Source: an uncultured Prevotellaceae bacterium | Lineage (GTDB): Bacteria > Bacteroidota > Bacteroidia > Bacteroidales > Bacteroidaceae | NCBI GenBank assembly: GCA_900320845.1 | Contig: ONTS01000001.1 | Location: 110,138 to 174,137 of the forward strand | Direction: 5' to 3' | Length of the DNA: 64,000 bases | Part shown: positions 1-64,000 of the stretch, one piece after another | How positions within the stretch are numbered: position 1 is the stretch's first letter | Layout of the letters: each line of letters begins with the position of its first letter | The notes under the pieces: model-generated | Seen by the model: only the letters and a program-made list of their open reading frames with translations | Told to the model about the DNA's origin: nothing | Databases searched by the model: none | Made by a program: the position numbers and the translations under genes

Positions 1-279
1 TTTACGGTTGATTTCAATACCAGCCTTGTGCAGGGCTCCCATAAACTGGCTATAGCTCATACCTTCGAGACGTGCGGCAGCGTTGATACGCTGAATCCAC
101 AGTGCGCGGAATGTGCGTTTCTTGTTGCGACGGTCACGATAGGCGTAGGTGAGACCCTTCTCCCATGTGTTCTTAGCAACGGTCCACACGTTTTTGCGTG
201 CGCCGAAATAACCCTTGGTGAGTTTAAGTATGCGTGTGCGTTTGGCTTTTGAAGCTACGTGATTTACTGATCTTGGCAT
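1..279 (-). CDS. rplT: 50S ribosomal protein L20 (3' end cut by window)
   Basis: Ribosomal large-subunit protein that binds 23S rRNA early in assembly. Reading back from the ATG at 277-279, the product begins [19 protein letters not shown] and continues with the typical L20 stretches [23 protein letters not shown] and [11 protein letters not shown]. All 93 visible codons are open; the family is about 115-120 residues long, so only the last 20-odd residues lie beyond position 1. It is the last visible gene of infC-rpmI-rplT, 38 bp after rpmI. In other bacteria L20 represses this operon by binding its mRNA; I see no obvious copy of that site here. Confidence 0.97.
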
Positions 280-317
280 AACTTGTTTCCTTTCTTAAAT
301 AACGTGAGACATGTTGG

Positions 318-515
318 TTAACGCAGACGAAGCAGGTCTTTCACCTGTTTGAGGTTGGAGGGATCTACGATGGCCTGATGCACAAGATTCCGCTTTTGCT
401 TCTTAGTCTTCTTTGTGAGAATGTGGCTGTGGTAAGCGTGGTGACGCTTAATCTTGCCTGTTCCGGTGAAGGTGAAACGCTTCTTAGCTCCGGAGTTTGT
501 TTTCTGTTTTGGCAT
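318..515 (-). CDS. rpmI: 50S ribosomal protein L35
   Basis: Small, very basic large-subunit protein of 65 residues, the normal length. It begins [20 protein letters not shown], followed by the family motif [24 protein letters not shown]. It sits between infC and rplT in the order found in nearly all bacteria and is probably translated from the infC transcript. Confidence 0.98.
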
Positions 516-624
516 TGTTTTTAATGTTTATTTGGTTAGTGTTACGTCGTGGTAACGCACAAAGCAGCGTTACGCACAGACGGGAATGAATCTGTTTGTT
601 TCTCTTTATCGGTTGTCTGAGGGT

Positions 625-1311
625 TTATTCTTCGTCTCCCTCTCTGTCTTTGAGCAGCGCTTCTGCTCCTTTGGCGTTGGCGAGGATACTGTTCATCTGT
701 GCACGTTCTTCCTGCTGCTGCCGTTGTTGTTCCTTTTCTTCAGCCTGACGCTGTTCGCGGTCGCGCTTCTGTTGGCTCTTCTTGGCTACGCCGGCCTTCT
801 TCGGAGCGAGGAAGAGGAACATCTTCTTGCCTTCCAGCTTCGGCAGCTGCTCAACCTTCGCCAATTCTTCCAGATCGTTGGCAAAACGCAGCAGAAGTAC
901 TTCTCCCTGCTCTTTGAACAGTATGCTGCGGCCGCGGAAGAATACGTAGGCTTTCACCTTGTTGCCTGCTTCGAGGAACTCCTTGGCGTGTTTCAGCTTG
1001 AAGTTGTAGTCATTTTCGCCTGTCTGCGGACCGAAACGTATCTCCTTTACTTCTACCTTTACCTGCTTGGCCTTCATCTCTTTGGCCTTTTTCTTCTGCT
1101 GGTAGAGGAATTTAGAGTAGTCGATGAGTCGACATACAGGCGGTTGCGCATTGGGAGAGATTTCTACGAGGTCTACACCTTGTTGTCGGGCGAGGTCTAA
1201 AGCCTGACGTGTGGGCATGACAACGGGTTCGCCGTCGCCTACAACGCGTACTTCTTTGACGCGTATCTGCTCGTTAATGCGGTAACTGGGAGCTTTCTTG
1301 TCGTTTCTCAT
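625..1311 (-). CDS. infC: translation initiation factor IF-3
   Basis: IF-3 binds the 30S subunit, keeps it apart from 50S and checks the start codon and initiator tRNA. The 228-residue product has the N-domain ([41 protein letters not shown]) and the C-domain ([38 protein letters not shown]). It ends in a charged Q/E/R/K-rich tail from about residue 175, longer than the E. coli protein (about 180 residues). The start is a plain ATG, not the rare AUU that allows autoregulation in E. coli. A consensus promoter lies about 110 bp upstream. thrS, which often precedes infC, is absent; nspC is the next gene. Confidence 0.97.
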
Positions 1312-1339
1312 TCAACTGTTTAAAGGGTTGATAACTGTT

Positions 1340-1360
1340 GTGTTGCGTCCACGCAAACAC
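1340..1360 (-). promoter_or_regulatory. hairpin in the infC leader
   Basis: The untranslated leader of infC contains a short inverted repeat, GTGTTtGCGT against ACGCaACAC on the minus strand with a 2-nt gap, between the promoter at 1419-1449 and the start codon at 1311. It could be part of a leader control structure, but only one stem is visible. Confidence 0.3.
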
Positions 1361-1418
1361 CCTTTCCAGTGTTGTGTTGGTCACCGAAGAAGGAGGTGTG
1401 TGTCCGTTTTAGCGGCTG

Positions 1419-1449
1419 CAAATGTACGAACTATCAGCGTATTGGCAAA
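1419..1449 (-). promoter_or_regulatory. Bacteroidetes-type promoter for infC-rpmI-rplT
   Basis: On the minus strand TACATTTG (1419-1426) matches the -7 box TAnnTTTG, and TTTG (1446-1449) is 19 bp upstream, the classic Bacteroidetes sigma-ABfr spacing. The predicted start is near 1412, which gives a leader of about 100 nt. Confidence 0.7.
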
Positions 1450-1497
1450 TGTTTGGGGGTGTTTTTTTTATTGTGGTTGTGTTGTGGTTGTCGGTTG

Positions 1498-2697
1498 TCA
1501 GTCCATGCGGTCGCGGTAGTCTTCGTAGCCGTAGTGTCGCAGGGGTTCCAGGGCGCCGTCGTTGGTGAGCAACATTAGCGAGGGATGGTGAACACCGTTG
1601 AACATGTTGGTTTTCACCGTGGTGTAGTGTACCATGTCTTCGAATACGATGGTGTCGCCAATGTTCAGTGGTGAGTTGAAGGTCCACGTGCCGATGAAGT
1701 CGCCTGATAGACAACTGTTGCCGCCCAACCGATAGACGAAGCCCGTGTCGCCACTGTTGCCTCGCTCCTCTGTGCCCTCTTCGCCTGCCAGTCGCCATAC
1801 TTCGGGCTTGTAGGGCATCTCAAGGCAGTCGGGCATGTGGCATGTGAAACTCACGTCGAGGATGGCGGTGGTGATGTTTTGGTCGCAGACGACGTCGACG
1901 ACGTGTGCCACGAGCCATCCTGTCTGCCAGGCAAAGGCGCTACCGGGCTCAAGGATGACGTGCAGGTTAGGATGCCTTTGGCGGAAGTCTTGCAACAGGC
2001 GGACAAGCCTCGGCACGTCGTAGCCTTCGCGTGTCATAAGATGTCCGCCGCCGAAGTTCATCCATTGCAACTGCGGCAGCCATTGGGCGAAGTCGCGTTC
2101 CACCACGCTCAGCACCTCGGCAAACTGCTCTGCGCTGCTCTCGCACAACGTGTGGCAGTGGAAACCTTCAATGTGCGGCGGCAATGTGGTAGGTATGTTG
2201 TCGGCGTCGATGCCGAAGCGTGTACCTGGTGCGCAGGGATTGTATAGCAATGTCTCTACCGGACTGCTGTGGGGATTGATGCGCAGTCCGAGCGAGAGGC
2301 CGGGATTGGCTTGCAAGGCACGTTCGGCATAGCGTTGATACTGGCTCAGCGAGTTGAAGGTCAGGTGTGAAGACAGTCGTGCTATGTCGTCCATGTCGGT
2401 GTCGGTGTATGCCGGCGAATAAGTATGCGGTGCGTTGCCGAACTCTTCTGCAGCCATCCTCGCCTCGTAGAGGGAGCTTGCCGTCGATGCTGATATGTAC
2501 TCGCGGAAGATGGGAAAGGTCTTCCATAGGGCGTAGGCCTTGAACGCAAGGATGATGTCTGCCTGCGACTCGTGAGCCACCGAGGCGATGAGTGTCAGGT
2601 TGCGACGCAGCAACGACTCGCTCACCACATAGGCAGGACGGCCCATGCAGGACAGCTCGGGGGTGTGAAGGAGGGGATGAAGCAACGTGTTCAACAT
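1498..2697 (-). CDS. nspC: carboxynorspermidine decarboxylase
   Basis: PLP-dependent fold type III decarboxylase that converts carboxynorspermidine or carboxyspermidine to the polyamine, the last step of the alternative spermidine pathway common in Bacteroidetes. The chain shows PAYVVSESLLRRNL at the N-terminus, ILAFKAYALW with the probable PLP lysine, GLRINPHSS, HCHTLCESS, MNFGGGHLMTREGYD (glycine-rich phosphate site) and ILEPGSAFAW; the motif LDVSFTCHMPDCLEMPYKP is typical of NspC. I start at the ATG at 2697 (399 residues) because an upstream ATG at 2736 would overlap the promoter-like box at 2734-2741. It stands alone, divergent from prs. Confidence 0.93.
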   Translation of the reverse strand: MLNTLLHPLLHTPELSCMGRPAYVVSESLLRRNLTLIASVAHESQADIILAFKAYALWKTFPIFREYISASTASSLYEARMAAEEFGNAPHTYSPAYTDTDMDDIARLSSHLTFNSLSQYQRYAERALQANPGLSLGLRINPHSSPVETLLYNPCAPGTRFGIDADNIPTTLPPHIEGFHCHTLCESSAEQFAEVLSVVERDFAQWLPQLQWMNFGGGHLMTREGYDVPRLVRLLQDFRQRHPNLHVILEPGSAFAWQTGWLVAHVVDVVCDQNITTAILDVSFTCHMPDCLEMPYKPEVWRLAGEEGTEERGNSGDTGFVYRLGGNSCLSGDFIGTWTFNSPLNIGDTIVFEDMVHYTTVKTNMFNGVHHPSLMLLTNDGALEPLRHYGYEDYRDRMD

Positions 2698-2733
2698 ATT
2701 ATATATATATAATGGTGTAGCCTTAAAGTGAGG

Positions 2734-2741
2734 CAAAGGTA
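2734..2741 (-). promoter_or_regulatory. -7 box upstream of nspC
   Basis: TACCTTTG on the minus strand matches TAnnTTTG about 37 bp before the nspC start. No convincing TTTG at -33 is visible. The divergent prs promoter is about 50 bp away. Confidence 0.5.
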
Positions 2742-2785
2742 ATTTTTTTGTTGCGATAAGTGTTGGCAGAACGAGAATGTTTTTC

Positions 2786-2793
2786 TACTTTTG
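2786..2793 (+). promoter_or_regulatory. -7 box of the prs promoter
   Basis: TACTTTTG matches TAnnTTTG and is followed by GC, as is usual in this window. The -33 element is weak. The predicted start is near 2800, leaving an untranslated leader of about 170 nt before prs. Confidence 0.5.
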
Positions 2794-2858
2794 CGGTCAA
2801 AAGCAGACCACCGTGTTACGTTACAGATACATGCAACGCTACTTGCTTCACGGACAAA

Positions 2859-2877
2859 GGGGCTTCTCTAAAGCCCC
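2859..2877 (+). promoter_or_regulatory. GC-rich hairpin in the prs leader
   Basis: GGGGCTT and AAGCCCC form a perfect 7-bp stem around CTCTA, about 60 nt into the predicted leader and 93 nt before the ATG. No U-tract follows, so it is not a simple terminator. It may be one stem of a larger leader fold. Confidence 0.4.
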
Positions 2878-2969
2878 ATGTCAATGAAGATAGGGCGTTT
2901 GCGCGTTTGTAGGACAGTACCGCAGTGGTCTGTTTTCGTATTGTTACACACTGATATTCAACATCAAAG

Positions 2970-3908
2970 ATGAACGAACAATCATCATTTTTAGTCTTCT
3001 CTGGTTCTAAAACCAAATATCTGACTGAAAAGATTTGCCAGGAGTTGGGTCAGCCAATGGGTAAACTCAATCTTATTCGCTTCTCCGATGGAGAGTTTAC
3101 CGTCTATTATGAAGAATGTATCCGCGGTCGCGATGTGTATCTTGTGCAGAGCACTTTTCCTAACACCGACAACCTGATGGAGCTGCTACTCATGATAGAT
3201 GCAGCCAAGCGCGCCTCTGCTGGTACCATCAATGCCGTCATTCCCTACTTCGGCTGGGCACGACAAGACCGCAAAGACCGTCCCCGCGTGAGTATCGGCG
3301 CAAAGCTTATAGCCGACCTGCTGACCGCCGCCGGCGTCGACCGCGTTATCACCATGGACCTGCACGCCGACCAGATACAAGGTTTCTTCGATGTACCCGT
3401 CGACCACCTGTATGCGTCCAGCGTGCTGTTGCCTTACCTGCAGAGCCTCAGACTTGATGACGTTATCGTTGCTTCGCCCGATGTGGGTGGCTCAAAGCGT
3501 GCAAACACGTTTGCTAAGTATCTCGGCTGTCCGCTCGTGTTGTGCAACAAGACACGTGTCAGAGCCAACGAGGTGGAGAGCATTCGCATTATCGGTGACG
3601 TGAAAGACAAGAATGTGATACTCGTAGATGACATCGTAGACACCGCTGGCACCATCACCACCGCTGCCGACGAGATGATACGTCAGGGTGCGAAGAGCGT
3701 AAGAGCGTGCGCCTCTCACTGCGTGATGAGCGGTCCGGCTGACGAGCGTGTGGAGAAGTCGAACCTGGCGGAGATAGTATTCTCCGACTCCATACCCTAC
3801 CACGGCACATGCACCAAGGTTAAGCAGCTCACTGTGGCAGGCCTGCTCGCCGAGACGATACGCCGCATTGACAACGATGAGAGCATCAGCCCGCAATATA
3901 TTATTTAA
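2970..3908 (+). CDS. prs: ribose-phosphate pyrophosphokinase (PRPP synthetase)
   Basis: Cytoplasmic enzyme that transfers pyrophosphate from ATP to ribose 5-phosphate to make PRPP for purine, pyrimidine, histidine, tryptophan and NAD synthesis. The 312-residue length is standard. Visible signatures are FSGSKTKYLTEKI, RFSDGEFTVYYEE (residues about 38-50), the flexible-loop motif GWARQDRKDRPR, ITMDLHADQIQGFF, and the PRPP-binding loop LVDDIVDTAGTIT near residues 213-225. The gene is followed after 21 bp by the thioredoxin lipoprotein gene and a strong terminator, so the two probably share a transcript. Confidence 0.98.
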   Translation: MNEQSSFLVFSGSKTKYLTEKICQELGQPMGKLNLIRFSDGEFTVYYEECIRGRDVYLVQSTFPNTDNLMELLLMIDAAKRASAGTINAVIPYFGWARQDRKDRPRVSIGAKLIADLLTAAGVDRVITMDLHADQIQGFFDVPVDHLYASSVLLPYLQSLRLDDVIVASPDVGGSKRANTFAKYLGCPLVLCNKTRVRANEVESIRIIGDVKDKNVILVDDIVDTAGTITTAADEMIRQGAKSVRACASHCVMSGPADERVEKSNLAEIVFSDSIPYHGTCTKVKQLTVAGLLAETIRRIDNDESISPQYII

Positions 3909-3929
3909 TAATCACTAACCCATATCACT

Positions 3930-4538
3930 ATGAAACGAATCACTATTTATGCCCTGTTGCTGCTTTGTTCGGGCTTATGCCTGACCTCGTGCGACAAGAA
4001 GGGCACATCGGCAGCCGATGCTCCGCAAACCGAGAGCCAGCCGATCGCCGACGGCAGCGAAGAGATGGAACTTCAGGCGTACGAGAATCTGAAGGATATC
4101 ACCCTGCCCGACATCAACGGAAAGAACCATTCACTCCTCGAAGAGGTGAAGAAGAACCCTGTCACCCTTATCGACTTCTGGGCAAGCTGGTGCGGACCCT
4201 GCATGCGCGAGATGCCCAATGTGAAAAGAGTGTACGACCAATACAAAAACCGTGGCTTCAACATCATAGGACTTTCGCTCGACAATAACGGCGAGGCATG
4301 GAAGCAGGCGGTGAGCAACATGGAGCTGACATGGTTGCAGCTGTCCGACCTGAAGGGTTGGGAGAGTGCCGCAGCACAGCTCTATAACGTGCAATCCATC
4401 CCCTTCACCATGCTCGTCAACGACCAAGGCGAAATCGTTCAGGTCAACCTGAGGGGCGAGACGCTGGAGCATGCGGTGGCCGAAATGGTGAGCGACGCCG
4501 AGGATGCAGCCAAGCTCAAGGCTGAAGAGAAGCAGTAA
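3930..4538 (+). CDS. TlpA/ResA-like thioredoxin lipoprotein
   Basis: Predicted envelope thiol-disulfide oxidoreductase of 202 residues. An N-terminal hydrophobic segment ends in LTSC with Cys21 as the lipidation site, so the protein is probably anchored in a membrane facing the periplasm. The thioredoxin fold follows, with LIDFWASWCGPCMREMP: the redox pair is Cys88/Cys91 in WCGPC, and the cis-proline motif SIPFTMLV is present. A charged tail (DAEDAAKLKAEEKQ) closes the chain. Such proteins reduce cytochrome c maturation apoproteins or protect exported cysteines; the substrate cannot be told from sequence. It lies 21 bp after prs. Confidence 0.88.
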   Translation: MKRITIYALLLLCSGLCLTSCDKKGTSAADAPQTESQPIADGSEEMELQAYENLKDITLPDINGKNHSLLEEVKKNPVTLIDFWASWCGPCMREMPNVKRVYDQYKNRGFNIIGLSLDNNGEAWKQAVSNMELTWLQLSDLKGWESAAAQLYNVQSIPFTMLVNDQGEIVQVNLRGETLEHAVAEMVSDAEDAAKLKAEEKQ

Positions 4539-4580
4539 GACGCAGGACAACATCAACAGTCATCGTCGTTCCGACATACG

Positions 4581-4620
4581 AAGACGCACTTTCCCGAAAT
4601 GAAGGAAAGTGCGTCTTTGT
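4581..4620 (+). terminator. intrinsic terminator after the prs operon
   Basis: A perfect 14-bp stem (AAGACGCACTTTCC at 4581-4594 against 4604-4617) with a 9-nt loop is followed by TTTGT. The nitroreductase gene ends just beyond on the other strand, and the leading AAs could serve it too, so the terminator may be bidirectional. Confidence 0.85.
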
Positions 4621-4640
4621 ATGCTATGCGGTGGTCTTGC

Positions 4641-5267
4641 CTATTTCAGATAGCCCACGGGGTGGTTGAGTATAGGCTCTTCGCCTTCCTTCAGTTGCAG
4701 TTCCTTGACGATGGTGTCCACATCCATGGAGGCGCGTGCTACAGTTCCAAGTCCCAGAGCGGTAGCAGCCAGATAGATGTTCTGCGACACATAGCCTGCA
4801 TCCATGCAGCCGTAGTCGTGACCGCGGCGGCTAAACTCGTAGGTGCGGCTCACCAGCAACAGGTTGACAGGGGCAGTAGCGGCAAATGCCTGTTGTGAGG
4901 CAAGGGCCTGACGGAGGTCTTTCTTGCTGACAAGCAGTAGCTTGTTGGCTTTGGCATCGTAGCGGTAAGCACCGTCAGCGGCGCACACATACACTTCGAT
5001 GTCTTGCTTGTTGATGGCTGAAGGGGCAGTAATCTTACCCGTCTTCTGGTCGCTCACGCCGCAGGCTGCCCACAGCAGGCACGACAATGTGGCGTCGTCC
5101 AGTGCCTTGTCGGCATATTGGCGGATGCTACGACGCTGCATCAGCACCTCGTTGATGGGACGTTGGGCGTCGGCAGGGAACTGAGGAGCAGGCAGAACGC
5201 GCTCCGTCTGTGCAGATACCGAGATGCTGCCGAGCAGCAGAAGGGATAAGGTAATAAGGTGTTTCAT
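4641..5267 (-). CDS. exported nitroreductase-family protein (SagB-like)
   Basis: FMN-dependent nitroreductase fold of 208 residues with a Sec signal peptide (MKHLITLSLLLLGSISVSAQ, cleavage after SAQ), so it is predicted to act outside the cytoplasm, which is unusual for this flavoprotein family. After the signal come INEVLMQRRSIRQYADKALDD (FMN-phosphate Arg motif RRSIR), LSCLLWAACGVSD and the C-terminal ALGLGTVARASMD. The substrate is unknown. It is 63 bp downstream of the pantothenate kinase on the same strand, so the two may be co-transcribed. Confidence 0.82.
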   Translation of the reverse strand: MKHLITLSLLLLGSISVSAQTERVLPAPQFPADAQRPINEVLMQRRSIRQYADKALDDATLSCLLWAACGVSDQKTGKITAPSAINKQDIEVYVCAADGAYRYDAKANKLLLVSKKDLRQALASQQAFAATAPVNLLLVSRTYEFSRRGHDYGCMDAGYVSQNIYLAATALGLGTVARASMDVDTIVKELQLKEGEEPILNHPVGYLK

Positions 5268-5330
5268 AATGATAGGTGTTGGTTTGTTAATGATGCATGC
5301 GTTGTCGGTGGGGCGGATGGCTGAACGTTG

Positions 5331-6158
5331 TTATTTCTTCTTGTTGAGGTACACCAGTGCGGCGCCTATGGCAGTGCAGTATTCTGCATACTTCGGTATA
5401 CGGAAGTGCACCTTGTACAGCTTTTCCATCATGGGGAATACGTCTCTGCACTGTGGCAGCAAGGTGAGGTTGCCGATGAGTATGAGCTCGCGTGTGCCGC
5501 TGTTGAGTGCTGCGAGTACGGCTGCCGATCCCACCGACTGCAGCACCATGTGTATGATGCCCAGTGCTATGTCCTCCTTCGGTGCGTCGGCCGTGATGCG
5601 TCCGAGCAGCGATGCCGTTGCCGTCATGGGCAGTCCGGGCAGCGGATGGGCGCTGATGTCGCCTATAAGGAGGTTCACCCGTTTGATGTTGCCCTGCATG
5701 GCGAGCGCCGACACTTGGCGTATGTCATCCGTCTTGAGCAGCAGACGCGACAGTCCATTGAGGGTTCCGCCGCCGATACCTGTGCCGCCTATGTGGCGTA
5801 TCTCCTCGTCTTTGCATCTAACGAGGGAGGTGCCGGTGCCCATGCTCACGACAAGTATGTCGTTGAGGCGCGACTCAAAGCGTGCCCCCAGACCATCGGC
5901 GTCGAACTCCTCCGCCTTCATCATCGGAACATCGTACACCAGTTTGTCTACATAAGCGCTGCCCACGCCCGTCAATACCACCTGTTCCACGTCCTCAAGG
6001 CTTATCTTGTTGTCGCAGAGATATTTGCCCAGAGCTCCGTAGAGCGAGGTGATGGGGTCGTTGGCAGTGATGCGCATGGGAGCAGTCACCTTCATGTCGC
6101 GAATGCCGACAATCTTTGTCGTGCTGATGCCGACGTCAATACCGATTACGTATTTCAT
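5331..6158 (-). CDS. coaW: type II pantothenate kinase
   Basis: ASKHA-fold kinase that phosphorylates pantothenate, the first step of coenzyme A synthesis. The 275-residue chain opens with the phosphate loop IGIDVGISTTKIVGI, has ILVVSMGTGTSLV (phosphate-2 motif) and the glycine-rich HIGGTGIGGGTLNGLSRLL typical of the eukaryote/staphylococcal type II enzymes, and ends with AEYCTAIGAALVYLNKKK. Type II enzymes resist CoA feedback in S. aureus; that this holds here is inference. coaBC, a later step of the same pathway, is also in this window (12144-13358). Confidence 0.88.
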   Translation of the reverse strand: MKYVIGIDVGISTTKIVGIRDMKVTAPMRITANDPITSLYGALGKYLCDNKISLEDVEQVVLTGVGSAYVDKLVYDVPMMKAEEFDADGLGARFESRLNDILVVSMGTGTSLVRCKDEEIRHIGGTGIGGGTLNGLSRLLLKTDDIRQVSALAMQGNIKRVNLLIGDISAHPLPGLPMTATASLLGRITADAPKEDIALGIIHMVLQSVGSAAVLAALNSGTRELILIGNLTLLPQCRDVFPMMEKLYKVHFRIPKYAEYCTAIGAALVYLNKKK

Positions 6159-6181
6159 GTTGCAGTGTTGTTTGTTGTCGG

Positions 6182-6189
6182 CAAAAGTA
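6182..6189 (-). promoter_or_regulatory. -7 box upstream of the pantothenate kinase gene
   Basis: TACTTTTG on the minus strand matches TAnnTTTG 24 bp before the start codon; a clear -33 TTTG is not seen. Confidence 0.45.
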
Positions 6190-6280
6190 CGAACAACCCT
6201 GTAATAATGTGCTGTTCAATATAGAAAAATCGTGAAAGGGGTTTGTCGGTTGTATGTTTTTACCGACCTTTGCCCCGCGT

Positions 6281-6692
6281 TTGCAGTGTGACGGCTTGCC
6301 GCTGGCGGCTCCTCGTGGGCTGCGGGAGGAAAGTCCGGGCAGCATAAGGCACTCCACTGGCGAAAATACCAGTTGTCGGCGACGGCAAGTGACGATAGAA
6401 GAAAACAACCGCCTGTCCCGCAAGAGGCAGGTAAGGGTGAGAAGGTGGTGTAAGAGACCACCAGCCGCCGGGTGATCGGCGGGCTGTATCGGCTGGAGGC
6501 TGCAAGTTCATGTATACCATCGACGGAGGGCAGCCTGTCCGAGTGTAGGAGCACCCATGTGCGTCCTGCTACGATGGAGGGTAGAACGCTAAAGCCCTGG
6601 GGAGACTCATGGCGTAGATAAATGGCAAGCACCGACGGAATCCTTACGGAAACCGTCGGCACAGAACCCGGCTTACAGGTACACTGCAAGCC
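6281..6692 (+). ncRNA. rnpB: RNase P RNA (class A)
   Basis: Catalytic RNA that trims the 5' leader of pre-tRNAs. The diagnostic 5' core GAGGAAAGTCCGGGC is at about 6328, and the 3' core ACAGAACCCGGCTTACAGG is at 6661-6679. P1 can be drawn between TTGCAGTGT (6281-6289) and ACACTGCAA (6681-6689). CTTTTTT follows as the terminator. The exact ends are estimated from P1 pairing. Confidence 0.95.
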
Positions 6693-6755
6693 TTTTTTAT
6701 GCTTTTACGGCAGACTTACCGGTAGGGTGAGCCTCTGTAGGCGTGCGATATGGCA

Positions 6756-7247
6756 TCAGTGTACACGGCTCTTGGCTACATAACCCAGAAAACGGTCGTA
6801 GTCGTACACCTTCACCCAACCGCTGTTGTATGGGCGGTACTGTATTTCGTAGCCCACGGCAAGCTGTCCAGTGATGGCATAGTTGGTCCCTGGTCCCTTG
6901 CGTATGTTGACATAGGTGTCGCGCGGGTCGACAATGACGCCCGTGCGCAGCTTGGTCGAGTTGGTGTTGGTGCCGGTGGGGTTCACGCGCTTGATGCAGT
7001 TGGTGGCCATGTAGCCCATGAAGCTGCTACTCTTTTTGGCTGAGTACACTCTGCTCCAGCCGTTGCTCATGGGGGTGTAGTACAGATAGTCGCCCGACTG
7101 ATACCGACTCACGATGGCATATTTGGTGCCTGGTCCTTTACGTATGTTGGTGTAGCCGTCGGGGTCGTACACACGGCCGTAGTGTTGCTGCGCCGAGACA
7201 CTGACAACAGCAGCCAGAGCAAGGAGGAAAAATAAAATTCTTTTCAT
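6756..7247 (-). CDS. secreted protein with two bacterial SH3 domains
   Basis: 163 residues: signal peptide MKRILFFLLALAAVVSVSAQ, then two SH3b (SH3_3) repeats, each with the (Y/V)NIRKGPGT(K/N)YAI core (about residues 32-45 and 106-119) and a WxxVY strand (GWSRVYS, GWVKVYD). Such domains usually bind peptidoglycan or surface ligands; no catalytic domain is attached. I start at the ATG at 7245-7247 because only from there does the protein begin with a good signal peptide. It follows the small membrane protein gene by 37 bp, in the same direction. Confidence 0.8.
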   Translation of the reverse strand: MKRILFFLLALAAVVSVSAQQHYGRVYDPDGYTNIRKGPGTKYAIVSRYQSGDYLYYTPMSNGWSRVYSAKKSSSFMGYMATNCIKRVNPTGTNTNSTKLRTGVIVDPRDTYVNIRKGPGTNYAITGQLAVGYEIQYRPYNSGWVKVYDYDRFLGYVAKSRVH

Positions 7248-7284
7248 GGTTATAAAGTTTAATAGTGAATAATAGGGGGCTGTG

Positions 7285-7686
7285 TCATTCGGTCTGTCGT
7301 TCCGGGTCGGCAGCCAGCACAGCCTCGATGTAGGCCCTGACACCGCTATCCTCCAGTGCCGTTGCCTTGCGACGTGCCATGTTTTTTACCATAAAATGAT
7401 ACCCCACGCACAGCAGCAGGCCTATGGCTACGCCCGAGAGCAGAGCCAACTCGTACTTCAGAAACAAGGACATCAGACCTATGGGTATCACCATTAGCAT
7501 GCCCATGATGGTGAGATGCTTGCGCTGCTCAGCCATCTGATCGCGGTGGGGATTCATCAGGTACAGGTAGTCGTCCATGTCTTCTTCCGAAGTGTCGAAG
7601 TCTTCGGGGTGAGGAAACGAGGGGTTGGTACGGTTGCGCGCTATGAGCTGGCGCAGACGCTTTTCTTCTTTCTGTGTAAGGGTCAT
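7285..7686 (-). CDS. small membrane protein of unknown function
   Basis: 133 residues, not recognised. The N-terminal half is hydrophilic and acidic (PHPEDFDTSEEDMDDYLYL). Two adjacent hydrophobic helices (LTIMGMLMVIPIGLMSLFL and LALLSGVAIGLLLCVGYHFM, about residues 58-99) suggest a hairpin in the inner membrane, followed by a short basic and then acidic tail. It is first in a two-gene unit with the SH3-domain protein and starts about 15 nt after the predicted transcription start. Confidence 0.75.
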   Translation of the reverse strand: MTLTQKEEKRLRQLIARNRTNPSFPHPEDFDTSEEDMDDYLYLMNPHRDQMAEQRKHLTIMGMLMVIPIGLMSLFLKYELALLSGVAIGLLLCVGYHFMVKNMARRKATALEDSGVRAYIEAVLAADPERQTE

Positions 7687-7707
7687 AATATGAGGGTTTC
7701 TTTGCTA

Positions 7708-7739
7708 CAAAGTTAGGTAAACACAGCCGTTCTTACAAA
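7708..7739 (-). promoter_or_regulatory. promoter of the membrane protein/SH3 unit
   Basis: TAACTTTG (7708-7715) and TTTG (7736-7739) on the minus strand with a 20-bp spacer match the Bacteroidetes consensus. The divergent DUF1232 promoter begins 6 bp away. Confidence 0.65.
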
Positions 7740-7744
7740 TATAT

Positions 7745-7775
7745 TTTGCAGATTGTTGAACAATGTCTACTTTTG
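7745..7775 (+). promoter_or_regulatory. promoter of the DUF1232 gene
   Basis: TTTG (7745-7748), 19 bp, TACTTTTG (7768-7775): a full match to the Bacteroidetes consensus about 43 bp before the gene. Confidence 0.7.
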
Positions 7776-7817
7776 CAGGACACAAGGATTAAAACCTTAA
7801 CATCAGACGTATAGCTT

Positions 7818-8201
7818 ATGGAACTTCCCGATTTTATGTCATATAAGGATAAATTTTCTCCGCGCAGTTTCTCGGAGAAGATTTCGCGTATAGCCAAACG
7901 CGCTGGTGCCAAACTCATATATGTGGCACTCATCCTCTACTATATGTTGCAGAGCAAGAAGGTCTCGCTGAAGGATAAGGCACTTATCCTCGGTGCGTTG
8001 GGCTATCTCATCTCACCCCTCGACGCCATCCCCGATGCCATCCCTATTGCCGGACTGGGTGACGACCTCGGAGTGCTGATGTTTGCGCTGAAGAAAGTGT
8101 GGGACAACGTGTCCGACGAAGTGCGCGAAAAGGCACGCAAACGACTGTCGAAGTGGTTCGACGAGGATGAGATAAAGGAAATAGACACTTTGTTTGACTA
8201 A
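7818..8201 (+). CDS. YkvA-family (DUF1232) protein
   Basis: 127 residues. The DUF1232 core is clear: DKALILGALGYLISPLDAIPDAIPIAGLGDDLGVL at about residues 53-87, with the family's conserved SPLDxIPD and GxxDDLxV elements. The hydrophobic stretch AKLIYVALILYYML is probably a membrane-associated helix. The function of the family is not established. The C-terminus is charged (EVREKARKRLSKWFDEDE). It is monocistronic, with a promoter upstream and a hairpin terminator downstream that it shares with tRNA-Cys. Confidence 0.85.
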   Translation: MELPDFMSYKDKFSPRSFSEKISRIAKRAGAKLIYVALILYYMLQSKKVSLKDKALILGALGYLISPLDAIPDAIPIAGLGDDLGVLMFALKKVWDNVSDEVREKARKRLSKWFDEDEIKEIDTLFD

Positions 8202-8287
8202 CGGCGTGCCACGCTGTAAGCCGCAGGTGGAGACTGCCGAATACTCTTCGACGGGAGAAAGGAAATAGTACCTGTCAACAACAACCA

Positions 8288-8332
8288 AAAAAGACGCTGC
8301 GAATGTTGTAAAAAGACATTCGCAGCGTTCTT
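8288..8332 (-). terminator. terminator between DUF1232 and tRNA-Cys
   Basis: A 12-bp stem (8294-8305 against 8317-8328, ACGCTGCGAATG arms) is followed on the minus strand by six Ts (plus-strand AAAAAA just before 8291), so it ends the tRNA-Cys transcript. It may also stop the converging DUF1232 mRNA. Confidence 0.8.
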
Positions 8333-8337
8333 CTCTG

Positions 8338-8409
8338 AGGTGCCTAGCGGATTCGAACCGCTGTGCTCGGTTTTGCAGACCGGTGACTAAACCACTCATC
8401 CAAGGCACC
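8338..8409 (-). tRNA. tRNA-Cys (GCA)
   Basis: On the minus strand the acceptor stem GGTGCCT pairs with AGGCACC, the anticodon loop is CTGCAAA (anticodon GCA) and the T-arm contains GGTTCGAATCC. Base 73 is U, the identity base for cysteinyl-tRNA synthetase. CCA is not encoded. The lowest anticodon-stem pair is a C/A mismatch in my fold. Confidence 0.95.
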
Positions 8410-8432
8410 AAAAGTTTTGCATAAAGCGCATG

Positions 8433-8464
8433 CAAAGGTAGTAGTTCCGTTTTGTTCTGCCAAA
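8433..8464 (-). promoter_or_regulatory. promoter of tRNA-Cys
   Basis: TACCTTTG (8433-8440) and TTTG (8461-8464) on the minus strand with a 20-bp spacer. No gene or structure is seen in the following 210 bp up to recN. Confidence 0.65.
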
Positions 8465-8675
8465 TGATTTGCGTTTTTTTCCTTTTCTGACGTCGTACAT
8501 CAGTGTCGATAGCAGCACTGTTGAGCCACCAGTGCACATCAGTTTTTGCCCGACTTCCTCGGCATTGGGCTACCTTCATACACCAATCTCAACGACTTTG
8601 CTTTTTCATCGTTGCCCATCAGCGTACTGAATGGGGTAGGGTGCGGCGCTCGTTGTTGTCTGCCAGTACGGCATG

Positions 8676-10346
8676 TCATTCTTCTGCCGCCTGTAGCAGC
8701 ACCCGTGCGTTGTCCTGTGCCTCGCGGCTGATGCTGCTGCCGCTCAGCATCTGGGCTATCTCTGCCACACGCTCGTCGGCAGACAGTTGCTGCATGCGTG
8801 TCGTAGTGGTGCCGCTTGTGTCCTCTGTCTTGTAAACACGGTAGTGTGTCTTGCCCATGGCGGCAATCTGCGGTAGGTGCGTGATGGCAATGACCTGTCG
8901 CCCTTCGCGTCCCATCTCGCGCATGATGCGTGCCATACGCTCCGCCATCTGGCCGCTCACGCCAGTGTCTATCTCGTCGAAGATGATGGTAGGAAGATGT
9001 ACAGCGTGGCTCAACATGGCTTTCAGCGAGAGCATGACGCGTGCCGTTTCGCCTCCCGATGCTACCTGTGAGAGGGGCATGAGTGGTGCGTTGCGGTTGG
9101 CGGTGAAGAGGAATGCCACCTTGTCGGCACCATCAGCACTGAGCGGTCGGGGTGTTATCTGCACCTCGAAGCGCACGTTGGGCATGCCTAGCTGGGTGAG
9201 ACGGGCTGCCATCTCCTTCTCCACCTTGCGTGCTGCCGTGATGCGTGCTGCCGTGAGGGCTTCCGCCTGTCGGCGGCAGATGTCGCCGTGTGCCTGCACT
9301 TGCTCTTCGAGCAGGCGCAACTGTTCGTCGCTGTTGTCAATAAGCGAGAGCTGTTCCTGCAGATGGGCAAGGTGGGTGAGCAACTCTGTATTGTTGTTGA
9401 GGTGATATTTCTGTTGCAGATGGTAGATGGTGTCGAGCCTGTTGTTGACTTCCTCGAGTGCCGACGGATCGAAGTCTACGCGCTCGGCATGGTTGTCGAG
9501 TTCGGAGGCGAGGTCCTTCAGCTCTATCAGACAGCTCTCCATGCGCTCCGACAGCTCCTCGGCAGGTGCGTACACGTGGGATGCCTCCTCGGTATGTGCT
9601 GCTGCCGTCTTGAGCCGTTCGAGTATGCCTCCGTCGTCGTTGAGCAGCTGTGTGGTGGCGTAGAGCGATGCCTTGATGTCCTCGGCATGGCTCATGGTCT
9701 GGCGGTCGGCTTCGAGTTGTTCCTGCTCGTCGACCTGCAGACGCGCCGTCTCCAGCTCGTCGACCTGGTAACGTAGGAAGTCGGCATCAGCGGTTGACTG
9801 CTGTATGCGTTGCTTGAGGACTTCGAGCTCTTTGGCAGCAGATTGCCAGCGGGCGTATGCCGTGCGATATTCTGCCAATGCCGGGGCGTGGCTGGCAATG
9901 ATATCGACCACGGAGAGCTGGAAGTCTTCGGTCTGGAGCAGCAGGTTTTGGTGCTGACTGTGTATGTCGATGAGGCGCTCGCCGAGCTGTCGCATGAGCA
10001 AGAGTGCCACGGGTGTGTCGTTGATGAAGCTGCGGCTCTTGCCGTTGGCTGAGAGCTCGCGGCGCAGAATGGTGTCCGAAGGGTCGAAGTCGAGTTCGTT
10101 GTCGTTGAAGAAATGCTCGTCCATGGCAGCCTGCGAGAGGTCGAAGTGTGCCTCTATGGTGCAGCGGTCTGTGCCAGCCTTGATGGCTTTGAGGTCGGCA
10201 CGCTGACCGAGGAGCAGCCCGATGGCACCGAGAATGATGCTCTTGCCGGCACCAGTCTCGCCCGTAATGACGGAGAAACCGTCACCGAACGTCATGTCTA
10301 GCTCGTCGATGAGGGTGAAGTTGCGTATGTAGAGATGGGTAAGCAT
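8676..10346 (-). CDS. recN: DNA repair protein RecN
   Basis: SMC-like ATPase that acts early in double-strand break repair and holds DNA ends. The 556-residue product has the Walker A GETGAGKS at residues 29-36 right after LYIRNFTLIDELDM, a long central coiled-coil region (about residues 150-370), then the ABC signature VASGGETARVML, the Walker B PTIIFDEIDTGVSG and the D/H-loop ITHLPQIAAMG. I start at the ATG at 10344-10346, where similarity begins, and not at an ATG 84 nt upstream. In related genomes recN follows the DUF4835 gene directly; here an unrelated AT-rich gene is between them. Confidence 0.97.
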   Translation of the reverse strand: MLTHLYIRNFTLIDELDMTFGDGFSVITGETGAGKSIILGAIGLLLGQRADLKAIKAGTDRCTIEAHFDLSQAAMDEHFFNDNELDFDPSDTILRRELSANGKSRSFINDTPVALLLMRQLGERLIDIHSQHQNLLLQTEDFQLSVVDIIASHAPALAEYRTAYARWQSAAKELEVLKQRIQQSTADADFLRYQVDELETARLQVDEQEQLEADRQTMSHAEDIKASLYATTQLLNDDGGILERLKTAAAHTEEASHVYAPAEELSERMESCLIELKDLASELDNHAERVDFDPSALEEVNNRLDTIYHLQQKYHLNNNTELLTHLAHLQEQLSLIDNSDEQLRLLEEQVQAHGDICRRQAEALTAARITAARKVEKEMAARLTQLGMPNVRFEVQITPRPLSADGADKVAFLFTANRNAPLMPLSQVASGGETARVMLSLKAMLSHAVHLPTIIFDEIDTGVSGQMAERMARIMREMGREGRQVIAITHLPQIAAMGKTHYRVYKTEDTSGTTTTRMQQLSADERVAEIAQMLSGSSISREAQDNARVLLQAAEE

Positions 10347-10470
10347 GTGCAGAATAGAGGCGTTAAGGTAGTTTAGAATGGTAGTCTTCAGGTGTTGTGT
10401 CGTCGCAAGCGAATATGCTTGGCGCGACATTGTCTACGAATGCCAAATCCTTAATAACTTCATCTTATTT

Positions 10471-11190
10471 CTACCAATTGAACTTCTTTACTTTTAAGAT
10501 ACCTTCATACATTGACGATACTCGTTCATAATCAAGAAATTTAACACGTTTTGCAATAGGTGAATAAATCGAAACATTTAGCTTGTCTTCAAATTCTTGC
10601 TTCCGATGGGCATTAGCGACAATGTAAAAGTTAGCATAAAAATCTTGCAACTCGTAAAATTTTGAAAGTGAATTCTTTATATCTGTAGTATGTTCTACCT
10701 CATAAAAGTCAGATGGCATATTCCTTTCATTAAACCAAATGACATCTATTGTCTTGGCGCGTCTAAGAAGATTTTGGTAGGTGAAGTTGGGAAGCTCTGT
10801 TGTGTCTGTAAGGTCGCCTAGATATTGTTCGATAAATTTTTTGTGTTTGTCTTGTGGTGGAATGTAGGTTGTGAAATTTTGTAATTTTCCTATTTCAATC
10901 AAAAGACCTTGATAATAGCCATGACTGAAAATTTCCTCACTTTGTTTGTTCCCAATCTTTAATTCAAACTTACGCAGGACTTCATCACGACACTCTTGTA
11001 ATGCCCATAGGCCTGGTTGTATTTTGAAAATTCTTGGACTTTGTTGTACGATTCTTCTAATCGATTCATTTGGAGTTTTTGTCTTCCATGAAGAAGAATC
11101 TATAACTTCATACAATCGTTTTAATGTAGAGTAACCACCATTTTCCCGTATAGCATCAACTACTTGTGTCTCTTGTGTGATTTTTTTCAT
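10471..11190 (-). CDS. predicted HTH plus PD-(D/E)xK nuclease-like protein
   Basis: 239 residues, no precise family recognised. Residues about 8-72 resemble a HARE/HB1-type winged-helix domain known from restriction enzymes (VVDAIRENGGYSTLKRLYEVI, then NESIRRIVQQSPRIFKIQPGLWAL). The C-terminal half could be a PD-(D/E)xK nuclease fold: Glu99 (GLLIEIGKL), Asp149 (KTIDVIWF) and Glu164-Val-Glu166 (DFYEVEHTTD) are spaced as in that fold, followed by FYIVANAHRKQEF. It is clearly more AT-rich than its neighbours and sits between DUF4835 and recN with 34 bp and 124 bp gaps, so it was probably acquired. No methyltransferase is adjacent. The nuclease activity is inference. Confidence 0.6.
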   Translation of the reverse strand: MKKITQETQVVDAIRENGGYSTLKRLYEVIDSSSWKTKTPNESIRRIVQQSPRIFKIQPGLWALQECRDEVLRKFELKIGNKQSEEIFSHGYYQGLLIEIGKLQNFTTYIPPQDKHKKFIEQYLGDLTDTTELPNFTYQNLLRRAKTIDVIWFNERNMPSDFYEVEHTTDIKNSLSKFYELQDFYANFYIVANAHRKQEFEDKLNVSIYSPIAKRVKFLDYERVSSMYEGILKVKKFNW

Positions 11191-11224
11191 ATATCTAATG
11201 CGTTTTTCGTTGCAACAAAACCGC

Positions 11225-12130
11225 TTACTGTCTTATTTTGTCCCAGGCGTTTTTCTGTGAGGCGTTGATGGAAAAGAGTATCTCGTAAACTGATTCCTTT
11301 TCCTTCTGGGTGCCTTTTCCTTTATATATATTGGCGAGTTCGTCGCGCTTGTAGTCTGTCCATATCTGCGGCAGCATGCTCATGGGCTTGTCTTCGTGAC
11401 ACTTCTTGAGCTGTTGCTCTATCGCCGTGGTGATGTTGGTGCGTCCGCGGTCGCTGTTGTTTGCCATCTCATCGAGTCCAAGGCGGTAGTAGTCGTACTG
11501 CAGCTGCCGGAAGGGTTTCATACCAGGGTCAAGGTAGTCGTTGATGATGGCATAGCGGTTGCGGTCGCTGTCGAAGGCTTTCCACCCGGGGAAGTTCAGA
11601 TTTTGAGCATTGTTGGCCAATACCATGCAACGCTGCAATACATCGTCGCCACCCATGGGAGAGAAGGAGTCGAGGTTGAGCCCGATGATGAGCAGGGCGT
11701 AGTAGGCGAAGAGCGCTGTGGTCTGATTGTCGACAAACTCTTCGTTGAATTCCAGCTGGTCGAACTGCGAAAACTCGAAGTTAAACTCATTGTCTTTGTT
11801 GTTGTACAGGGTAGTGGTGTAGGCGGAGTTGTAGACAGGGCGGTTGCATTGTATCATGGCATTGCATGTCATGAGGTTGGTGGCCTTGTCATATTTGGTC
11901 ACGGTGATGCTGAAGCTGCAGTTGATGCGTTCGTGTTTCTGAAACTGCAGGTTGGTCCACTGTCGTTCGTTGAGAAACTGTTCGAGTGTCTGTTGCAGAT
12001 TTTCGAACACTGCCACGTCGGTACCTTGCACCTGTGAGTGGTTGATGGTGACGCGTGCCATGAGTTCCTGGGCCTGTATCTGACAGCAGGCGGCTACGAC
12101 GAGGACGAGCGTGAGGAGAAAGTGTCTCAT
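11225..12130 (-). CDS. DUF4835 family protein (PorD-like)
   Basis: 301 residues with a Sec signal peptide (MRHFLLTLVLVVAACCQIQAQ). The family is found in Bacteroidetes beside coaBC and recN, as here. The body has the typical VTINHSQVQGTDVAVFENLQQTLEQFLNERQWT opening, INCSFSITVTKYD, a YALLIIGLNLDSFSPMGGD segment and the C-terminal MSMLPQIWTDYKRDELANIYKG. Related proteins are annotated as type IX secretion protein PorD in flavobacteria; I give that as recollection only. The probable location is the periplasm or outer membrane. It starts 13 bp after the coaBC stop codon, so translation is probably coupled to coaBC. Confidence 0.85.
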   Translation of the reverse strand: MRHFLLTLVLVVAACCQIQAQELMARVTINHSQVQGTDVAVFENLQQTLEQFLNERQWTNLQFQKHERINCSFSITVTKYDKATNLMTCNAMIQCNRPVYNSAYTTTLYNNKDNEFNFEFSQFDQLEFNEEFVDNQTTALFAYYALLIIGLNLDSFSPMGGDDVLQRCMVLANNAQNLNFPGWKAFDSDRNRYAIINDYLDPGMKPFRQLQYDYYRLGLDEMANNSDRGRTNITTAIEQQLKKCHEDKPMSMLPQIWTDYKRDELANIYKGKGTQKEKESVYEILFSINASQKNAWDKIRQ

Positions 12131-12143
12131 AATGGTTGGGGTG

Positions 12144-13358
12144 TTACAGTATGCTTACTACATGGTCGATGATATCGCTTGCCACGTCGCTCTTCGGCTT
12201 TTTGTCGAAAGGTGTTGCACCGTGTCGGTCGATGATGGTTATCTGGTTGTCGTCGTTGCGGAAGCAGGTGCCTTCGTTGCGCATGGAGTTGAGCACGATG
12301 AAGTCGAGATTTTTCTTCTCCAGCTTCTTCTGTGCGTTGCTTTCTTCGTCGTTGGTCTCGAGTGCAAAGCCTACGAGGCGCTGATGGGGTTGCTTCAGCT
12401 GTCCGAGCGCGGCTGCGATGTCGCGCGTTGGCAAGAGGTTGAGCACCAGTTCGTCGCCCTCGCGTTTTATCTTCTTGTCGGCAACGTGCGCCGGGCGGTA
12501 GTCTGCCACGGCGGCACAGAGTATGGCTACGTCGCTGTCGGCGAAGCAACGGGTGGTTGCCTGGTACATGTCTTCACAGCTTTCGACGTCGATGCGTCGT
12601 ATGCTGGGCGAGCAGGTGAGGGTTACCGGTCCTGCCACGAGGGTGACGTCGGCACCGCGGCGCAGACATTCTTCTGCCAAGGCAAAGCCCATCTTGCCGC
12701 TGCTGTAGTTGCCTAAGAAGCGTACAGGGTCGAGTTTCTCGTAGGTGGGGCCTGCGGTGATGAGCACGCGCTTGCCCTTCATGTCATCAGCGGGGGATGA
12801 CGGCGCCGATGGCTCGCTGCCGAAGAACTGCTCCAGGGTTTCGACGATGCGCTCAGGCTCTTCCATGCGTCCCTTACCGTCGAGTCCGCTGGCAAGAAAA
12901 CCGCTACCCGGTTCGATGACGTGGTTGCCGAAAGCCTGCAGACACTGCATGTTCTGCTGCGTGGTGGGGTGTTGATACATGTCCAGATCCATCGCCGGAG
13001 CAACAAACACGGGTGCTTTCATCGACAGATAAGTGGTGATAAGCATGTTGTCTGCCACGCCATGTGCCATCTTTGCCAGCGTGCTTGCCGTACAGGGTGC
13101 CACCAGCATGGCGTCGGCCCACAAGCCGAGGGCTACATGTGAGTGCCATGTGCCGTCGCGCTGGGCGAAGAAATCGCTGATGACGGGCTTCTGTGTCAGT
13201 GCCGACAGTGTGATAGGAGTGATAAACTCCTTGCCTGCCGGGGTGATGACAACCTGCACCTCTGCGCCTTTCTTGACGAGCAGACGGATGATATGACAAG
13301 CTTTATAGGCTGCTATCGAGCCTGTGATGCCGAGAACGATATGTTTTCCTTGAAGCAT
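12144..13358 (-). CDS. coaBC: bifunctional phosphopantothenoylcysteine decarboxylase/synthetase
   Basis: CoA biosynthesis enzyme: CoaB joins cysteine to 4'-phosphopantothenate (CTP-dependent) and CoaC decarboxylates the product using FMN. The 404-residue product opens with LGITGSIAAYKACHIIRLL (FMN site), has SHVALGLWADAMLVAPCTASTLAKMAHG with the catalytic His, PAMDLDMYQHP, and the CoaB half from about residue 190 (RVLITAGPTYEKLDPVRFLGNYSSGKMG, ADVAILCAAVADYRP, KIKR, GFALETND). In the CoaC lid the usual ACG is LASGLDGKGRM, so the proton-donor Cys of E. coli and plant enzymes is Ser here. Start chosen at 13358, where the fold begins. Confidence 0.96.
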   Translation of the reverse strand: MLQGKHIVLGITGSIAAYKACHIIRLLVKKGAEVQVVITPAGKEFITPITLSALTQKPVISDFFAQRDGTWHSHVALGLWADAMLVAPCTASTLAKMAHGVADNMLITTYLSMKAPVFVAPAMDLDMYQHPTTQQNMQCLQAFGNHVIEPGSGFLASGLDGKGRMEEPERIVETLEQFFGSEPSAPSSPADDMKGKRVLITAGPTYEKLDPVRFLGNYSSGKMGFALAEECLRRGADVTLVAGPVTLTCSPSIRRIDVESCEDMYQATTRCFADSDVAILCAAVADYRPAHVADKKIKREGDELVLNLLPTRDIAAALGQLKQPHQRLVGFALETNDEESNAQKKLEKKNLDFIVLNSMRNEGTCFRNDDNQITIIDRHGATPFDKKPKSDVASDIIDHVVSIL

Positions 13359-13480
13359 GGTCGGTGATGTGGGATTGGGGGGATGATAGATAGTAGGATG
13401 GTGGGGTGTTGTGTTGTGTTGACGTCTGACAGTGCTTGTGCTGCTGCCTGATGCGTGACGGATGGGGATGTGGGAGTTTG

Positions 13481-13521
13481 AAAAACCCCGTTGTCTGAGG
13501 TCGTCAGACAGCACGGGGCTT
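13481..13521 (-). terminator. terminator downstream of dnaN
   Basis: The inverted repeat CCCCGTtGTCTGA / TCAGACagCACGGGG (about 13486-13517) is followed on the minus strand by five Ts (plus AAAAA at 13481-13485). It ends the dnaN transcript, so coaBC probably has its own promoter between 13359 and 13480. Confidence 0.8.
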
Positions 13522-13564
13522 ATAGGTATGGTCATGATTTGGGTTGTATGTCGTTGCCGACGGC

Positions 13565-14689
13565 TCAGTCATTGAGCAACATCGGCATGACGAGCATGAG
13601 CACTTTCTCGTTTTCTTCCTGCTGTGCTGGCTCCAGTATGCCTGCGCGGCTGGGATCACCGAGCTTGAATGTCACTTCGTCACAGCTGAGGTTGGTCAGC
13701 GATTCGGCGAGGCTTGAGCCCTTGAAACCTATTGTCATGGGCTGTCCGTCGTAGTCGCACACCAGTTCTTCACGACCGAAGGAAGCAAATTCTACGTTGT
13801 CGGACGAGAGAGTGAGCTTACCCATCTCTACACGGAGGCGTATGAGTGCTGTGCTCTCGTTGGCAAAGGGCAATACGCGGCGCAGAGCACCGAGCAATGT
13901 GTTGCGGTCGATGGTGAGAATGTTGGGGTTGTCCTTCGGTATCACTGAGCTGTAGCGTGGGAATCGTCCGTCGATGAGGCGGCATGTGAGTGTGGCATGC
14001 CGCAGCTTCACTTCTGCATTGCGCTGGTTGTAGTTGATGGTGACGGGCTCTTCGCCTGCGGGCAGCATGGCACGAAGCAGGGTAGCGGGCTTCTTGGGGA
14101 GTATGAACTGTGAGGGTGTTTCCGAAGCGTAGGCTGTATTGGTGTTGAGCACGAGCTTGTGTCCGTCGCTTGCTACGACCATGAGACCTTCGGCGGTCTG
14201 GTCGAAGAGCAGTCCGTTCATCACCGGACGCAACTCGTCGACAGCTGTGGCGAAGAGTGAGCGTGAGATGTTGCGCGACAGCAGGTCGGCGGGGAGCGTG
14301 ATGGAAGTGAGCTCGCCCTCTACGCCTTGCAGCATGGGATATTCCTCTGCGTTCTGAGCCACGAAAGTGAAGACGCCGTTCTGGTATGTGCCCTGTACGT
14401 TGTAGGTATTCATGTCTACTTCGAATGTGATGGGCTGCTCGGGTATCTCTTTGATGTATCCCAGCATGGACGATGCCGGTACACAGAATGCTCCGTCGGT
14501 GTCGCAGTCGGCAATTTCAACATCGGCTACTACGGCATTCTCGCCGTCGGAAGCCGTCACGACAAGCTGTTTCCCTTTCAGTTGAAAGAGGAATGAGTCG
14601 AGGATGAGGATGGATGCTTTGCCGGAAATGACCTTGGCAAGTTCCGAAAGACGCGAGTTGAGCACTGTGCTTGATACGGTAAATTTCAT
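13565..14689 (-). CDS. dnaN: DNA polymerase III beta subunit (sliding clamp)
   Basis: Ring-shaped clamp that tethers the replicative polymerase. 374 residues, the standard length, beginning MKFTVSSTVLNSRLSELAKVI and containing FQLKGKQLVVTASDGEN in domain 1, ELRPVMNGLLFDQTAEGLMVVASDGHKLV in domain 2 and the C-terminal MPMLLND that lines the protein-binding pocket. It heads the dnaN-coaBC-DUF4835-recN order usual in the phylum; the exonuclease gene sometimes found after dnaN is absent. A consensus promoter lies upstream. Confidence 0.97.
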   Translation of the reverse strand: MKFTVSSTVLNSRLSELAKVISGKASILILDSFLFQLKGKQLVVTASDGENAVVADVEIADCDTDGAFCVPASSMLGYIKEIPEQPITFEVDMNTYNVQGTYQNGVFTFVAQNAEEYPMLQGVEGELTSITLPADLLSRNISRSLFATAVDELRPVMNGLLFDQTAEGLMVVASDGHKLVLNTNTAYASETPSQFILPKKPATLLRAMLPAGEEPVTINYNQRNAEVKLRHATLTCRLIDGRFPRYSSVIPKDNPNILTIDRNTLLGALRRVLPFANESTALIRLRVEMGKLTLSSDNVEFASFGREELVCDYDGQPMTIGFKGSSLAESLTNLSCDEVTFKLGDPSRAGILEPAQQEENEKVLMLVMPMLLND

Positions 14690-14743
14690 GGCCTTATACT
14701 TTCTTTTGGGTGATTGGTTATGAACTGTTTTTTAATCTGACTA

Positions 14744-14775
14744 CAAAAATACGCGTTTTGTCTGTTACTGACAAA
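14744..14775 (-). promoter_or_regulatory. promoter of dnaN
   Basis: TATTTTTG (14744-14751) and TTTG (14772-14775) on the minus strand with a 20-bp spacer match the Bacteroidetes consensus. The start is near 14737, about 48 nt before the ATG. Confidence 0.7.
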
Positions 14776-14896
14776 AAAAGACAGAAAAACTTTCTCTTCC
14801 TCGACAACTTTTGTACCTTCGCACCGACAACAGATGCCCACATCAAAGTGCGGGCTTTCTCATCTTGTGACATCACTAATCTATACATATTGTAAT

Positions 14897-15283
14897 ATGG
14901 ACATACAAGGAAAAATTATCTATGCTTTAGAGCCCCGCTCAGGTGAGTCGGCACGTGGTCCGTGGAAGGCTCAGTCGTTTGTTGTTGAGACCCACGATGC
15001 TTATCCGCGTAAGCTCGTCTTCGATGTGTTTGGCGAAGACAGACTCAACCGTTTCAATATACAGGTAGGCCAGGAAGTGATGGTCTCTTTTGATATTGAC
15101 GCTCACGAGTACAACGGTCGTTGGTTCAACAGCGTCCGTGCCTTCGACGTGCGTCCCGTCACTGGCGAGCAGGCAGCTTCCGCCGCTCCTGCAGCTTCCG
15201 CTGCTCCTGCTACTCCTGAAGCACCCGCCGCACCTGCTCCTCCCGCGCCGGCAGAAGCTGCCGACGACGACCTGCCCTTCTAA
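14897..15283 (+). CDS. DUF3127 protein with an SSB-like C-terminal tip
   Basis: 128 residues. The DUF3127 domain fills about residues 1-80 (MDIQGKIIYALEPRSGESARGPWKAQSFVVE, PRKLVFDVFGEDRLNRFNIQVGQEVMVSFDIDAHEYNGRWFNSVRAF) and has the strand pattern of an OB-fold. A flexible Ala/Pro-rich linker follows (about 84-120), and the chain ends ADDDLPF, almost the DDDIPF tip by which single-stranded DNA-binding proteins recruit partners. A role in ssDNA binding is inference. I start at the ATG at 14897-14899, where the conserved domain begins. It is divergent from dnaN and followed by tRNA-Ser. Confidence 0.85.
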   Translation: MDIQGKIIYALEPRSGESARGPWKAQSFVVETHDAYPRKLVFDVFGEDRLNRFNIQVGQEVMVSFDIDAHEYNGRWFNSVRAFDVRPVTGEQAASAAPAASAAPATPEAPAAPAPPAPAEAADDDLPF

Positions 15284-15358
15284 TCCAAAGAGAGGGGCTG
15301 AAAGGCAATGACATTGGAAGCTGCAGAGGGGGTGAAATGAAAAGTTTTGCACCGATAG

Positions 15359-15389
15359 TTTGTGTGCTGTAATTTCTTTTTTACCTTTG
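15359..15389 (+). promoter_or_regulatory. promoter of tRNA-Ser
   Basis: TTTG (15359-15362), 19 bp, TACCTTTG (15382-15389), ending 17 bp before the tRNA: a full consensus match. Confidence 0.7.
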
Positions 15390-15406
15390 CACGCGGTTTT
15401 CGACGA

Positions 15407-15494
15407 GGAAGGTTGGCAGAGTGATCGATCGCGCTGGACTCGAAATCCGGTATACCCTTTTCGGGTATCGGGGGTTTGAATCCCTCACCTTCCG
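15407..15494 (+). tRNA. tRNA-Ser (CGA)
   Basis: 88 nt with acceptor GGAAGGT / ACCTTCC, anticodon loop CTCGAAA (anticodon CGA), a long variable arm (TACCCTTTTCGGGTA) as required for class II tRNA-Ser, T-arm GGTTTGAATCC and G73. CCA is not encoded. Confidence 0.96.
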
Positions 15495-15507
15495 CACTAA
15501 CAGACAG

Positions 15508-15538
15508 GCCGATGTCCATCATAGGGCATCGGCTTGTT
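15508..15538 (+). terminator. probable terminator of tRNA-Ser
   Basis: GCCGATG / CATCGGC (stem ends at 15532) with a CC..GG extension and an interrupted T-rich tail (TTGTTGTTG) just after the tRNA. Confidence 0.5.
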
Positions 15539-15573
15539 GTTGTATGGATGTTTGATGAAGGTTTCTGCAAACA

Positions 15574-15634
15574 ATGATATCGTCAATTTTGGTGACCAAA
15601 ATGGAAAAGATTGATGACCAAAAATGACGATATC
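15574..15634. repeat. palindromic element A, TTGG-N3-CCAA family (expanded copy)
   Basis: The left arm ATGATATCGTCAATTTTGG (15574-15592) and centre TGA are followed by CCAAAAT, then 15 extra bases, then CCAAAAATGACGATATC (15618-15634), which completes the palindrome with one mismatch. The copy looks like the 41-bp design seen at 23859, 38918 and 55960 after a short internal duplication of TGACCAAAAT. It lies between two converging genes. Confidence 0.6.
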
Positions 15635-15725
15635 GGTCGGCAACGGCACCTGACCAGCCTTTGGCAATATGTTTGCGGTGGGGCAGATATTGCCGCTGTG
15701 TTGTAGCATGCGTGCTGTCTTCGCT

Positions 15726-16352
15726 TTATTCTCCTTCCAAGGGGAAGAGTCCGAAGAGCTTGGCGTCAATCATGTCGCACACATGTTCGAAGTCTTTTGG
15801 CTCGCTTCCGAACTTGTTGTTGTCGCCGTCGATGATGATGAGCGGCCCCTTGTATGTCTCTATCCACGCCTCATAGCGTTGGGCAAGGCCCTGCAGATAG
15901 TCGATACGTATAGACTTCTCAAACTCTCTGCCTCGTTTCTGGATTTGGGCAACGAGTGTCGGTATGGAGCTTCGGATGTAAATCATGAGGTCGGGCAGCT
16001 TCACCAGCGACATCATCAGGTCGAATAGGTCGGAATAGTTGGCGAAGTCGCGGTCGCTCATCATACCCATCTCGTGCAAGTTTGGCGCAAAAATGCGCGC
16101 ATCTTCGAAGATGGTGCGGTCTTGTACGATGGTTTCTTGGCTGCGGGATATTTCCACCACTTCCTTGAAGCGCTTATTGAGGAAATATACTTGCAGATTG
16201 AACGACCACCGTTGCATGTCGGCGTAGAAATCGTCCAAATACGGGTTGTTATCAACAGGTTCGAAGCGTGGGCTCCAACCATAATGTTTGGCAAGAAGGT
16301 TGGTTAGTGTTGTCTTGCCGCTGCCGATATTGCCTGCTATTGCTATGTGCAT
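15726..16352 (-). CDS. deoxynucleoside kinase (dGK/dAK family), copy 1
   Basis: Salvage enzyme that phosphorylates deoxynucleosides. 208 residues: P-loop GNIGSGKTT at residues 7-15, the Glu-containing FEPVDNNPYLDDFY, the DRT motif QDRTIFEDARIF, and the lid RGREFEKSIRIDYL that closes over ATP, ending in LFGLFPLEGE. The specificity (purine or pyrimidine) cannot be set from sequence alone. It lies 106 bp downstream of a paralogue; the first 17 codons of the two are identical at every base, although the proteins diverge afterwards. Confidence 0.9.
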   Translation of the reverse strand: MHIAIAGNIGSGKTTLTNLLAKHYGWSPRFEPVDNNPYLDDFYADMQRWSFNLQVYFLNKRFKEVVEISRSQETIVQDRTIFEDARIFAPNLHEMGMMSDRDFANYSDLFDLMMSLVKLPDLMIYIRSSIPTLVAQIQKRGREFEKSIRIDYLQGLAQRYEAWIETYKGPLIIIDGDNNKFGSEPKDFEHVCDMIDAKLFGLFPLEGE

Positions 16353-16458
16353 GATGTGTGGGGATGTATTAGAGGTTTGTTTATTGTCGGTGTTGAATGG
16401 TGAGAAGTGGGTGTGTTGCTTTGGCGACGCTGCATGTTTTTATGGTAATGGTGCCTGT

Positions 16459-17103
16459 TCAGCGAGTCGGTTGTTGCCCGTCGTCTTCGGGGAAGAGTCC
16501 GAAGAGTTCGGCATCGATGCTGTCTATGATGGACGCCAGGTCTTGCGGACGGTTCTGGAAGTCGAGGGTGTCAACGCCGACGGTGAGCACTCGTCCTTTA
16601 TATTTATTGTGTATGAAGTCTTCGTAACGCTCGTTGAGATTTTTTAGGTAGTCGAGCGGAATTGTCTGTTCGTAATCTCGTCCGCGTTGCTGGATGTTTG
16701 CCACGAGATGTGGTACCGAAGCACGCAGATATATCATAAGGTCGGGCAAGCGCATCACACTCATCATCGACTCAAAGAGCTCCATGTATGTCTCATAGTC
16801 GCGGTCGGTGAGATTGCCCATGGCGTAGTTGTTGGCTGTGAAGACGTAGACGCCTTCGTAGATGCTGCGGTCTTGTATGACGGTCTGGCTGCTATGGGCT
16901 ATGTTGAGCATGTCACGGAAGCGGTGGCGCAGAAAAAACACCTCCAAGTTGAACGACCATCGTGGTATGTCCTTGTAGTAATCGTCCAGATAGGGGTTAT
17001 CGTCTACGGCCTCAAACTGCGGCGTCCATCCATAGTGTCGGGCAAGTAGTGTGGTTAGTGTTGTCTTGCCGCTGCCGATATTGCCTGCTATTGCTATGTG
17101 CAT
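16459..17103 (-). CDS. deoxynucleoside kinase (dGK/dAK family), copy 2
   Basis: 214-residue paralogue of the next gene. P-loop GNIGSGKTT (7-15), FEAVDDNPYLDDYY, QDRSIYEGVYVF (DRS motif), lid RGRDYEQTIPLDYL and C-terminal LFGLFPEDDG. Lactobacilli carry comparable tandem kinases whose products pair as a heterodimer; whether these do is inference. An ATG 54 nt further upstream is rejected because it lies beyond the predicted promoter -7 box, and MHIAIAGNIG matches the start of copy 1. Confidence 0.9.
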   Translation of the reverse strand: MHIAIAGNIGSGKTTLTTLLARHYGWTPQFEAVDDNPYLDDYYKDIPRWSFNLEVFFLRHRFRDMLNIAHSSQTVIQDRSIYEGVYVFTANNYAMGNLTDRDYETYMELFESMMSVMRLPDLMIYLRASVPHLVANIQQRGRDYEQTIPLDYLKNLNERYEDFIHNKYKGRVLTVGVDTLDFQNRPQDLASIIDSIDAELFGLFPEDDGQQPTR

Positions 17104-17126
17104 GGGTGATAGATTGTCTGCTTTGG

Positions 17127-17158
17127 CAAAGGTAATGATTTCTGCTTTGTGCTGCAAA
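17127..17158 (-). promoter_or_regulatory. promoter of the deoxynucleoside kinase pair
   Basis: TACCTTTG (17127-17134) and TTTG (17155-17158) on the minus strand with a 20-bp spacer; the start is near 17120, about 17 nt before the ATG of copy 2. Confidence 0.7.
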
Positions 17159-17207
17159 CGTTAGCTTACATTTATAGGTGCTTTTTTTCTGCTATTTATA
17201 TGGTACA

Positions 17208-17240
17208 CAAAAAATAGCCCCCTTCCGTGATGGAAGGAGG
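17208..17240 (-). terminator. terminator of gdhA
   Basis: On the minus strand CCTCCTTCC, loop ATCAC, GGAAGGGGG, then CTATTTTTTG. It is a strong intrinsic terminator 34 bp after the gdhA stop. Confidence 0.85.
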
Positions 17241-17273
17241 CGTAGTGGTGAGTGGTCACACATTTATTATATA

Positions 17274-18617
17274 TTAAATGGTGCCCTGCTCGAGCATAGC
17301 GGTAGCCACTTTCATGAAGCCTGCAATGTTAGCACCCTTCACGTAGTCGATGCTGCCGTCAGCCTGTGTGCCGAACTTCACGCACTGCTCGTGTATGTTT
17401 TCCATGATCCAGTGCAGTTTGTCGTCTACTTCCTTACCGCTCCAGTTGAGGTGAGCAGCATTCTGAGTCATTTCCAGACCAGATGTGGCAACACCACCAG
17501 CGTTGACAGCCTTACCGGGAGCGAAGAGCATGCCGTTGTTCTGGAAGAAGTGGATAGCGCCGGGCTGGCAACCCATGTTAGACACTTCGCAGCAGCACCA
17601 GCAGCCGTTAGCTTTCAGTTCCTTAGCGTCGTCTTCGCTGAGCTCGTTCTGGAATGCGCAAGGCAGAGCGATGTCGCAAGGAATGCTCCACGCCTTCTTA
17701 CCAGCGGTGAACTGAGCCTTGCCGGGGAACTTGGTAGCCATGTCTTCCACCTTGTTGCGGTTAGAAGCACGCATGTCGAGCATATAGTCGATCATCTCGT
17801 CGGTGATGCCTTCGGGGATATGGCAAACGCCGTCGGGACCAGAAATAGCAACAACCTTTGCGCCGAGTTCTTTAGCCTTCTTGGCAGCGCCCCATGCTAC
17901 GTTACCGAAACCTGAGAGAGCGATGGTCTTGTCCTTAATATCCTTGCCAGCTTTGTGGAGGAGGTGCTCGGTGAAGTACAGAGCGCCGAAGCCAGTTGCT
18001 TCAGGACGGAGGATAGATCCACCCCAAGTCTCGCCCTTACCGGTGAGAACGCCAGTGTGATACTGACGAGCGAGCTTCTGATACATACCATTGAGGAAGC
18101 CGATTTCGCGACCACCTACGCCTACGTCGCCAGCGGGGATGTCCTGATCCGGGCCGATGCAGCGCCACAGCTCAAGCATGAAAGCCTGGCAGAAACGCAT
18201 GATTTCAGCGTCGCTCTTGCCTACGGGGTCGAAGTCAGAGCCACCTTTGCCACCGCCCATGGGCAGAGTGGTAAGAGCGTTCTTGAACATCTGCTCGAAA
18301 CCGAGGAACTTCAGCATAGAGGGAGTAACAGCCTTGTGGAAGCGGAGACCACCTTTGTACGGACCGATAGCGCTGTTGAACTGTACACGATAACCAAGAT
18401 TGGTCTGTACATCGCCATTGTCGTCAACCCAAGTTACACGGAAAGTGAAGATGCGGTCGGGCTCAACGATACGCTCGATAATCTTAGCTTTCTCGAATTC
18501 GGGATGCTGGTTGTACACTTCTTCTACTGATTCGAGCACTTCGCGAACGGCTTGCAGGTACTCGCTTTCACCTGGATGTTTCACTTCCAGATGCTGCATG
18601 ATTTTCTCAACGTTCAT
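17274..18617 (-). CDS. gdhA: glutamate dehydrogenase
   Basis: Hexameric enzyme that interconverts 2-oxoglutarate plus ammonia and glutamate; in Prevotella-type anaerobes it is a main ammonia-assimilation route. 447 residues, the usual length for the small hexameric type. Seen: VQFNSAIGPYKGGLRFH, LPMGGGKGGSDFDPVGKSD (catalytic Lys region), QDIPAGDVGVGGREIGFL, KTIALSGFGNVAWGAA (dinucleotide fold) and APGKAVNAGGVATSGLEM. The segment ANGCWCCCEVSNMGCQPGA has four Cys close together where E. coli-type enzymes have VAEGANMP. NAD or NADP use is not certain. Its predicted leader is unusually long (about 280 nt). Confidence 0.96.
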   Translation of the reverse strand: MNVEKIMQHLEVKHPGESEYLQAVREVLESVEEVYNQHPEFEKAKIIERIVEPDRIFTFRVTWVDDNGDVQTNLGYRVQFNSAIGPYKGGLRFHKAVTPSMLKFLGFEQMFKNALTTLPMGGGKGGSDFDPVGKSDAEIMRFCQAFMLELWRCIGPDQDIPAGDVGVGGREIGFLNGMYQKLARQYHTGVLTGKGETWGGSILRPEATGFGALYFTEHLLHKAGKDIKDKTIALSGFGNVAWGAAKKAKELGAKVVAISGPDGVCHIPEGITDEMIDYMLDMRASNRNKVEDMATKFPGKAQFTAGKKAWSIPCDIALPCAFQNELSEDDAKELKANGCWCCCEVSNMGCQPGAIHFFQNNGMLFAPGKAVNAGGVATSGLEMTQNAAHLNWSGKEVDDKLHWIMENIHEQCVKFGTQADGSIDYVKGANIAGFMKVATAMLEQGTI

Positions 18618-18902
18618 AATTTAATTGTTTAATAATTGAGGGTTGATAATAAATGATTATGAATAGTTTCTTGTTATTGTGTCCTTTTGTTGTTTGATTG
18701 TGTTTTGGGGCGCTGTGTTTTGCCGACATAAGCCGTGCAAGAGCACTGTCAAAATGTGGTGTGCCAGCCTGTCGGCCTGCCGTTTGGCGAGGGTTTAGGG
18801 GCTGCCCACTGAGACTTGGAGGGGAGCAAGCGGTGTTGTTACACCTCATGTGCGAATTGCTCAGGACGTTTTGTAGTACGGGTCATCTCCATAAGTGCAC
18901 TA
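18618..18902 (-). other. long untranslated leader of gdhA
   Basis: About 280 bases lie between the predicted gdhA promoter and the start codon. I see no convincing coding sequence and cannot match a known riboswitch by eye. GDH levels respond to nitrogen in related bacteria, so a leader RNA control is possible, but no structure is demonstrated here. Confidence 0.4.
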
Positions 18903-18933
18903 CAAAAGTATATACTATCAGCGAACCGACAAA
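18903..18933 (-). promoter_or_regulatory. promoter of gdhA
   Basis: TACTTTTG (18903-18910) and TTTG (18930-18933) on the minus strand with a 19-bp spacer, a full consensus match. No better match is seen closer to the gene. Confidence 0.6.
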
Positions 18934-19185
18934 GGATTTTGGCGTCTTTTTTACCAACGATATCTTATATATATTTTATGTGGCTGATGTTGTCTGTATA
19001 AACCTCTTTATCTTGCCGCTTTAAGTGCTGTATCTCTGTTGTATATGGGAACGCTTTTTCTTCGTAAGGATATCGTGAAAAGCGCGTTTTTATTGCATTT
19101 TTTTTGGCGTTTGGCGCTATTTTGCGCCCCTTTTTTGATTTATATCAAGAAAAACCGCCTCAATGGTGATTTTTCCATGTATATA

Positions 19186-19217
19186 TTTGTGTAAACGGCA
19201 TATACTCCTCACCTTTG
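19186..19217 (+). promoter_or_regulatory. promoter of the candidate small RNA
   Basis: TTTG (19186-19189), 20 bp, CACCTTTG (19210-19217; one mismatch to TAnnTTTG). The predicted start is near 19224. Confidence 0.5.
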
Positions 19218-19223
19218 CACTAG

Positions 19224-19288
19224 TGTTTTTCATAGTATTAGATTTAAGGTTAAATGAGAAGCGGAGCTTGTGAAAGTTCCGCTTTTTC
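19224..19288 (+). ncRNA. candidate small RNA with intrinsic terminator
   Basis: Between a promoter-like pair and a terminator hairpin (AAGCGGA...TCCGCTT at about 19259-19282, followed by TTTCTTTTTT) lies a short AT-rich transcript unit that includes CATAGTATTAGATTTAAGGTTAA. I recall similar leader sequences in other Bacteroidales but cannot check. No plausible reading frame is present. It could be a free small RNA or an attenuated leader. Confidence 0.45.
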
Positions 19289-19486
19289 TTTTTTCTGTCT
19301 GCTATGGCTATTCATTCGTTCTGCTTTTCGCTGTCAACACGTCGCGGTTTTCGTTGTCAAAAGTAGGCAGTGGTGCTATGCTCACCCCCTTGGTATGCCC
19401 ATCTTCTGCGGCAGTAAGCGGCTTTCAGTCTCTATCCGCTGCGGCTTGCAGACCTATGGTTGAAGCATAAATTTCGCATGTGCGTT

Positions 19487-19516
19487 TTTGTTACTCCTAT
19501 TTTATCAGTATATTTG
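19487..19516 (+). promoter_or_regulatory. promoter of the polyprenol glycosyltransferase gene
   Basis: TTTG (19487-19490), 18 bp, TATATTTG (19509-19516). It decides the start codon of the next gene: the open frame begins at 19488, inside this promoter, so the ATG at 19542 is used. Confidence 0.65.
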
Positions 19517-19541
19517 CCTACTCAAACAAATGCAAACTTGT

Positions 19542-20297
19542 ATGAATAATAGCGACAGCATCGTAATCATCCCCACTTACAACGAGAAGGAGAATATCGA
19601 GAAAATCATCCGTGCCGTTTTCGGCCTTGAAAAGTATTTCCACATACTCATCATCGACGACGGCAGTCCCGATGGTACGGCCGACATTGTCAAGCGGCTG
19701 ATGGCTGAGGAGTTTGGCGACAGGCTCTTCATCGTAGAGCGCAAGGGTAAGCTCGGACTGGGCACGGCGTACATAGCCGGTTTCCGTTGGGCTCTGGAAC
19801 GCGACTATCAGTATGTCTTTGAGATGGACGCCGACTTCTCTCACGACCCCAACGACCTGCCGCGCCTCTACAGTGCGTGCGCCGACGAGGGCTACGACCT
19901 CGCCATAGGCTCGCGTTACATCAGTGGAGTGAACGTCGTCAACTGGCCTATGGGACGCGTGTTGATGAGCTATTTCGCATCAAAGTATGTCCGCATGGTC
20001 ACCGGTTTCAAGATACACGACACCACGGCGGGCTTCAAGTGCTACCGTCGCCGCGTGCTCGAGACCATCGAGCTGGACAAGATACGCTTCAAGGGCTATG
20101 CCTTCCAGATAGAGATGAAGTTCACCACCAAGAAGATTGGCGGCCGCATCAAGGAGGTTCCCGTTGTGTTTGTCAACCGACGCGAGGGCACCAGCAAGAT
20201 GAGTGGCGGCATTTTCGGCGAAGCCTTTTTCGGCGTGATGCGACTCCGATGGGACGGATGGTTCCGCAAGTATCCTAAACTGCCGAAGGCTGAGTAG
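19542..20297 (+). CDS. family 2 glycosyltransferase, dolichol-phosphate mannosyltransferase-like
   Basis: 251 residues of GT-A fold. VIIPTYNEKENIEKII opens the chain, IIDDGSPDGTADIV holds the nucleotide-binding Asp pair, GLGTAYIAGFRWAL and VFEMDADFSHDPNDLPRL carry the metal-binding DxD, and AIGSRYISG, GFKCYRRRVLE and FVNRREGTSKM complete the DPM1 signature. It has no C-terminal membrane helices, so it is the short soluble type that makes a polyprenyl-phosphate sugar at the inner membrane. The next gene encodes a flippase-like membrane protein, which fits a lipid-linked sugar pathway; the sugar is unknown. Confidence 0.88.
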   Translation: MNNSDSIVIIPTYNEKENIEKIIRAVFGLEKYFHILIIDDGSPDGTADIVKRLMAEEFGDRLFIVERKGKLGLGTAYIAGFRWALERDYQYVFEMDADFSHDPNDLPRLYSACADEGYDLAIGSRYISGVNVVNWPMGRVLMSYFASKYVRMVTGFKIHDTTAGFKCYRRRVLETIELDKIRFKGYAFQIEMKFTTKKIGGRIKEVPVVFVNRREGTSKMSGGIFGEAFFGVMRLRWDGWFRKYPKLPKAE

Positions 20298-20451
20298 GCT
20301 ATGTTGCGGCATATTCCTGCCCAACCGATGCCTTTAGTATGATGACTCCTGCCGGTATGCATCATTCGTGGACAATAATGCCGCTGACATGATTACTCGT
20401 CGCTCCTCCTTCCATATTTAGTAACCCTCTCATTGGTATACAGCCAGTCCC

Positions 20452-21474
20452 ATGTCACTCACCTCACCCCTCCGTCACATCCTGCGCATCGCCTTTCCCC
20501 TGCTTCTTGCCGCAGCCATCCTCTACTGGATGTATCGCGGTATGGACTTCTTGCGCATGTGGACGTTCATGCAACGTGAGATGGACTGGACCTGGATGCT
20601 GCTCTCCCTGCCTTTCGGCGTGCTGGCACAGGCATTCCGTGCGCTGCGTTGGCGGCAGATGCTCGAGCCCATGGGGGAACGGTCGCGTACCCGGGTGCGC
20701 ATCAACAGTATCTTCCTCTCCTACGCCACCAGCCTCGTCGTGCCGCGCGTGGGCGAGTTTGTGCGCTGTGGCGTGCTCCGACGCTACGACAATGTCAACT
20801 ATGCCAAGGCTCTCGGCACCGTTGTCACCGAACGCGTCATCGACACGTTGCTCATAGCCGTGCTCTCGCTGACCGCCATACTGATACAGCTCCCTGTCTT
20901 CTCCGACTTCTTTTCGCGTACGGGTACCAACTTCGGGGGCATCGTCTCGCGCTTCACCACAGCCGGATGGCTCGTCACGGCAGGCTGTGCCATCGTGGCA
21001 GTGGTGTTCGTATGGTGGCTGTTGCGCCGCATGGCGGTGTACAACAAGGTGAAAGACACCCTGCGCAACCTCTGGAAAGGCATCATGTCGGTGCGCAGCG
21101 TGAAGAGCAAGGGGCTCTTCCTCGTGTTCACCCTCGCCATCTGGGCAAGCTATTTCCTCCACTACTATCTCACTTTTTTCTGCTTCGACTTCACGGAGAG
21201 TCTCGGATTGCAGTGTGCGTTGGTCAGTTTTGTCGTGGGTAGCATCGCCGTCATCGTGCCCACTCCCAACGGAGCTGGCCCCTGGCATTTTGCCGTGAAG
21301 ACCATGCTCATCCTCTACGGCGTCGCAGACGAGCGTGCCCTCTACTTCGTACTCATAGTACACACCGTGCAGACAGCCCTCGTCGTGCTGCTCGGCATCA
21401 TAGCCTGGGCCACCATGCCGGCAATGCGGACGGCGCCGATGGCTGAGAGAGAAGAAGAAAAGGTGGTCGTCTGA
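20452..21474 (+). CDS. flippase-like membrane protein (lysylphosphatidylglycerol synthase TM family)
   Basis: 340 residues, about seven or eight membrane helices (first at about 10-28, then LLSLPFGVLAQAFRAL, TLLIAVLSLTAILIQL, WLVTAGCAIVAVVFVWWLL, GLFLVFTLAIWASYFLHYYL, LQCALVSFVVGSIAVIVPTP and TVQTALVVLLGIIAWATM). It contains the family's R..RW, LVVPRVGEFVRCGVLRRY and PTPNGAGPWHFA motifs. Members are proposed to move lipids or lipid-linked sugars; direct evidence is thin. The lysyltransferase domain of MprF is absent. It follows the polyprenol glycosyltransferase gene by 154 bp. Confidence 0.85.
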   Translation: MSLTSPLRHILRIAFPLLLAAAILYWMYRGMDFLRMWTFMQREMDWTWMLLSLPFGVLAQAFRALRWRQMLEPMGERSRTRVRINSIFLSYATSLVVPRVGEFVRCGVLRRYDNVNYAKALGTVVTERVIDTLLIAVLSLTAILIQLPVFSDFFSRTGTNFGGIVSRFTTAGWLVTAGCAIVAVVFVWWLLRRMAVYNKVKDTLRNLWKGIMSVRSVKSKGLFLVFTLAIWASYFLHYYLTFFCFDFTESLGLQCALVSFVVGSIAVIVPTPNGAGPWHFAVKTMLILYGVADERALYFVLIVHTVQTALVVLLGIIAWATMPAMRTAPMAEREEEKVVV

Positions 21475-21707
21475 GCATACTAAGCAACAAGATATGGAAT
21501 ACTTCTCTAATCAAAATCGCAACGCCAACAGGTTGGCTACGCAGTCGGCGATGGAAGTTTCAGTCTCTACACCATTCATGAATAAGATAATACTGCACTA
21601 TAAATATTATTAACTTCAGGCGTTGAGGTCGAGGCGCTACAGGCAAGTGAGACACTTCTCTATCCTCATTGACTCCCTCACCTCTCACCTCTTTTAAACC
21701 ATTTACT

Positions 21708-23165
21708 ATGAGCGAAATTCGTAATCTGAACCCCGAGTGCATCTGGAAGAACTTCGACGCACTCACACAGGTGCCCCGTCCGTCGGGACATCTCGAGAAA
21801 GTACAGCAGTTCCTGCTCGACTTCGCCGCCCGCGTGGGTGTAGAAGCCTTCAAGGATGACGCTGAAAACATTGTCATGCGTAAGCCAGCCACACCAGGCA
21901 TGGAGAACCGCAAGGCTGTAGTGCTGCAAGCACACATGGACATGGTGCCCCAGAAGACACCCGACTCCAACCACAACTTCGAGACCGATCCTATCCAGAC
22001 CTACATCGACGGCGACTGGGTACGCGCCCGCAACACCACCCTCGGTGCCGACAACGGCATCGGCGTAGCTGCCATCATGGCTGTCATGGAAGCAAAAGAC
22101 ATCAAACACGGCCCTATCGAAGCCCTCATCACCGCCGACGAAGAAACAGGCATGTTCGGTGCCAACGCACTCAAGTCGGGAATCCTCCACGGCGACATCC
22201 TGCTCAACCTCGACAGCGAGACATGGGGCAAGTTTGTCATCGGTAGCGCAGGCGGAATAGACATCACCGCTACCCTCGACTATAAGGAAGAAGAGACCGA
22301 TCCCGAAGATGTGGCTCTCCACTTCACCCTCCAGGGACTGAAGGGCGGACACTCTGGACTTGAGATCAACGAAGGACGCGGCAACGCCAACAAACTCATG
22401 GCACGCTTCGTCTACGACGCCATACAAAACTGTGAGGCTCGTCTGGCTAGCTGGCAGGGCGGTAACATGCGCAATGCCATACCGTTCAAGGCTGAGACAG
22501 TGCTCACCATGCCCAAAGAAAACGTCGAGGCAGTACGCGAAATGATGGAAGCCTACAAGGCCGACTTCATCGACGAGTTCAAAGGCATCGAGGAAGGCAT
22601 CGAGTTCTTCGCCGAAGAGGTGCCCGCACCCAAGGCCATCGTGCCCGAAGAGATACAGGACAACCTCATCGGAGCCATCATCTCATGCCACAACGGCGTG
22701 CTCCGCATGATTCCTGCCTATCCGCATGTGGTAGAGACATCGTCCAACCTCGCCATCATCAACATCGCAGAAGGCAAGGCCAGCATCAAGATTCTGGCAC
22801 GCTCGGCACGTGAAGACATGAAGGAATACATCACCACCACGCTCACCGCAGGCTTCAACATGGCTGGCATGAAGGTGGAGACCAGCGGAAGCTACGTCGG
22901 ATGGGATCCCAACCCCGACAGCGAAGCACTCCATCTGCTGCTCAAGGTGTACAAAGACCTCTTCGACGAAGACGGAATCATTCAGGTAGACCACGCCGGA
23001 CTGGAGTGCTCCATCATCCTGAGCAAGTATCCCGGCATGGATGTGGTATCCCTCGGTCCCACCATGAAGTCACCGCACACCACCATTGAGCGCGCATACA
23101 TTCCCACCGTGGAACCCTTCTGGCAGCTGCTGAAGAAGACACTCGAAGTGATTCCCGTGAAGTAA
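21708..23165 (+). CDS. pepD: aminoacyl-histidine dipeptidase (cytosolic non-specific dipeptidase)
   Basis: Zinc dipeptidase of family M20C, 485 residues. Metal and catalytic sites: LQAHMDMVPQ (His76, Asp78), LGADNGIGVA (Asp115), ITADEETGMFGA (Glu145 general base, Glu146 metal) and a later His near the C-terminus (KSPHTTIERAYIPTVEPFW). The lid domain (about 205-390) includes LKGGHSGLEINEGRGNANKL. I start at the ATG at 21708 (MSEIRNLNPECIWKNFD); the codons upstream show no conservation. Peptide use suits an amino-acid-fermenting or proteolytic lifestyle. A hairpin terminator follows. Confidence 0.95.
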   Translation: MSEIRNLNPECIWKNFDALTQVPRPSGHLEKVQQFLLDFAARVGVEAFKDDAENIVMRKPATPGMENRKAVVLQAHMDMVPQKTPDSNHNFETDPIQTYIDGDWVRARNTTLGADNGIGVAAIMAVMEAKDIKHGPIEALITADEETGMFGANALKSGILHGDILLNLDSETWGKFVIGSAGGIDITATLDYKEEETDPEDVALHFTLQGLKGGHSGLEINEGRGNANKLMARFVYDAIQNCEARLASWQGGNMRNAIPFKAETVLTMPKENVEAVREMMEAYKADFIDEFKGIEEGIEFFAEEVPAPKAIVPEEIQDNLIGAIISCHNGVLRMIPAYPHVVETSSNLAIINIAEGKASIKILARSAREDMKEYITTTLTAGFNMAGMKVETSGSYVGWDPNPDSEALHLLLKVYKDLFDEDGIIQVDHAGLECSIILSKYPGMDVVSLGPTMKSPHTTIERAYIPTVEPFWQLLKKTLEVIPVK

Positions 23166-23206
23166 CAGCCTTCCCTCGGTGTTCACGTAGCGCCGTAGCA
23201 TAGCAA

Positions 23207-23243
23207 AGGGTGCACAGACATATCGTCCGTGCACCCTTCTTTT
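23207..23243 (+). terminator. terminator of pepD
   Basis: A 14-bp stem (AAGGGTGCACAGAC at 23207-23220 against 23226-23239, one mismatch) is followed by CTTTTC. Confidence 0.8.
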
Positions 23244-23317
23244 CGTCTCGGCGGGGTAGGGCAGTGCCCTATGTCGAGGCTCATTGTTGTGCAGGCTTTC
23301 GCCGTCACATGGTCAGC

Positions 23318-23755
23318 CTATCCCTCCGTGCGTGGCGGCGTGGAGCTATTCGGTTCCCACAGCTCCACCTTGGCACCCTCGGCGAGCGACTGGAAGATGG
23401 TGCCGTCGGCGCGTCGGTGCCCAGAGGGAACAAAGCGGCACACCACATCATCAATGTCGCGCCCCACTCGGAAATCCGTTGGCGTGTCGACATGCCTGCT
23501 CTTCACCGACAGGTGGAACCGTCCCAATCCGTCGATGACCACCGTCTCGCCGTTGAGCAGGCTGGCATGCACCTGCTCCACCAGCTCAAGGAGCAACCCG
23601 TGCACCTCGCCGCGCTTGAAGGTGGTGTTGCGCTCAATGCGCTCGGCAAGAACACTCAGGTCCGTGTCCTGTGTCTTGATACGTCTTGCAAACCACTTTC
23701 CGCTCCGTGCATCGGTGCTGAAAGCGTTGCGATACAGCTTGATGAAAATTGCCAT
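23318..23755 (-). CDS. HU-family DNA-binding protein
   Basis: 145 residues, the longer Bacteroidales HU-like type. It begins MAIFIKLYRNAFSTDARSGKWFARRIKTQDTDLSVLAERI, then GEVHGLLLELVEQVHASLLNGETVVIDGLGRFHLSV, the dimer and DNA-body signature of HU proteins (GLGRF), an arm region, and a C-terminal extension (GAKVELWEPNSSTPP). It probably bends or coats DNA. I choose the ATG at 23755; the open frame upstream runs through the promoter and a palindrome, so it is not coding. Confidence 0.82.
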   Translation of the reverse strand: MAIFIKLYRNAFSTDARSGKWFARRIKTQDTDLSVLAERIERNTTFKRGEVHGLLLELVEQVHASLLNGETVVIDGLGRFHLSVKSRHVDTPTDFRVGRDIDDVVCRFVPSGHRRADGTIFQSLAEGAKVELWEPNSSTPPRTEG

Positions 23756-23815
23756 AATGTTAGTTTTAGTGAGTAAGTAATAATGTTCAGCCGAAGGTCG
23801 TCCCCGTCGGCGGTG

Positions 23816-23847
23816 CAAAGATACAACGTTTTGCTCCCGATAACAAT
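23816..23847 (-). promoter_or_regulatory. promoter of the HU-family gene
   Basis: TATCTTTG (23816-23823) and ATTG (23844-23847; one mismatch to TTTG) on the minus strand with a 20-bp spacer. Palindrome B begins 11 bp further upstream. Confidence 0.55.
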
Positions 23848-23858
23848 ACTTTCGTAAT

Positions 23859-23899
23859 GTAAAATCACTGATTTTGATTACCAATATCACTGATTTTAC
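23859..23899. repeat. palindromic element B, TTGG-N3-CCAA family
   Basis: A 41-bp imperfect palindrome: arms of 19 bp (GTAAAATCACTGATTTTGA and CCAATATCACTGATTTTAC) with three mismatches around centre TTA. On the other strand it reads nearly the same as element D at 55960-56000, with arms AAAATCAGTGAT and core ATTGGTAATCAAAAT. It sits just upstream of the HU gene promoter. Confidence 0.75.
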
Positions 23900-24009
23900 T
23901 CTCTCATCGGGGCTCAATAGTTATCGACAGAAGAGATAAGGAGAATTACATCAAGCAAGAAGTGTGGTCTCATTGGGGTATGGCACTCCAATGTTCTTGT
24001 CGCTCGTGC

Positions 24010-25014
24010 TTACGGAAACATTTTGCAGATGCAGTCTTTGTAGAATTGGAAGGGTTGGTGTAGCAGCTTTTCAGCTGTGATGAACAGGTTGGGTGTGTGT
24101 GTCCAGAGGAAGAGTCTGAGTCGTGACTTTGCCTTGAGTGTGCTGGTGTCGATGTATGGCAGTGCGTTGATATCTGCTTTCATGGTGCGCAGCAGTGCCA
24201 GCTTACGGCTTCGTGGCGACGACCCGCGTGCGATGCGTTTAGCTGTGCGCAGGGCTTGTTGCAGCAGGTGCGGGTCGGAAAGGGTGGTCAGCTTGTGGCT
24301 GAGATAGTAGCGGTATTTCTGTTTTTCCGACTCGTAGTAGTATGATAGTGCTTGCACATTGTCCGACTTTTTCGTTGTTGAGCTTTGGCGTTGCCTGTAG
24401 TAGTACAGCGGTTGGTGTATGACGACGGCTTGTCGGCACTTGTCGGCATACATGTAGAACTGTGCGTTGTCTTCGTAGAAGCGCGTTGTGGCGTTGTCCT
24501 GCCATATGAGTTCCTTGCGGAACACCTTGTTGCACAGGTAACTTTGTATGGTGTTGTGCAGAATGTAGCGCATGAGCTCGTCGTGGTTGATGAGGGTGTC
24601 GCTGAAGGTGTATCGATAGGGTCGGCAGGTGTTACTATACCATTTGTAGAAGGTGCATATTGCCATGTCGGCCTGCTGCTGTTCCATTGCCTGTGTGAGG
24701 CGTCGGTACATGTCGGGGGCAATCTTATCGTCGGCATCGACGAATCCTATGAGCTGTGCCTTAGCCTGTTGTAGTGCTGCGAGGCGTGCCTTGGAGGGGC
24801 CGCTGTTGTTGGTGTGTATGATGTATAGGCGGTTGTCGTTGGCGGCATATTGCTGGAGTATGGCGAGGGTGGCATCGGTGCTACCGTCGTCGACGACGAT
24901 GACCTCGATGTCGTGCAGTGTCTGATGCAGCAAGCTGTCCAGACACTCTTCAATGTATGCCTCGGCGTTGTAGGCGGGCACTATGATGGAGAGAAGAGGG
25001 ATTCTTTCTTCCAT
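24010..25014 (-). CDS. family 2 glycosyltransferase (third of three)
   Basis: 334 residues. GT-A domain: LSIIVPAYNAEAYIEECLDSLLHQ, VIVVDDGSTDATLAIL (nucleotide site), GPSKARLAAL, IGFVDADDKIAPDMYRRL with the metal-binding DADD; then a helical C-terminal part (LCNKVFRKELIW, FYEDNAQFYMYADKC) seen in EpsJ-like polysaccharide transferases. The start at 25014 overlaps the end of the upstream gene by 34 nt, so the genes are translationally linked. The acceptor is unknown. Confidence 0.88.
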   Translation of the reverse strand: MEERIPLLSIIVPAYNAEAYIEECLDSLLHQTLHDIEVIVVDDGSTDATLAILQQYAANDNRLYIIHTNNSGPSKARLAALQQAKAQLIGFVDADDKIAPDMYRRLTQAMEQQQADMAICTFYKWYSNTCRPYRYTFSDTLINHDELMRYILHNTIQSYLCNKVFRKELIWQDNATTRFYEDNAQFYMYADKCRQAVVIHQPLYYYRQRQSSTTKKSDNVQALSYYYESEKQKYRYYLSHKLTTLSDPHLLQQALRTAKRIARGSSPRSRKLALLRTMKADINALPYIDTSTLKAKSRLRLFLWTHTPNLFITAEKLLHQPFQFYKDCICKMFP

Positions 25015-25985
25015 GTCTTTTTCGTTCTGAATGGTCGGGTAAGAGCCATTACAAAGGTGTATAGGGCTGGTGATGCCCACAGCAGTCGTATGCGTTGTCG
25101 GTTTTTGGTGTTGAGTGATTGGTGCAGTGCTTGTCGTTCAGCTTTCAGTCGTTGACCGATGAGGCTGTTGTAGTGTTTTCTCTCTGCGAAGGATGTTTGG
25201 CTGGTGTTGATGCTTCGCAGCATGGTCTTGGCACAGCGAAAGAGGTTGCGTTGTGCGTCGGCAGCCCACGGCGTGTCGCTTAAGACGCGCAGACGGAAGT
25301 CTTCGGCAAGGAAACACTGGTAGAAGGAGTCAATAGTCTTGTTGTCGGGGTGAGTGATTGACGCTTCGCGTTGTCGGTAGTGGTAGAGTGTCTGCTGCAT
25401 GAATGTGGCGCAGCGGCAACGGTTAAACCATGCGGCGATGACAGCGTGGTCTTCGTAGACTATCTCCTGCGGCAGGGGCGTGGTGCACAGTGAACGACGG
25501 AACAGCTTGTTGCAGATGCTGGAGTCGATGGTGTTGTTGACGAGTAGGGGCATGATGTCGTCGTGGGAGTAGGTGCCTGGCTCCACACGCTCGGCTCGTT
25601 GCTCGCTGTGGTCAGTGTATTCGGTGTAGAATCCGCATGCCACGATGTCGGCGTCGTTGCTCTGCTGTGCCTCCAACATTGACTGCAGGAAGGTGGGTTC
25701 CACCCAGTCGTCGCTGTCGACATAGCTCATAAATTCGGCTTTGGCAGCGGCTATGCCCTTGTTGCGTGCTTCTGCCACACCTTTATGGCGGAGTCGTATG
25801 ACGCTGAAACGGCTGTCGTTAGCAGCATAGCGAGCTGCAATGTCGGCGCTGTCGTCGCTGCTTCCGTCGTCGACGAGGATGGCTTCGAAAGCCGTCTCGG
25901 TCTGTGCGAGCAGCGAGTCGAGGCACTGCGGCAGGTAGTGCGCGGTGTTGTAGATGGGTACTACTATGCTGACGAGGGGTTGCAT
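24981..25985 (-). CDS. family 2 glycosyltransferase (second of three)
   Basis: 334 residues, paralogous to its neighbours. VSIVVPIYNTAHYLPQCLDSLLAQ, AILVDDGSSDDSADIAARYA, KGVAEARNKGIAAA, FMSYVDSDDWVEPTFLQSML (metal site DSDD) and C-terminal SICNKLFRRSLC, VYEDHAVIAAWFNRC. I start at the ATG at 25985 (MQPLVSIVV); the open frame upstream overlaps the first glycosyltransferase gene and shows no homology. The three genes probably form one transcript acting on one glycan. Confidence 0.87.
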   Translation of the reverse strand: MQPLVSIVVPIYNTAHYLPQCLDSLLAQTETAFEAILVDDGSSDDSADIAARYAANDSRFSVIRLRHKGVAEARNKGIAAAKAEFMSYVDSDDWVEPTFLQSMLEAQQSNDADIVACGFYTEYTDHSEQRAERVEPGTYSHDDIMPLLVNNTIDSSICNKLFRRSLCTTPLPQEIVYEDHAVIAAWFNRCRCATFMQQTLYHYRQREASITHPDNKTIDSFYQCFLAEDFRLRVLSDTPWAADAQRNLFRCAKTMLRSINTSQTSFAERKHYNSLIGQRLKAERQALHQSLNTKNRQRIRLLWASPALYTFVMALTRPFRTKKTWKKESLFSPS

Positions 25986-26095
25986 GGGCAAGAGGGGAAG
26001 AGTATTAGAGGCTGGGGGAACGTGTTGCGATGGGTGAGGTGGACTGACAATGCCCGAACGGAGGGGTGTGGAATCTACCTGATAGGGCTTTGGGT

Positions 26096-27103
26096 CTACT
26101 GATACAACTGTTCTTCTTTTATCTTCTTTATTCGTTTGTGTCTTGTGATGGAGAACATGGCCACCACGGCAGGCGTTATGGGCAGGTGCATCCATAGCCA
26201 CATCTTGCGTCGCTTGGATGGTTTGAGTATGCTTTTACCTTCGTTGTAGAGTGGGCGTATTTCTTCAATGATGTCGCGCAGGTAGCGGTGGCGTTCGCTG
26301 AGCGGTGCCGTACTTCTTATCAGTCGCTGTTTGCATCGGTAGGCGCGCATCACCATCTGCTGCACACCGATGTCGTGCATGCCGTTGGCTTCAGCCACAG
26401 CGTAGCGCATCTTCTCGGCAATGAACACGTCGTGGTGTCTGCGTGCGTTGACGTTGTCGTTCATGATGGAGCCGCGTCGCTGACGGTAGAGGTATAGCGG
26501 ATCGGGGATGAAGGTCACGCGCTGTGCCTCGGCAAAGTAGGCAGCCATCACGGCATGGTCTTCGTGGTAGAGTTTGATGGGGAACTCCTGGGTCACGGTG
26601 TGACGCTTGAGCAGCTTGTTCCACACAGCCGAGTTGACTTCGTCGCGCAGTATCTTGGCAAGGGCTTCGCGTTGCTCGAAGGTTCCCATCTCTCCACGGC
26701 AGGGAAGGCATACCTTGCGGTGGTCGGTGTAGTCGTCGTAGTATCCGCACACCACGATGTCGCTCTCTGTGTCTTGCATGTGCTTGACGAGCGTGGCAAG
26801 CATCTCGGGCAGCATGCGGTCGTCGCCGTCGAGGAAGTAGATAAGTTCTCCCTCGGCATGCTTCATGCCATTGTTGCGTGCATAGCTCAGTCCGCCGTTC
26901 TGCAGGTGCAGAGGCACGATACGATTGTCAGACGCTGCAAACTCATCGATGATGTCGCCGCTGCGGTCGGTGCTCCCATCGTCAACGGCAATGAGCTGCC
27001 AGTGGGTATAGGTCTGCGCCAGAACAGACTGTATGCACTCGCCAACCCATTTTTCAATGTTGTAGGCGGCCATGATAATACTGACCAGAGGTTGTGTCTG
27101 CAT
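26096..27103 (-). CDS. family 2 glycosyltransferase (first of three)
   Basis: 335 residues. VSIIMAAYNIEKWVGECIQSVLAQ, LIAVDDGSTDRSGDIIDEFA, GGLSYARNNGMKHA, LIYFLDGDDRMLPEMLATL (metal site DGDD) and C-terminal AVWNKLLKRHTV, LYHEDHAVMAAYFAEA. It ends with a hydrophobic helix-like segment (MWLWMHLPITPAVVAMFSI) and basic residues, so it may be membrane-attached. It heads the three-gene set; the 110 bp before the second gene contain no clear promoter. Confidence 0.87.
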   Translation of the reverse strand: MQTQPLVSIIMAAYNIEKWVGECIQSVLAQTYTHWQLIAVDDGSTDRSGDIIDEFAASDNRIVPLHLQNGGLSYARNNGMKHAEGELIYFLDGDDRMLPEMLATLVKHMQDTESDIVVCGYYDDYTDHRKVCLPCRGEMGTFEQREALAKILRDEVNSAVWNKLLKRHTVTQEFPIKLYHEDHAVMAAYFAEAQRVTFIPDPLYLYRQRRGSIMNDNVNARRHHDVFIAEKMRYAVAEANGMHDIGVQQMVMRAYRCKQRLIRSTAPLSERHRYLRDIIEEIRPLYNEGKSILKPSKRRKMWLWMHLPITPAVVAMFSITRHKRIKKIKEEQLYQ

Positions 27104-27513
27104 GGTTAGAGGCAAAAGGAATAATAGTTGTAACTTACAAAATCGGGCGAAAGGTACGTAGAAAATGCGGTCAAACCATACTTATTGCGAATAAACTTTA
27201 ATGATTGGCGTTGCCGACTGCATGATATTTATGATTTCCCCCATCTGCCGATTAAGAGAAGATGTACTGTACGGCAATGGCAGCGTGAAAGGGTAAAAGC
27301 GGGGAGCAGGTGTGTCAGCACCATGCCATACAACCTTTAATAAAGACCGTGCGAAGGGGGGCGGATGAGGAAGTCTGTCTCTCGTCTGTTCTCCTTGCGG
27401 GAGGCGATGTGTACCAACGACGACAGGGCTACGTTTTTTAGCGTAGCCCTGTCGGTATTCATTGTTGTGTCGGTTGCAGCCTGAGTGTGTTGCCAGTCCG
27501 CAAGTGGTGTGTG
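27104..27513. other. 410-bp intergenic region
   Basis: No gene found. It holds a 13-bp hairpin at 27421-27454 (CGACAGGGCTACG arms around TTTTTTAG) behind the C69 dipeptidase gene. The hairpin has no U-tract on either strand, so it is either a weak terminator or an mRNA end stabiliser. The rest (27104-27420) shows no promoter or repeat that I can support. Confidence 0.5.
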
Positions 27514-29154
27514 TTATTCTTCGGGCACAGCAAACTTGTCGCCAGTCTGTTTGACGAGCTGTCGTGCCACGCTCTCGGGATAGCCGGGGCGTGCGGGACG
27601 TGCTCCCATGCCGGTCTCGGTGCGCTCAAACTTACCGTCTTTCTCGGGCTTGATGACCATGTCGTTGTATTTCACGATGAGATAGGTGGCGAGTTGGCGC
27701 CAGCGGCTGAGCATCTGTGCACCTTTCTCGGCGCTGTAGTCGGTGAGATACTTCACAGCGGCTTGCTCGCCCTGGCTGTTAAGGATGTCGAGGGCGCGCT
27801 GCTCTATGCTCTGCTGCAGCTGGTCGTAGCTCATGTCGAGGCTGTCGCGTACGGCTTTCAGCGAGGGGAACATCTGGGCATAGCGCGGATAAACCATGTT
27901 GCTCACCCAGTTGCATACCCAGAAGGCATTCTTGTCGGAGAATGTCACTGCATCGGCGCCGGGAGTGTTGAAGCATTCGGGCTGTGTGGGGTTGCCGCAG
28001 TAGATAGGTACGAAGGCGCACATATTGCCTTCATCGTTGGCAAACCAGAAACATCCGCCGATCTGACGCGGCAACCACGAGCGCATTTGCGAAACATAGA
28101 CGAAGGATGACTGCTGAGTGCTGATGGGACGCTCGTTGAAGTAGTCTTTGCCATCCACCTTGAAGCGCAGTGGTGTGGGACGATAAGGCATGTTCCATAC
28201 GCCGCCACCGAGGTCGTTGTCGACGGAAAGAGGTGTACCTTCATAGTGGTCGCGCATGGCCTCACGCATGTCAGCAACGGAAAGTTTGCGGTCGGGAATT
28301 ATCCACAGCGGCATAGGTTCAGCATCCTTATCCTTACCCATTGCCCAAGGCAGATAACGGTCGAAGTCCTTATTATATTTACGGAAGAAGCTCCATACGC
28401 GTGCGTCGCAGAAGCGGCGTCCACCGAAGTCGGCAGGAGCGTAGGTCTCACACCAGTTGAAATCGGCATCCTTTCCGTTGAACCAGCCCTTCTCGCGGGC
28501 GAACTTGATGCAGTCCTTGGAGAAGAGTACGTTCTTCTTGTCCTTCTGGTTGAAGGTGCGTATGCGGCTTTGATTAGCATGTCCGCAGATGGCATCGTCG
28601 GGAATGCGCAGTGCCACCCATACGGCACCTTTGCCGCCGGGGCCCTTGCCCATCATTTCCATAATCCACGCCTCGTTGGGGTCGCATATCGTGAAAGTCT
28701 CGCCACTGGAACGGAAGCCGTAGGTCTCTGCCAGCGTGGTCATCACCTGTATGGCTTCTCGAGCAGTCTTTGAGCGTTGCAAGGCAAGGTAGATGAGAGA
28801 GCCGTAGTCAATGAGTCCTGTGGGGTCGGTCATTTCTTCGCGTCCGCCATAGGTCGTCTCACCGATGGTCACCTGCCATTCGTTGATGTTACCTATCACA
28901 TTATAGGTGACAGGAGCCTCGGGGATGTCGCCGTGGTACGTACCGTCGTCCCAGTCGATAATCTTTCGCATCGTTCCCGGTGCGTGTTTGCCAGCGGGAT
29001 AGTGTGCAAGGTTAATGAACATGCCGTAGTCGTCGGCGCTGTATGTGCAGAGCACGGAGCCGTCGACGGTAGCTTTCTTGCCGGCGATGAAGTTGGTGCA
29101 TGCCATGGCTGCAGTGCCCATGCCGAACAGAAGGAGGATAAAGAGTTTTTTCAT
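27514..29154 (-). CDS. C69-family dipeptidase (exported)
   Basis: 546 residues. The signal peptide MKKLFILLLFGMGTAAMA is followed directly by CTNFIAGKKATVDGSVLCTYSADD: Cys19 becomes the N-terminal nucleophile of the Ntn-hydrolase fold, as in other secreted C69 dipeptidases. Further family stretches are GETTYGGREEM, RSKTAREAIQVMTTLAETYG, CDPNEAWIMEMMG, and the C-terminal region DLGGGVWNMPYRPTPL and FVYVSQMRSWLP. It probably cleaves dipeptides in the periplasm. I start at 29154 so that the signal peptide begins the protein. Confidence 0.92.
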   Translation of the reverse strand: MKKLFILLLFGMGTAAMACTNFIAGKKATVDGSVLCTYSADDYGMFINLAHYPAGKHAPGTMRKIIDWDDGTYHGDIPEAPVTYNVIGNINEWQVTIGETTYGGREEMTDPTGLIDYGSLIYLALQRSKTAREAIQVMTTLAETYGFRSSGETFTICDPNEAWIMEMMGKGPGGKGAVWVALRIPDDAICGHANQSRIRTFNQKDKKNVLFSKDCIKFAREKGWFNGKDADFNWCETYAPADFGGRRFCDARVWSFFRKYNKDFDRYLPWAMGKDKDAEPMPLWIIPDRKLSVADMREAMRDHYEGTPLSVDNDLGGGVWNMPYRPTPLRFKVDGKDYFNERPISTQQSSFVYVSQMRSWLPRQIGGCFWFANDEGNMCAFVPIYCGNPTQPECFNTPGADAVTFSDKNAFWVCNWVSNMVYPRYAQMFPSLKAVRDSLDMSYDQLQQSIEQRALDILNSQGEQAAVKYLTDYSAEKGAQMLSRWRQLATYLIVKYNDMVIKPEKDGKFERTETGMGARPARPGYPESVARQLVKQTGDKFAVPEE

Positions 29155-29214
29155 AAGATATAATATTGTGTATGAGTGCAAAAATCGCTGACTGCAGTTA
29201 GCCTCATGTGTGTG

Positions 29215-29222
29215 CAAAGATA
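29215..29222 (-). promoter_or_regulatory. -7 box upstream of the C69 dipeptidase gene
   Basis: TATCTTTG on the minus strand matches TAnnTTTG about 60 bp before the start; no clear TTTG at -33. Confidence 0.45.
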
Positions 29223-29371
29223 GTCAATATGTTGGGAATAACCCATGGAAAGAAGAAAATAGTAAGTGGAAATTTGTAATAGTAGATACAGAAATATAAA
29301 CGCAGAGCAAAAGATAACTTAACTCATTTTCCACTCTGCATCTATAAAGCTTGCGCTATTTGATAGAATCG

Positions 29372-30796
29372 CTATTTATTACAGATTTTCTTCAAAACCC
29401 AATCCATTGCCTTTTCTGACGGCTGAGGAACATCAGGCAAAACACCATGAATCTCACTGCCATCTTCAGCACCTATATTATAAAACATTTTGTAAGGAAG
29501 CATCAAGTCCATTTTTGTATGTGGAAGAATTATATCAATGATATCACCTGAAGAAATGATCATTCCACCGGTTTCTTCACCAACAATCACACCCAAGTTG
29601 TAATATTTGAAAACTTGTGCTAAGTCGCTTGCAGAAGAGAAGGTTTTGTGGCTATTGAGTAAATACGCTTTTCCTGTAAAACGAAGACTGTCTGCATAAG
29701 GTTGGCAGTAATCATCTGAAGAAATCACTTCAGTAATAATGGTATCAGGCAATGCTATGCTCTCGCTTAATTGTGGATATTCTTTTAAATAAGGACGATA
29801 GAACTCACGCACAGGTTCAGACATACGCATCACAACTTTATAATAACCACTAAAAGGTTTATCTGCCAAATAACGACATATCTCATCAGAAACTTTAGAG
29901 TTTCCGCCATCATTATAACGGTTATCAATTACGAGATGGCGCACATTTTTCGTACGGGCTTGACGGAACATTTCACTCAGGAATTCAGGAAATCCTTCTA
30001 TCACGCATTCATTGAAATGGAGAATCATCACGGAGTCGTTGTACATTTCGTAACTCCATGCTTTATCTTCCTTTGCTTCATCTTTTTCCTTAGGTCGTTT
30101 TGCCTGTATTTCCTTTATCTCTTTTTTATTCAGCGCTTTCAACATGAGTGTTTTTGTTCCACTACTCGTTTTCATTACTATGCGATAATAATTCTTTGGC
30201 ATGTTCAGATAAAGCCATTTTTGAAGCGTCCCATCGTCTTCTGCCCGCATACAACGATAGAAATCGCGTTCACCAAAAGTATATTTCAGGCTCTGTTCTA
30301 CGATTTTCTTTGCCTTTAAATGATCAATTTTCAGCAATTCATCACCTTTTAAGAATGGGATATCGCCCAAGACCGTATCACATTTGAGTATAAGCCGATG
30401 TGTTTGGGGCTCTATATGAAACAGTGATAGATATGGAAAACCTTTTTCCTCAGCTGAAAACAATGCATTTCGCGAGTAGACACTGAAGTGTCCCTCCTTA
30501 AAAAGTGCTGCCAAACGGGAGAGTTCCATGTATGCCCGAAGGCGGGAGATATCACCTTTTTGCAGTTGTCGCTTCGACTTTTTTACCTCATTGTAGAATG
30601 TTTTCTTACTAAGACGACTATAAAGAGCAGGATGCACTTGCTCTATAAGGGAGACCATTGTATCTATATCCTCACACATTTGGCGATATGTAGGTGTTGT
30701 CTGTGCATAAGAAACAACAGTAATGCTGACACACGCCACAAGAACAAGCGTCTTAACGGTATGGTTACATAAGGGGAATAGGCTTCGTTTCTTCAT
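29372..30796 (-). CDS. S41-family peptidase (exported)
   Basis: 474 residues with an N-terminal hydrophobic signal (TLVLVACVSITVVSYAQ). The tail-specific protease fold is seen in VMILHFNECVIEGFPEFLSEMF, LVIDNRYNDGGNSKVSDEI and the nucleophile region LLNSHKTFSSASDLAQVFKYY, followed by GVIVGEETGGMIISSGD, with a last strand in LPHTKMDLMLPY. No PDZ domain is obvious, though PFLKGDELLKIDHLKAKKIVEQ resembles a PDZ end. The gene is more AT-rich than its neighbours and stands alone, which suggests a separate origin. The substrate is unknown. Confidence 0.82.
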   Translation of the reverse strand: MKKRSLFPLCNHTVKTLVLVACVSITVVSYAQTTPTYRQMCEDIDTMVSLIEQVHPALYSRLSKKTFYNEVKKSKRQLQKGDISRLRAYMELSRLAALFKEGHFSVYSRNALFSAEEKGFPYLSLFHIEPQTHRLILKCDTVLGDIPFLKGDELLKIDHLKAKKIVEQSLKYTFGERDFYRCMRAEDDGTLQKWLYLNMPKNYYRIVMKTSSGTKTLMLKALNKKEIKEIQAKRPKEKDEAKEDKAWSYEMYNDSVMILHFNECVIEGFPEFLSEMFRQARTKNVRHLVIDNRYNDGGNSKVSDEICRYLADKPFSGYYKVVMRMSEPVREFYRPYLKEYPQLSESIALPDTIITEVISSDDYCQPYADSLRFTGKAYLLNSHKTFSSASDLAQVFKYYNLGVIVGEETGGMIISSGDIIDIILPHTKMDLMLPYKMFYNIGAEDGSEIHGVLPDVPQPSEKAMDWVLKKICNK

Positions 30797-30967
30797 GTTG
30801 CAATCATATTACAATTTGTGATTATGTCCACGAATCAAATGAAAGACTCATCTTCTTGAGACAAATGAGGGTGTAGATTTTCCTGATATGGAACTAACGA
30901 CACCCTATATATATGTTAACGAACAATTTTGTGACATGAATGTCTTTATCATCCGTATACAGCACTT

Positions 30968-31822
30968 TTATTCTCTCACTGCCTTGAAGCTCATGTCGAG
31001 TCCTTTGACAGAGTGTGTGAGTGCTCCCACGCTGACGAAGTCGACGCCACAGAGGGCATAGTCGCGAATGGTTTCGAGGGTGATACCTCCCGAAGACTCA
31101 GTCTCATAGCGGTGGTTGATGATGCCGACGGCTTTCTTTGTGTCGCTGACACTGAAGTTGTCAAGCATGATGCGGTCGACACCACCATGACGAAGCACGC
31201 TGTCGAGCTCCTCAAATGAGCGCACTTCAATCTCTATCTTGAGCTTCAGCCCTTTTTCTTCGAGGTACTTATGGCAGCGGTCGATGGCGTTTTCTATGCC
31301 TCCGGCGAAGTCGACATGGTTGTCTTTGAGCAGTATCATGTCGAAGAGTCCTATGCGATGGTTCATGCCGCCGCCTATCTTCACTGCCTGTTTCTCGAGC
31401 ATACGCAGTCCGGGTGTGGTCTTTCGTGTGTCAAGAACGTGTGTATGTGTTCCTTCGAGGCGCTGCACATAGCGGTGTGTCTGTGTGGCGATGCCGCTCA
31501 TGCGCTGCATGATGTTGAGCATGAGGCGCTCCGTCTGCAGCAGGCTTTGTATCTTTCCACTGACGATGAATGCCACATCTCCGGGGCGGACGTGGGCTCC
31601 GTCGTGCAGCATGATGTCCATCTTAAGGTCGGGGTCGAAGGTGGCGAACACGCGTTGGGCTACTTCCACACCTGCCAGAATGCCTTCCTCCTTGATGAGT
31701 AGGCGCGACTGTCCCATGGCATCGGAAGGGATGCAGCACAAGGTGGTATGGTCGCCGTCGCCAATGTCTTCCGAAAAGGCGAGATCTATGAGCCGGTCTT
31801 CAAGTTCGTTTACGCTTAACAT
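30968..31822 (-). CDS. nadC: nicotinate-nucleotide pyrophosphorylase (carboxylating)
   Basis: Quinolinate phosphoribosyltransferase: quinolinate plus PRPP gives nicotinate mononucleotide in de novo NAD synthesis. 284 residues with SEDIGDGDHTT, ERLMLNIMQRMSGIAT, VLDTRKTTPGLRMLEKQAVKIGGGMNHRIGLFDMILLKDNH (substrate arginines and lysines), IEIEVRSFEELD, DRIMLDNFS and SSGGITLETIRDYA followed by VDFVSVGALTHS. It stands alone here, without nadA or nadB. Confidence 0.96.
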   Translation of the reverse strand: MLSVNELEDRLIDLAFSEDIGDGDHTTLCCIPSDAMGQSRLLIKEEGILAGVEVAQRVFATFDPDLKMDIMLHDGAHVRPGDVAFIVSGKIQSLLQTERLMLNIMQRMSGIATQTHRYVQRLEGTHTHVLDTRKTTPGLRMLEKQAVKIGGGMNHRIGLFDMILLKDNHVDFAGGIENAIDRCHKYLEEKGLKLKIEIEVRSFEELDSVLRHGGVDRIMLDNFSVSDTKKAVGIINHRYETESSGGITLETIRDYALCGVDFVSVGALTHSVKGLDMSFKAVRE

Positions 31823-31859
31823 AAGTGTATGTATTTTAGGGGTGATGGGTTGTTTTTCG

Positions 31860-31867
31860 CAAATGTA
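31860..31867 (-). promoter_or_regulatory. -7 box upstream of nadC
   Basis: TACATTTG on the minus strand matches TAnnTTTG 38 bp before the start codon; no clear -33 element. Confidence 0.45.
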
Positions 31868-31981
31868 ATGATAATTATCGGTATTTCCGCTGTCGAGGGA
31901 TAATATTCTGACACTGGCGCGGGTCGGCAGGTATGTAGTGTTTCGCTTTCGTATCTTTTTTGCGTTGCCTTTCGGCCGTCA

Positions 31982-33103
31982 TCATCTGTTTCTGTCCGGC
32001 GCTACGCTCTTCACCGCCGTGTTGTCGGGCGGCGGCACACGTTGCGGTGTGTTCCTATCGTCTATTGCATTGTGTCCGGGTGCCTGGTCGCGTTGTCTCT
32101 CCTTGATGGCACTTCGCTGGCTATGCGGGTTGGCTATTTTCCATGAGTTGTTGCCTTGGGCACGATGCGGCTTGCTACGCTCATTGCCCGGCATATCATC
32201 GCTGAATACCTCCTCTTCGCCCATTCCCTCTTGCGCCTGTTGGGTGTTGACAGGCTGGTCTGTCGAGGGTGTAACCGTCTCGGCATCGCCCGTCTCTATG
32301 GTGGCAGGTTTGCTCCCGGCGCGTGTCTTCACCATGTGGATGTCGTACAGACTGACTATGCGGAACGAGTTGCTGCTGAGCTCTGCCAGCGAGTGGGGCA
32401 TGATGAAGTAGCCGCTCACTTCCTTGATGCCAACCTTGTGGGCATCGGTAACGAACATGCTGTAGCGTGTCGACGATGTTATGCGACGCATCTGTGTGGC
32501 GATACTGTCGTTGTTGTAGCGCACTACGAGGTATGCCGTAGCGTCGCGAGGTCCGTCTTGGTAGATGAACACAGCGTTGAAATTGAGCGACAGTTGGTCG
32601 CCGGCATGGAAAGCGGTGTCGGCATTGATGCGGAAGGAGTAGATGTTGTGCGGCTTGTAGGGCAGCAGCACGTGTGTGTTGTCGCCTCTCCATACGTTGG
32701 CGGTGTCGCCTGTGGTAGGAATTTGGCTGCCATGCGGGGTGATGGATACTCCGAGGGCTTCGCCGTCGTCGCTAAAGCGTTGAGAAAGGTTCTTATAAAT
32801 GTTGTTAAGGCGGTCGGCATGGCGATAATAGTACACCATCGACTCGTCAAACTCAGCCTGAGTGATGCCGTGTTGTTCAAAAACTTTTTTGCGGTATTGC
32901 TCTTGCAGTTGCCTGATGTCGATGCTTTGCCGGTATTCGGCTGCCGCCGTTGCCATGGCGAGATGATAGTCGTAGAGCAAGTCTTCCATGTCGTCGGGCT
33001 GAATATAACGTCCCGGCACGGTTGGCTTGCAGCTTATCAGCAGCAGTGCTGACAGCATGGCGAGCAGAAGGCTACGATATGCTGATATGCTACTGTATGT
33101 CAT
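31982..33103 (-). CDS. DUF4296 lipoprotein
   Basis: 373 residues. The hydrophobic start ends in LLISC (Cys25), a lipidation signal. The DUF4296 domain follows (about 32-110): VPGRYIQPDDMEDLLYDYHLAMA, EYRKKVFEQHGITQAEFDESMVYYYRHADRLNNIYKNLSQR. Beyond about residue 270 is a long low-complexity hydrophilic tail rich in Gln, Asn, Arg and Pro that family members do not usually need. It overlaps the lspA stop by 14 nt and is the last gene of ileS-dksA like-lspA-DUF4296, an order I know from other Bacteroidales. LspA would process its own signal. Confidence 0.85.
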   Translation of the reverse strand: MTYSSISAYRSLLLAMLSALLLISCKPTVPGRYIQPDDMEDLLYDYHLAMATAAAEYRQSIDIRQLQEQYRKKVFEQHGITQAEFDESMVYYYRHADRLNNIYKNLSQRFSDDGEALGVSITPHGSQIPTTGDTANVWRGDNTHVLLPYKPHNIYSFRINADTAFHAGDQLSLNFNAVFIYQDGPRDATAYLVVRYNNDSIATQMRRITSSTRYSMFVTDAHKVGIKEVSGYFIMPHSLAELSSNSFRIVSLYDIHMVKTRAGSKPATIETGDAETVTPSTDQPVNTQQAQEGMGEEEVFSDDMPGNERSKPHRAQGNNSWKIANPHSQRSAIKERQRDQAPGHNAIDDRNTPQRVPPPDNTAVKSVAPDRNR

Positions 33104-33770
33104 CGGCAGGTTTGGTGGCGGTGTCGTCCTTATCGGTGCGCTGTCGGCTCAGCGAGAGGGTGCTCAGGTCTTTGCGATAGAAGAGCAACAGCAAGATGAC
33201 TCCTACACTGATGCATGCATCGGCGAAGTTGAAGATGGGGCTGAAAAAGATGAAGTGGTCGCCTCCCCATATCGGAAACCAGTCGGGCAGTGTAGTGTCA
33301 ATGATGGGAAAGTAGAACATGTCGACCACTTTGCCTTGCAGAAAGGGTGCATATCCTTCGCCAAAGGGGACGAAGGAAGCCACGTCGAAGGGTGTGGATG
33401 CACTGAAAATGAGTCCGTAGAACAAGCAGTCGAAGATGTTGCCAGCTGCACCTGCCAGTATCAATGACAAGCACACGATGTATCCTGTTCGTGAACCACC
33501 ACGTCGCACCAGCCTGAAGATGTAGTATCCTATGAGACTTACGGCGCAGATGCGGAACAGACTGAGTACAATCTTGTTGATAAACGTCATGCCGTATGCC
33601 ATGCCGTTGTTCTCAATGAACGACAATTGGAACCAGTCTGTGATGTGAATACTTTCGTGCAAGCGCATGCCTGTCTTCACCTCGACCTTTATTATCTGGT
33701 CGATGATGAGCAGCACGGCGACAAGGATGATGGCAATCATCCCTTGTCTGCGTTGTGTGGTGGCTTTCAT
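33090..33770 (-). CDS. lspA: lipoprotein signal peptidase (signal peptidase II)
   Basis: Inner-membrane aspartyl protease that removes the signal peptide from diacylated prolipoproteins. 226 residues with four membrane helices; catalytic aspartates are in GAAGNIFDCLFYG and FNFADACISVGVILLL. The Bacteroidetes form has an insert between them (FSASTPFDVASFVPFGEGYAPFLQ) that makes it longer than the E. coli enzyme (164 residues). It begins 2 bp after the dksA-like stop and overlaps the DUF4296 gene. Confidence 0.95.
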   Translation of the reverse strand: MKATTQRRQGMIAIILVAVLLIIDQIIKVEVKTGMRLHESIHITDWFQLSFIENNGMAYGMTFINKIVLSLFRICAVSLIGYYIFRLVRRGGSRTGYIVCLSLILAGAAGNIFDCLFYGLIFSASTPFDVASFVPFGEGYAPFLQGKVVDMFYFPIIDTTLPDWFPIWGGDHFIFFSPIFNFADACISVGVILLLLFYRKDLSTLSLSRQRTDKDDTATKPADDIQ

Positions 33771-33772
33771 GC

Positions 33773-34150
33773 TTATCTTCTGGCGTTTTTCGAAGCTACG
33801 CTGAGTGTTGCGTGGGGCACTGCGCGGAGACGTTCCTTCGGTATGAGCTCGCCGGTGATGCGGTCGATGCCGTAGGTTTTGTTCTCAATGCGCACGAGGG
33901 CGGCTTCCAGTCCAGAAATGAACTTCTGCTGACGAGCTGCCAGCTGTATGAGTTCTTCGCGGCTCTGGAGCATGTTTCCTTCTTCCAACGAGCGATAGGT
34001 GGAAGCGGTATCTTCGGTGCTGTTGCCTTCTTTGTGTGCCAGCTGGCTCATCATTGCATTGTAGTCGCGACGGGCCAAAGCCAGTTTCTCATTGATGATG
34101 GCGCGGAATTCTTCCAACTCCTCATCGCTGTAACGTTTCTTATCTGACAT
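33773..34150 (-). CDS. TraR/DksA-family protein lacking the zinc cysteines
   Basis: 125 residues. A charged coiled-coil N-terminal half (YSDEELEEFRAIINEKLALARRDYNAMM) is followed by the DksA-type C-terminal motif TYGIDRITGELIPKERLRAVPHATLS. The CxxC pairs that bind zinc in DksA are gone: the chain has no Cys at all. It may still act in the RNA polymerase secondary channel, but that is inference. Start taken at 34150 (MSDKKRYSDEE). It is between ileS (4 bp gap) and lspA (2 bp gap), so it is co-translated with them. Confidence 0.88.
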   Translation of the reverse strand: MSDKKRYSDEELEEFRAIINEKLALARRDYNAMMSQLAHKEGNSTEDTASTYRSLEEGNMLQSREELIQLAARQQKFISGLEAALVRIENKTYGIDRITGELIPKERLRAVPHATLSVASKNARR

Positions 34151-34154
34151 AATG

Positions 34155-37100
34155 TTATTGTTTTTCAATCTTGATGTTGATGTTGAAGTTATCTAATTCG
34201 ACGTCGGTTCCGTCGTTGTTGTCGAGTGTAATGTTGTCGGCGAGCACTTGAGTCTTGATGTATTCACTGAACATCTGCAGTGCTTTCTCCACCTCTTCGT
34301 TCGGAGTGAGTACCACGTTGATGCGGTCTGTGATCTCCAGTCCGTTGTCTTTGCGCAGGTTTTGTATGCGGTTGATGAGCTCACGGGCCATTCCCTCGCA
34401 TCTCAGTTCATCGGTTAGGTTCACCTCGAGGGCTACGGTGAGGTTGCCTTCGTTGATGACGAGCCAGCCGGGTATGTCTTCGTTGATGATCTCTACGTCG
34501 GCAACATCGATGGTAACGGGCTGTCCTTCTGTCTCAAGTGCGAGCGTTCCCTGTTGTTCCAGCTCTGCTATCTGCTCCTGAGTGAGTGTGTTGACGACAG
34601 CAGCCACAGCCTTCATCAGCTTGCCGAATTTCTTACCCATGGTGCGGAAGTTGCACTTCACCTTCTTGACGAGCAGCGAACTGCCCTCTGCAAATTGCAG
34701 TTCCTTGACATTGATTTCGTTGAGAATGATGTCACGCACTGCTTCGATGCGTCGGCGTTGTTCGTCGTCTACTGCGGGTATCATGATCTTCTGCAGCGGT
34801 TGGCGCACCTTGATGTTCACCTTGCGTCGAAGGGCGAGCACCATAGAGGTGATCTTCTGTGCCATAGCCATGCGCTCTTCCAGGTCGCTGTCTATCAGGG
34901 TGGCGTTGCTTTCGGGGAAGAGTGTGAGGTGTACAGAGTTCCACTGTCCGTCCTGTTCCTTTCCTGCGGTCAGGTCGTTGTAGAGCTGGTCGGCATAGAA
35001 GGGAGCATAGGGTGCCAGCAGTTGTGCGATGGTCTTCAGACAGCTGTACAATGTCTGGTATGCACTGAGTTTGTCGCGGCTCATCTCTTTGCCCCAGAAA
35101 CGTTTGCGATTGAGTCGAACATACCAGTTGCTAAGGTCATCGTTTACGAAGGTTTCGATGAGTCGTCCGGCGCGTGTTGGCTCGTAATCGTCGAGGCTGT
35201 TGTCCACCTTCTTTATCAACGTGTGCAGGCACGACAATATCCATCGGTCTATCTCCGGGCGCTCTTCCACAGGCACCTGTTCTGCATTGGGGTCGAAACC
35301 GTCGACATTGGCATAGAGTGCGAAGAAAGAATAGGTGTTGTAGAGTGTTCCGAAAAACTTGCGTCGCACCTCTTCTACGCCCTGCGGGTCGAACTTCAGG
35401 TTGTCCCAAGGCTGTGAGTTGGTCAGTATGTAGAAGCGCAGTGTGTCGGCTCCATACTTTGCCAGTGCTTCAAACGGGTCGACGGAGTTACCCAGTCGTT
35501 TACTCATCTTATTGCCGTGAGCGTCAAGAACGAGTCCGGTGGAGATGACATTGCGGTAAGCTACGTCGTCGAAGAGCATGGTGGCGATGGCATGAAGGGT
35601 GAAGAACCATCCGCGTGTCTGGTCTACTCCCTCGCTGATGAAGTCGCAGGGGAATGCTTCTTTCTTGTCGATGTCGTCGGCATTCTCGAAGGGGTAGTGT
35701 ATCTGTGCATAGGGCATGGCACCAGAGTCGAACCATACGTCGATGAGGTCGGTCTCTCTCTTCATGGGTTCTCCATTGTCGCTCACCAGCAAAATGTTGT
35801 CGACATAGGGACGATGCACGTCTATGCGGTTGTAGTTTTCTGCACTGTAGTCGCCCGGTACAAATCCGTTAGCGGTCAGCGGGTTTTCCTTCATCACGCC
35901 AGCTTTCACCGCCTTGTCAATCTCTTCGGACAGTTCGGCCAGCGACCCTATGCACTTGGTGTTGCCGTCTTCGTCTCGCCAGATGGGCAGCGGGGTGCCC
36001 CAGAAGCGCGAACGCGACAGGTTCCAGTCGTTGAGGTTCTCCAGCCACTTGCCGAAGCGTCCCGTGCCAGTCGACTCAGGTTTCCAGTTGATGTTGTGAT
36101 TGAGTTCCGACATGCGTTCCTTTGCCGCCGTCGAGCGGATGAACCAACTGTCGAGCGGGTAGTAGAGGACGGGCTTGTCGGTACGCCAGCAGTGCGGATA
36201 ATTGTGGGTATGTTTCTCGATGCGGAAGGCTTTGTTCTCCGCTTTCAGGTCGAGCACGATACTGATGTCCAGTGTCTCGTCCTTGTCGGTCAGAGTATCG
36301 TCGTACGCATTCTTCACATAGCGGCCGGCATAGCGCTTCCACAGGTCGGTATTCACATATTGGTTGACAAACTCTGTGTCGAGGTCTTCAGTGCGATAGT
36401 ATTTTCCTTCGAGGTCGACGACGGGTCTGTGTTCGCCCTTTTTGTTTACGAGTACAATGGGGGGCACGCCTGCCTTCTTAGCTACGAGGGCATCGTCGGC
36501 ACCGAAGTTGGGTGCGATGTGTACTATTCCCGTACCGTCTTCTGTAGTAACGTAGTCGCCAGGTATGACGCGGAAGGCCCCGTCGCTGAGCGGGCTTATC
36601 ATCGGCATGAGCTGTTGATAGTGCATTCCTAGCAGATCCTTGCCCAAACATTTACCTACGAGCTGCCAAGGCACCACCTTGTCGCTCTTGTTGTAGTCGG
36701 CATTGGCGATGTTGTCGGTCTGTCCCTGTGCGTCGAAGTAGGCTGCCAGACGGTCTTCAGCCAGCACCACTATCTCGCGTTCGGTGGTGTATGGGTTGAA
36801 GGTTTGCACGGCTACGTAGGTGTATTTCTCTCCAACGCAGAGGGCACTGTTGGCTGCCAGTGTCCACGGTGTTGTCGTCCAAGCCAGGAAGTAGAGCGGT
36901 ATTGCGTTGTCGTCGATGCCGAAGAGCTGTGCCATTCGTCCACGGTCGGCTTCTTCCACGAGGAACTGCACGGTGGCAGTGGTGTCCTTTACGTCGCGAT
37001 AGCAGCCTGGAAGGTTGAGCTCATGGCTCGACAGACCAGTGCCGGCAGCGGGCGAGTAGGGCTGAATGGTGTAGCCTTTGTAGAGCATGTCTTTCTCATA

Positions 37101-37604
37101 CAGCTGTTTGAGCAGCCACCACAGGGTCTCAATAAACTTGTTATCGTAGGTGATGTAGGGGTTGTCCATATCAACCCAGTAGCCGATTTTCTCGGTCAGC
37201 TCACGCCATTCAGCGGTGTACTTCATCACGTTCTCGCGGCACTTGTGGTTGTATTCCTCAATGGATATCTTTGTTCCGATGTCCACTTTGGTAATTCCGA
37301 GTTCCTTTTCCACGCTCAGCTCCACAGGCAGTCCGTGGGTATCCCATCCTGCTTTGCGTGCTACATGGTAGCCCTTCATCGTCTTATAGCGGTTGAAGGT
37401 GTCCTTTATCGAACGTGCCAGTACATGGTGTATGCCAGGATGCCCGTTGGCGGAGGGAGGACCTTCGTAGAATACAAACTCGGGACAGCCCTCGCGCTCA
37501 CTCAGTGAACGGTGGAATACATCGTCGCGCAACCAACGCGACAAGACTTCTTCATTGGTCTTAGTCAAGTCAAGACCTTTATACTCGGGAAATTGTTTAC
37601 TCAT
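34155..37604 (-). CDS. ileS: isoleucyl-tRNA synthetase
   Basis: Class I aminoacyl-tRNA synthetase, 1149 residues, the large eukaryote-like type (E. coli has 938) that often gives mupirocin tolerance. Seen: EGPPSANGHPGIHHVLARSIKDTF (HIGH as HPGIHH), WDTHGLPVELSVEKELGI, the editing domain with TTPWTLAANSALCVGE, WFDSGAMPYAQIHYPF, GVDQTRGWFFTLHAIATML, DAHGNKMSKRLGNSVDPFE (KMSKR) and an anticodon-binding domain to the C-terminus. No zinc-binding Cys cluster is seen at the C-terminus. Start set at 37604 (MSKQFPEYKGLDLTK). First gene of the operon. Confidence 0.97.
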   Translation of the reverse strand: MSKQFPEYKGLDLTKTNEEVLSRWLRDDVFHRSLSEREGCPEFVFYEGPPSANGHPGIHHVLARSIKDTFNRYKTMKGYHVARKAGWDTHGLPVELSVEKELGITKVDIGTKISIEEYNHKCRENVMKYTAEWRELTEKIGYWVDMDNPYITYDNKFIETLWWLLKQLYEKDMLYKGYTIQPYSPAAGTGLSSHELNLPGCYRDVKDTTATVQFLVEEADRGRMAQLFGIDDNAIPLYFLAWTTTPWTLAANSALCVGEKYTYVAVQTFNPYTTEREIVVLAEDRLAAYFDAQGQTDNIANADYNKSDKVVPWQLVGKCLGKDLLGMHYQQLMPMISPLSDGAFRVIPGDYVTTEDGTGIVHIAPNFGADDALVAKKAGVPPIVLVNKKGEHRPVVDLEGKYYRTEDLDTEFVNQYVNTDLWKRYAGRYVKNAYDDTLTDKDETLDISIVLDLKAENKAFRIEKHTHNYPHCWRTDKPVLYYPLDSWFIRSTAAKERMSELNHNINWKPESTGTGRFGKWLENLNDWNLSRSRFWGTPLPIWRDEDGNTKCIGSLAELSEEIDKAVKAGVMKENPLTANGFVPGDYSAENYNRIDVHRPYVDNILLVSDNGEPMKRETDLIDVWFDSGAMPYAQIHYPFENADDIDKKEAFPCDFISEGVDQTRGWFFTLHAIATMLFDDVAYRNVISTGLVLDAHGNKMSKRLGNSVDPFEALAKYGADTLRFYILTNSQPWDNLKFDPQGVEEVRRKFFGTLYNTYSFFALYANVDGFDPNAEQVPVEERPEIDRWILSCLHTLIKKVDNSLDDYEPTRAGRLIETFVNDDLSNWYVRLNRKRFWGKEMSRDKLSAYQTLYSCLKTIAQLLAPYAPFYADQLYNDLTAGKEQDGQWNSVHLTLFPESNATLIDSDLEERMAMAQKITSMVLALRRKVNIKVRQPLQKIMIPAVDDEQRRRIEAVRDIILNEINVKELQFAEGSSLLVKKVKCNFRTMGKKFGKLMKAVAAVVNTLTQEQIAELEQQGTLALETEGQPVTIDVADVEIINEDIPGWLVINEGNLTVALEVNLTDELRCEGMARELINRIQNLRKDNGLEITDRINVVLTPNEEVEKALQMFSEYIKTQVLADNITLDNNDGTDVELDNFNINIKIEKQ

Positions 37605-37646
37605 CGGTTTCTTACTTTCAGTCTGATGACCTATATATATAGGGTG

Positions 37647-37654
37647 CAAAGTTA
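37647..37654 (-). promoter_or_regulatory. -7 box of the ileS operon promoter
   Basis: TAACTTTG on the minus strand matches TAnnTTTG 43 bp before the ATG. The only TTTG upstream is too close (12 bp). No T-box-like leader is present. Confidence 0.5.
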
Positions 37655-37716
37655 GAAAAAGTCATGCAAACAGGATGAAATATCCTAGGATAATTTTCTA
37701 AATACATTCGTTTTAT

Positions 37717-37724
37717 TACCTTTG
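37717..37724 (+). promoter_or_regulatory. -7 box upstream of the DUF4465 gene
   Basis: TACCTTTG matches TAnnTTTG and is followed by GCA. Only a TTTT-like -33 is seen about 20 bp upstream. The predicted leader to the ATG at 37879 is about 148 nt. Confidence 0.5.
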
Positions 37725-37751
37725 CAGCATAGTTTCAGAGCGTTGCAACAC

Positions 37752-37837
37752 ACTGACAGCCACCTGTCAGTCTCCCATCGCCGGTATGTCGCCATCATAT
37801 AGCGACATACCCGGACTGCAATACATAGTCAAGTGCT
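37752..37837 (+). promoter_or_regulatory. two-hairpin leader upstream of the DUF4465 gene
   Basis: The leader carries CTGACAG/CTGTCAG (a 7-bp stem near 37752-37770) and then CCGGTATGTCGC/GCGACATAcCCGG, a longer stem with one bulge near 37781-37815. No U-tract follows, so this looks like a regulatory or stabilising leader, not a terminator. I see no cobalamin or other riboswitch consensus. Confidence 0.4.
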
Positions 37838-37878
37838 TTACATATTATCATTATTCATACTTAAACATTTTTGCAGAA

Positions 37879-38643
37879 ATGAAAAAAATCAACACATGGA
37901 TGATGGCAGTTGCCTTAGTGGCAGCTCCTATACTGTTTACCGCCTGTGACGACGATGACGAGAAAGACAAAACCTACACGGTCGACTTTGAAGCCTTTGC
38001 TACCAACGACGACGGCTACTGGATTGGTGGCCAGAACGGCGAAGGCATCGACATGGGCTATGGCACCAAAAGCTGGTACAATCCTTATGCCGATGGTCCG
38101 CTGGAATTCAACCTCACCTATTCGGAAAATACATCCGAGTATGGCACTTCTACTTTCTGGAGCGGCTTTGCCCTCTCCTCACGCAGAGCATCAGGCTTCG
38201 CAAATCTTACGCCCGACCAGTACAACAATGTTACCGGTAAGGCACACAAAGGCAACAACTTCATCGTGGCAACTCTCTACGGCGAGCAGATTGACGTCGC
38301 CATCGAAGGAGGTGCCGTCATCGAAAGCCTGTGGTACACCAACTCCAGCTACACCGTGAACTCCATCCTCAACGGAGACTACTACAGTGGCAGTCCCTTC
38401 ACCAACGAAGACTGGCTCACATGTACCTTCGTAGGTCACCATGCCGATGGCACCAAAGCCACCGTTGACGTAGACCTGGCAAGCAACGGCAAGTATCTGA
38501 AGGAATGGAAGCAGGTTAACCTCCGTCCGCTTGGCAAGATTGTTGCCCTTGACTTCGTTATGACGGGTTCACGTACAGGCGAATATGGACTCAATACACC
38601 GGCTTATATCTGCCTCGATGACATCAAAGTGCAGATACCGTAA
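37879..38643 (+). CDS. DUF4465 lipoprotein
   Basis: 254 residues. The signal MKKINTWMMAVALVAAPILFTAC ends in a lipidation Cys followed by DDDDEK, acidic residues that in Bacteroidetes favour export to the cell surface. The DUF4465 body (FEAFATNDDGYWIGGQNGEG, FWSGFALSSRR, YNNVTGKAHKGNNFIVA, VDLASNGKYLKEWKQVNLRPLG, TPAYICLDDIKV) has a jelly-roll pattern as in carbohydrate- or ligand-binding surface proteins. The ligand is not known. Start at 37879, since the upstream codons lie in the structured leader. Confidence 0.85.
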   Translation: MKKINTWMMAVALVAAPILFTACDDDDEKDKTYTVDFEAFATNDDGYWIGGQNGEGIDMGYGTKSWYNPYADGPLEFNLTYSENTSEYGTSTFWSGFALSSRRASGFANLTPDQYNNVTGKAHKGNNFIVATLYGEQIDVAIEGGAVIESLWYTNSSYTVNSILNGDYYSGSPFTNEDWLTCTFVGHHADGTKATVDVDLASNGKYLKEWKQVNLRPLGKIVALDFVMTGSRTGEYGLNTPAYICLDDIKVQIP

Positions 38644-38689
38644 GAAAAACCATAGGACAGAGCAGCACCAACTGCAATACAAAACCAAG

Positions 38690-38717
38690 GCGGGTCGACT
38701 TCACAGTCGGCCCGCTT
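38690..38717 (+). terminator. probable terminator of the DUF4465 gene
   Basis: An 11-bp GC-rich stem with one G-U pair and a 4-nt loop, but only TTG after it, so it is a weak intrinsic terminator by sequence. Confidence 0.45.
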
Positions 38718-38917
38718 GCGTACTATACAAAAACATTATGAATTCAAAAATTACTTCTTGTCAGCCCATGTCGAGGACGACAGCAGTCTTCTTACAGGTT
38801 ACGGGTGCAAAGGTAAGGGCGCAGCAAAATGTCTGCAATACCTAAAAGATGGTATTTTGCACTACAACGTTTCGGAACTCATACCCGATGGGCGACATGT
38901 TGGGGTTCTTTCATGCA

Positions 38918-38958
38918 GCAATCTCGACGACTTTGGGCACCAAAGTCGTCGAGATTGC
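38918..38958. repeat. palindromic element C, TTGG-N3-CCAA family (perfect)
   Basis: A 41-bp perfect palindrome: 19-bp arms GCAATCTCGACGACTTTGG and its exact complement around centre GCA. The arm outside the core differs completely from elements B and D, but length, centre size and the TTGG/CCAA core are the same. Confidence 0.8.
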
Positions 38959-39000
38959 ATTCCGATCAGGCTTTGTCGGCTGTCCGTTTTTTGCCTCTTC

Positions 39001-41232
39001 TTATTGCTTCTGCACCAGTGCGGCACCCTGAATGCTGCTCTCTCCTGACAGGCGCAGGGCATAGATGCCTCGTGGCAGGTGTGTCAGGCTGATGCTGTAA
39101 TCGCGCTGTTGTGCCGGCAGTAGGGCGTCAAGACATTTCATGCCCTGTGTGGTAAAGACAGTAAAGGCGAGGGGTGACTGTGTGGCATGGGGCAGACTGA
39201 TGTGCAGCGTGCCGTCGGCGTCGAGGTGCAGGCTTGCCTTCATGGGAGTGACGGGCAGCGAGGGGATGGCAGTGGTAGACAGTATGTAGAGCAGTCCAGC
39301 GTAGGCATCTATCTGTCCGTAGCCGTATTGCTGGTTGGGATATGTCAGTGCAGGGTCGTTGTGCTGCGATGTGTGTGCAATGACGTCGCGCACCTGATCG
39401 GGAGTGAGCGTGGGACAGGCCTGTAGCCACAACGCTACGACACCTGCCGCAGCCGGACAAGCCATCGAGGTGCCGGTGTTGCGGTTCCAGGCATAGGTGC
39501 GTCCGCCGTAGTCGAAGTGCTCTACGTCCTCCAGCACGTCGTGGGCGTCGGGATGTGCCTCTACATAGTAGCTGCTGTATGCGCTGATGACATTGGTGCC
39601 GGGCGCCATTACATCGGGTTTAAGCCTGCCGTCGAGGGTGGGACCTACGGAAGAGTAGTAGCTGCGCAGTCCGCCTGTGGCGTGGTCGGTCTCGCCCCAT
39701 TCGCCTTTGTAGTTGTATGCGCCTTTGCGGTAGCCTGTGGCCCCTACGCTGATGACGCTGGGAGCGCCCGAGGGGGAGTTGATGCAGTGCGTAGCTTCGC
39801 CGTCGGTGAGGCTACGGTTGATGGGATGCGGAGAGATGTAGCCCGACTGCTTGAACAGTTCGACGTCGGCATGACTGCCAACGAGTTCCACCGACAGCGG
39901 TTGGGTGATGCCTATGAGGTTGCTGTCGCTGCTGATGACGATGTCGAAGCACATATCTTCGGCATTGTAACATGAGGGATAGGCCGTTGCGGTAATAATA
40001 TGTCGTCGGTCGTCGGTGACGATGGTGTCGGTCAGTGTGGAGTCGGCAGCCTCCAGCACTCGCTCGGTGCTGAGTTGCCACAGTGTGCGGGGGCTCTCGG
40101 TTGTCGTCGCCGTGTGGTAGATGGTAAGGTCGATGCCAAAGTCTTCTTTACTCTTTGCCGTGAATGCGACGCGCTTGCCGAGGGCAAAGAGGAAGTTTCC
40201 TGCGCGTTCCCTGCCTTGTTCTTTATGTATATAGGTGGGTGCCAGTGCGTCGTTGCCTGCCGCTGCCACGAGGATGCGGCCCGGCCCGGTCAGGCTGTCG
40301 AGCACCTCGTAGTACAGCTGGTCGTCGCCGCGGAAGTCTTCGGGCGACCCTTCGCTGAACGATATCACACAAGGCTTGCCCACCGACTGCGCATAGTCGA
40401 ACATATACTTGAACCCCAGCGCATCGGTGGCATAGGTGAACTTATACAGTTGTGTGCTGTCTATGAGGTATGCGTTGTTGCTCACGGCGTTGCTCACCAC
40501 GCACAGGTCGGCATCGGGTGCCATTCCCCTCCACTGTGAGCCGTAACCTGCGCCTGCTGCTGTGCCGAGGGTGTGCGTGCCGTGCGAGAAGTTGGTGCCG
40601 TCGCGCGAGCATCCCAGTGCCAAGATGTCAGTGGGCGAAGTCCAGTCGCGACCCACATAGAGGTCGCTCGCCAGCGTATCGGCAGACAGCTGATCCCAGA
40701 AGCGCTGTATGCGGTAGCGGCTCATGTCTGAAGAGTAGAATGTCGGGTGTGTGAGGTCGAAGCCGATATCCATCACTCCTACCACGACGCCCTCGCCGGT
40801 GTACGCCTGTGGCAGGTTGGTGCCGGCCCATACGGGTCGCGTGTTGAGGTGAACGGCGCAGGTGTCGTTGTCCACGTGGGTTATGGTGTGGCTGCGATGG
40901 CTCTCTATGCGTCGCACCTGAGGCTCCAGACTCAGTGCTCCTATCGACGACAGGGGTATGTCGGCAATGTATATGGATCCAAACTGTGCGAGGTTCCTTG
41001 CGCCATAGCGTTTCAGCAGGGCAGTGCCGTCGCCGTTGATACGTATGAAAGCGGAGAGGGAGGAACGCTTGTGCCGAGTGATTGATGCTGAATGGTGTGG
41101 AATGGTTGATGGTTGGGGTGCATCTTGCGCAACGATTTCTCTCACCCACGACGACAGTTTGTCGTAGCGTGGACGCTGAGCGAACAGTGTAATGGACACA
41201 ATGAGAGCTGTGATGGTGGCGAGGCTGCGCAT
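39001..41232 (-). CDS. S8-family subtilisin-like protease with C-terminal sorting-type domain
   Basis: 743 residues. Signal peptide MRSLATITALIVSITLFAQ; a propeptide region; catalytic Asp155 (GVVVGVMDIGFDLTHP), His217 (NFSHGTHTLGTAAG), oxyanion Asn327 (VAAAGND) and Ser589 (NTGTSMACPAAAGVVALW). The protease domain carries a large insertion (about 330-490) between the oxyanion Asn and the Ser. The last 85 residues (SLHLDADGTLHISLPHATQ ... LTHLPRGIYALRLSG) look like a type IX secretion C-terminal beta domain, which suggests secretion or surface attachment. The gene stands alone, divergent from the M48 gene. Confidence 0.9.
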   Translation of the reverse strand: MRSLATITALIVSITLFAQRPRYDKLSSWVREIVAQDAPQPSTIPHHSASITRHKRSSLSAFIRINGDGTALLKRYGARNLAQFGSIYIADIPLSSIGALSLEPQVRRIESHRSHTITHVDNDTCAVHLNTRPVWAGTNLPQAYTGEGVVVGVMDIGFDLTHPTFYSSDMSRYRIQRFWDQLSADTLASDLYVGRDWTSPTDILALGCSRDGTNFSHGTHTLGTAAGAGYGSQWRGMAPDADLCVVSNAVSNNAYLIDSTQLYKFTYATDALGFKYMFDYAQSVGKPCVISFSEGSPEDFRGDDQLYYEVLDSLTGPGRILVAAAGNDALAPTYIHKEQGRERAGNFLFALGKRVAFTAKSKEDFGIDLTIYHTATTTESPRTLWQLSTERVLEAADSTLTDTIVTDDRRHIITATAYPSCYNAEDMCFDIVISSDSNLIGITQPLSVELVGSHADVELFKQSGYISPHPINRSLTDGEATHCINSPSGAPSVISVGATGYRKGAYNYKGEWGETDHATGGLRSYYSSVGPTLDGRLKPDVMAPGTNVISAYSSYYVEAHPDAHDVLEDVEHFDYGGRTYAWNRNTGTSMACPAAAGVVALWLQACPTLTPDQVRDVIAHTSQHNDPALTYPNQQYGYGQIDAYAGLLYILSTTAIPSLPVTPMKASLHLDADGTLHISLPHATQSPLAFTVFTTQGMKCLDALLPAQQRDYSISLTHLPRGIYALRLSGESSIQGAALVQKQ

Positions 41233-41291
41233 GAAAATTGATAATTTAGGATGGATAAAAGATAATTGAAAGTTGGTGATAGTTTACTCGG

Positions 41292-41299
41292 CAAAGATA
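41292..41299 (-). promoter_or_regulatory. -7 box of the subtilase gene
   Basis: TATCTTTG on the minus strand, 60 bp before the start codon; the nearest TTTG upstream is only 12 bp away. Confidence 0.45.
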
Positions 41300-41322
41300 G
41301 TGAGAATAATCCAAATTTTTTA

Positions 41323-41351
41323 TTTGGCTTTGGAAATAAACTCTACCTTTG
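41323..41351 (+). promoter_or_regulatory. promoter of the M48 protease gene
   Basis: TTTG (41323-41326), 17 bp, TACCTTTG (41344-41351), followed by GC; 48 bp before the start. Confidence 0.6.
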
Positions 41352-41398
41352 CGCATAGCAATGACATAACAACACAATAAACCAACACAATACACACC

Positions 41399-42208
41399 AT
41401 GAAACAAGCAAAAAGTCTTCTTATTATCTTTGTAGTAGCTTTGCTTGCCGCCTGTGGCACCACCCGCACTGTGCCCATCACCGGCCGTAAGCAGACTATC
41501 TCGGTGAGCGATGCCGACATGCTGAGCCTCAGCTCGCAGGAATACTCCAAGTTTATGGCCAGTGCCAAGACTTCGTCCGACGCTACCAAAACCGCTATGG
41601 TAAAGCGCGTGGGACAAAAGCTCGCCACGGCTGTGGAGAACTACCTGCGTCAGAATGGTATGGCTGCCGACCTGTCCAACTATAAGTGGGAGTTTAATCT
41701 CGTTGCCGACCAGCAGGTAAATGCCTTCTGCATGCCCGGCGGAAAGATTGTTGTCTACGAAGGTCTGTTGCCTGTAACCCAGAACGAGGCTTGCCTTGCC
41801 GTAGTGCTGGGACACGAGATCGCCCATGCCGTGGCACGTCACTCTGCCGAACAGATTAGTAAACAGCAGCGTCAGCAGACCGGTCTGCAGATAGGTGCTG
41901 CCGTAGCAGGCGCACTGGGAGTGGGAAGCAGCACCACAAGCGTAGTAGGTTCGCTCATAGCACAGGGTATACAGCTGCGCAACCTGAAGTATTCGCGAGA
42001 CCATGAGTACGAAGCCGACCACATCGGCCTCATCTTTGCAGCTATGGCAGGCTACGACCCGCAGGTGGCTGTTAGCCTGTGGCAGCGTATGGCAGCACAG
42101 GGCGGTGGCAAGTCGTCAGAATTTCTCAGCAGCCACCCCTCAGATGCCAACCGCATCAAAGCTATTCAGAAGTGGATGCCCGAGGCTCTGAAGTACTATA
42201 AGAAATAA
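41399..42208 (+). CDS. M48-family metalloprotease lipoprotein
   Basis: 269 residues. The signal ends in LLAAC (Cys19), so the protein is lipid-anchored. Peptidase M48 (LoiP/YcaL/BepA-like) core: VNAFCMPGGKIVVYEGLL, then the zinc motif HEIAHAVARH (His139, Glu140, His143) and the third ligand in SRDHEYEADHIGLIF (Glu), with FLSSHPSDANRIKAIQKWMPEALKYY as the typical end. Family members act in outer-membrane protein quality control; that role here is inference. It ends with a shared terminator 30 bp downstream. Confidence 0.92.
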   Translation: MKQAKSLLIIFVVALLAACGTTRTVPITGRKQTISVSDADMLSLSSQEYSKFMASAKTSSDATKTAMVKRVGQKLATAVENYLRQNGMAADLSNYKWEFNLVADQQVNAFCMPGGKIVVYEGLLPVTQNEACLAVVLGHEIAHAVARHSAEQISKQQRQQTGLQIGAAVAGALGVGSSTTSVVGSLIAQGIQLRNLKYSRDHEYEADHIGLIFAAMAGYDPQVAVSLWQRMAAQGGGKSSEFLSSHPSDANRIKAIQKWMPEALKYYKK

Positions 42209-42238
42209 ACGGCTACCACACTGCCGAGAACTACATTG

Positions 42239-42277
42239 AAAAGCCCTGTACCGTGATGGTGCAGGGCTTCTGTTTTC
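42239..42277. terminator. bidirectional terminator between the M48 gene and fbp
   Basis: A 12-bp stem AAGCCCTGTACC/GGTGCAGGGCTT (42241-42252 and 42258-42269, one G-U pair) with loop GTGAT, TTTT downstream on the plus strand and an A-rich flank upstream. The two genes converge here. Confidence 0.8.
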
Positions 42278-42293
42278 AGGAATTGGAAGAGGC

Positions 42294-44273
42294 TCAGGGG
42301 CGTTTCTCCTTTATCAGTCCGTGACGGTAGGCGTAGAGCAATGCCTTGAGGTCGTCCACCTGTTGCTGTATCTCTTGTCCCTGGTCGGTGTCGCCTACGA
42401 GCATGCGGCGGTTGGCCATCTCCACTATCTGCGTGGTGCTCATGATGTCGGTACCTCGCTGTATGGCATCTTTGGCACTGCTGAAGGGCTCGTGCTGCAC
42501 CAGCTGGAAGCCACGGCTGTGGTACACCAGGGTATATCCGGCTATGCCTGTCTCCTTATGATAAGCCTGCGAGAATCCGCCGTCGATGACCATGAGCTTG
42601 CCGTTGGCCTTGATGGGGTTTTCGCCCTCGGCAGCGTGCACTGGTACGTGGCCGTTGATGATGTGGCGGTTGGGACCTTTCACGTTGAATGCGTCGAGAA
42701 TAGTGTCCACCACCTGTTCGTTATCGCGCAACTTGAAGAAGTTGCCCTTCTCCTCCTTGTGTGTCGACTTGTCTTTCAGGAAGTAGCGCTCGAAGGTGGC
42801 CATCTTCGACTTGTCGAACAGGATAGAATCGGGTCCGCACCACAGGTATAGGAAGTAGTCGATGGCAAACTGCCGCTCCTCTTTGGGGGTATCGTTCTGG
42901 AACGCCGATCGTATGAGCATGCCCGTGTTGTGCATCAGTTGCATGCCTTTGTAGCGATTGCCGCCGTAGAGTTCCACCTCCTTCAGTGTCCCGTCGTCGT
43001 TGAGGGGTACCGAAGCGTGGAACAGCAGGTTGTTGTTGTATATGGCATACATACATCCGTGGCTGAGCAGCATGCGCATATGCTTCTGCAACTTCTCGCT
43101 GATGCGGAAGGAGTGGGCAAGGCGCTGCATGATGTTTTCTTCTGCAGGTGTGAGTTGTTCAGGATTCGCAGGGTCGATGGTGGGGAAGTGGCAGCTACGC
43201 ATCTCATAGTCGTTGCCGTCGATACGACATGTGCCGTCGGCATAGTCTACGTTGCCCAGCAGACAGCGGTCGGTCATACCCCATTCGGGATGGCGCCGGA
43301 TGATTTCTGCCTCCTTCTTGAATTGTATCATGGTGATGGCCTTGTGCATCTGGGCAATGAGCCTTATGTTCTGTTCGTCGTTGTGGCTGTCGTTGCTCTG
43401 TATGCGTGGCATGAACTCTTCGCACGGGTCGTCGCCGTAGGTCTCAAGCGCAAAGGTGGCAAGCGGCATGAGGTTGATGCCGTAGCCTTCTTCCAAGGTG
43501 GTGAGGTTGGCGTAGCGCAACGACAGGCGGATGACATTGCATATACAAGCCTCGTTGCCTGCACAGGCACCCATCCAAAGGATGTCGTGGTTGCCCCATT
43601 GTATGTCCCAGTTTTTGTATTGCGCCATAGTGTCCATGATGATGTGCGCACCTGGTCCACGGTCGTAGATGTCGCCGAGGATGTGCAGGTAGTCGATGGC
43701 AAGGCGTTGTATGACATTGGCAAGCGTTGTGATGAAGTCGTCGGCGCGCCCCGTGTCGATAATGGTGTCGATGATGCCACGGAAGTACGCTGCCTTGTTA
43801 GGGTCATCGGTGCGCTCGTGGAGCAGTTCCTGGATGATGTACGAGAACTCTATGGGCAATGTCTTGCGAACCTTGGAACGGGTGTACTTGCTCGACACGT
43901 CGCGGCATACACGCACCAGCCGGTTAAGGGCTATGTGGTACCAGTCGTCCATGTCGGCTTCGCTGCTTTTCACCAGCTCCAGCTTCTGCTCGGGGTAGTA
44001 GATGAGCGTGCATAGCTCGCGTTTCTCCGACTCGCGAAGCTCGTTGCCGAATATCTCGTTGACCTTTCGCTTGATGTTGCCTGAAGCATTCTTCAGCACA
44101 TGAAGAAAAGCCTCGTACTCACCATGAATGTCGGCAAGGAAGTGCTCGGTGCCTTTAGGCAGGTTGAGGATAGCCTGAAGGTTGATAATCTCTGTACTTG
44201 CCTGGGCAATGGTGGGAAATGAGTGTGCCAGCAGCTGCAAATAGCGTAAGTCGTGTATGTTGTTGTTTTCCAT
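42294..44273 (-). CDS. fbp: fructose-1,6-bisphosphatase, class 3
   Basis: Gluconeogenic phosphatase of the Firmicutes/Bacteroidetes type, 659 residues, about twice the class 1 size. It has a metallophosphatase core: FLADIHGEYEAFLHVLKNASG, LHILGDIYDRGPGAHIIMDTM, IQWGNHDILWMGACAGNEACI, GPNRHIINGHVPVHAAEGENPIKANGKLMVIDGGFSQAYH. Start set at the ATG at 44273 (MENNNIHDLRYLQLLA), since upstream codons overlap the probable untranslated leader. Confidence 0.96.
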   Translation of the reverse strand: MENNNIHDLRYLQLLAHSFPTIAQASTEIINLQAILNLPKGTEHFLADIHGEYEAFLHVLKNASGNIKRKVNEIFGNELRESEKRELCTLIYYPEQKLELVKSSEADMDDWYHIALNRLVRVCRDVSSKYTRSKVRKTLPIEFSYIIQELLHERTDDPNKAAYFRGIIDTIIDTGRADDFITTLANVIQRLAIDYLHILGDIYDRGPGAHIIMDTMAQYKNWDIQWGNHDILWMGACAGNEACICNVIRLSLRYANLTTLEEGYGINLMPLATFALETYGDDPCEEFMPRIQSNDSHNDEQNIRLIAQMHKAITMIQFKKEAEIIRRHPEWGMTDRCLLGNVDYADGTCRIDGNDYEMRSCHFPTIDPANPEQLTPAEENIMQRLAHSFRISEKLQKHMRMLLSHGCMYAIYNNNLLFHASVPLNDDGTLKEVELYGGNRYKGMQLMHNTGMLIRSAFQNDTPKEERQFAIDYFLYLWCGPDSILFDKSKMATFERYFLKDKSTHKEEKGNFFKLRDNEQVVDTILDAFNVKGPNRHIINGHVPVHAAEGENPIKANGKLMVIDGGFSQAYHKETGIAGYTLVYHSRGFQLVQHEPFSSAKDAIQRGTDIMSTTQIVEMANRRMLVGDTDQGQEIQQQVDDLKALLYAYRHGLIKEKRP

Positions 44274-44368
44274 GGTGGTGGTTAAGTTTCGTGAAAAAAA
44301 TGCCAAACGTATGAACTCTGTAGGGAGAACGCAAAGGTGCACTAGGCCTTCTCAAACACATGGCGGCA

Positions 44369-44376
44369 CAAAGGTA
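44369..44376 (-). promoter_or_regulatory. -7 box of fbp
   Basis: TACCTTTG on the minus strand matches TAnnTTTG; a GTTG 19 bp upstream (44396-44399) is a near match to TTTG. The start near 44362 gives a leader of about 90 nt. Confidence 0.5.
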
Positions 44377-44560
44377 GTGTAAAAAAAACAAAAAACAACC
44401 TTTATCGTCCAAAACTCTTCGCATCCGTCATGCTAAACGCTATGGCGATGATGGGGGAGAATGTGGTCCGTTATAGAATAGGTTTGCAGCAATGCGCGCT
44501 TAACATGCAAATATTTTAACAATATGCCGCAATGGGAGAAACAATAAAAAAGACACTTAC
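44377..44560. other. intergenic region between the fbp and nuo promoters
   Basis: Part of the 410-bp gap between the divergent fbp and nuoA genes. It is AT-rich, with an A8 run at 44381-44388; no gene or repeat is seen besides the promoter elements listed on each side. Confidence 0.5.
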
Positions 44561-44562
44561 AT

Positions 44563-44593
44563 TTTGTATTGTCTTTGTCTTGTAGTAACTTTG
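44563..44593 (+). promoter_or_regulatory. promoter of the nuo operon
   Basis: TTTG (44563-44566), 19 bp, TAACTTTG (44586-44593): a full consensus match. The start is near 44600, about 84 nt before nuoA. Confidence 0.7.
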
Positions 44594-44683
44594 CAGGCTG
44601 ATAGAAAAGGGTGAGGTGTGCCCGTATGTGAGCAACAACTACCCTAAAAGTAAAATGCTATTTAAACATCAAAAGAACATAAC

Positions 44684-45034
44684 ATGAATTCAACATTGTT
44701 AGTCACCGTCATCCTGACGGCCATCACCTTGGTGCTTGCAGCCTTTGTCATAGCCAAGCTGATAGGTCCGCGGTCGTACAACAAGACTAAGGATGAGCCG
44801 TATGAGTGTGGTATCCCCACCAAGGGAACCTCATGGATGCCTGTATCGATAGGCTTCTACCTCTTCGCCATCCTCTTCCTGATGTTCGACATCGAGACAG
44901 TGTTCCTCTATCCCTGGGCAGTAGCCGTAGGAACGTTTGGCAAGGCAGCCATCGTCAGCATCGGTTTCTTCCTCGTAGTATTAGTATTTGGCCTGGCTTA
45001 CGCTTGGCGGAAAGGAGCGTTGGAATGGAAATAA
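44684..45034 (+). CDS. nuoA: NADH-quinone oxidoreductase subunit A
   Basis: Membrane subunit of respiratory complex I, 116 residues, three helices. The conserved DEPYECGIPTKG loop (Cys in the quinone-site loop) and FYLFAILFLMFDIETVFLYPWA are seen. First gene of the operon; it overlaps nuoB by 10 nt. Confidence 0.96.
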   Translation: MNSTLLVTVILTAITLVLAAFVIAKLIGPRSYNKTKDEPYECGIPTKGTSWMPVSIGFYLFAILFLMFDIETVFLYPWAVAVGTFGKAAIVSIGFFLVVLVFGLAYAWRKGALEWK

Positions 45035-45891
45035 AGAAACCTAAGATAAAGAGCATTCCTTACGAGGAATTCAAGGATAACGAGAGCCTGGAGTCATTGA
45101 TCGACCAACTCAATGAAGGTGGCGTCAACGTAGTGACAGGACAACTCGATAAACTTATCAACTGGGGTCGCAGCAACTCGTTGTGGTCGCTCACCTTTGC
45201 CACCTCTTGCTGCGGCATTGAGTTCATGGCGGTGGGCTGCGCACGCTATGACTTCTCACGTTTCGGCTTCGAGGTGACACGTAACTCACCCCGTCAGGCC
45301 GACCTCATCATGTGCGCAGGTACCATCACACACAAGATGGCACCTGTATTCAAACGCCTCTACGACCAGATGGCAGAACCGAAGTATGTCATCGCTGTAG
45401 GAGGATGTGCCATCAGTGGCGGACCGTTCAAGTCAAGCTACCACGTGGTGAAGGGCATTGACGAGATCGTACCCGTCGATGTGTACATTCCAGGCTGCCC
45501 GCCACGCCCGGAAGCCATACTCTATGGCATGATGCAGCTGCAGCGCAAGGTAAAAGTAGAAAAATTCTTCGGCGGTGCCAACCACAAACAGACCCCAGAA
45601 GAGCGTGAACTTGGAGTCAGCAACGAAGAACTGACATACGGCAAGCGCGAGACCATCGTCGTGAAAGACGTGCCGCAGGACTTCGTCGAGGAGCTGAAGA
45701 GCGAGCAAGCAGCCAAGGCCGCAGCCACACCTGCTGCTGAGGCTAAGGCCGAAGCCCCAAAAGCAACCACCGCCGAGGCTACACCCGAAGCTCCCAAGGC
45801 TGACGCTGACGCCACAACCGTTCAGCCTGACAACGTGTCAGACAGCCAAATCGATAACTCGACAACTAACAACAAGGAGGACGCACAATGA
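45025..45891 (+). CDS. nuoB: NADH-quinone oxidoreductase subunit B with Ala/Pro-rich tail
   Basis: Binds the last iron-sulfur cluster (N2) next to quinone. The core has all four cluster cysteines: TFATSCCGIEFMAVG (adjacent Cys pair), LIMCAGTIT and YIPGCPPRPEAILYG. The 288-residue chain is much longer than E. coli NuoB (220): after about residue 215 comes a low-complexity tail rich in Ala, Pro, Glu, Lys and Thr (KAAATPAAEAKAEAPKATT...). Start at the ATG at 45025, inside the end of nuoA; the stop overlaps nuoCD by 4 nt (ATGA). Confidence 0.95.
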   Translation: MEIKKPKIKSIPYEEFKDNESLESLIDQLNEGGVNVVTGQLDKLINWGRSNSLWSLTFATSCCGIEFMAVGCARYDFSRFGFEVTRNSPRQADLIMCAGTITHKMAPVFKRLYDQMAEPKYVIAVGGCAISGGPFKSSYHVVKGIDEIVPVDVYIPGCPPRPEAILYGMMQLQRKVKVEKFFGGANHKQTPEERELGVSNEELTYGKRETIVVKDVPQDFVEELKSEQAAKAAATPAAEAKAEAPKATTAEATPEAPKADADATTVQPDNVSDSQIDNSTTNNKEDAQ

Positions 45892-47450
45892 AATTAGACA
45901 GCAAACAGTTTGCATTCGAGCGTTTCTCCGCCGAGATGCAGGCACTGAAAGAACAACAGGGCTACGACTATCTCGTAACCATCGTAGGCGAGGACTTCGG
46001 CGAAGAAGGACTCGGCTGTATATATATTATAGAGAACACGCGTACGCACGCACGTGAAAGCGTGAAGATGATATCCCGTCAAGAGGGCGATATGTACTAC
46101 ATTCCCAGCGTGGTGGGTCTGTGGAAGGCCGCCGACCTGCTCGAACGCGAGGTGTACGATTTCCTCGGCATCGTCTTCCTCGGACATCCCGACATGCGAC
46201 GCCTCTTCCTGCGTCATGACTTCAAGGGCTATCCCCTGCGCAAGAACTACAAGAGCGACGACACCTATTCGCTGGAAGACGACGTAGAACAGCCCTACGG
46301 ACTGGAATACTGGCTCGACGAAGACGGTAAGCTGCGCTGCAAGCAGAACGCACTCTTCAGCGACGACGAATATGTAGTGAACATAGGACCGCAACACCCG
46401 TCTACTCACGGTGTGCTTCGTCTGCAGACAGTGCTCGACGGAGAAATAGTGAAACGCATCTATCCCCACCTCGGATACATACACCGCGGCGTGGAGAAGA
46501 TGTGTGAGAGCTATACCTACCCGCAGACACTTGCACTCACCGACCGACTGAACTACCTCTCTGCCATGATGCACCGCCACGCATTGGTGGGTGTCATAGA
46601 AGAAGGTATGGGTGTGGAACTTACCGACCGCATTCGCTATGTGCGCACCATCATGGATGAGCTGCAACGCATTGACAACCACCTTCTTTATTGTGGTTGC
46701 TGCGCTCAGGACCTCGGTGCACTGACAGCATTCCTCTACTGCATGCGCGACCGCGAACACGTGCTCAACGCCATGGAGGAGACCACTGGCGGAAGGCTCA
46801 TACAGAACTACTACCGCATCGGTGGTCTGCAGGACGACATCGACCTGAATTTCGTGAAGAACGTCAAGGATCTTTGCCGCTATCTGCGCCCGATGATAAA
46901 AGAATACATGGACGTGTTTGGCGACAATGTCATCACACACAACCGCTTTGAGAAAGTAGGTGCCATGGATGAGGCAGACTGCATTAACTACGCCGTGACT
47001 GGTCCAGCAGGACGTGCCGCAGGATGGCAGAACGACGTGCGCAAAAACCATCCGTACGACATGTACGATAAGGTGGAATGGAAGCAGATAACAAGGCCCG
47101 AAGGAGACAGTATGGCACGCTATCTCGTTCATATTGAGGAGATATACCAAAGTCTCGACATCATAGAGCAACTCATAGACAATATCCCCGAGGGCGATTT
47201 CTACGTCAAGCAGAAGCCCATCATCAAGGTGCCCGAGGGACAGTGGTACTTCTCCGTGGAAGGAGCCAGCGGCGAATTCGGAGTATATCTTGACTCACGC
47301 GGCGACAAGAGCCCTTACCGACTGAAGATGCGTCCCATGGGACTGACACTCACCGGCGCTCTCGACAAGATGCTGCGCGGACAAAAACTCGCCGACCTCA
47401 TCACAACAGGAGCTGCCATCGACTTCGTCATACCTGACATTGACAGATAA
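45888..47450 (+). CDS. nuoCD: fused NADH-quinone oxidoreductase subunits C and D
   Basis: 520 residues. Residues about 1-125 are NuoC (REVYDFLGIVFLGHPDMRRLFLRHDFKGYPLRKNY) and about 155-520 are NuoD (VVNIGPQHPSTHGVLRL, YIHRGVEKMCES, TYPQTLALTDRLNYLSAM, DELQRIDNHLLYCGC, GPAGRAAGW, VPEGQWYFSVEGASGEFGVYLDSRGDKSPYRLKMR). NuoD with NuoB forms the quinone pocket. The fusion is also known in E. coli and is shorter here because the NuoC part is reduced. Next gene nuoH after 124 bp. Confidence 0.96.
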   Translation: MKLDSKQFAFERFSAEMQALKEQQGYDYLVTIVGEDFGEEGLGCIYIIENTRTHARESVKMISRQEGDMYYIPSVVGLWKAADLLEREVYDFLGIVFLGHPDMRRLFLRHDFKGYPLRKNYKSDDTYSLEDDVEQPYGLEYWLDEDGKLRCKQNALFSDDEYVVNIGPQHPSTHGVLRLQTVLDGEIVKRIYPHLGYIHRGVEKMCESYTYPQTLALTDRLNYLSAMMHRHALVGVIEEGMGVELTDRIRYVRTIMDELQRIDNHLLYCGCCAQDLGALTAFLYCMRDREHVLNAMEETTGGRLIQNYYRIGGLQDDIDLNFVKNVKDLCRYLRPMIKEYMDVFGDNVITHNRFEKVGAMDEADCINYAVTGPAGRAAGWQNDVRKNHPYDMYDKVEWKQITRPEGDSMARYLVHIEEIYQSLDIIEQLIDNIPEGDFYVKQKPIIKVPEGQWYFSVEGASGEFGVYLDSRGDKSPYRLKMRPMGLTLTGALDKMLRGQKLADLITTGAAIDFVIPDIDR

Positions 47451-47574
47451 TAGGCAAGTGATGCTGCGCAGTCAGTATGAAAAAGAATGTTACTGCGCAA
47501 GCATAATAACGACAGGCTGACGCAATCGTATGTTATCAAATAAATAGTAATTCGTAAATCGCTAAATAGTTAAT

Positions 47575-48660
47575 ATGTTTGATTTTTCAATAGTAGCCAA
47601 TTGGTTCGACGGACTTCTTCGCAATACGTTAGGATTGGGAGACTTCCTCACCATCTTGATAGAGTGTGTGGTGGTTGGTGTCATCATCCTCCTAGCCTAC
47701 GCACTCATCGCCATCGCGCTCATCTTCATGGAGCGTAAGGTGTGTGCCTACTTCCAGTGCCGTCTGGGCCCGATGCGTGTAGGCCCGTGGGGCTTGCTGC
47801 AGGTGTTTGCCGACGTGCTGAAGATGCTCATCAAGGAAATATTCACCGTGGCAAAGGCTGACAAACTGCTCTACGCCATAGCACCGTTCCTCGTGCTGAT
47901 AGCCTCTGTGGGAACATTCTCGTTCCTGCCGTGGAACAAGGGTGCGCACATTCTTGACTTCAACGTAGGCATCTTCCTCATCACCGCCATCTCATCCATC
48001 GGTGTTGTGGGCGTATTCCTGGCAGGATGGAGTTCCAACAACAAGTACTCCGTCGTGTCCGCCATGCGTGCCGCAGTGCAGATGATCAGCTATGAGATGT
48101 CGCTCTGCCTTTGCTTAATCGCAGCCGTCATACTGCTCGGCACCATGCAGATGTCGCAGATGGTAGAAGCGCAGAGCGGACCGTGGGGATGGCTCATCAT
48201 AAAAGGACATATTCCAGCTGTCATTGCCTTCATTATCTTCCTCATCGCAGGTAATGCTGAAGCCAATCGCGGACCGTTCGACATGGCAGAAGCCGAGAGC
48301 GAGCTCACAGCAGGACACCACACAGAGTACTCCGGTATGGGATTCGGATACTTCTACCTTGCAGAATACCTCAACCTCTTTGTTATTGCCGGTATCGCCT
48401 CTGCCGTCTTCCTCGGTGGATGGGCCCCCATTCAGATAGGGATAGAGGGTTTCGACAAGGTGATGGCGTATATCCCCGGAGTAGTATGGTTCTTCGGTAA
48501 GACATTCTTCCTTGTTTGGGTGCTGATGTGGATTCGCTGGACCTTCCCCCGTCTGCGTATCGACCAGATACTGGCACTCGAATGGAAATACCTCATGCCG
48601 CTGGCACTCATCAACATCATACTCATGACCGTCATTGTAGCTTTTGGCTGGCACTTCTGA
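47575..48660 (+). CDS. nuoH: NADH-quinone oxidoreductase subunit H
   Basis: Membrane subunit that joins the arms and forms the quinone entry; 361 residues, eight or nine helices. Diagnostic stretches: LIFMERKVCAYFQCRLGPMRVGPWGLLQVFADVLKMLIKE, WSSNNKYSVVSAMRAAVQMISYEMSL, GNAEANRGPFDMAEAESELTAGHHTEYSGMGFGYFYLAEY and RWTFPRLRIDQIL. The spacers on both sides (124 and 262 bp) are long for an operon. Confidence 0.96.
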   Translation: MFDFSIVANWFDGLLRNTLGLGDFLTILIECVVVGVIILLAYALIAIALIFMERKVCAYFQCRLGPMRVGPWGLLQVFADVLKMLIKEIFTVAKADKLLYAIAPFLVLIASVGTFSFLPWNKGAHILDFNVGIFLITAISSIGVVGVFLAGWSSNNKYSVVSAMRAAVQMISYEMSLCLCLIAAVILLGTMQMSQMVEAQSGPWGWLIIKGHIPAVIAFIIFLIAGNAEANRGPFDMAEAESELTAGHHTEYSGMGFGYFYLAEYLNLFVIAGIASAVFLGGWAPIQIGIEGFDKVMAYIPGVVWFFGKTFFLVWVLMWIRWTFPRLRIDQILALEWKYLMPLALINIILMTVIVAFGWHF

Positions 48661-48922
48661 TAGGTCGTTGACAAGAGAAGATGCTTGCTGCGCAAGCACA
48701 AACGGATCATTCTTGGCAGCGCCAGACGGTGAAGCCGAGCGGATTCCACAAGGTGGGTTCTATAAATGAGCTTCAGATGACATCTGTTTGATAGTTAGCA
48801 AACTATGTATTAAGGACAACGCACCACTGCCGACCACCAACAACGAGCATCAAAGCAATAGGACAACACCTAAATGAAAGGTGAAAACAAAGTTATAGGA
48901 CACACTATAAAACAGGATTATC
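48661..48922 (+). other. long nuoH-nuoI spacer
   Basis: 262 bp without a gene inside the operon. It holds small hairpins (GCTTGC-TGC-GCAAGC near 48683-48697, ATAGTT/AACTAT near 48792) but no U-tract and no clear -33/-7 pair. The nuoCD-nuoH spacer (47451-47574) holds a related inverted repeat, TGCGCAGT/ACTGCGCA. Confidence 0.45.
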
Positions 48923-49462
48923 ATGGAAAACGAAAAGAAACAATCATATTTCGGCGAGATAGCGAACGCTGCCAAGACCCTCGCCACCGGACTGAAGGTT
49001 ACCTTTAAGGAATATCTCACCCCGAAGTCTACCGAGCAATATCCCGAAAATCGCAAGACGACACTGCACGTCGCCCAGCGTCACCGCGGACGCCTCGTCT
49101 TCAAACGCAACGAAGACGGCACATACAAGTGCACAGCATGCACCTTGTGCGAGAAGGCATGCCCCAACGGCACCATCAAAATTACTACCAAGATGATGGA
49201 AGATGCCGAGACAGGCAAGAAGAAGCGTGTGCTCGTCGACTATCAGTACGACCTTGGCGACTGCATGTTCTGCCAGCTCTGCACCAACGCATGCAACTTC
49301 GACGCCATTGAGTTTACCAACGACTTCGAGAATGCTGTCTTCGACCGCGAGAAGCTCGTGCTTCACCTCGACAAGGAGACCTATGAAGGCGGAAGCCTGC
49401 CCAATATCATCGAAGGCGGAGCACCCATGCAAATAGGTAAGTTCAACACTAAGAAGAAATAA
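48923..49462 (+). CDS. nuoI: NADH-quinone oxidoreductase subunit I
   Basis: Carries two 4Fe-4S clusters (N6a, N6b) on the path to quinone. 179 residues with both motifs: KCTACTLCEKACPNGTI and DCMFCQLCTNACNFDAIEF. The N-terminus is amphipathic. Without NuoEFG, this subunit is the likely point where an external electron donor reaches the complex. Confidence 0.95.
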   Translation: MENEKKQSYFGEIANAAKTLATGLKVTFKEYLTPKSTEQYPENRKTTLHVAQRHRGRLVFKRNEDGTYKCTACTLCEKACPNGTIKITTKMMEDAETGKKKRVLVDYQYDLGDCMFCQLCTNACNFDAIEFTNDFENAVFDREKLVLHLDKETYEGGSLPNIIEGGAPMQIGKFNTKKK

Positions 49463-49663
49463 CATACCACCCACTGCCACAGCCTCAGCCATTGACAAGA
49501 AAGACGCTTCTTAGCAATGTCTGAAGCGATGATGTGAAGGAGTGGAGATGATTAAGAATACCATATAAGTGTTTCGCTGAAAAGCATCAGACCCCCCAAC
49601 AACTTACCTGGTCACGATATGGTTAGACTCATGTTAGAGAAACAATAAATAAAAAATAACAAT
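49463..49663 (+). other. nuoI-nuoJ spacer
   Basis: 201 bp with no gene, terminator or clear promoter. Its opening after the stop (TTGACAAGA then AGACGCTTC) loosely resembles the start of the nuoH-nuoI spacer (TTGACAAGAGAAGATGCTTGC). Confidence 0.35.
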
Positions 49664-50173
49664 ATGTCACAACAAATCATGTTCGCCATTCTGGCGATAG
49701 TAATCCTCGGTGCCGCCGTGCTCAGCGTGCTCACCAACCGCATTATGCGTGCAGCGACCTTCCTGCTGTTCGTTCTTTTCGGCGTGGCTGGCATCTACTT
49801 CCTGCTCGACTACACCTTCCTTGGTGCAGCGCAGATCAGTGTCTACGCCGGCGGTGTGACGATGATTTACATCTTCGCCATACAGCTTGTGTCTAAGCGC
49901 ACGCTGCAAGGACTGCATGAGCGTCCGCAACTCAAGCGCATGCTGCCCGGAGCACTCGCTGCATTGGCAGGACTGGCAACGGTTGCAGTCATCATTCTCA
50001 AGACCAAGTTCGTCACACAGAGCGTCGAGCATGGCGAAGTGCCCATGGACGTCATCGGCAACTCCCTCGTCGGAGCAGGCGAAAACGGTTACGTACTGCC
50101 CTTCGAGTTCATTTCCATCTTCCTGCTGGCATGCATTATAGGAGGCATCGTCATAGCACGCAAGGACAAGTAA
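49664..50173 (+). CDS. nuoJ: NADH-quinone oxidoreductase subunit J
   Basis: Membrane subunit with five helices, 169 residues: MFAILAIVILGAAVLSVLTNRIMRAATFLLFVLFGVAGIYFLLDYTFLGAAQISVYAGGVTMIYIFAIQLV shows the standard NuoJ pattern with the pi-bulge Tyr and the VYAGG motif. It sits 21 bp before nuoK. Confidence 0.95.
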   Translation: MSQQIMFAILAIVILGAAVLSVLTNRIMRAATFLLFVLFGVAGIYFLLDYTFLGAAQISVYAGGVTMIYIFAIQLVSKRTLQGLHERPQLKRMLPGALAALAGLATVAVIILKTKFVTQSVEHGEVPMDVIGNSLVGAGENGYVLPFEFISIFLLACIIGGIVIARKDK

Positions 50174-50194
50174 CAGAAAAAAGCAAACAAACTT

Positions 50195-50503
50195 ATGATA
50201 CCCGTACACTTTTATCTCATCCTGAGCACGTTGCTGTTCTTTATCGGTGTGTATGGCTTCGTTACGCGCCGTAACCTCATCGCCATGCTCATCTCCGTGG
50301 AGTTGGTGCTCAATGCCGTTGACATCAACTTTGCCGTGTTCAACCGTCTCCTCTTCCCCGGACAGCTTGAGGGAATGTTCTTCACCCTGTTCGCCATCGG
50401 TGTGGCAGCAGCAGAGACAGCAGTGGCAGTAGCCATCATCATCAATGTCTACCGACGCTTCCACAGCGACCAGGTAAACAGCATCGAAAACATGAAATTG
50501 TAA
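50195..50503 (+). CDS. nuoK: NADH-quinone oxidoreductase subunit K
   Basis: Small antiporter-like membrane subunit of 102 residues, three helices, with the conserved ISVELVLNAVDINF (membrane Glu) and FAIGVAAAETAVAVAIIINVYR (second Glu), both needed for proton pumping. It sits 7 bp before nuoL. Confidence 0.96.
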   Translation: MIPVHFYLILSTLLFFIGVYGFVTRRNLIAMLISVELVLNAVDINFAVFNRLLFPGQLEGMFFTLFAIGVAAAETAVAVAIIINVYRRFHSDQVNSIENMKL

Positions 50504-50510
50504 AAGCCCT

Positions 50511-52472
<1,962 letters not shown>

Positions 52473-52528
52473 TCCAAATCCAATCAAACATACACACCAT
52501 ATAATAATAAGGAATAACACATACGGTC

Positions 52529-54037
52529 ATGAACATACTATCGTTTTTTGTCCTCATTCCCCTTCTGATGCTGCTGGCTTTGTGGTTGTCGCGCAACCTC
52601 AACCAAGTTCGCACAGTGATGGTCGTCGGCTCCTCCTTGCTGTTGGCGCTGTCAGTCTATCTCACCTTCGCCTTCATCGCCGAGCGCAATGCCGGCAATG
52701 ATGCCGAGATGCTCTTCACCTACAGCATCGCATGGTTCAAACCGCTCAACATTGCCTACGCCATTGGCGTCGACGGCATCTCGGTGGTCATGCTCCTGCT
52801 GTCCAGCATCATCGTCTTCACAGGCACCTTCGCCTCATGGAAGCTCAAGCCCATGACGAAGGAGTACTTCCTGTGGTTCACCCTGCTCTCGACGGGTGTC
52901 TACGGATTCTTCATCTGCACCGACCTGTTCACCATGTTCATGTTCTACGAGGTCGCCCTCATTCCCATGTACCTGCTCATCGGCGTGTGGGGTAGTGGTA
53001 AGAAAGAGTACTCTGCCATGAAGCTCACGCTCATGTTGATGGGCGGTTCGGCACTGCTCATTCTCGGTATCGTAGGCATTTACTTCGGCAACGGAGCTAC
53101 CACGATGAACGTCGTGGAGATAGCACACAACAATAACATCCCGCATACCCTGCAGAACATCCTCTTTCCCTTCGTGTTCATCGGCTTCGGCGTGTTGGGT
53201 GCCCTGTTCCCCTTCCACACATGGAGCCCCGACGGTCATGCTTCAGCGCCCACAGCGGTGTCGATGCTCCATGCCGGCGTGCTGATGAAGCTCGGAGGCT
53301 ACGGCTGCTTCCGCATTGCCATGTACCTCCTGCCTCACGCTGCCAACGAACTGTCGTGGATATTCCTCATCCTCACTACCATTTCTGTGGTCTATGGTGC
53401 CTTCTCTGCCTGCGTGCAGACCGACCTGAAGTATATCAACGCCTACTCCTCCGTGAGCCACTGCGGCCTCGTGCTCTTCGCCATCCTCATGCTCAACAAG
53501 ACTGCCGTCACCGGTGCCATCCTGCAGATGCTCTCCCACGGACTTATGACAGCCCTCTTCTTTGCGCTCATAGGTATGATCTACGGTCGTACCCATACGC
53601 GTGACATTCGCGAGCTTGCCGGCTTGATGAAGATCATGCCCTTCCTTGCCGTAGGCTATGTCATCGCCGGTCTTGCCAACCTCGGCTTGCCGGGCTTCTC
53701 AGGCTTCATTGCCGAGATGACCATCTTCGTAGGTTCCTTCGGTGCCGAGCCCGTGAGCGGCGACCCCAACGCATCATTCCGCATGGTAGCCACCATCATC
53801 GCCTGCACATCTATCGTCGTGACAGCCGTCTACATCCTCCGTGTGGTAGGCAAGATACTCTACGGCACAGTAGAGAACAAACACTTCCTCGAGCTCACCG
53901 ATGCTACATGGGACGAGCGCGTGGCTGTCATCTGCCTCATCTTCTGCGTTGCCGGACTGGGACTCGCTCCCTTCTGGGCAAGCAACGTCATCAACGGAGC
54001 GGTAGAACCCATCCTCAATGTTATAGCAGCTGTATAG
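52529..54037 (+). CDS. nuoM: NADH-quinone oxidoreductase subunit M
   Basis: Proton-pumping antiporter-like subunit, 502 residues. Seen: GVDGISVVMLLLSSII, FMFYEVALIPMYLLIGVWGSGKKEYSAMKL (conserved Glu), FPFHTWSPDGHASAPTAVSMLHAGVLMKLGGYG, DLKYINAYSSVSHCGLVLF, SHGLMTALFFALIGMIYGRTHTRDI and LANLGLPGFSGFIAEMTIFVGSF. Confidence 0.96.
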   Translation: MNILSFFVLIPLLMLLALWLSRNLNQVRTVMVVGSSLLLALSVYLTFAFIAERNAGNDAEMLFTYSIAWFKPLNIAYAIGVDGISVVMLLLSSIIVFTGTFASWKLKPMTKEYFLWFTLLSTGVYGFFICTDLFTMFMFYEVALIPMYLLIGVWGSGKKEYSAMKLTLMLMGGSALLILGIVGIYFGNGATTMNVVEIAHNNNIPHTLQNILFPFVFIGFGVLGALFPFHTWSPDGHASAPTAVSMLHAGVLMKLGGYGCFRIAMYLLPHAANELSWIFLILTTISVVYGAFSACVQTDLKYINAYSSVSHCGLVLFAILMLNKTAVTGAILQMLSHGLMTALFFALIGMIYGRTHTRDIRELAGLMKIMPFLAVGYVIAGLANLGLPGFSGFIAEMTIFVGSFGAEPVSGDPNASFRMVATIIACTSIVVTAVYILRVVGKILYGTVENKHFLELTDATWDERVAVICLIFCVAGLGLAPFWASNVINGAVEPILNVIAAV

Positions 54038-54062
54038 TTTAAGGTGTAAAAAAGATACAACA

Positions 54063-55502
54063 ATGACATATTCACAATTTCTACAGATGATTCCCGAGGC
54101 TGTCCTCGTGGCAATCCTGATTATCGTGTTCATCGCCGACTTCGCCACATCGAAGCAGGAAGAGCGTCGTTGGTTCAATCCCTTTGTGGGCGTACTCATG
54201 CTGGCAGCCTTTGCTGTCTGTGTAGTGCCCTGGGAGCCGCAGTCACTCTTCGGAGGCATGTACGTCACCACGGCAGCCACCAACGTGATGAAAGCCATCC
54301 TCACAGGCGCCACGCTCATCGTAGTCATCATGAGCCGTCAGTGGCTGTACAACACCGAGACAAAGGTGCGCGAGGGCGAGTTCTACCTCCTCACCATATC
54401 TACGCTGCTCGGTATGTACACCATGATGTCTGCCGGACACTTCCTCATGTTCTTCCTTGGACTGGAGATGGCAAGTATCCCCATGGCATGTCTCGTAGCA
54501 TTAGATAAGTGGCGCAACGACTCCGCCGAGGGCGCAGCCAAGTATATCCTCACAGCCACGTTCTCTTCGGGCGTGATGCTCATGGGAATATCGCTGCTCT
54601 ACGGCGCATGTGGTACCCTCTACTTCGCTGGCGTGGCAGCAGCCATCAAACCCTCGCTGCTCACCATCGTAGGCGTAGTGTTCTTCCTCAGCGGATTGGG
54701 CTTTAAGATCTCACTCGTGCCGTTCCACTTCTGGACTGCCGACACCTATCAGGGAGCACCCACCGTCGTTACCGGTTACCTCAGCGTGGTCTCCAAAGGC
54801 GCTGCAGCCTTCACACTCATGGTCATCCTGCTGAAGGTGTTCGCCCCCATGGCATTCTTTTCACAGTATTTCCTCTATGTTGTCATCGTGCTCTCCATCA
54901 CCGTTGCTAACCTCTTCGCCATCCGTCAGAGCGAGCTGAAGCGTTTCATGGCATTCAGTTCCATCTCGCAGGCAGGATACATCATGCTGGCACTGGTAGG
55001 CAACGACACCACATCGCCCACAGCACTGATGTACTACATCCTCGTATATGTCGTAGCCAACCTCAGCGTCTTCAGCATCATCAGCGTTGTAGAGCAGAAT
55101 AACGGTGGCCGCACCGACATCGACGCCTACAACGGATTCTACAAGACGAACCCCAAGCTGTCGTTCCTCATGACCTTGGCACTGTTCTCACTGGCAGGCA
55201 TCCCGCCCTTCGCCGGCATGTTCTCCAAGTTCTTCGTGTTCATGGCAGCCGGTAAGATGATGGATACCACCTCCTATATCGTGCTCTTCATCGCACTGGT
55301 CAACACCGTAGTGAGCCTGTACTACTACCTGCTCATCGTCAAGGCCATGTACATTAAGGATGCCGAGAATCCCCTGCCCACGTTCAAGAGCGACTGCGGC
55401 ACACGCCTTGCCCTTGCCATCTGCACAGCAGGCGTATTCCTCTTCGGCATTGTCAGCTGTCTGTACGACTATATCTACCGCGCAGCAGACATGTCGTTCT
55501 AA
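54063..55502 (+). CDS. nuoN: NADH-quinone oxidoreductase subunit N
   Basis: Third antiporter-like subunit, 479 residues: FLGLEMASIPMACLVALDKW, KYILTATFSSGVMLMGISLLYG, GLGFKISLVPFHFWTADTYQGAPTVVTGYLSVVSKGAA, KRFMAFSSISQAGYIMLALVG and FSLAGIPPFAGMFSKFFVF. Last gene of the operon; a U-tailed terminator follows. No nuoE, nuoF or nuoG genes are in the operon. Confidence 0.96.
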   Translation: MTYSQFLQMIPEAVLVAILIIVFIADFATSKQEERRWFNPFVGVLMLAAFAVCVVPWEPQSLFGGMYVTTAATNVMKAILTGATLIVVIMSRQWLYNTETKVREGEFYLLTISTLLGMYTMMSAGHFLMFFLGLEMASIPMACLVALDKWRNDSAEGAAKYILTATFSSGVMLMGISLLYGACGTLYFAGVAAAIKPSLLTIVGVVFFLSGLGFKISLVPFHFWTADTYQGAPTVVTGYLSVVSKGAAAFTLMVILLKVFAPMAFFSQYFLYVVIVLSITVANLFAIRQSELKRFMAFSSISQAGYIMLALVGNDTTSPTALMYYILVYVVANLSVFSIISVVEQNNGGRTDIDAYNGFYKTNPKLSFLMTLALFSLAGIPPFAGMFSKFFVFMAAGKMMDTTSYIVLFIALVNTVVSLYYYLLIVKAMYIKDAENPLPTFKSDCGTRLALAICTAGVFLFGIVSCLYDYIYRAADMSF

Positions 55503-55525
55503 AAAGAATGCAATACCACAACCAA

Positions 55526-55559
55526 GCGGATACGCCCACAAGGTGTGTCCGTTTTTTGT
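55526..55559 (+). terminator. terminator of the nuo operon
   Basis: GCGGATACGCC/GGTGTGTCCG stem (with G-U pairs) at about 55526-55551, followed by TTTTTTGTTTTT. Confidence 0.8.
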
Positions 55560-55959
55560 TTTTAAGACATAAGGACATGCTGTTTTTGACAGAAGGACAA
55601 AAGGTTTATCACACTGGCGTCAACAAATCCCCACCCTCGTAGGGGAACCAACGGTCGCTTACCGAAGGGAGATTCGCTCCCTCACAAGAAACCCACAGAG
55701 CAACAGGAGGTAAAAGCAATTATTGCTTTCTGCTAAAAGTGAAATGCGCAATAATTATCTTTCGCAACACCTTTAAACAGGCGTTGCGGTTTTATTTTCA
55801 GGACAGTCTGACTGATGTCTGACAACACGCTCTCATTCCTTGGTCTCAGCCTGTTGCCGCCCCACTTGATGTGTAATGGGTTTTACTGAGCTCCGCCATG
55901 CAGTCCGTCCGTAGTATTCCTACCGGCAGACAACATGCTGAATGTTCTCCACTTATGAT
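55560..55959. other. gene-free region, possible small RNA
   Basis: No coding sequence is convincing. Short inverted repeats occur (CCCTCGTAGGGG near 55633; GAAGGGAG/CTCCCTC near 55664-55682; AAAGCAATTATTGCTTT near 55711) before a U-tailed hairpin at 55763-55797, so a small structured RNA is possible, but I find no full promoter. The last 150 bases show nothing further. Confidence 0.35.
55763..55797 (+). terminator. intrinsic terminator of unknown transcript
   Basis: CGCAACACCT/AGGCGTTGCG (one mismatch) with loop TTAAAC and tail GTTTTATTTT. It is a second terminator about 200 bp after the nuo terminator, so it implies another transcript. Confidence 0.6.
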
Positions 55960-56000
55960 GCAAAATCAGTGATATTGGCTACCAAAATCACTGATTTTGC
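55960..56000. repeat. palindromic element D, TTGG-N3-CCAA family
   Basis: 41 bp: 19-bp arms GCAAAATCAGTGATATTGG and CCAAAATCACTGATTTTGC, one mismatch, centre CTA. It is nearly the same sequence as element B. The RHS relic begins about 15 bp after it. Confidence 0.8.
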
Positions 56001-56146
56001 TATATCAACAGTGCTTAACTACAACGGCAATCAGATTATCAAGGTTACCTATGCCGTCAGCGACGGCCCCTATTTCCAGGGAGCACGGCACTACTGCGAC
56101 AACGCCGATAAGCAGCAGGAATGTACATACGATGCCAACGGGCAAT

Positions 56147-56225
56147 GTTTGCTTAAGGCGAGCGCAAAGCCAAACTTGTTTGACCTATGCCAAGCCGAGC
56201 AAACTTCTTTCATATAGTGAAAAAC
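56147..56225 (-). repeat. 79-bp insert in the RHS relic (copy 1)
   Basis: Extra DNA between AACGGGCAAT and CTGACGCAAG compared with the intact gene near 63612. It contains GAGCGCAAAGCCAAACTTG, continuing with TTT; the core CCAAACTTGTTT recurs in reverse orientation in the second insert. No known element is recognised. Confidence 0.5.
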
Positions 56226-56281
56226 CTGACGCAAGATCTGGATGCAACGATTAGGAGTATTCAGTATAATTCGTTAAATTT

Positions 56282-56356
56282 ATCTTTGATGAATGTAGGA
56301 TACGGTTCGGAAAAGCCTAAACAAGTTTGGTTTTTCGCTCATCTTTCACTACATTT
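56282..56356 (+). repeat. 75-bp insert in the RHS relic (copy 2)
   Basis: Extra DNA placed inside TTAAATTT-GCCCATT of the intact gene (63660-63675), with ATTT at both edges. It includes AAACAAGTTTGGTTTTTCGC, the reverse complement of the core of copy 1. The 75 bp keep the reading frame (25 codons). Confidence 0.55.
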
Positions 56357-56570
56357 GCCCATTATGATTACGTTCACTGACGGCAGCACGACACAATACA
56401 CCTACGATGCCACGGGGCGTAAGGTGATGCACGGCGGCACATGCACCAATAACAGAAGATGATGGAGTGGTAATTGAACATCATTTTTCTTAAACAATAG
56501 AGTCAAAACACGCGTAAAACAGGTTCAAGTGTAACAATTTTACACTTTCACGAAAATAATAGACAAAACG

Positions 56571-56603
56571 CTTGCAGCATAATATATAACAACTTTATAT
56601 TTG
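56571..56603 (+). promoter_or_regulatory. promoter of the RHS operon
   Basis: CTTG (56571-56574; one mismatch to TTTG), 21 bp, TATATTTG (56596-56603). A small hairpin AAGTGTAA/TTACACTT (56527-56547) lies upstream. The predicted leader is about 140 nt. Confidence 0.5.
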
Positions 56604-56748
56604 CATCGACAACTATATTTTTATACCATGAAATAACTTATGTGGAATTGCCATGACATTCATTCAATGTGATAGAGGTATCCCTCACGATTTTCTTACT
56701 CTGAACCGATTAACAATGATTGACTATTCCACGATTATTATATAACCA

Positions 56749-57858
56749 ATGTCTGTGCACATGAATAGAAGTACCGTTTATCATCCGTTTGTCATCCTCT
56801 TGATGATTTTCCTTCCTTTGTCATGTCTCCATGCTCAGGACACGCTGACCTTGTCGCGCAACATGTTGCGCGACGGTGATGTCCTCACGCGCACATGGTG
56901 CGCCGACCTTGCCGGTCTTTCTTCCGTCGGTCGTGACGTGTGCTGGGACCTTCAGGGGGTGGTATCTTCCGGCAGCAGCCGTGTGCGTCTGTCACGTCCG
57001 GGCGAATCTTTTCTCTATCGTACCACGGAAAGGGACACGCGCCATTACTATGAGCAGCGTGGCGACTCTCTTCTTCTGACGGGCTTTGAGAACAACGGCA
57101 GCGCCATCGTTTTCGACCGTCCCGTCACTGTCTTACGTTTTCCGATGGTTTACGGCGACAGCCTGTCTGGTGTGTATGGCGGCAGCGGCCGCTGTTATGA
57201 ACGTCAGAAGCTGTATGCCGACGGTGCCTATTACTCCAAGGTTGATGCCACGGGCATGCTCGTCCTTCCCGACGGCGACACGCTGCGCCATGTGCTGCGC
57301 TTGCATCTCGCCCAAATGGAGCGTGACATCATCCACGACATCAACGACGGAGGCATGGTATCGGGCAGTGACACGACGTATACGGAGAAGCATACTTTCC
57401 TGTGGTATGCCTTAGGCTACCGTTACCCTGTGCTTCGTCGTGTGTACACCAGACAGCATACCCACCATCCTGTCTCCGGCGTCTCCCTTGCCTATATTTC
57501 TCCTGATGCGCAACGCCTGTTGCCTTACGACGCGCCTAATGCTGCCAAGCGTGAGCAGCTGTCACAGGAAGATCTGCTGTCTGGCGCTGAGGGCCCCGGC
57601 GGCGTGCTGAGTTACCGTTTCTCCCAGCATGGCGACGGTGATTACCTCACCATTGACTATGACCAGCTCGAGGGTGGCACGGTGGAGTTTGTGCTGTGCG
57701 ACACGCATGGCATTGTCTACCGTTCGCTGTCACGTACGGAGTCTGCCGGCGAAGGCTACAGCATCAACATCAGCTATGCGGATCTTACACGAGGGCAATA
57801 CGTGCTGTATATCCGCATGAACAGTGAGCAATACAGTGAAAAGTTTAACGTAAGATAA
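56749..57858 (+). CDS. secreted protein with type IX-like C-terminal domain, RHS operon gene 1
   Basis: 369 residues, family not recognised. A signal peptide ends in SCLHAQ (about residue 30; the ATG at 56761 is an alternative start). The middle is beta-rich with no known motif (GDVLTRTWCADLAGLSSVGRDVCWDLQG, VLRFPMVYGDSLSGVYGGSGRCYERQ, HTFLWYALGYRYPVLRRVY). The last 75 residues (YDQLEGGTVEFVLCDTHGIVYRSLS ... DLTRGQYVLYIRMNSEQYSEKFNVR) resemble a type A C-terminal sorting domain of the type IX system. It is 16 bp before the YD-repeat gene, so probably its partner. Confidence 0.72.
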   Translation: MSVHMNRSTVYHPFVILLMIFLPLSCLHAQDTLTLSRNMLRDGDVLTRTWCADLAGLSSVGRDVCWDLQGVVSSGSSRVRLSRPGESFLYRTTERDTRHYYEQRGDSLLLTGFENNGSAIVFDRPVTVLRFPMVYGDSLSGVYGGSGRCYERQKLYADGAYYSKVDATGMLVLPDGDTLRHVLRLHLAQMERDIIHDINDGGMVSGSDTTYTEKHTFLWYALGYRYPVLRRVYTRQHTHHPVSGVSLAYISPDAQRLLPYDAPNAAKREQLSQEDLLSGAEGPGGVLSYRFSQHGDGDYLTIDYDQLEGGTVEFVLCDTHGIVYRSLSRTESAGEGYSINISYADLTRGQYVLYIRMNSEQYSEKFNVR

Positions 57859-57874
57859 TGACATATAACACAAT

Positions 57875-60817
57875 ATGAGACGACACATTCTTTTTATTCT
57901 GCTGACCCTGACGGCCTTGTCTGTCCGCGGGCAGCTTACCCCTGTGCACAATGTGGCGAGTCCCGAAGCGGGTACTTTAGGCATGTTCGGCAGTGTGCCT
58001 GTGAGCCATTATACGGGTCAGCCGGACATCTCCATACCACTGTATGAGGTGAACGCGGGCAATTTCACCCTTCCGCTCACCGCCCGCTATCATCTTTCTT
58101 CCGTGAAACCCCACATGCCCCCGACAACGTTGGGTCTGGGCTGGGTGCTTGACGCCGGCGGCTACATCTCGCGCACGGTGCGGGGTATCATGGATGAGAA
58201 GATGAGCGATGACGGGCAGGCAACAGGTTTTTATGCTCATCATTCCAAGATGAAGAATATAACAGAGAACAGTTTCAGAACCTTAGTATCCCGGATGAAT
58301 CCGCAATCCTCCGGTGAGAGTTTTGAAATTTCTGCCGATGAGTTCTCTTTCAGTTTCTGCGGGTACAGCGGCAACTTTTACATGAATGCTGACGGAGGAT
58401 GGACCGTTGTAAGTGATGATGACATAAAGGTGGAATTTAATGAGGAAGATGGATTTGTGGATTTTAACTTTCTCCGTTCTGCAAGAAATCTTTCTGGCTG
58501 GGGAGGAAAGAGTTATTGCAACAGGTTTTTCTGTAAGTTTACACTGGTTACCCCCGACGGATGCAAATATGTGTTCGGCGGTACGGATGCGATGGAACTG
58601 TCTATCCCTTACTACAGCCGGGATAACAGCGATTTGACACCTACGACATGGAGGCTTTCCGGAATCATTACTCCTGAAGGACGTGAGGTGTCTTTTACAT
58701 ATAAAACCGATCAGCAGATGTGTGTTCTCCGTCATGTGCCGCAGGAGATTACAGAAAGGATAAACAGTGGTGACGGACACAACGGTCAGGACACCAACTC
58801 CGGCTATAAAGGCTTTACCGGTTTTCTTCTTTTCCCTGTTGCCCTGGACAAAATTATTACACCAAACGAAACACTAACCTTTATCCACCAGGAGGAAGAA
58901 GGGTATGGTCAACGTTTCTGCAACCGCAATGATGCTATTAAATGTTTATACTGGAACAGCAGTGAGTTATCCCGTCATGATCTTTTTAAAGAACCGTTCA
59001 ACTCTCATAACCAGTTTCTTACACTTATCAACACATCTAAAGGTTCTGGTGATAACAATTTTGAAAAAATCAAGACCAGTCTCAAGCATTATCAACTTGA
59101 CGCAATAGCAATAACTCCCAAAGGAGGACTGCGAGAAAAAAAGATAGTCTTTGATTATATTGTCAATAATGGCAGGAGAAAACTGCACTCCATTACCTGC
59201 CAATCCCCATCATCATCTCAATCAGACGATGCTTTTACCTATCGGTTTACATATAACAGGGGAATAATGCCCTATAATCCCGCCATAACCGAGGCAGACA
59301 AATGGGGATACAATACAGGTACAGATAACATGTGGAGCATGACAGTTCCTGTTCTGACAGGACGTTCTGCAAGTCTTTCCAGTACCCTTGCTGAAACATT
59401 GCACTCTGTGCGCTATCCCACAGGCGGCATCACATCATTCGAATATGAACTGAACACCTACGCAAAGAAACTGTCTGCCGACAGAAACAGTATCACATCG
59501 TTTTCTTCCTCTTCCACTGCAGGCGGTCTGCGTGTCGCACGCATTGTCAACCGTAATGAATATGGAGATACCATCAACTCTGTAAAATACAGTTACGCAC
59601 ATACAAAGGGATCAGAATTAAGCAGTGGCATCCTGCAGAATGAACCTGTATATGAAATGCTTTATAGTACAAACGGAGGTGATACCATCCGGATTAAGTC
59701 TAAAGAAGGGTTTTCTCCATCTTCCACCAACTTCAATACTCCTGATGTAGGCTATTCTTCCATCTTTGAAGAAACATTTGACAGAGATAATCGCTCGACA
59801 GGTTTTATCCATTACCGTTATTCCAATTTCGATGCCGACATATATGGACAGCCCCATTACGATGAACCTTTTACGTATGCAGCTCTGAATAACGGCAAAG
59901 GGCCGACGATTCCTTTTACCAGTCATTCAACGGAACGGGGACGACTCCTGTCTAAAGAATACTTTAAGTCTGACGGAACCCGGGTGCGAAAAGAGAACGT
60001 GCACTATTCGTTGACACAGGGAGAAACATTGTGGACAGCAAGTCAGGGACAGATTGTATACAGCTATAACACCTTTAATATTCAGAATACTGCTCTCAGC
60101 ATTTTCGGCTGGCTTACAAAAACATACACACACAGCTATCTTCCGGACAGAAAGACGGTAACGGAATATTTTGTTTCAGGCGATTCTCTGTTGACATCCT
60201 CTTATTATACGTATAACTCCCGGAAGATGCTTGCTGCCGACAGCACGATCAACAGCAAGGGCAGTATGACGGTCAACAAATACAGATACATTACTGACGA
60301 CAATTCATCAAAGTATCAGTGGATGCGAGACGGACATTTCACGTCCAAGCTGCTCATGCAGACGACAACATCGGAAGGAAAGACCAAAACCATCACCAAT
60401 GATTACGGCAAACGGCTGAACGGTTCTTCCGAGATACCATACCTGCAGCAGGTCCGTGTGCAACAGGATCAGGACAGCGCACACACGGTGTATGAAGTCA
60501 TTGATACAGACGAATACGGCAATCCGACAGATATTATTGACTACGGAGTGCCTGTTACCATGCAATGGGGCAATGAGGGACAGCGTCTTACCAGGAAGGT
60601 CGTGGGATGTCATTCATACAATCTTACGGAAAACCTGCCCACCTACAACTATCAATATGACAACACACTGCGTCTGACATCATCCAAAGAACCCGGGAAG
60701 CCCAACTTACAGTACGAATACGATTTCATGGGACGGCTGATCAATATAATTCAGTCAGGAAAAAACGAACATCCATTAAAACGTTACGAATACGAATATC
60801 AGCAGATAACAAAATAA
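57875..60817 (+). CDS. YD-repeat (RHS-like) secreted protein, RHS operon gene 2
   Basis: 980 residues. After signal peptide MRRHILFILLTLTALSVRGQ comes the RHS/SpvB-like opening known from Bacteroidetes: SPEAGTLGMFGSVPVSHYTGQPDISIPLYEV, LPLTARYHLSSVKP, GLGWVLDAGGYISRTVRG. Later parts have single YD-like strands (YRYSNFDADIYGQPHYDEPF, YNYQYDNTLRLTSSKEPGKP, YEYDFMGRLINI). No toxin domain is attached: it stops after the YD segment and the next gene begins 7 bp later. The middle (about 58.2-60.5 kb) is visibly more AT-rich than both ends, which suggests a mosaic history. Confidence 0.82.
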   Translation: MRRHILFILLTLTALSVRGQLTPVHNVASPEAGTLGMFGSVPVSHYTGQPDISIPLYEVNAGNFTLPLTARYHLSSVKPHMPPTTLGLGWVLDAGGYISRTVRGIMDEKMSDDGQATGFYAHHSKMKNITENSFRTLVSRMNPQSSGESFEISADEFSFSFCGYSGNFYMNADGGWTVVSDDDIKVEFNEEDGFVDFNFLRSARNLSGWGGKSYCNRFFCKFTLVTPDGCKYVFGGTDAMELSIPYYSRDNSDLTPTTWRLSGIITPEGREVSFTYKTDQQMCVLRHVPQEITERINSGDGHNGQDTNSGYKGFTGFLLFPVALDKIITPNETLTFIHQEEEGYGQRFCNRNDAIKCLYWNSSELSRHDLFKEPFNSHNQFLTLINTSKGSGDNNFEKIKTSLKHYQLDAIAITPKGGLREKKIVFDYIVNNGRRKLHSITCQSPSSSQSDDAFTYRFTYNRGIMPYNPAITEADKWGYNTGTDNMWSMTVPVLTGRSASLSSTLAETLHSVRYPTGGITSFEYELNTYAKKLSADRNSITSFSSSSTAGGLRVARIVNRNEYGDTINSVKYSYAHTKGSELSSGILQNEPVYEMLYSTNGGDTIRIKSKEGFSPSSTNFNTPDVGYSSIFEETFDRDNRSTGFIHYRYSNFDADIYGQPHYDEPFTYAALNNGKGPTIPFTSHSTERGRLLSKEYFKSDGTRVRKENVHYSLTQGETLWTASQGQIVYSYNTFNIQNTALSIFGWLTKTYTHSYLPDRKTVTEYFVSGDSLLTSSYYTYNSRKMLAADSTINSKGSMTVNKYRYITDDNSSKYQWMRDGHFTSKLLMQTTTSEGKTKTITNDYGKRLNGSSEIPYLQQVRVQQDQDSAHTVYEVIDTDEYGNPTDIIDYGVPVTMQWGNEGQRLTRKVVGCHSYNLTENLPTYNYQYDNTLRLTSSKEPGKPNLQYEYDFMGRLINIIQSGKNEHPLKRYEYEYQQITK

Positions 60818-60824
60818 TACTTTC

Positions 60825-63800
60825 ATGCTACGCAGATACAACATAACAATCACAGTCATCATTGCTTTGTTGACGGCTTATTGCCTGCACCTGTCGGGTG
60901 CGGGCAGGATGCTGCATGGAATCAGACCTGACAGAAATAATGTAACGGTAACAGAAAAGCCGAAGGTGTTGAATCATGACATTGAACATGTGCTGTTGCA
61001 GTCATCTTTTTCGACAGATGTTCCCGGAGATGCTGAGTACGTCCTTCATTATAATACAGTGGATACCGTTACACTCTATTTATTTCTTGATTCGCTTACC
61101 TCATATCATACCGTCCGCCTGCGTAAATCCTCCTCCATGAGATCGTGCACGGCAACGTTCTCGCTGATAGATTTCCGTGTATGGCCGGGGAATCCTCCGG
61201 TAAAAGGGCGTAACACACTGCCGCCGCTGTCCACAACGCAGCAACCGTACGTCACCATTTCATCTGCATCGTATGATTCCCCGGACAGCCTGCACAATCG
61301 GGTATTACCGTTTTATGTGGAAGACCACGGTGACAGTTATACCATCCTTCCACCGACGGACAGTTCAAGCCTTGTGCTTGATTTGTATTCTGATGAATAT
61401 GAACTGAGTTATCAGAATCTGCTGACCGACACGGGTATCTGTCTGTTGCCTACCCAGTTGACCATCACCATAGAAACAGGACCTCCGCCTCCGGTGCGCG
61501 ATCCGGGTGTACTGTCCTTCACGGGTGAAAACCGTATCACGGAGTACACGTACTGGAATGCCGAGGGTACGGAGGGGCAGACAAAGACCGTCATCTATGA
61601 TGGTTTCGGACGCGAAGAACGTACAGTACTTGAGAACCATACCCCGCAACACAATGACCTCGTATCCCTGACGGAATATGACGGCTTCGGTCGCAGGACA
61701 CACACGTGGCTGCCGACACCTGTTGCAAACAGCGGTACTGTCAACGGACGTACAGTCCCCATCCCGGAAATCAAGGCAGCTGCCGCAGGCCTGCATCAGG
61801 GAGACATGATGCCGTTTGAGCTGACACAGTATGAAGCCAACCCGCTGGTACGGGTGGCAAAGGTTACCGGCGCAGGTGAACAGTGGCACAGCAATGACAG
61901 GAGCGTACGCACGGACCGGATGACGAACCGCACTTCCGTCGACTCCCTGCGCTGCCGTCTGCTGACAGCCGAGGACGGCGGCGACACCGTCATGAACGTG
62001 CGATGCACCGGCGACTATGCCGACGGCACACTCTATGTGGAGCGTACTGCAGACGAGGACGGACGCACACTGCTCACCTTCACCGACAGACAGGGACGCA
62101 AGGTGCTGGAACGTAGAATCTGTGCAAACGAAAGCACAACGAATTCTCCCTCCTCGAACCTCGATACCTACTACGTCTACGACGGCTTGGGACAACTGCG
62201 TGCCGTCCTGCCGCCCGTCCTTGCCCACGAACTGCTCACGGGCAGCACGCTGAGCACGGAAGGACGGGATATCTTCGCCTACCTGTATCAGTATGACAAC
62301 CGCGGCAACTGCATCGCAAAGAAACTGCCCGGCTGCGCATGGACACGCTATGCCTACGACGCGGGCAACCGTCCCGTACTCTCGCAGGACGGAAGACAGA
62401 GGGCACAGGGACGCATGACCTACATCCTCTACGACCCTGCCGGGCGCGAAGCCGTGCGCGGCAGCTGTCAGGGTAGTCCTGCGGAATACAGGAACACCCT
62501 GTATGGCATACATGCCTTGGCCGCCTTCACAGGCGACATACACGGTCCACAGCTGGGATACACACCGCCTGCCGGATGGACGCAGATGGATGATGCCATT
62601 GCTGTCTCCGCCAACTACTACGACAGCTATGCCTTCAACGACAGCCTGGGATGGCAGATGCCGGATAACAGCTTGTACGAAGGCGACATCGTGGGCGAAA
62701 AGAGACCTATGACCAATGGACTGCTGACGGGCACGGCCGTGCGGAGCGGCGAGAAAGCCGCGGATGCCGTGCTATACAGCATGACGATATACGGGTATCT
62801 TACCGCCATGCCCGTCTATACCATCGCACAGAATGCACTCGGCGGAACAGACATCACACAGACCACCTACGACTATGCGGGACGCCCGTCACAGGTACTG
62901 ATGTCACACATGGCAGACACGCAGATGTCAACGGTGGAGGCCCAAATATCCGTCAACTACTCCTATGACAATGGCGGACGTGTGAGCACCATCACGCAGA
63001 CGCTGAACGGCGGCACACCCGTCGTCATTGCACAGAACGAATACGACGAACTCGGCATGCTGACAAAGCGTCAGCGCGGCGGCAACGGCAGACTCTCCAC
63101 GGACTACACCTATAACATACGGGGATGGACTACTGCCATTACCGCACAGCCGTTCTCCGAATACCTGTACTACCACACCGTGTACAACGGCAGCACGCCG
63201 CAGTGGGCAGGCAACATCTCCGCCATGGACTGGAAGAGCGGATACGGCAACGACAACGGTAACGTACTGCCTCTGGAAGGCTACACCTTCGCCTACGACG
63301 GCATGTCAAGGCTCACGCAGGCGGACTACCACACCGACGGCAACCGCTCAACCCACTACGACACACGCTACACGTACGACAGCATGGGCAACATCCTCAC
63401 GCTGAAGCGACGCGGCATGATGGAAAAACCCGACACCGCAGCACATACGCCGGCAACCTATGCCGACATCGACGACCTGACGTTTGACTATGACGGCAAT
63501 CAGATTATCAAGGTTACCGACGCCGTGGACGACGGACCCTACTATCAGGGAGCATGGCATTACCGCGACAACGCCGACAAGCAGCAGGAGCGCTTCTATG
63601 ACGGAAACGGTAATCTGACAAAAGATTTGGATGCAAAGATTTCCGACATTCAGTATAATTCGTTAAATTTGCCCATTATGATTACGTTCACCGACGGCAG
63701 CACCACACGTTACACCTACGATGCCGCGGGGCGTAAGCTGCGTGTGGAGCATAAGGTGATGACCGGCGGCGTCTTCAACCCCGGGCAGGAGCTTCTGGAC

Positions 63801-64000
63801 GATGCCGGGGTGTTAGACGAGCCGGGAGTCGAGATGCCAGCACCGGACTTTCCGGGTCTGAACGGTCCTGCAGCTGTCATGATGCCTCAGGAGATGGAGC
63901 AGGCGGCCGCGCCGGCTATATCCGACGCGGAAGAAGCAAGCGGCTCGCAGAAACGGCCAAGAAGCACCGACGATGCCCCGGCGGAGTACCTGCCTTATGA
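60825..64000 (+). CDS. DUF6443/RHS-repeat protein, RHS operon gene 3 (runs off window)
   Basis: Open from the ATG at 60825 to the window end (1058 codons, no stop), so this is the N-terminal part of a larger protein. A hydrophobic N-terminus (ITITVIIALLTAYCLHLSG) suggests export. A DUF6443-like part has TKTVIYDGFGREERTVL and LTEYDGFGRRTHTWLPTP; then many YD repeats (YVYDGLGQLRAVLP, YQYDNRGNCIAKKLPG, YDYAGRPSQVLMS, YSYDNGGRVSTITQ, YTYDSMGNILTLKR, YTYDAAGRKLRVEH). After about residue 985 the sequence turns Pro/Ala/Glu-rich. The RHS core and any C-terminal toxin or immunity gene would be beyond 64000. Confidence 0.85.
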   Translation, partial: MLRRYNITITVIIALLTAYCLHLSGAGRMLHGIRPDRNNVTVTEKPKVLNHDIEHVLLQSSFSTDVPGDAEYVLHYNTVDTVTLYLFLDSLTSYHTVRLRKSSSMRSCTATFSLIDFRVWPGNPPVKGRNTLPPLSTTQQPYVTISSASYDSPDSLHNRVLPFYVEDHGDSYTILPPTDSSSLVLDLYSDEYELSYQNLLTDTGICLLPTQLTITIETGPPPPVRDPGVLSFTGENRITEYTYWNAEGTEGQTKTVIYDGFGREERTVLENHTPQHNDLVSLTEYDGFGRRTHTWLPTPVANSGTVNGRTVPIPEIKAAAAGLHQGDMMPFELTQYEANPLVRVAKVTGAGEQWHSNDRSVRTDRMTNRTSVDSLRCRLLTAEDGGDTVMNVRCTGDYADGTLYVERTADEDGRTLLTFTDRQGRKVLERRICANESTTNSPSSNLDTYYVYDGLGQLRAVLPPVLAHELLTGSTLSTEGRDIFAYLYQYDNRGNCIAKKLPGCAWTRYAYDAGNRPVLSQDGRQRAQGRMTYILYDPAGREAVRGSCQGSPAEYRNTLYGIHALAAFTGDIHGPQLGYTPPAGWTQMDDAIAVSANYYDSYAFNDSLGWQMPDNSLYEGDIVGEKRPMTNGLLTGTAVRSGEKAADAVLYSMTIYGYLTAMPVYTIAQNALGGTDITQTTYDYAGRPSQVLMSHMADTQMSTVEAQISVNYSYDNGGRVSTITQTLNGGTPVVIAQNEYDELGMLTKRQRGGNGRLSTDYTYNIRGWTTAITAQPFSEYLYYHTVYNGSTPQWAGNISAMDWKSGYGNDNGNVLPLEGYTFAYDGMSRLTQADYHTDGNRSTHYDTRYTYDSMGNILTLKRRGMMEKPDTAAHTPATYADIDDLTFDYDGNQIIKVTDAVDDGPYYQGAWHYRDNADKQQERFYDGNGNLTKDLDAKISDIQYNSLNLPIMITFTDGSTTRYTYDAAGRKLRVEHKVMTGGVFNPGQELLDDAGVLDEPGVEMPAPDFPGLNGPAAVMMPQEMEQAAAPAISDAEEASGSQKRPRSTDDAPAEYLPY

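Follow-up and report, generated by a model that had tools for sequence, protein, structure and literature searches.

We describe here a class of arrays, spread through the genus Prevotella though not seen in every genome sampled, in which 17-bp dyad-symmetric boxes recur with a 22-bp period. The arrays are dispersed over the genome, occur in several species as dialects that differ in box sequence, lie between convergent genes more often than the gaps they were compared with, and contain boxes that have changed more slowly than the flanking DNA. We tentatively read them, giving this a little less than an even chance, as double-stranded-DNA sites for a putative dimeric protein that would provide orientation-free marking or insulation at gene ends.

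The family was originally noticed in the window, the whole stretch of 64,000 nucleotides that was analysed, as four palindromes of 41 bp with a fixed TTGG-N3-CCAA core and changing arms, in which the pairing rather than the arm sequence was taken to be selected. The elements, as we now delimit them, and the zone expected around one of them are as follows.

15575..15635, no strand: element A, three boxes TGATATCGTCAATTTTG / CAAAATGGAAAAGATTG / CAAAAATGACGATATCG in 22-bp phase
23860..23898, no strand: element B, two boxes TAAAATCACTGATTTTG / CAATATCACTGATTTTA, linker ATTAC
38919..38957, no strand: element C, two boxes CAATCTCGACGACTTTG / CAAAGTCGTCGAGATTG, linker GGCAC
55961..55999, no strand: element D, two boxes CAAAATCAGTGATATTG / CAAAATCACTGATTTTG, linker GCTAC
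38853..39023, no strand: zone around C, approximate, in which weaker 22-bp-phased boxes are expected for three steps per side, from the family average over 50 flanks and not from copy C itself

An inverted-repeat search of the window recovered all four elements where they had been placed. Element C (38918-38958; 19-bp arms, 100% complementary, 3-nt centre) and element D (55960-56000; arms 95% complementary) are as described, and element B (23859-23899) holds its place with arms that the tool gives as 18 nt, 89% complementary, around a centre of 5 nt. Element A is likewise an inverted repeat (15576-15634, 24-nt arms, 88%), and its supposed expansion of the palindrome proves to be an array of three boxes, with linkers GTGAC and ATGAC and with outer boxes that are near reverse complements of each other. 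The core is not fixed, as element B reads TTGATTACCAA, without the TTGG half, and the 41-bp palindrome is not the unit: what repeats is a 22-bp unit made up of a near-palindrome of 17 bp and a linker of 5 bp, so that the palindrome amounts to two boxes, one linker and one extra end pair. The likeness of B and D in opposite orientation is a real match, and it arises because each box is itself nearly palindromic. Both had been placed between tandem genes; this is correct for D, and B lies between convergent genes (21669-23165 on the plus strand and 24010-25080 on the minus strand in simple gene calls), with a weak ORF overlapping it in a looser-scored calling. In element C, which has convergent genes on both sides, box 2 is the exact reverse complement of box 1, and reading of the sequence found no T run immediately 3' of it. 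Element D stands inside a longer duplicated stretch (window 55700-56060), in which about 240 bp on its left side match the left flanks of three other arrays with 86-88% identity; the related duplicated flanks are at L025:10490, L028:7718, L037:1501 and L024:9544, of which L024 shares 39 bp. The window also holds, at 4575-4623, a strong hairpin with 20-bp arms, 95% complementary, that is unlike the arrays, and Rfam places a Bacteroidetes FopS paralogous sRNA at 19223-19294 and RNase P RNA at 6283-6691.

The source genome is a 1.97-Mb Prevotella draft (G000), 86.5% complete, and throughout it the family is, as had been proposed, dispersed and mostly intergenic, with constant geometry and changing sequence, in far more than four copies. 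A check against chance frequency placed the copies above it genome-wide: a two-box pattern with up to 2 mismatches gave 98 adjacent pairs and its reversal 0, TTTTGGTNACCAAAA, at the same tolerance, gave 59 sites (25 reversed) and TTTTGGNNNCCAAAA gave 6 (0 reversed). The short core TTTGGNNNCCAAA, allowing up to 1 mismatch, showed no enrichment in the window, with 3 occurrences where shuffles averaged 1.73. Under one hairpin definition, 40 elements were found in 434 kb of the source genome, 260 kb of it picked around pattern hits, against 0 in a null of one first-order Markov simulation per stretch; on reading, 20 of these were arrays of this family and 20 were other hairpins. All source-genome stretches outside contig C43 were picked around hits.

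In this genome the box is CAAWATCASTGATWTTG, with a second type near CAAAGTCGWCGACTTTG, and the linker is often GTNAC; an array has 2 core boxes, sometimes 3 or 4, and up to 5 elsewhere. The 22-bp period is close to two helix turns. It separates CAA-N11-TTG boxes in 30 of 32 cases in the partly selected source-genome stretches and, over the 17-30 bp examined, in 148 of 151 cases among the matches listed at the named loci, which were themselves selected with a 22-bp pattern, so that figures given for them hold among those matches. At four loci (L016, L020, L031 and L001) paired arrays stand 88 bp apart, that is 4 x 22, and two weak boxes fill the space between. Some organisms have arrays of uniform size: in SRR10912539, with 17 arrays in all, each of the nine arrays among the matches listed has three boxes.

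The phasing extends beyond the core boxes. We aligned at the array edge the flanks of 29 source-genome arrays, 8 of 37 having been dropped before the counts as duplicate or near-identical (whereby locus L034/L044 was lost altogether), and counted 50 of the 58 flanks, the other 8 facing a partner array. In each step of 22 bp outward from the array, these flanks show a purine/pyrimidine signature whose positions are 1, 3, 15 and 17; of the four positions, of which 2 would be expected to agree, 3.70, 3.06 and 2.72 did so at steps 1 to 3, 2.24 and 2.28 at steps 4 and 5, and about 2 or less further out. The signal is thus clear for three steps, some 66 bp per side, which makes the whole element roughly 170-190 bp. 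The left and right flanks of the 29 arrays pair no better than shuffled partners, and a single long hairpin tipped by the palindrome was rejected on this ground. As regards the terminal inverted repeats and target-site duplication of a MITE, what was observed is this same flank complementarity, no higher than that of shuffles, and no empty site for any array. A MITE-like insertion of just under 190 bp was seen separately at L158:6741-6934 and L169:6389-6582, by comparison with L048; it has terminal repeats like GGGCTGTTCTATAAATTA and a 5-bp target duplication, CATAA, and is present in BV3P1 and SUG2085 and absent from the near relative G298.

The period was also examined by a count that avoids the selection of a dialect, namely of triples of 17-bp palindromes at each spacing from 18 to 44. 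Across 18 genomes of the genus (1.2 Mb), several of which had earlier pattern hits, there were 16, 15 and 15 triples at 22, 33 and 44 bp and 0-5 at the other spacings. The 11 genomes that had not been chosen by hit (720 kb) gave 8, 8 and 9, against a mean of 1.0 and a maximum of 3 elsewhere; six Markov simulations gave 0 triples at 22 and averaged 0.51 per spacing. The triple threshold was raised from 17 to 18 between runs, and three genomes (G015, G023 and G009) received extra stretches after a first look. Without those stretches (600 kb), threshold 18 yields 5, 5 and 4 against a mean of 0.79 and a maximum of 3, and threshold 17 yields 19, 12 and 9 against a mean of 5.1 and a maximum of 9. 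Genomes of other genera (343 kb) had 0 triples at 22, 33 and 44 under threshold 18, where the other spacings averaged 0.46, and under the looser threshold 17 had 5 at 22, within the range of 1-9 of the other spacings. At least one 22-bp triple was present in 9 of the 18 genus genomes and none in the other 9, each sampled over 40-100 kb. Among the unselected genomes, 7 of 11 lacked one in their 40-100 kb, and 7 of the 8 triples came from G099, G009 and G090.

Box letters differ by organism while the 22-bp geometry stays. A source-like pattern matched 13 of 398 genus genomes, and a broader CAA..TTG pattern 16 of 130, the source being included in both counts; the broader one had 171 places in G076, 170 in G061, 98 in the source genome, 30 in G077 and 1-8 in each of the other twelve. 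It matched none of 79 genomes from other genera of the order, one genome each (1 of 80 with the source, the sole match). The reversed pattern, meant as a control, also catches arrays of other dialects: it matched 8 of the 130 genus genomes, and the seven inspected show the 17+5 layout, among them three with unrelated boxes, some letters of which vary among copies (G133 GTTCAAGGGGCTTGAAC, G132 GTTCTAGACCCTAGAAC and G073 GTTTTAGCCTCTAAAAC). It also had one place each in G028 and G473, two of the genomes sampled from the 79 other genera, and these are possibly another dialect outside the genus or chance. A scan of contigs returned, among the matches listed, P. koreensis, Hoylesella buccalis, Prevotella sp. 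BV3P1, KH2C16, P5-50 and OH937_COT-195, together with MAGs labelled Prevotella, Prevotellaceae or Bacteroidaceae; identical loci equate G061 with BV3P1, G206 with SUG2085 and G076 with P. koreensis. Two listed contigs labelled Kiritimatiellae carry 22-bp arrays (L186:4223-4306 and L192:653-713, with CAATTTCGCTGATATTG and similar boxes), which reflect either a real presence outside Bacteroidota or misbinning. Apart from these, L259:628-855 (G137) holds a tandem repeat with a period of 41 bp that contains TTCTGCACATTTCAGAA. A phage origin was rejected, as viral contigs had no exact match of the CAA..TTG pattern and the G099 dialect matched none of 50,697 phage records at E up to 1e-3.

Along the listed part of the P. 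koreensis contig, 69 arrays are spread in a random-like manner (gap CV 0.91, from the 100 of 126 pairs among the matches listed), the largest array-free gap, among those matches, being 142 kb between positions 4 kb and 2.23 Mb of the 2.69-Mb contig. The 69 arrays leave no 250-kb bin empty, and we rejected on this ground that they are chromosome-domain marks with an excluded zone. At a single gene gap, that 3' of queC, an array stands in the source genome and also in G009, there in G009's own dialect; a queC match was obtained in 25 of 30 genomes, and the other 23 had no array at this gap at the sensitivity of the two scans used.

Gene context was assessed in the source genome with gene calls from a codon-usage script rather than a standard gene finder. 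Of 22 array loci, 8 lie between convergent genes and 1 between divergent ones, against 26 and 28 respectively of 156 background gaps of at least 100 bp, the convergent excess having p 0.04. With a looser gene score and arrays counted singly, 13 were tandem, 9 convergent, 1 divergent, 3 in weak or overlapping ORFs and 1 at an edge. At the named loci, among the matches listed, 22 arrays at a contig edge and 2 within genes were left out; of the 56 arrays that could be placed, 24 were in convergent gaps compared with 7 of 55 other gaps (p 6e-4), and 9 were in divergent gaps, not significantly fewer than the 14 of 55 other gaps (p 0.25). A Pfam scan of 20 of the 44 gene calls beside the 22 source loci returned ordinary, functionally unrelated genes.

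Four orthologous arrays in the H. buccalis group (a candidate pair, L148/L166, that the script did not align was left out) differ at 13 of 289 box positions (4.5%) and at 70 of 571 flank positions (12.3%; p 2e-4). The original prediction looked to compensatory changes at such sites, and what is seen there instead is conservation of the boxes. Linkers in the same arrays differ at 7 of 65 positions, and their comparison with boxes is not significant (p 0.07). Dyad symmetry of the boxes, helical phase and boxes slower than flanks, the features looked for in a dimeric site, are all found, with the boxes-to-linkers comparison at that same p 0.07.

Selection on pairing finds no support in neighbour orientation, in G·U counts or in the boxes of P. 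koreensis. In 36 adjacent core pairs of the source genome, counted with the duplicate arrays likewise left out, direct identity was 0.842 (expected 0.767) and inverted identity 0.845 (expected 0.762), 16 pairs being closer inverted, 13 direct and 7 tied. Ten further organisms had 6 pairs or more, those with fewer being left out, and among their pairs 92 were closer direct, 53 inverted and 6 tied. Inverted neighbours are favoured in isolate SRR1561996 (z 2.9), with SUG2085 leaning likewise (z 1.5). Overall there is no preference for inverted neighbours, and selected pairing between adjacent boxes was rejected. Among the 100 of 126 P. koreensis pairs in the matches listed, orientations were FF 24, RR 24, RF 21 and FR 8, with 23 having symmetric or unclassed boxes, which gives 48 same-direction against 29 opposite neighbours. 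Within the 169 P. koreensis boxes among the matches listed, the pair 7-11 is complementary in 12% and the pair 4-14 in 36%; since the search pattern itself fixed positions 1-3, 6, 8, 10, 12 and 15-17, only pairs 4-14, 5-13 and 7-11 are informative. In core boxes of the source genome, pairs 5-13 and 8-10 covary and 4-14 behaves in the opposite way. In 34 arrays between tandem genes, G·U was not in excess over A·C either within boxes (12 vs 11) or between them (16 vs 21), small counts among mismatches that are mostly of other types (113 within boxes, 219 between), and pairing at the RNA level was rejected on this basis. Nor do the arrays match an intrinsic terminator, a G+C-rich hairpin with conserved pairing and a U run behind it: there is no T run straight after C, and pairing is not the conserved feature. 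The pattern fits a dyad-symmetric DNA site more than a conserved hairpin; as element C forms a perfect inverted pair, individual copies may act as hairpins.

RNA hairpins at transcript ends, acting as terminators or 3' stabilisers, are on these data improbable as an account of the family. They would explain the convergent-gap bias, the perfect pairing of C, the inverted neighbours of SRR1561996 and the strong predicted folds (z -4.3 around C, z -5.9 for L016); against them stand, besides the lack of G·U excess and of a T run after C, neighbours that are more often direct overall, a P. koreensis pair 7-11 that is mostly unpaired, arrays with three or more boxes, flanks without mutual pairing and a search of five sources in which no array had an Rfam match at the gathering score. 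Still less credible, we think, is the independent origin of minisatellites by slippage in each species, with no common machinery. The tandem structure with its frequent direct copies, one long homogeneous array in G041, the occurrence of other periods such as the 41 bp of G137 and the arrays on the two Kiritimatiellae-labelled contigs are what slippage would produce; it does not account for a 22-bp period and 17+5 layout that are shared by several unrelated dialects and inconspicuous in the sampled genera outside Prevotella, for boxes slower than flanks, or for the uniform array size of SRR10912539 among the matches listed.

A more serious rival is that the arrays are selfish interspersed repeats of no use to the cell, spread by an unknown copying route, with the 22-bp geometry as a requirement of the copying enzyme, and collecting where they do least harm; we regard this as quite possible, short of an even chance. 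Dialects and copy number are species-specific, the copies around D were duplicated with long similar flanks, the queC gap is occupied in the source genome and G009 alone among 25 genomes with a queC match, and the listed P. koreensis arrays are scattered in a random-like manner; past amplification has also been proposed for the repeat PINSR by its authors (PMC4755523). The Y1 transposase family PF01797, the one searched, was not found in the source genome or in 9 of the 12 other array-bearing genomes searched (it was found in the remaining 3), viral contigs hold no exact CAA..TTG match, and related species have orthologous arrays in common, with conserved boxes; these argue against selfish spread. 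It agrees with most of the evidence notwithstanding, and may hold together with a protein that reads the arrays.

The protein reading, which we favour, draws on the period, the dyad-symmetric boxes, their slower change and the lack of a pairing signature, which together point to double-stranded DNA read by a putative dimeric protein; of the three options originally listed, namely sites for a dimeric protein, REP/MITE-like elements and RNA hairpins, the first fits best, and a REP-type Y1 transposase was not found in the source genome. Each array is built from units of 22 bp, with 17 bp in the dyad-symmetric box and 5 bp in the linker; it has 2-4 strong boxes in the source genome and weaker phased boxes at its edges. 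In our model, a dimeric DNA-binding protein would occupy the boxes as double-stranded DNA. Neighbouring boxes would then lie on one face of the helix and could be bound cooperatively, and the recognised sequence would shift among species as the geometry stays. As to use, the likeliest would be to mark or insulate gene ends irrespective of orientation, chiefly where genes converge. Several considerations weigh against this model: a binding system of about 100 sites should resist fast change of the recognised sequence, the convergent bias can also be explained by mere tolerance of insertions there, and the same side is taken by the arrays in divergent gaps, the non-significant difference between boxes and linkers, the unselected genomes without a 22-bp triple and the looser-threshold count in other genera.

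A repeat class whose geometry is kept genus-wide while its letters are replaced species by species is unusual, because sequence searches see isolated species-specific repeats only. Any protein that reads the arrays would be a new factor acting chromosome-wide in one of the major gut and oral genera. It is conceivable, but on present evidence unlikely, that a genus-wide recognition system exists in which a fast-changing protein co-evolves with tens to about 200 phased arrays per genome, the repeat PINSR being one dialect of it; were this so, it would be a bacterial counterpart of the fast-evolving pairs of satellites or centromeres and their binding proteins. If the arrays are selfish, their spread through the source genome took place with no Y1 (REP-type) transposase that could be detected there.

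The BOX elements of pneumococci resemble the Prevotella arrays in being modular, in lying between genes and in having core modules that vary in number; they differ from them in modules, host and period. Closer relatives were sought in open-licence papers, where the nearest to the 22-bp array among the matches listed were PINSR and BrickBuilt; the term Prevotell does not occur in the available text on RepRanger (PMC12306157). REP, BIME and REPIN sequences with their RAYT, as far as the available text (PMC3733652) and general knowledge describe them, share with the arrays extragenic palindromes, species-specific families and grouped copies. REP families, however, bear a GTAG or CGTC tag and are without 22-bp phasing (PMC3733652, in part from general knowledge), whereas reading of the arrays among the matches listed found no such tag at the palindrome end. 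A RAYT/REP element was rejected since PF01797 had 0 matches in the source genome, at its 86.5% completeness. The BrickBuilt MITE of Porphyromonas gingivalis is likewise dispersed and intergenic and contains a short tandem repeat, of 23 nt; according to the available text, it differs in having up to 22.8 repeats, a leader and a tail and IS5-like terminal inverted repeats, as well as in period and genus, and this different anatomy excludes it as the identity of the arrays (PMC4596501).

The G099 dialect, with elements of up to about 225 bp and six in 60 kb, brings the arrays close to a described repeat. It matched 2 of 72,556 records in the plasmid collection (E up to 1e-3), both of P. nigrescens, and one of these, NZ_CP082843.1, has 16 places, the best with 96% coverage and 77.7% identity. 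In the P. nigrescens copies, the boxes in 22-bp phase include CAAAACCTATTGTTTTG, CAAAAGCGTAGGTTTTG and TAAAAGCGGCTGTTTTG, and a spacing count over 100 kb peaks with 9 at 22, the best non-multiple of 11 having 3. The six matches in this 100 kb comprise four of 153-215 bp and two shorter ones (51 and 89 bp), and by an incomplete gene table two of them lie in tandem gaps, two in divergent gaps and one in a convergent gap, with the sixth overlapping a hypothetical gene. On reading, the source boxes CAAWATCASTGATWTTG and P. nigrescens/G099 boxes such as CAAAAGCGTAGGTTTTG do not share sequence, the 22-bp layout alone being common to them. PINSR is described, in the available text (PMC4755523), as an intergenic repeat, 188 bp long, that occurs 177-184 times per P. 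intermedia genome; a PCR test of 18 species detected it in P. nigrescens, P. falsenii and P. disiens as well. Coding sequence and terminal inverted repeats are both absent from it, and its authors suggested past amplification and left its function and source open (PMC4755523, available text). The presence in P. nigrescens, the size of about 190 bp, the many copies and the intergenic position are features that the G099 dialect alone shares with it. PINSR was presented as clade-specific, and the available text mentions no 22-bp period and no relatives in other clades (PMC4755523). The G099/P. nigrescens dialect is probably PINSR, matched by description and host rather than by consensus, and, whether the arrays are read by a protein or are selfish, PINSR becomes testable as one case of a wider class.
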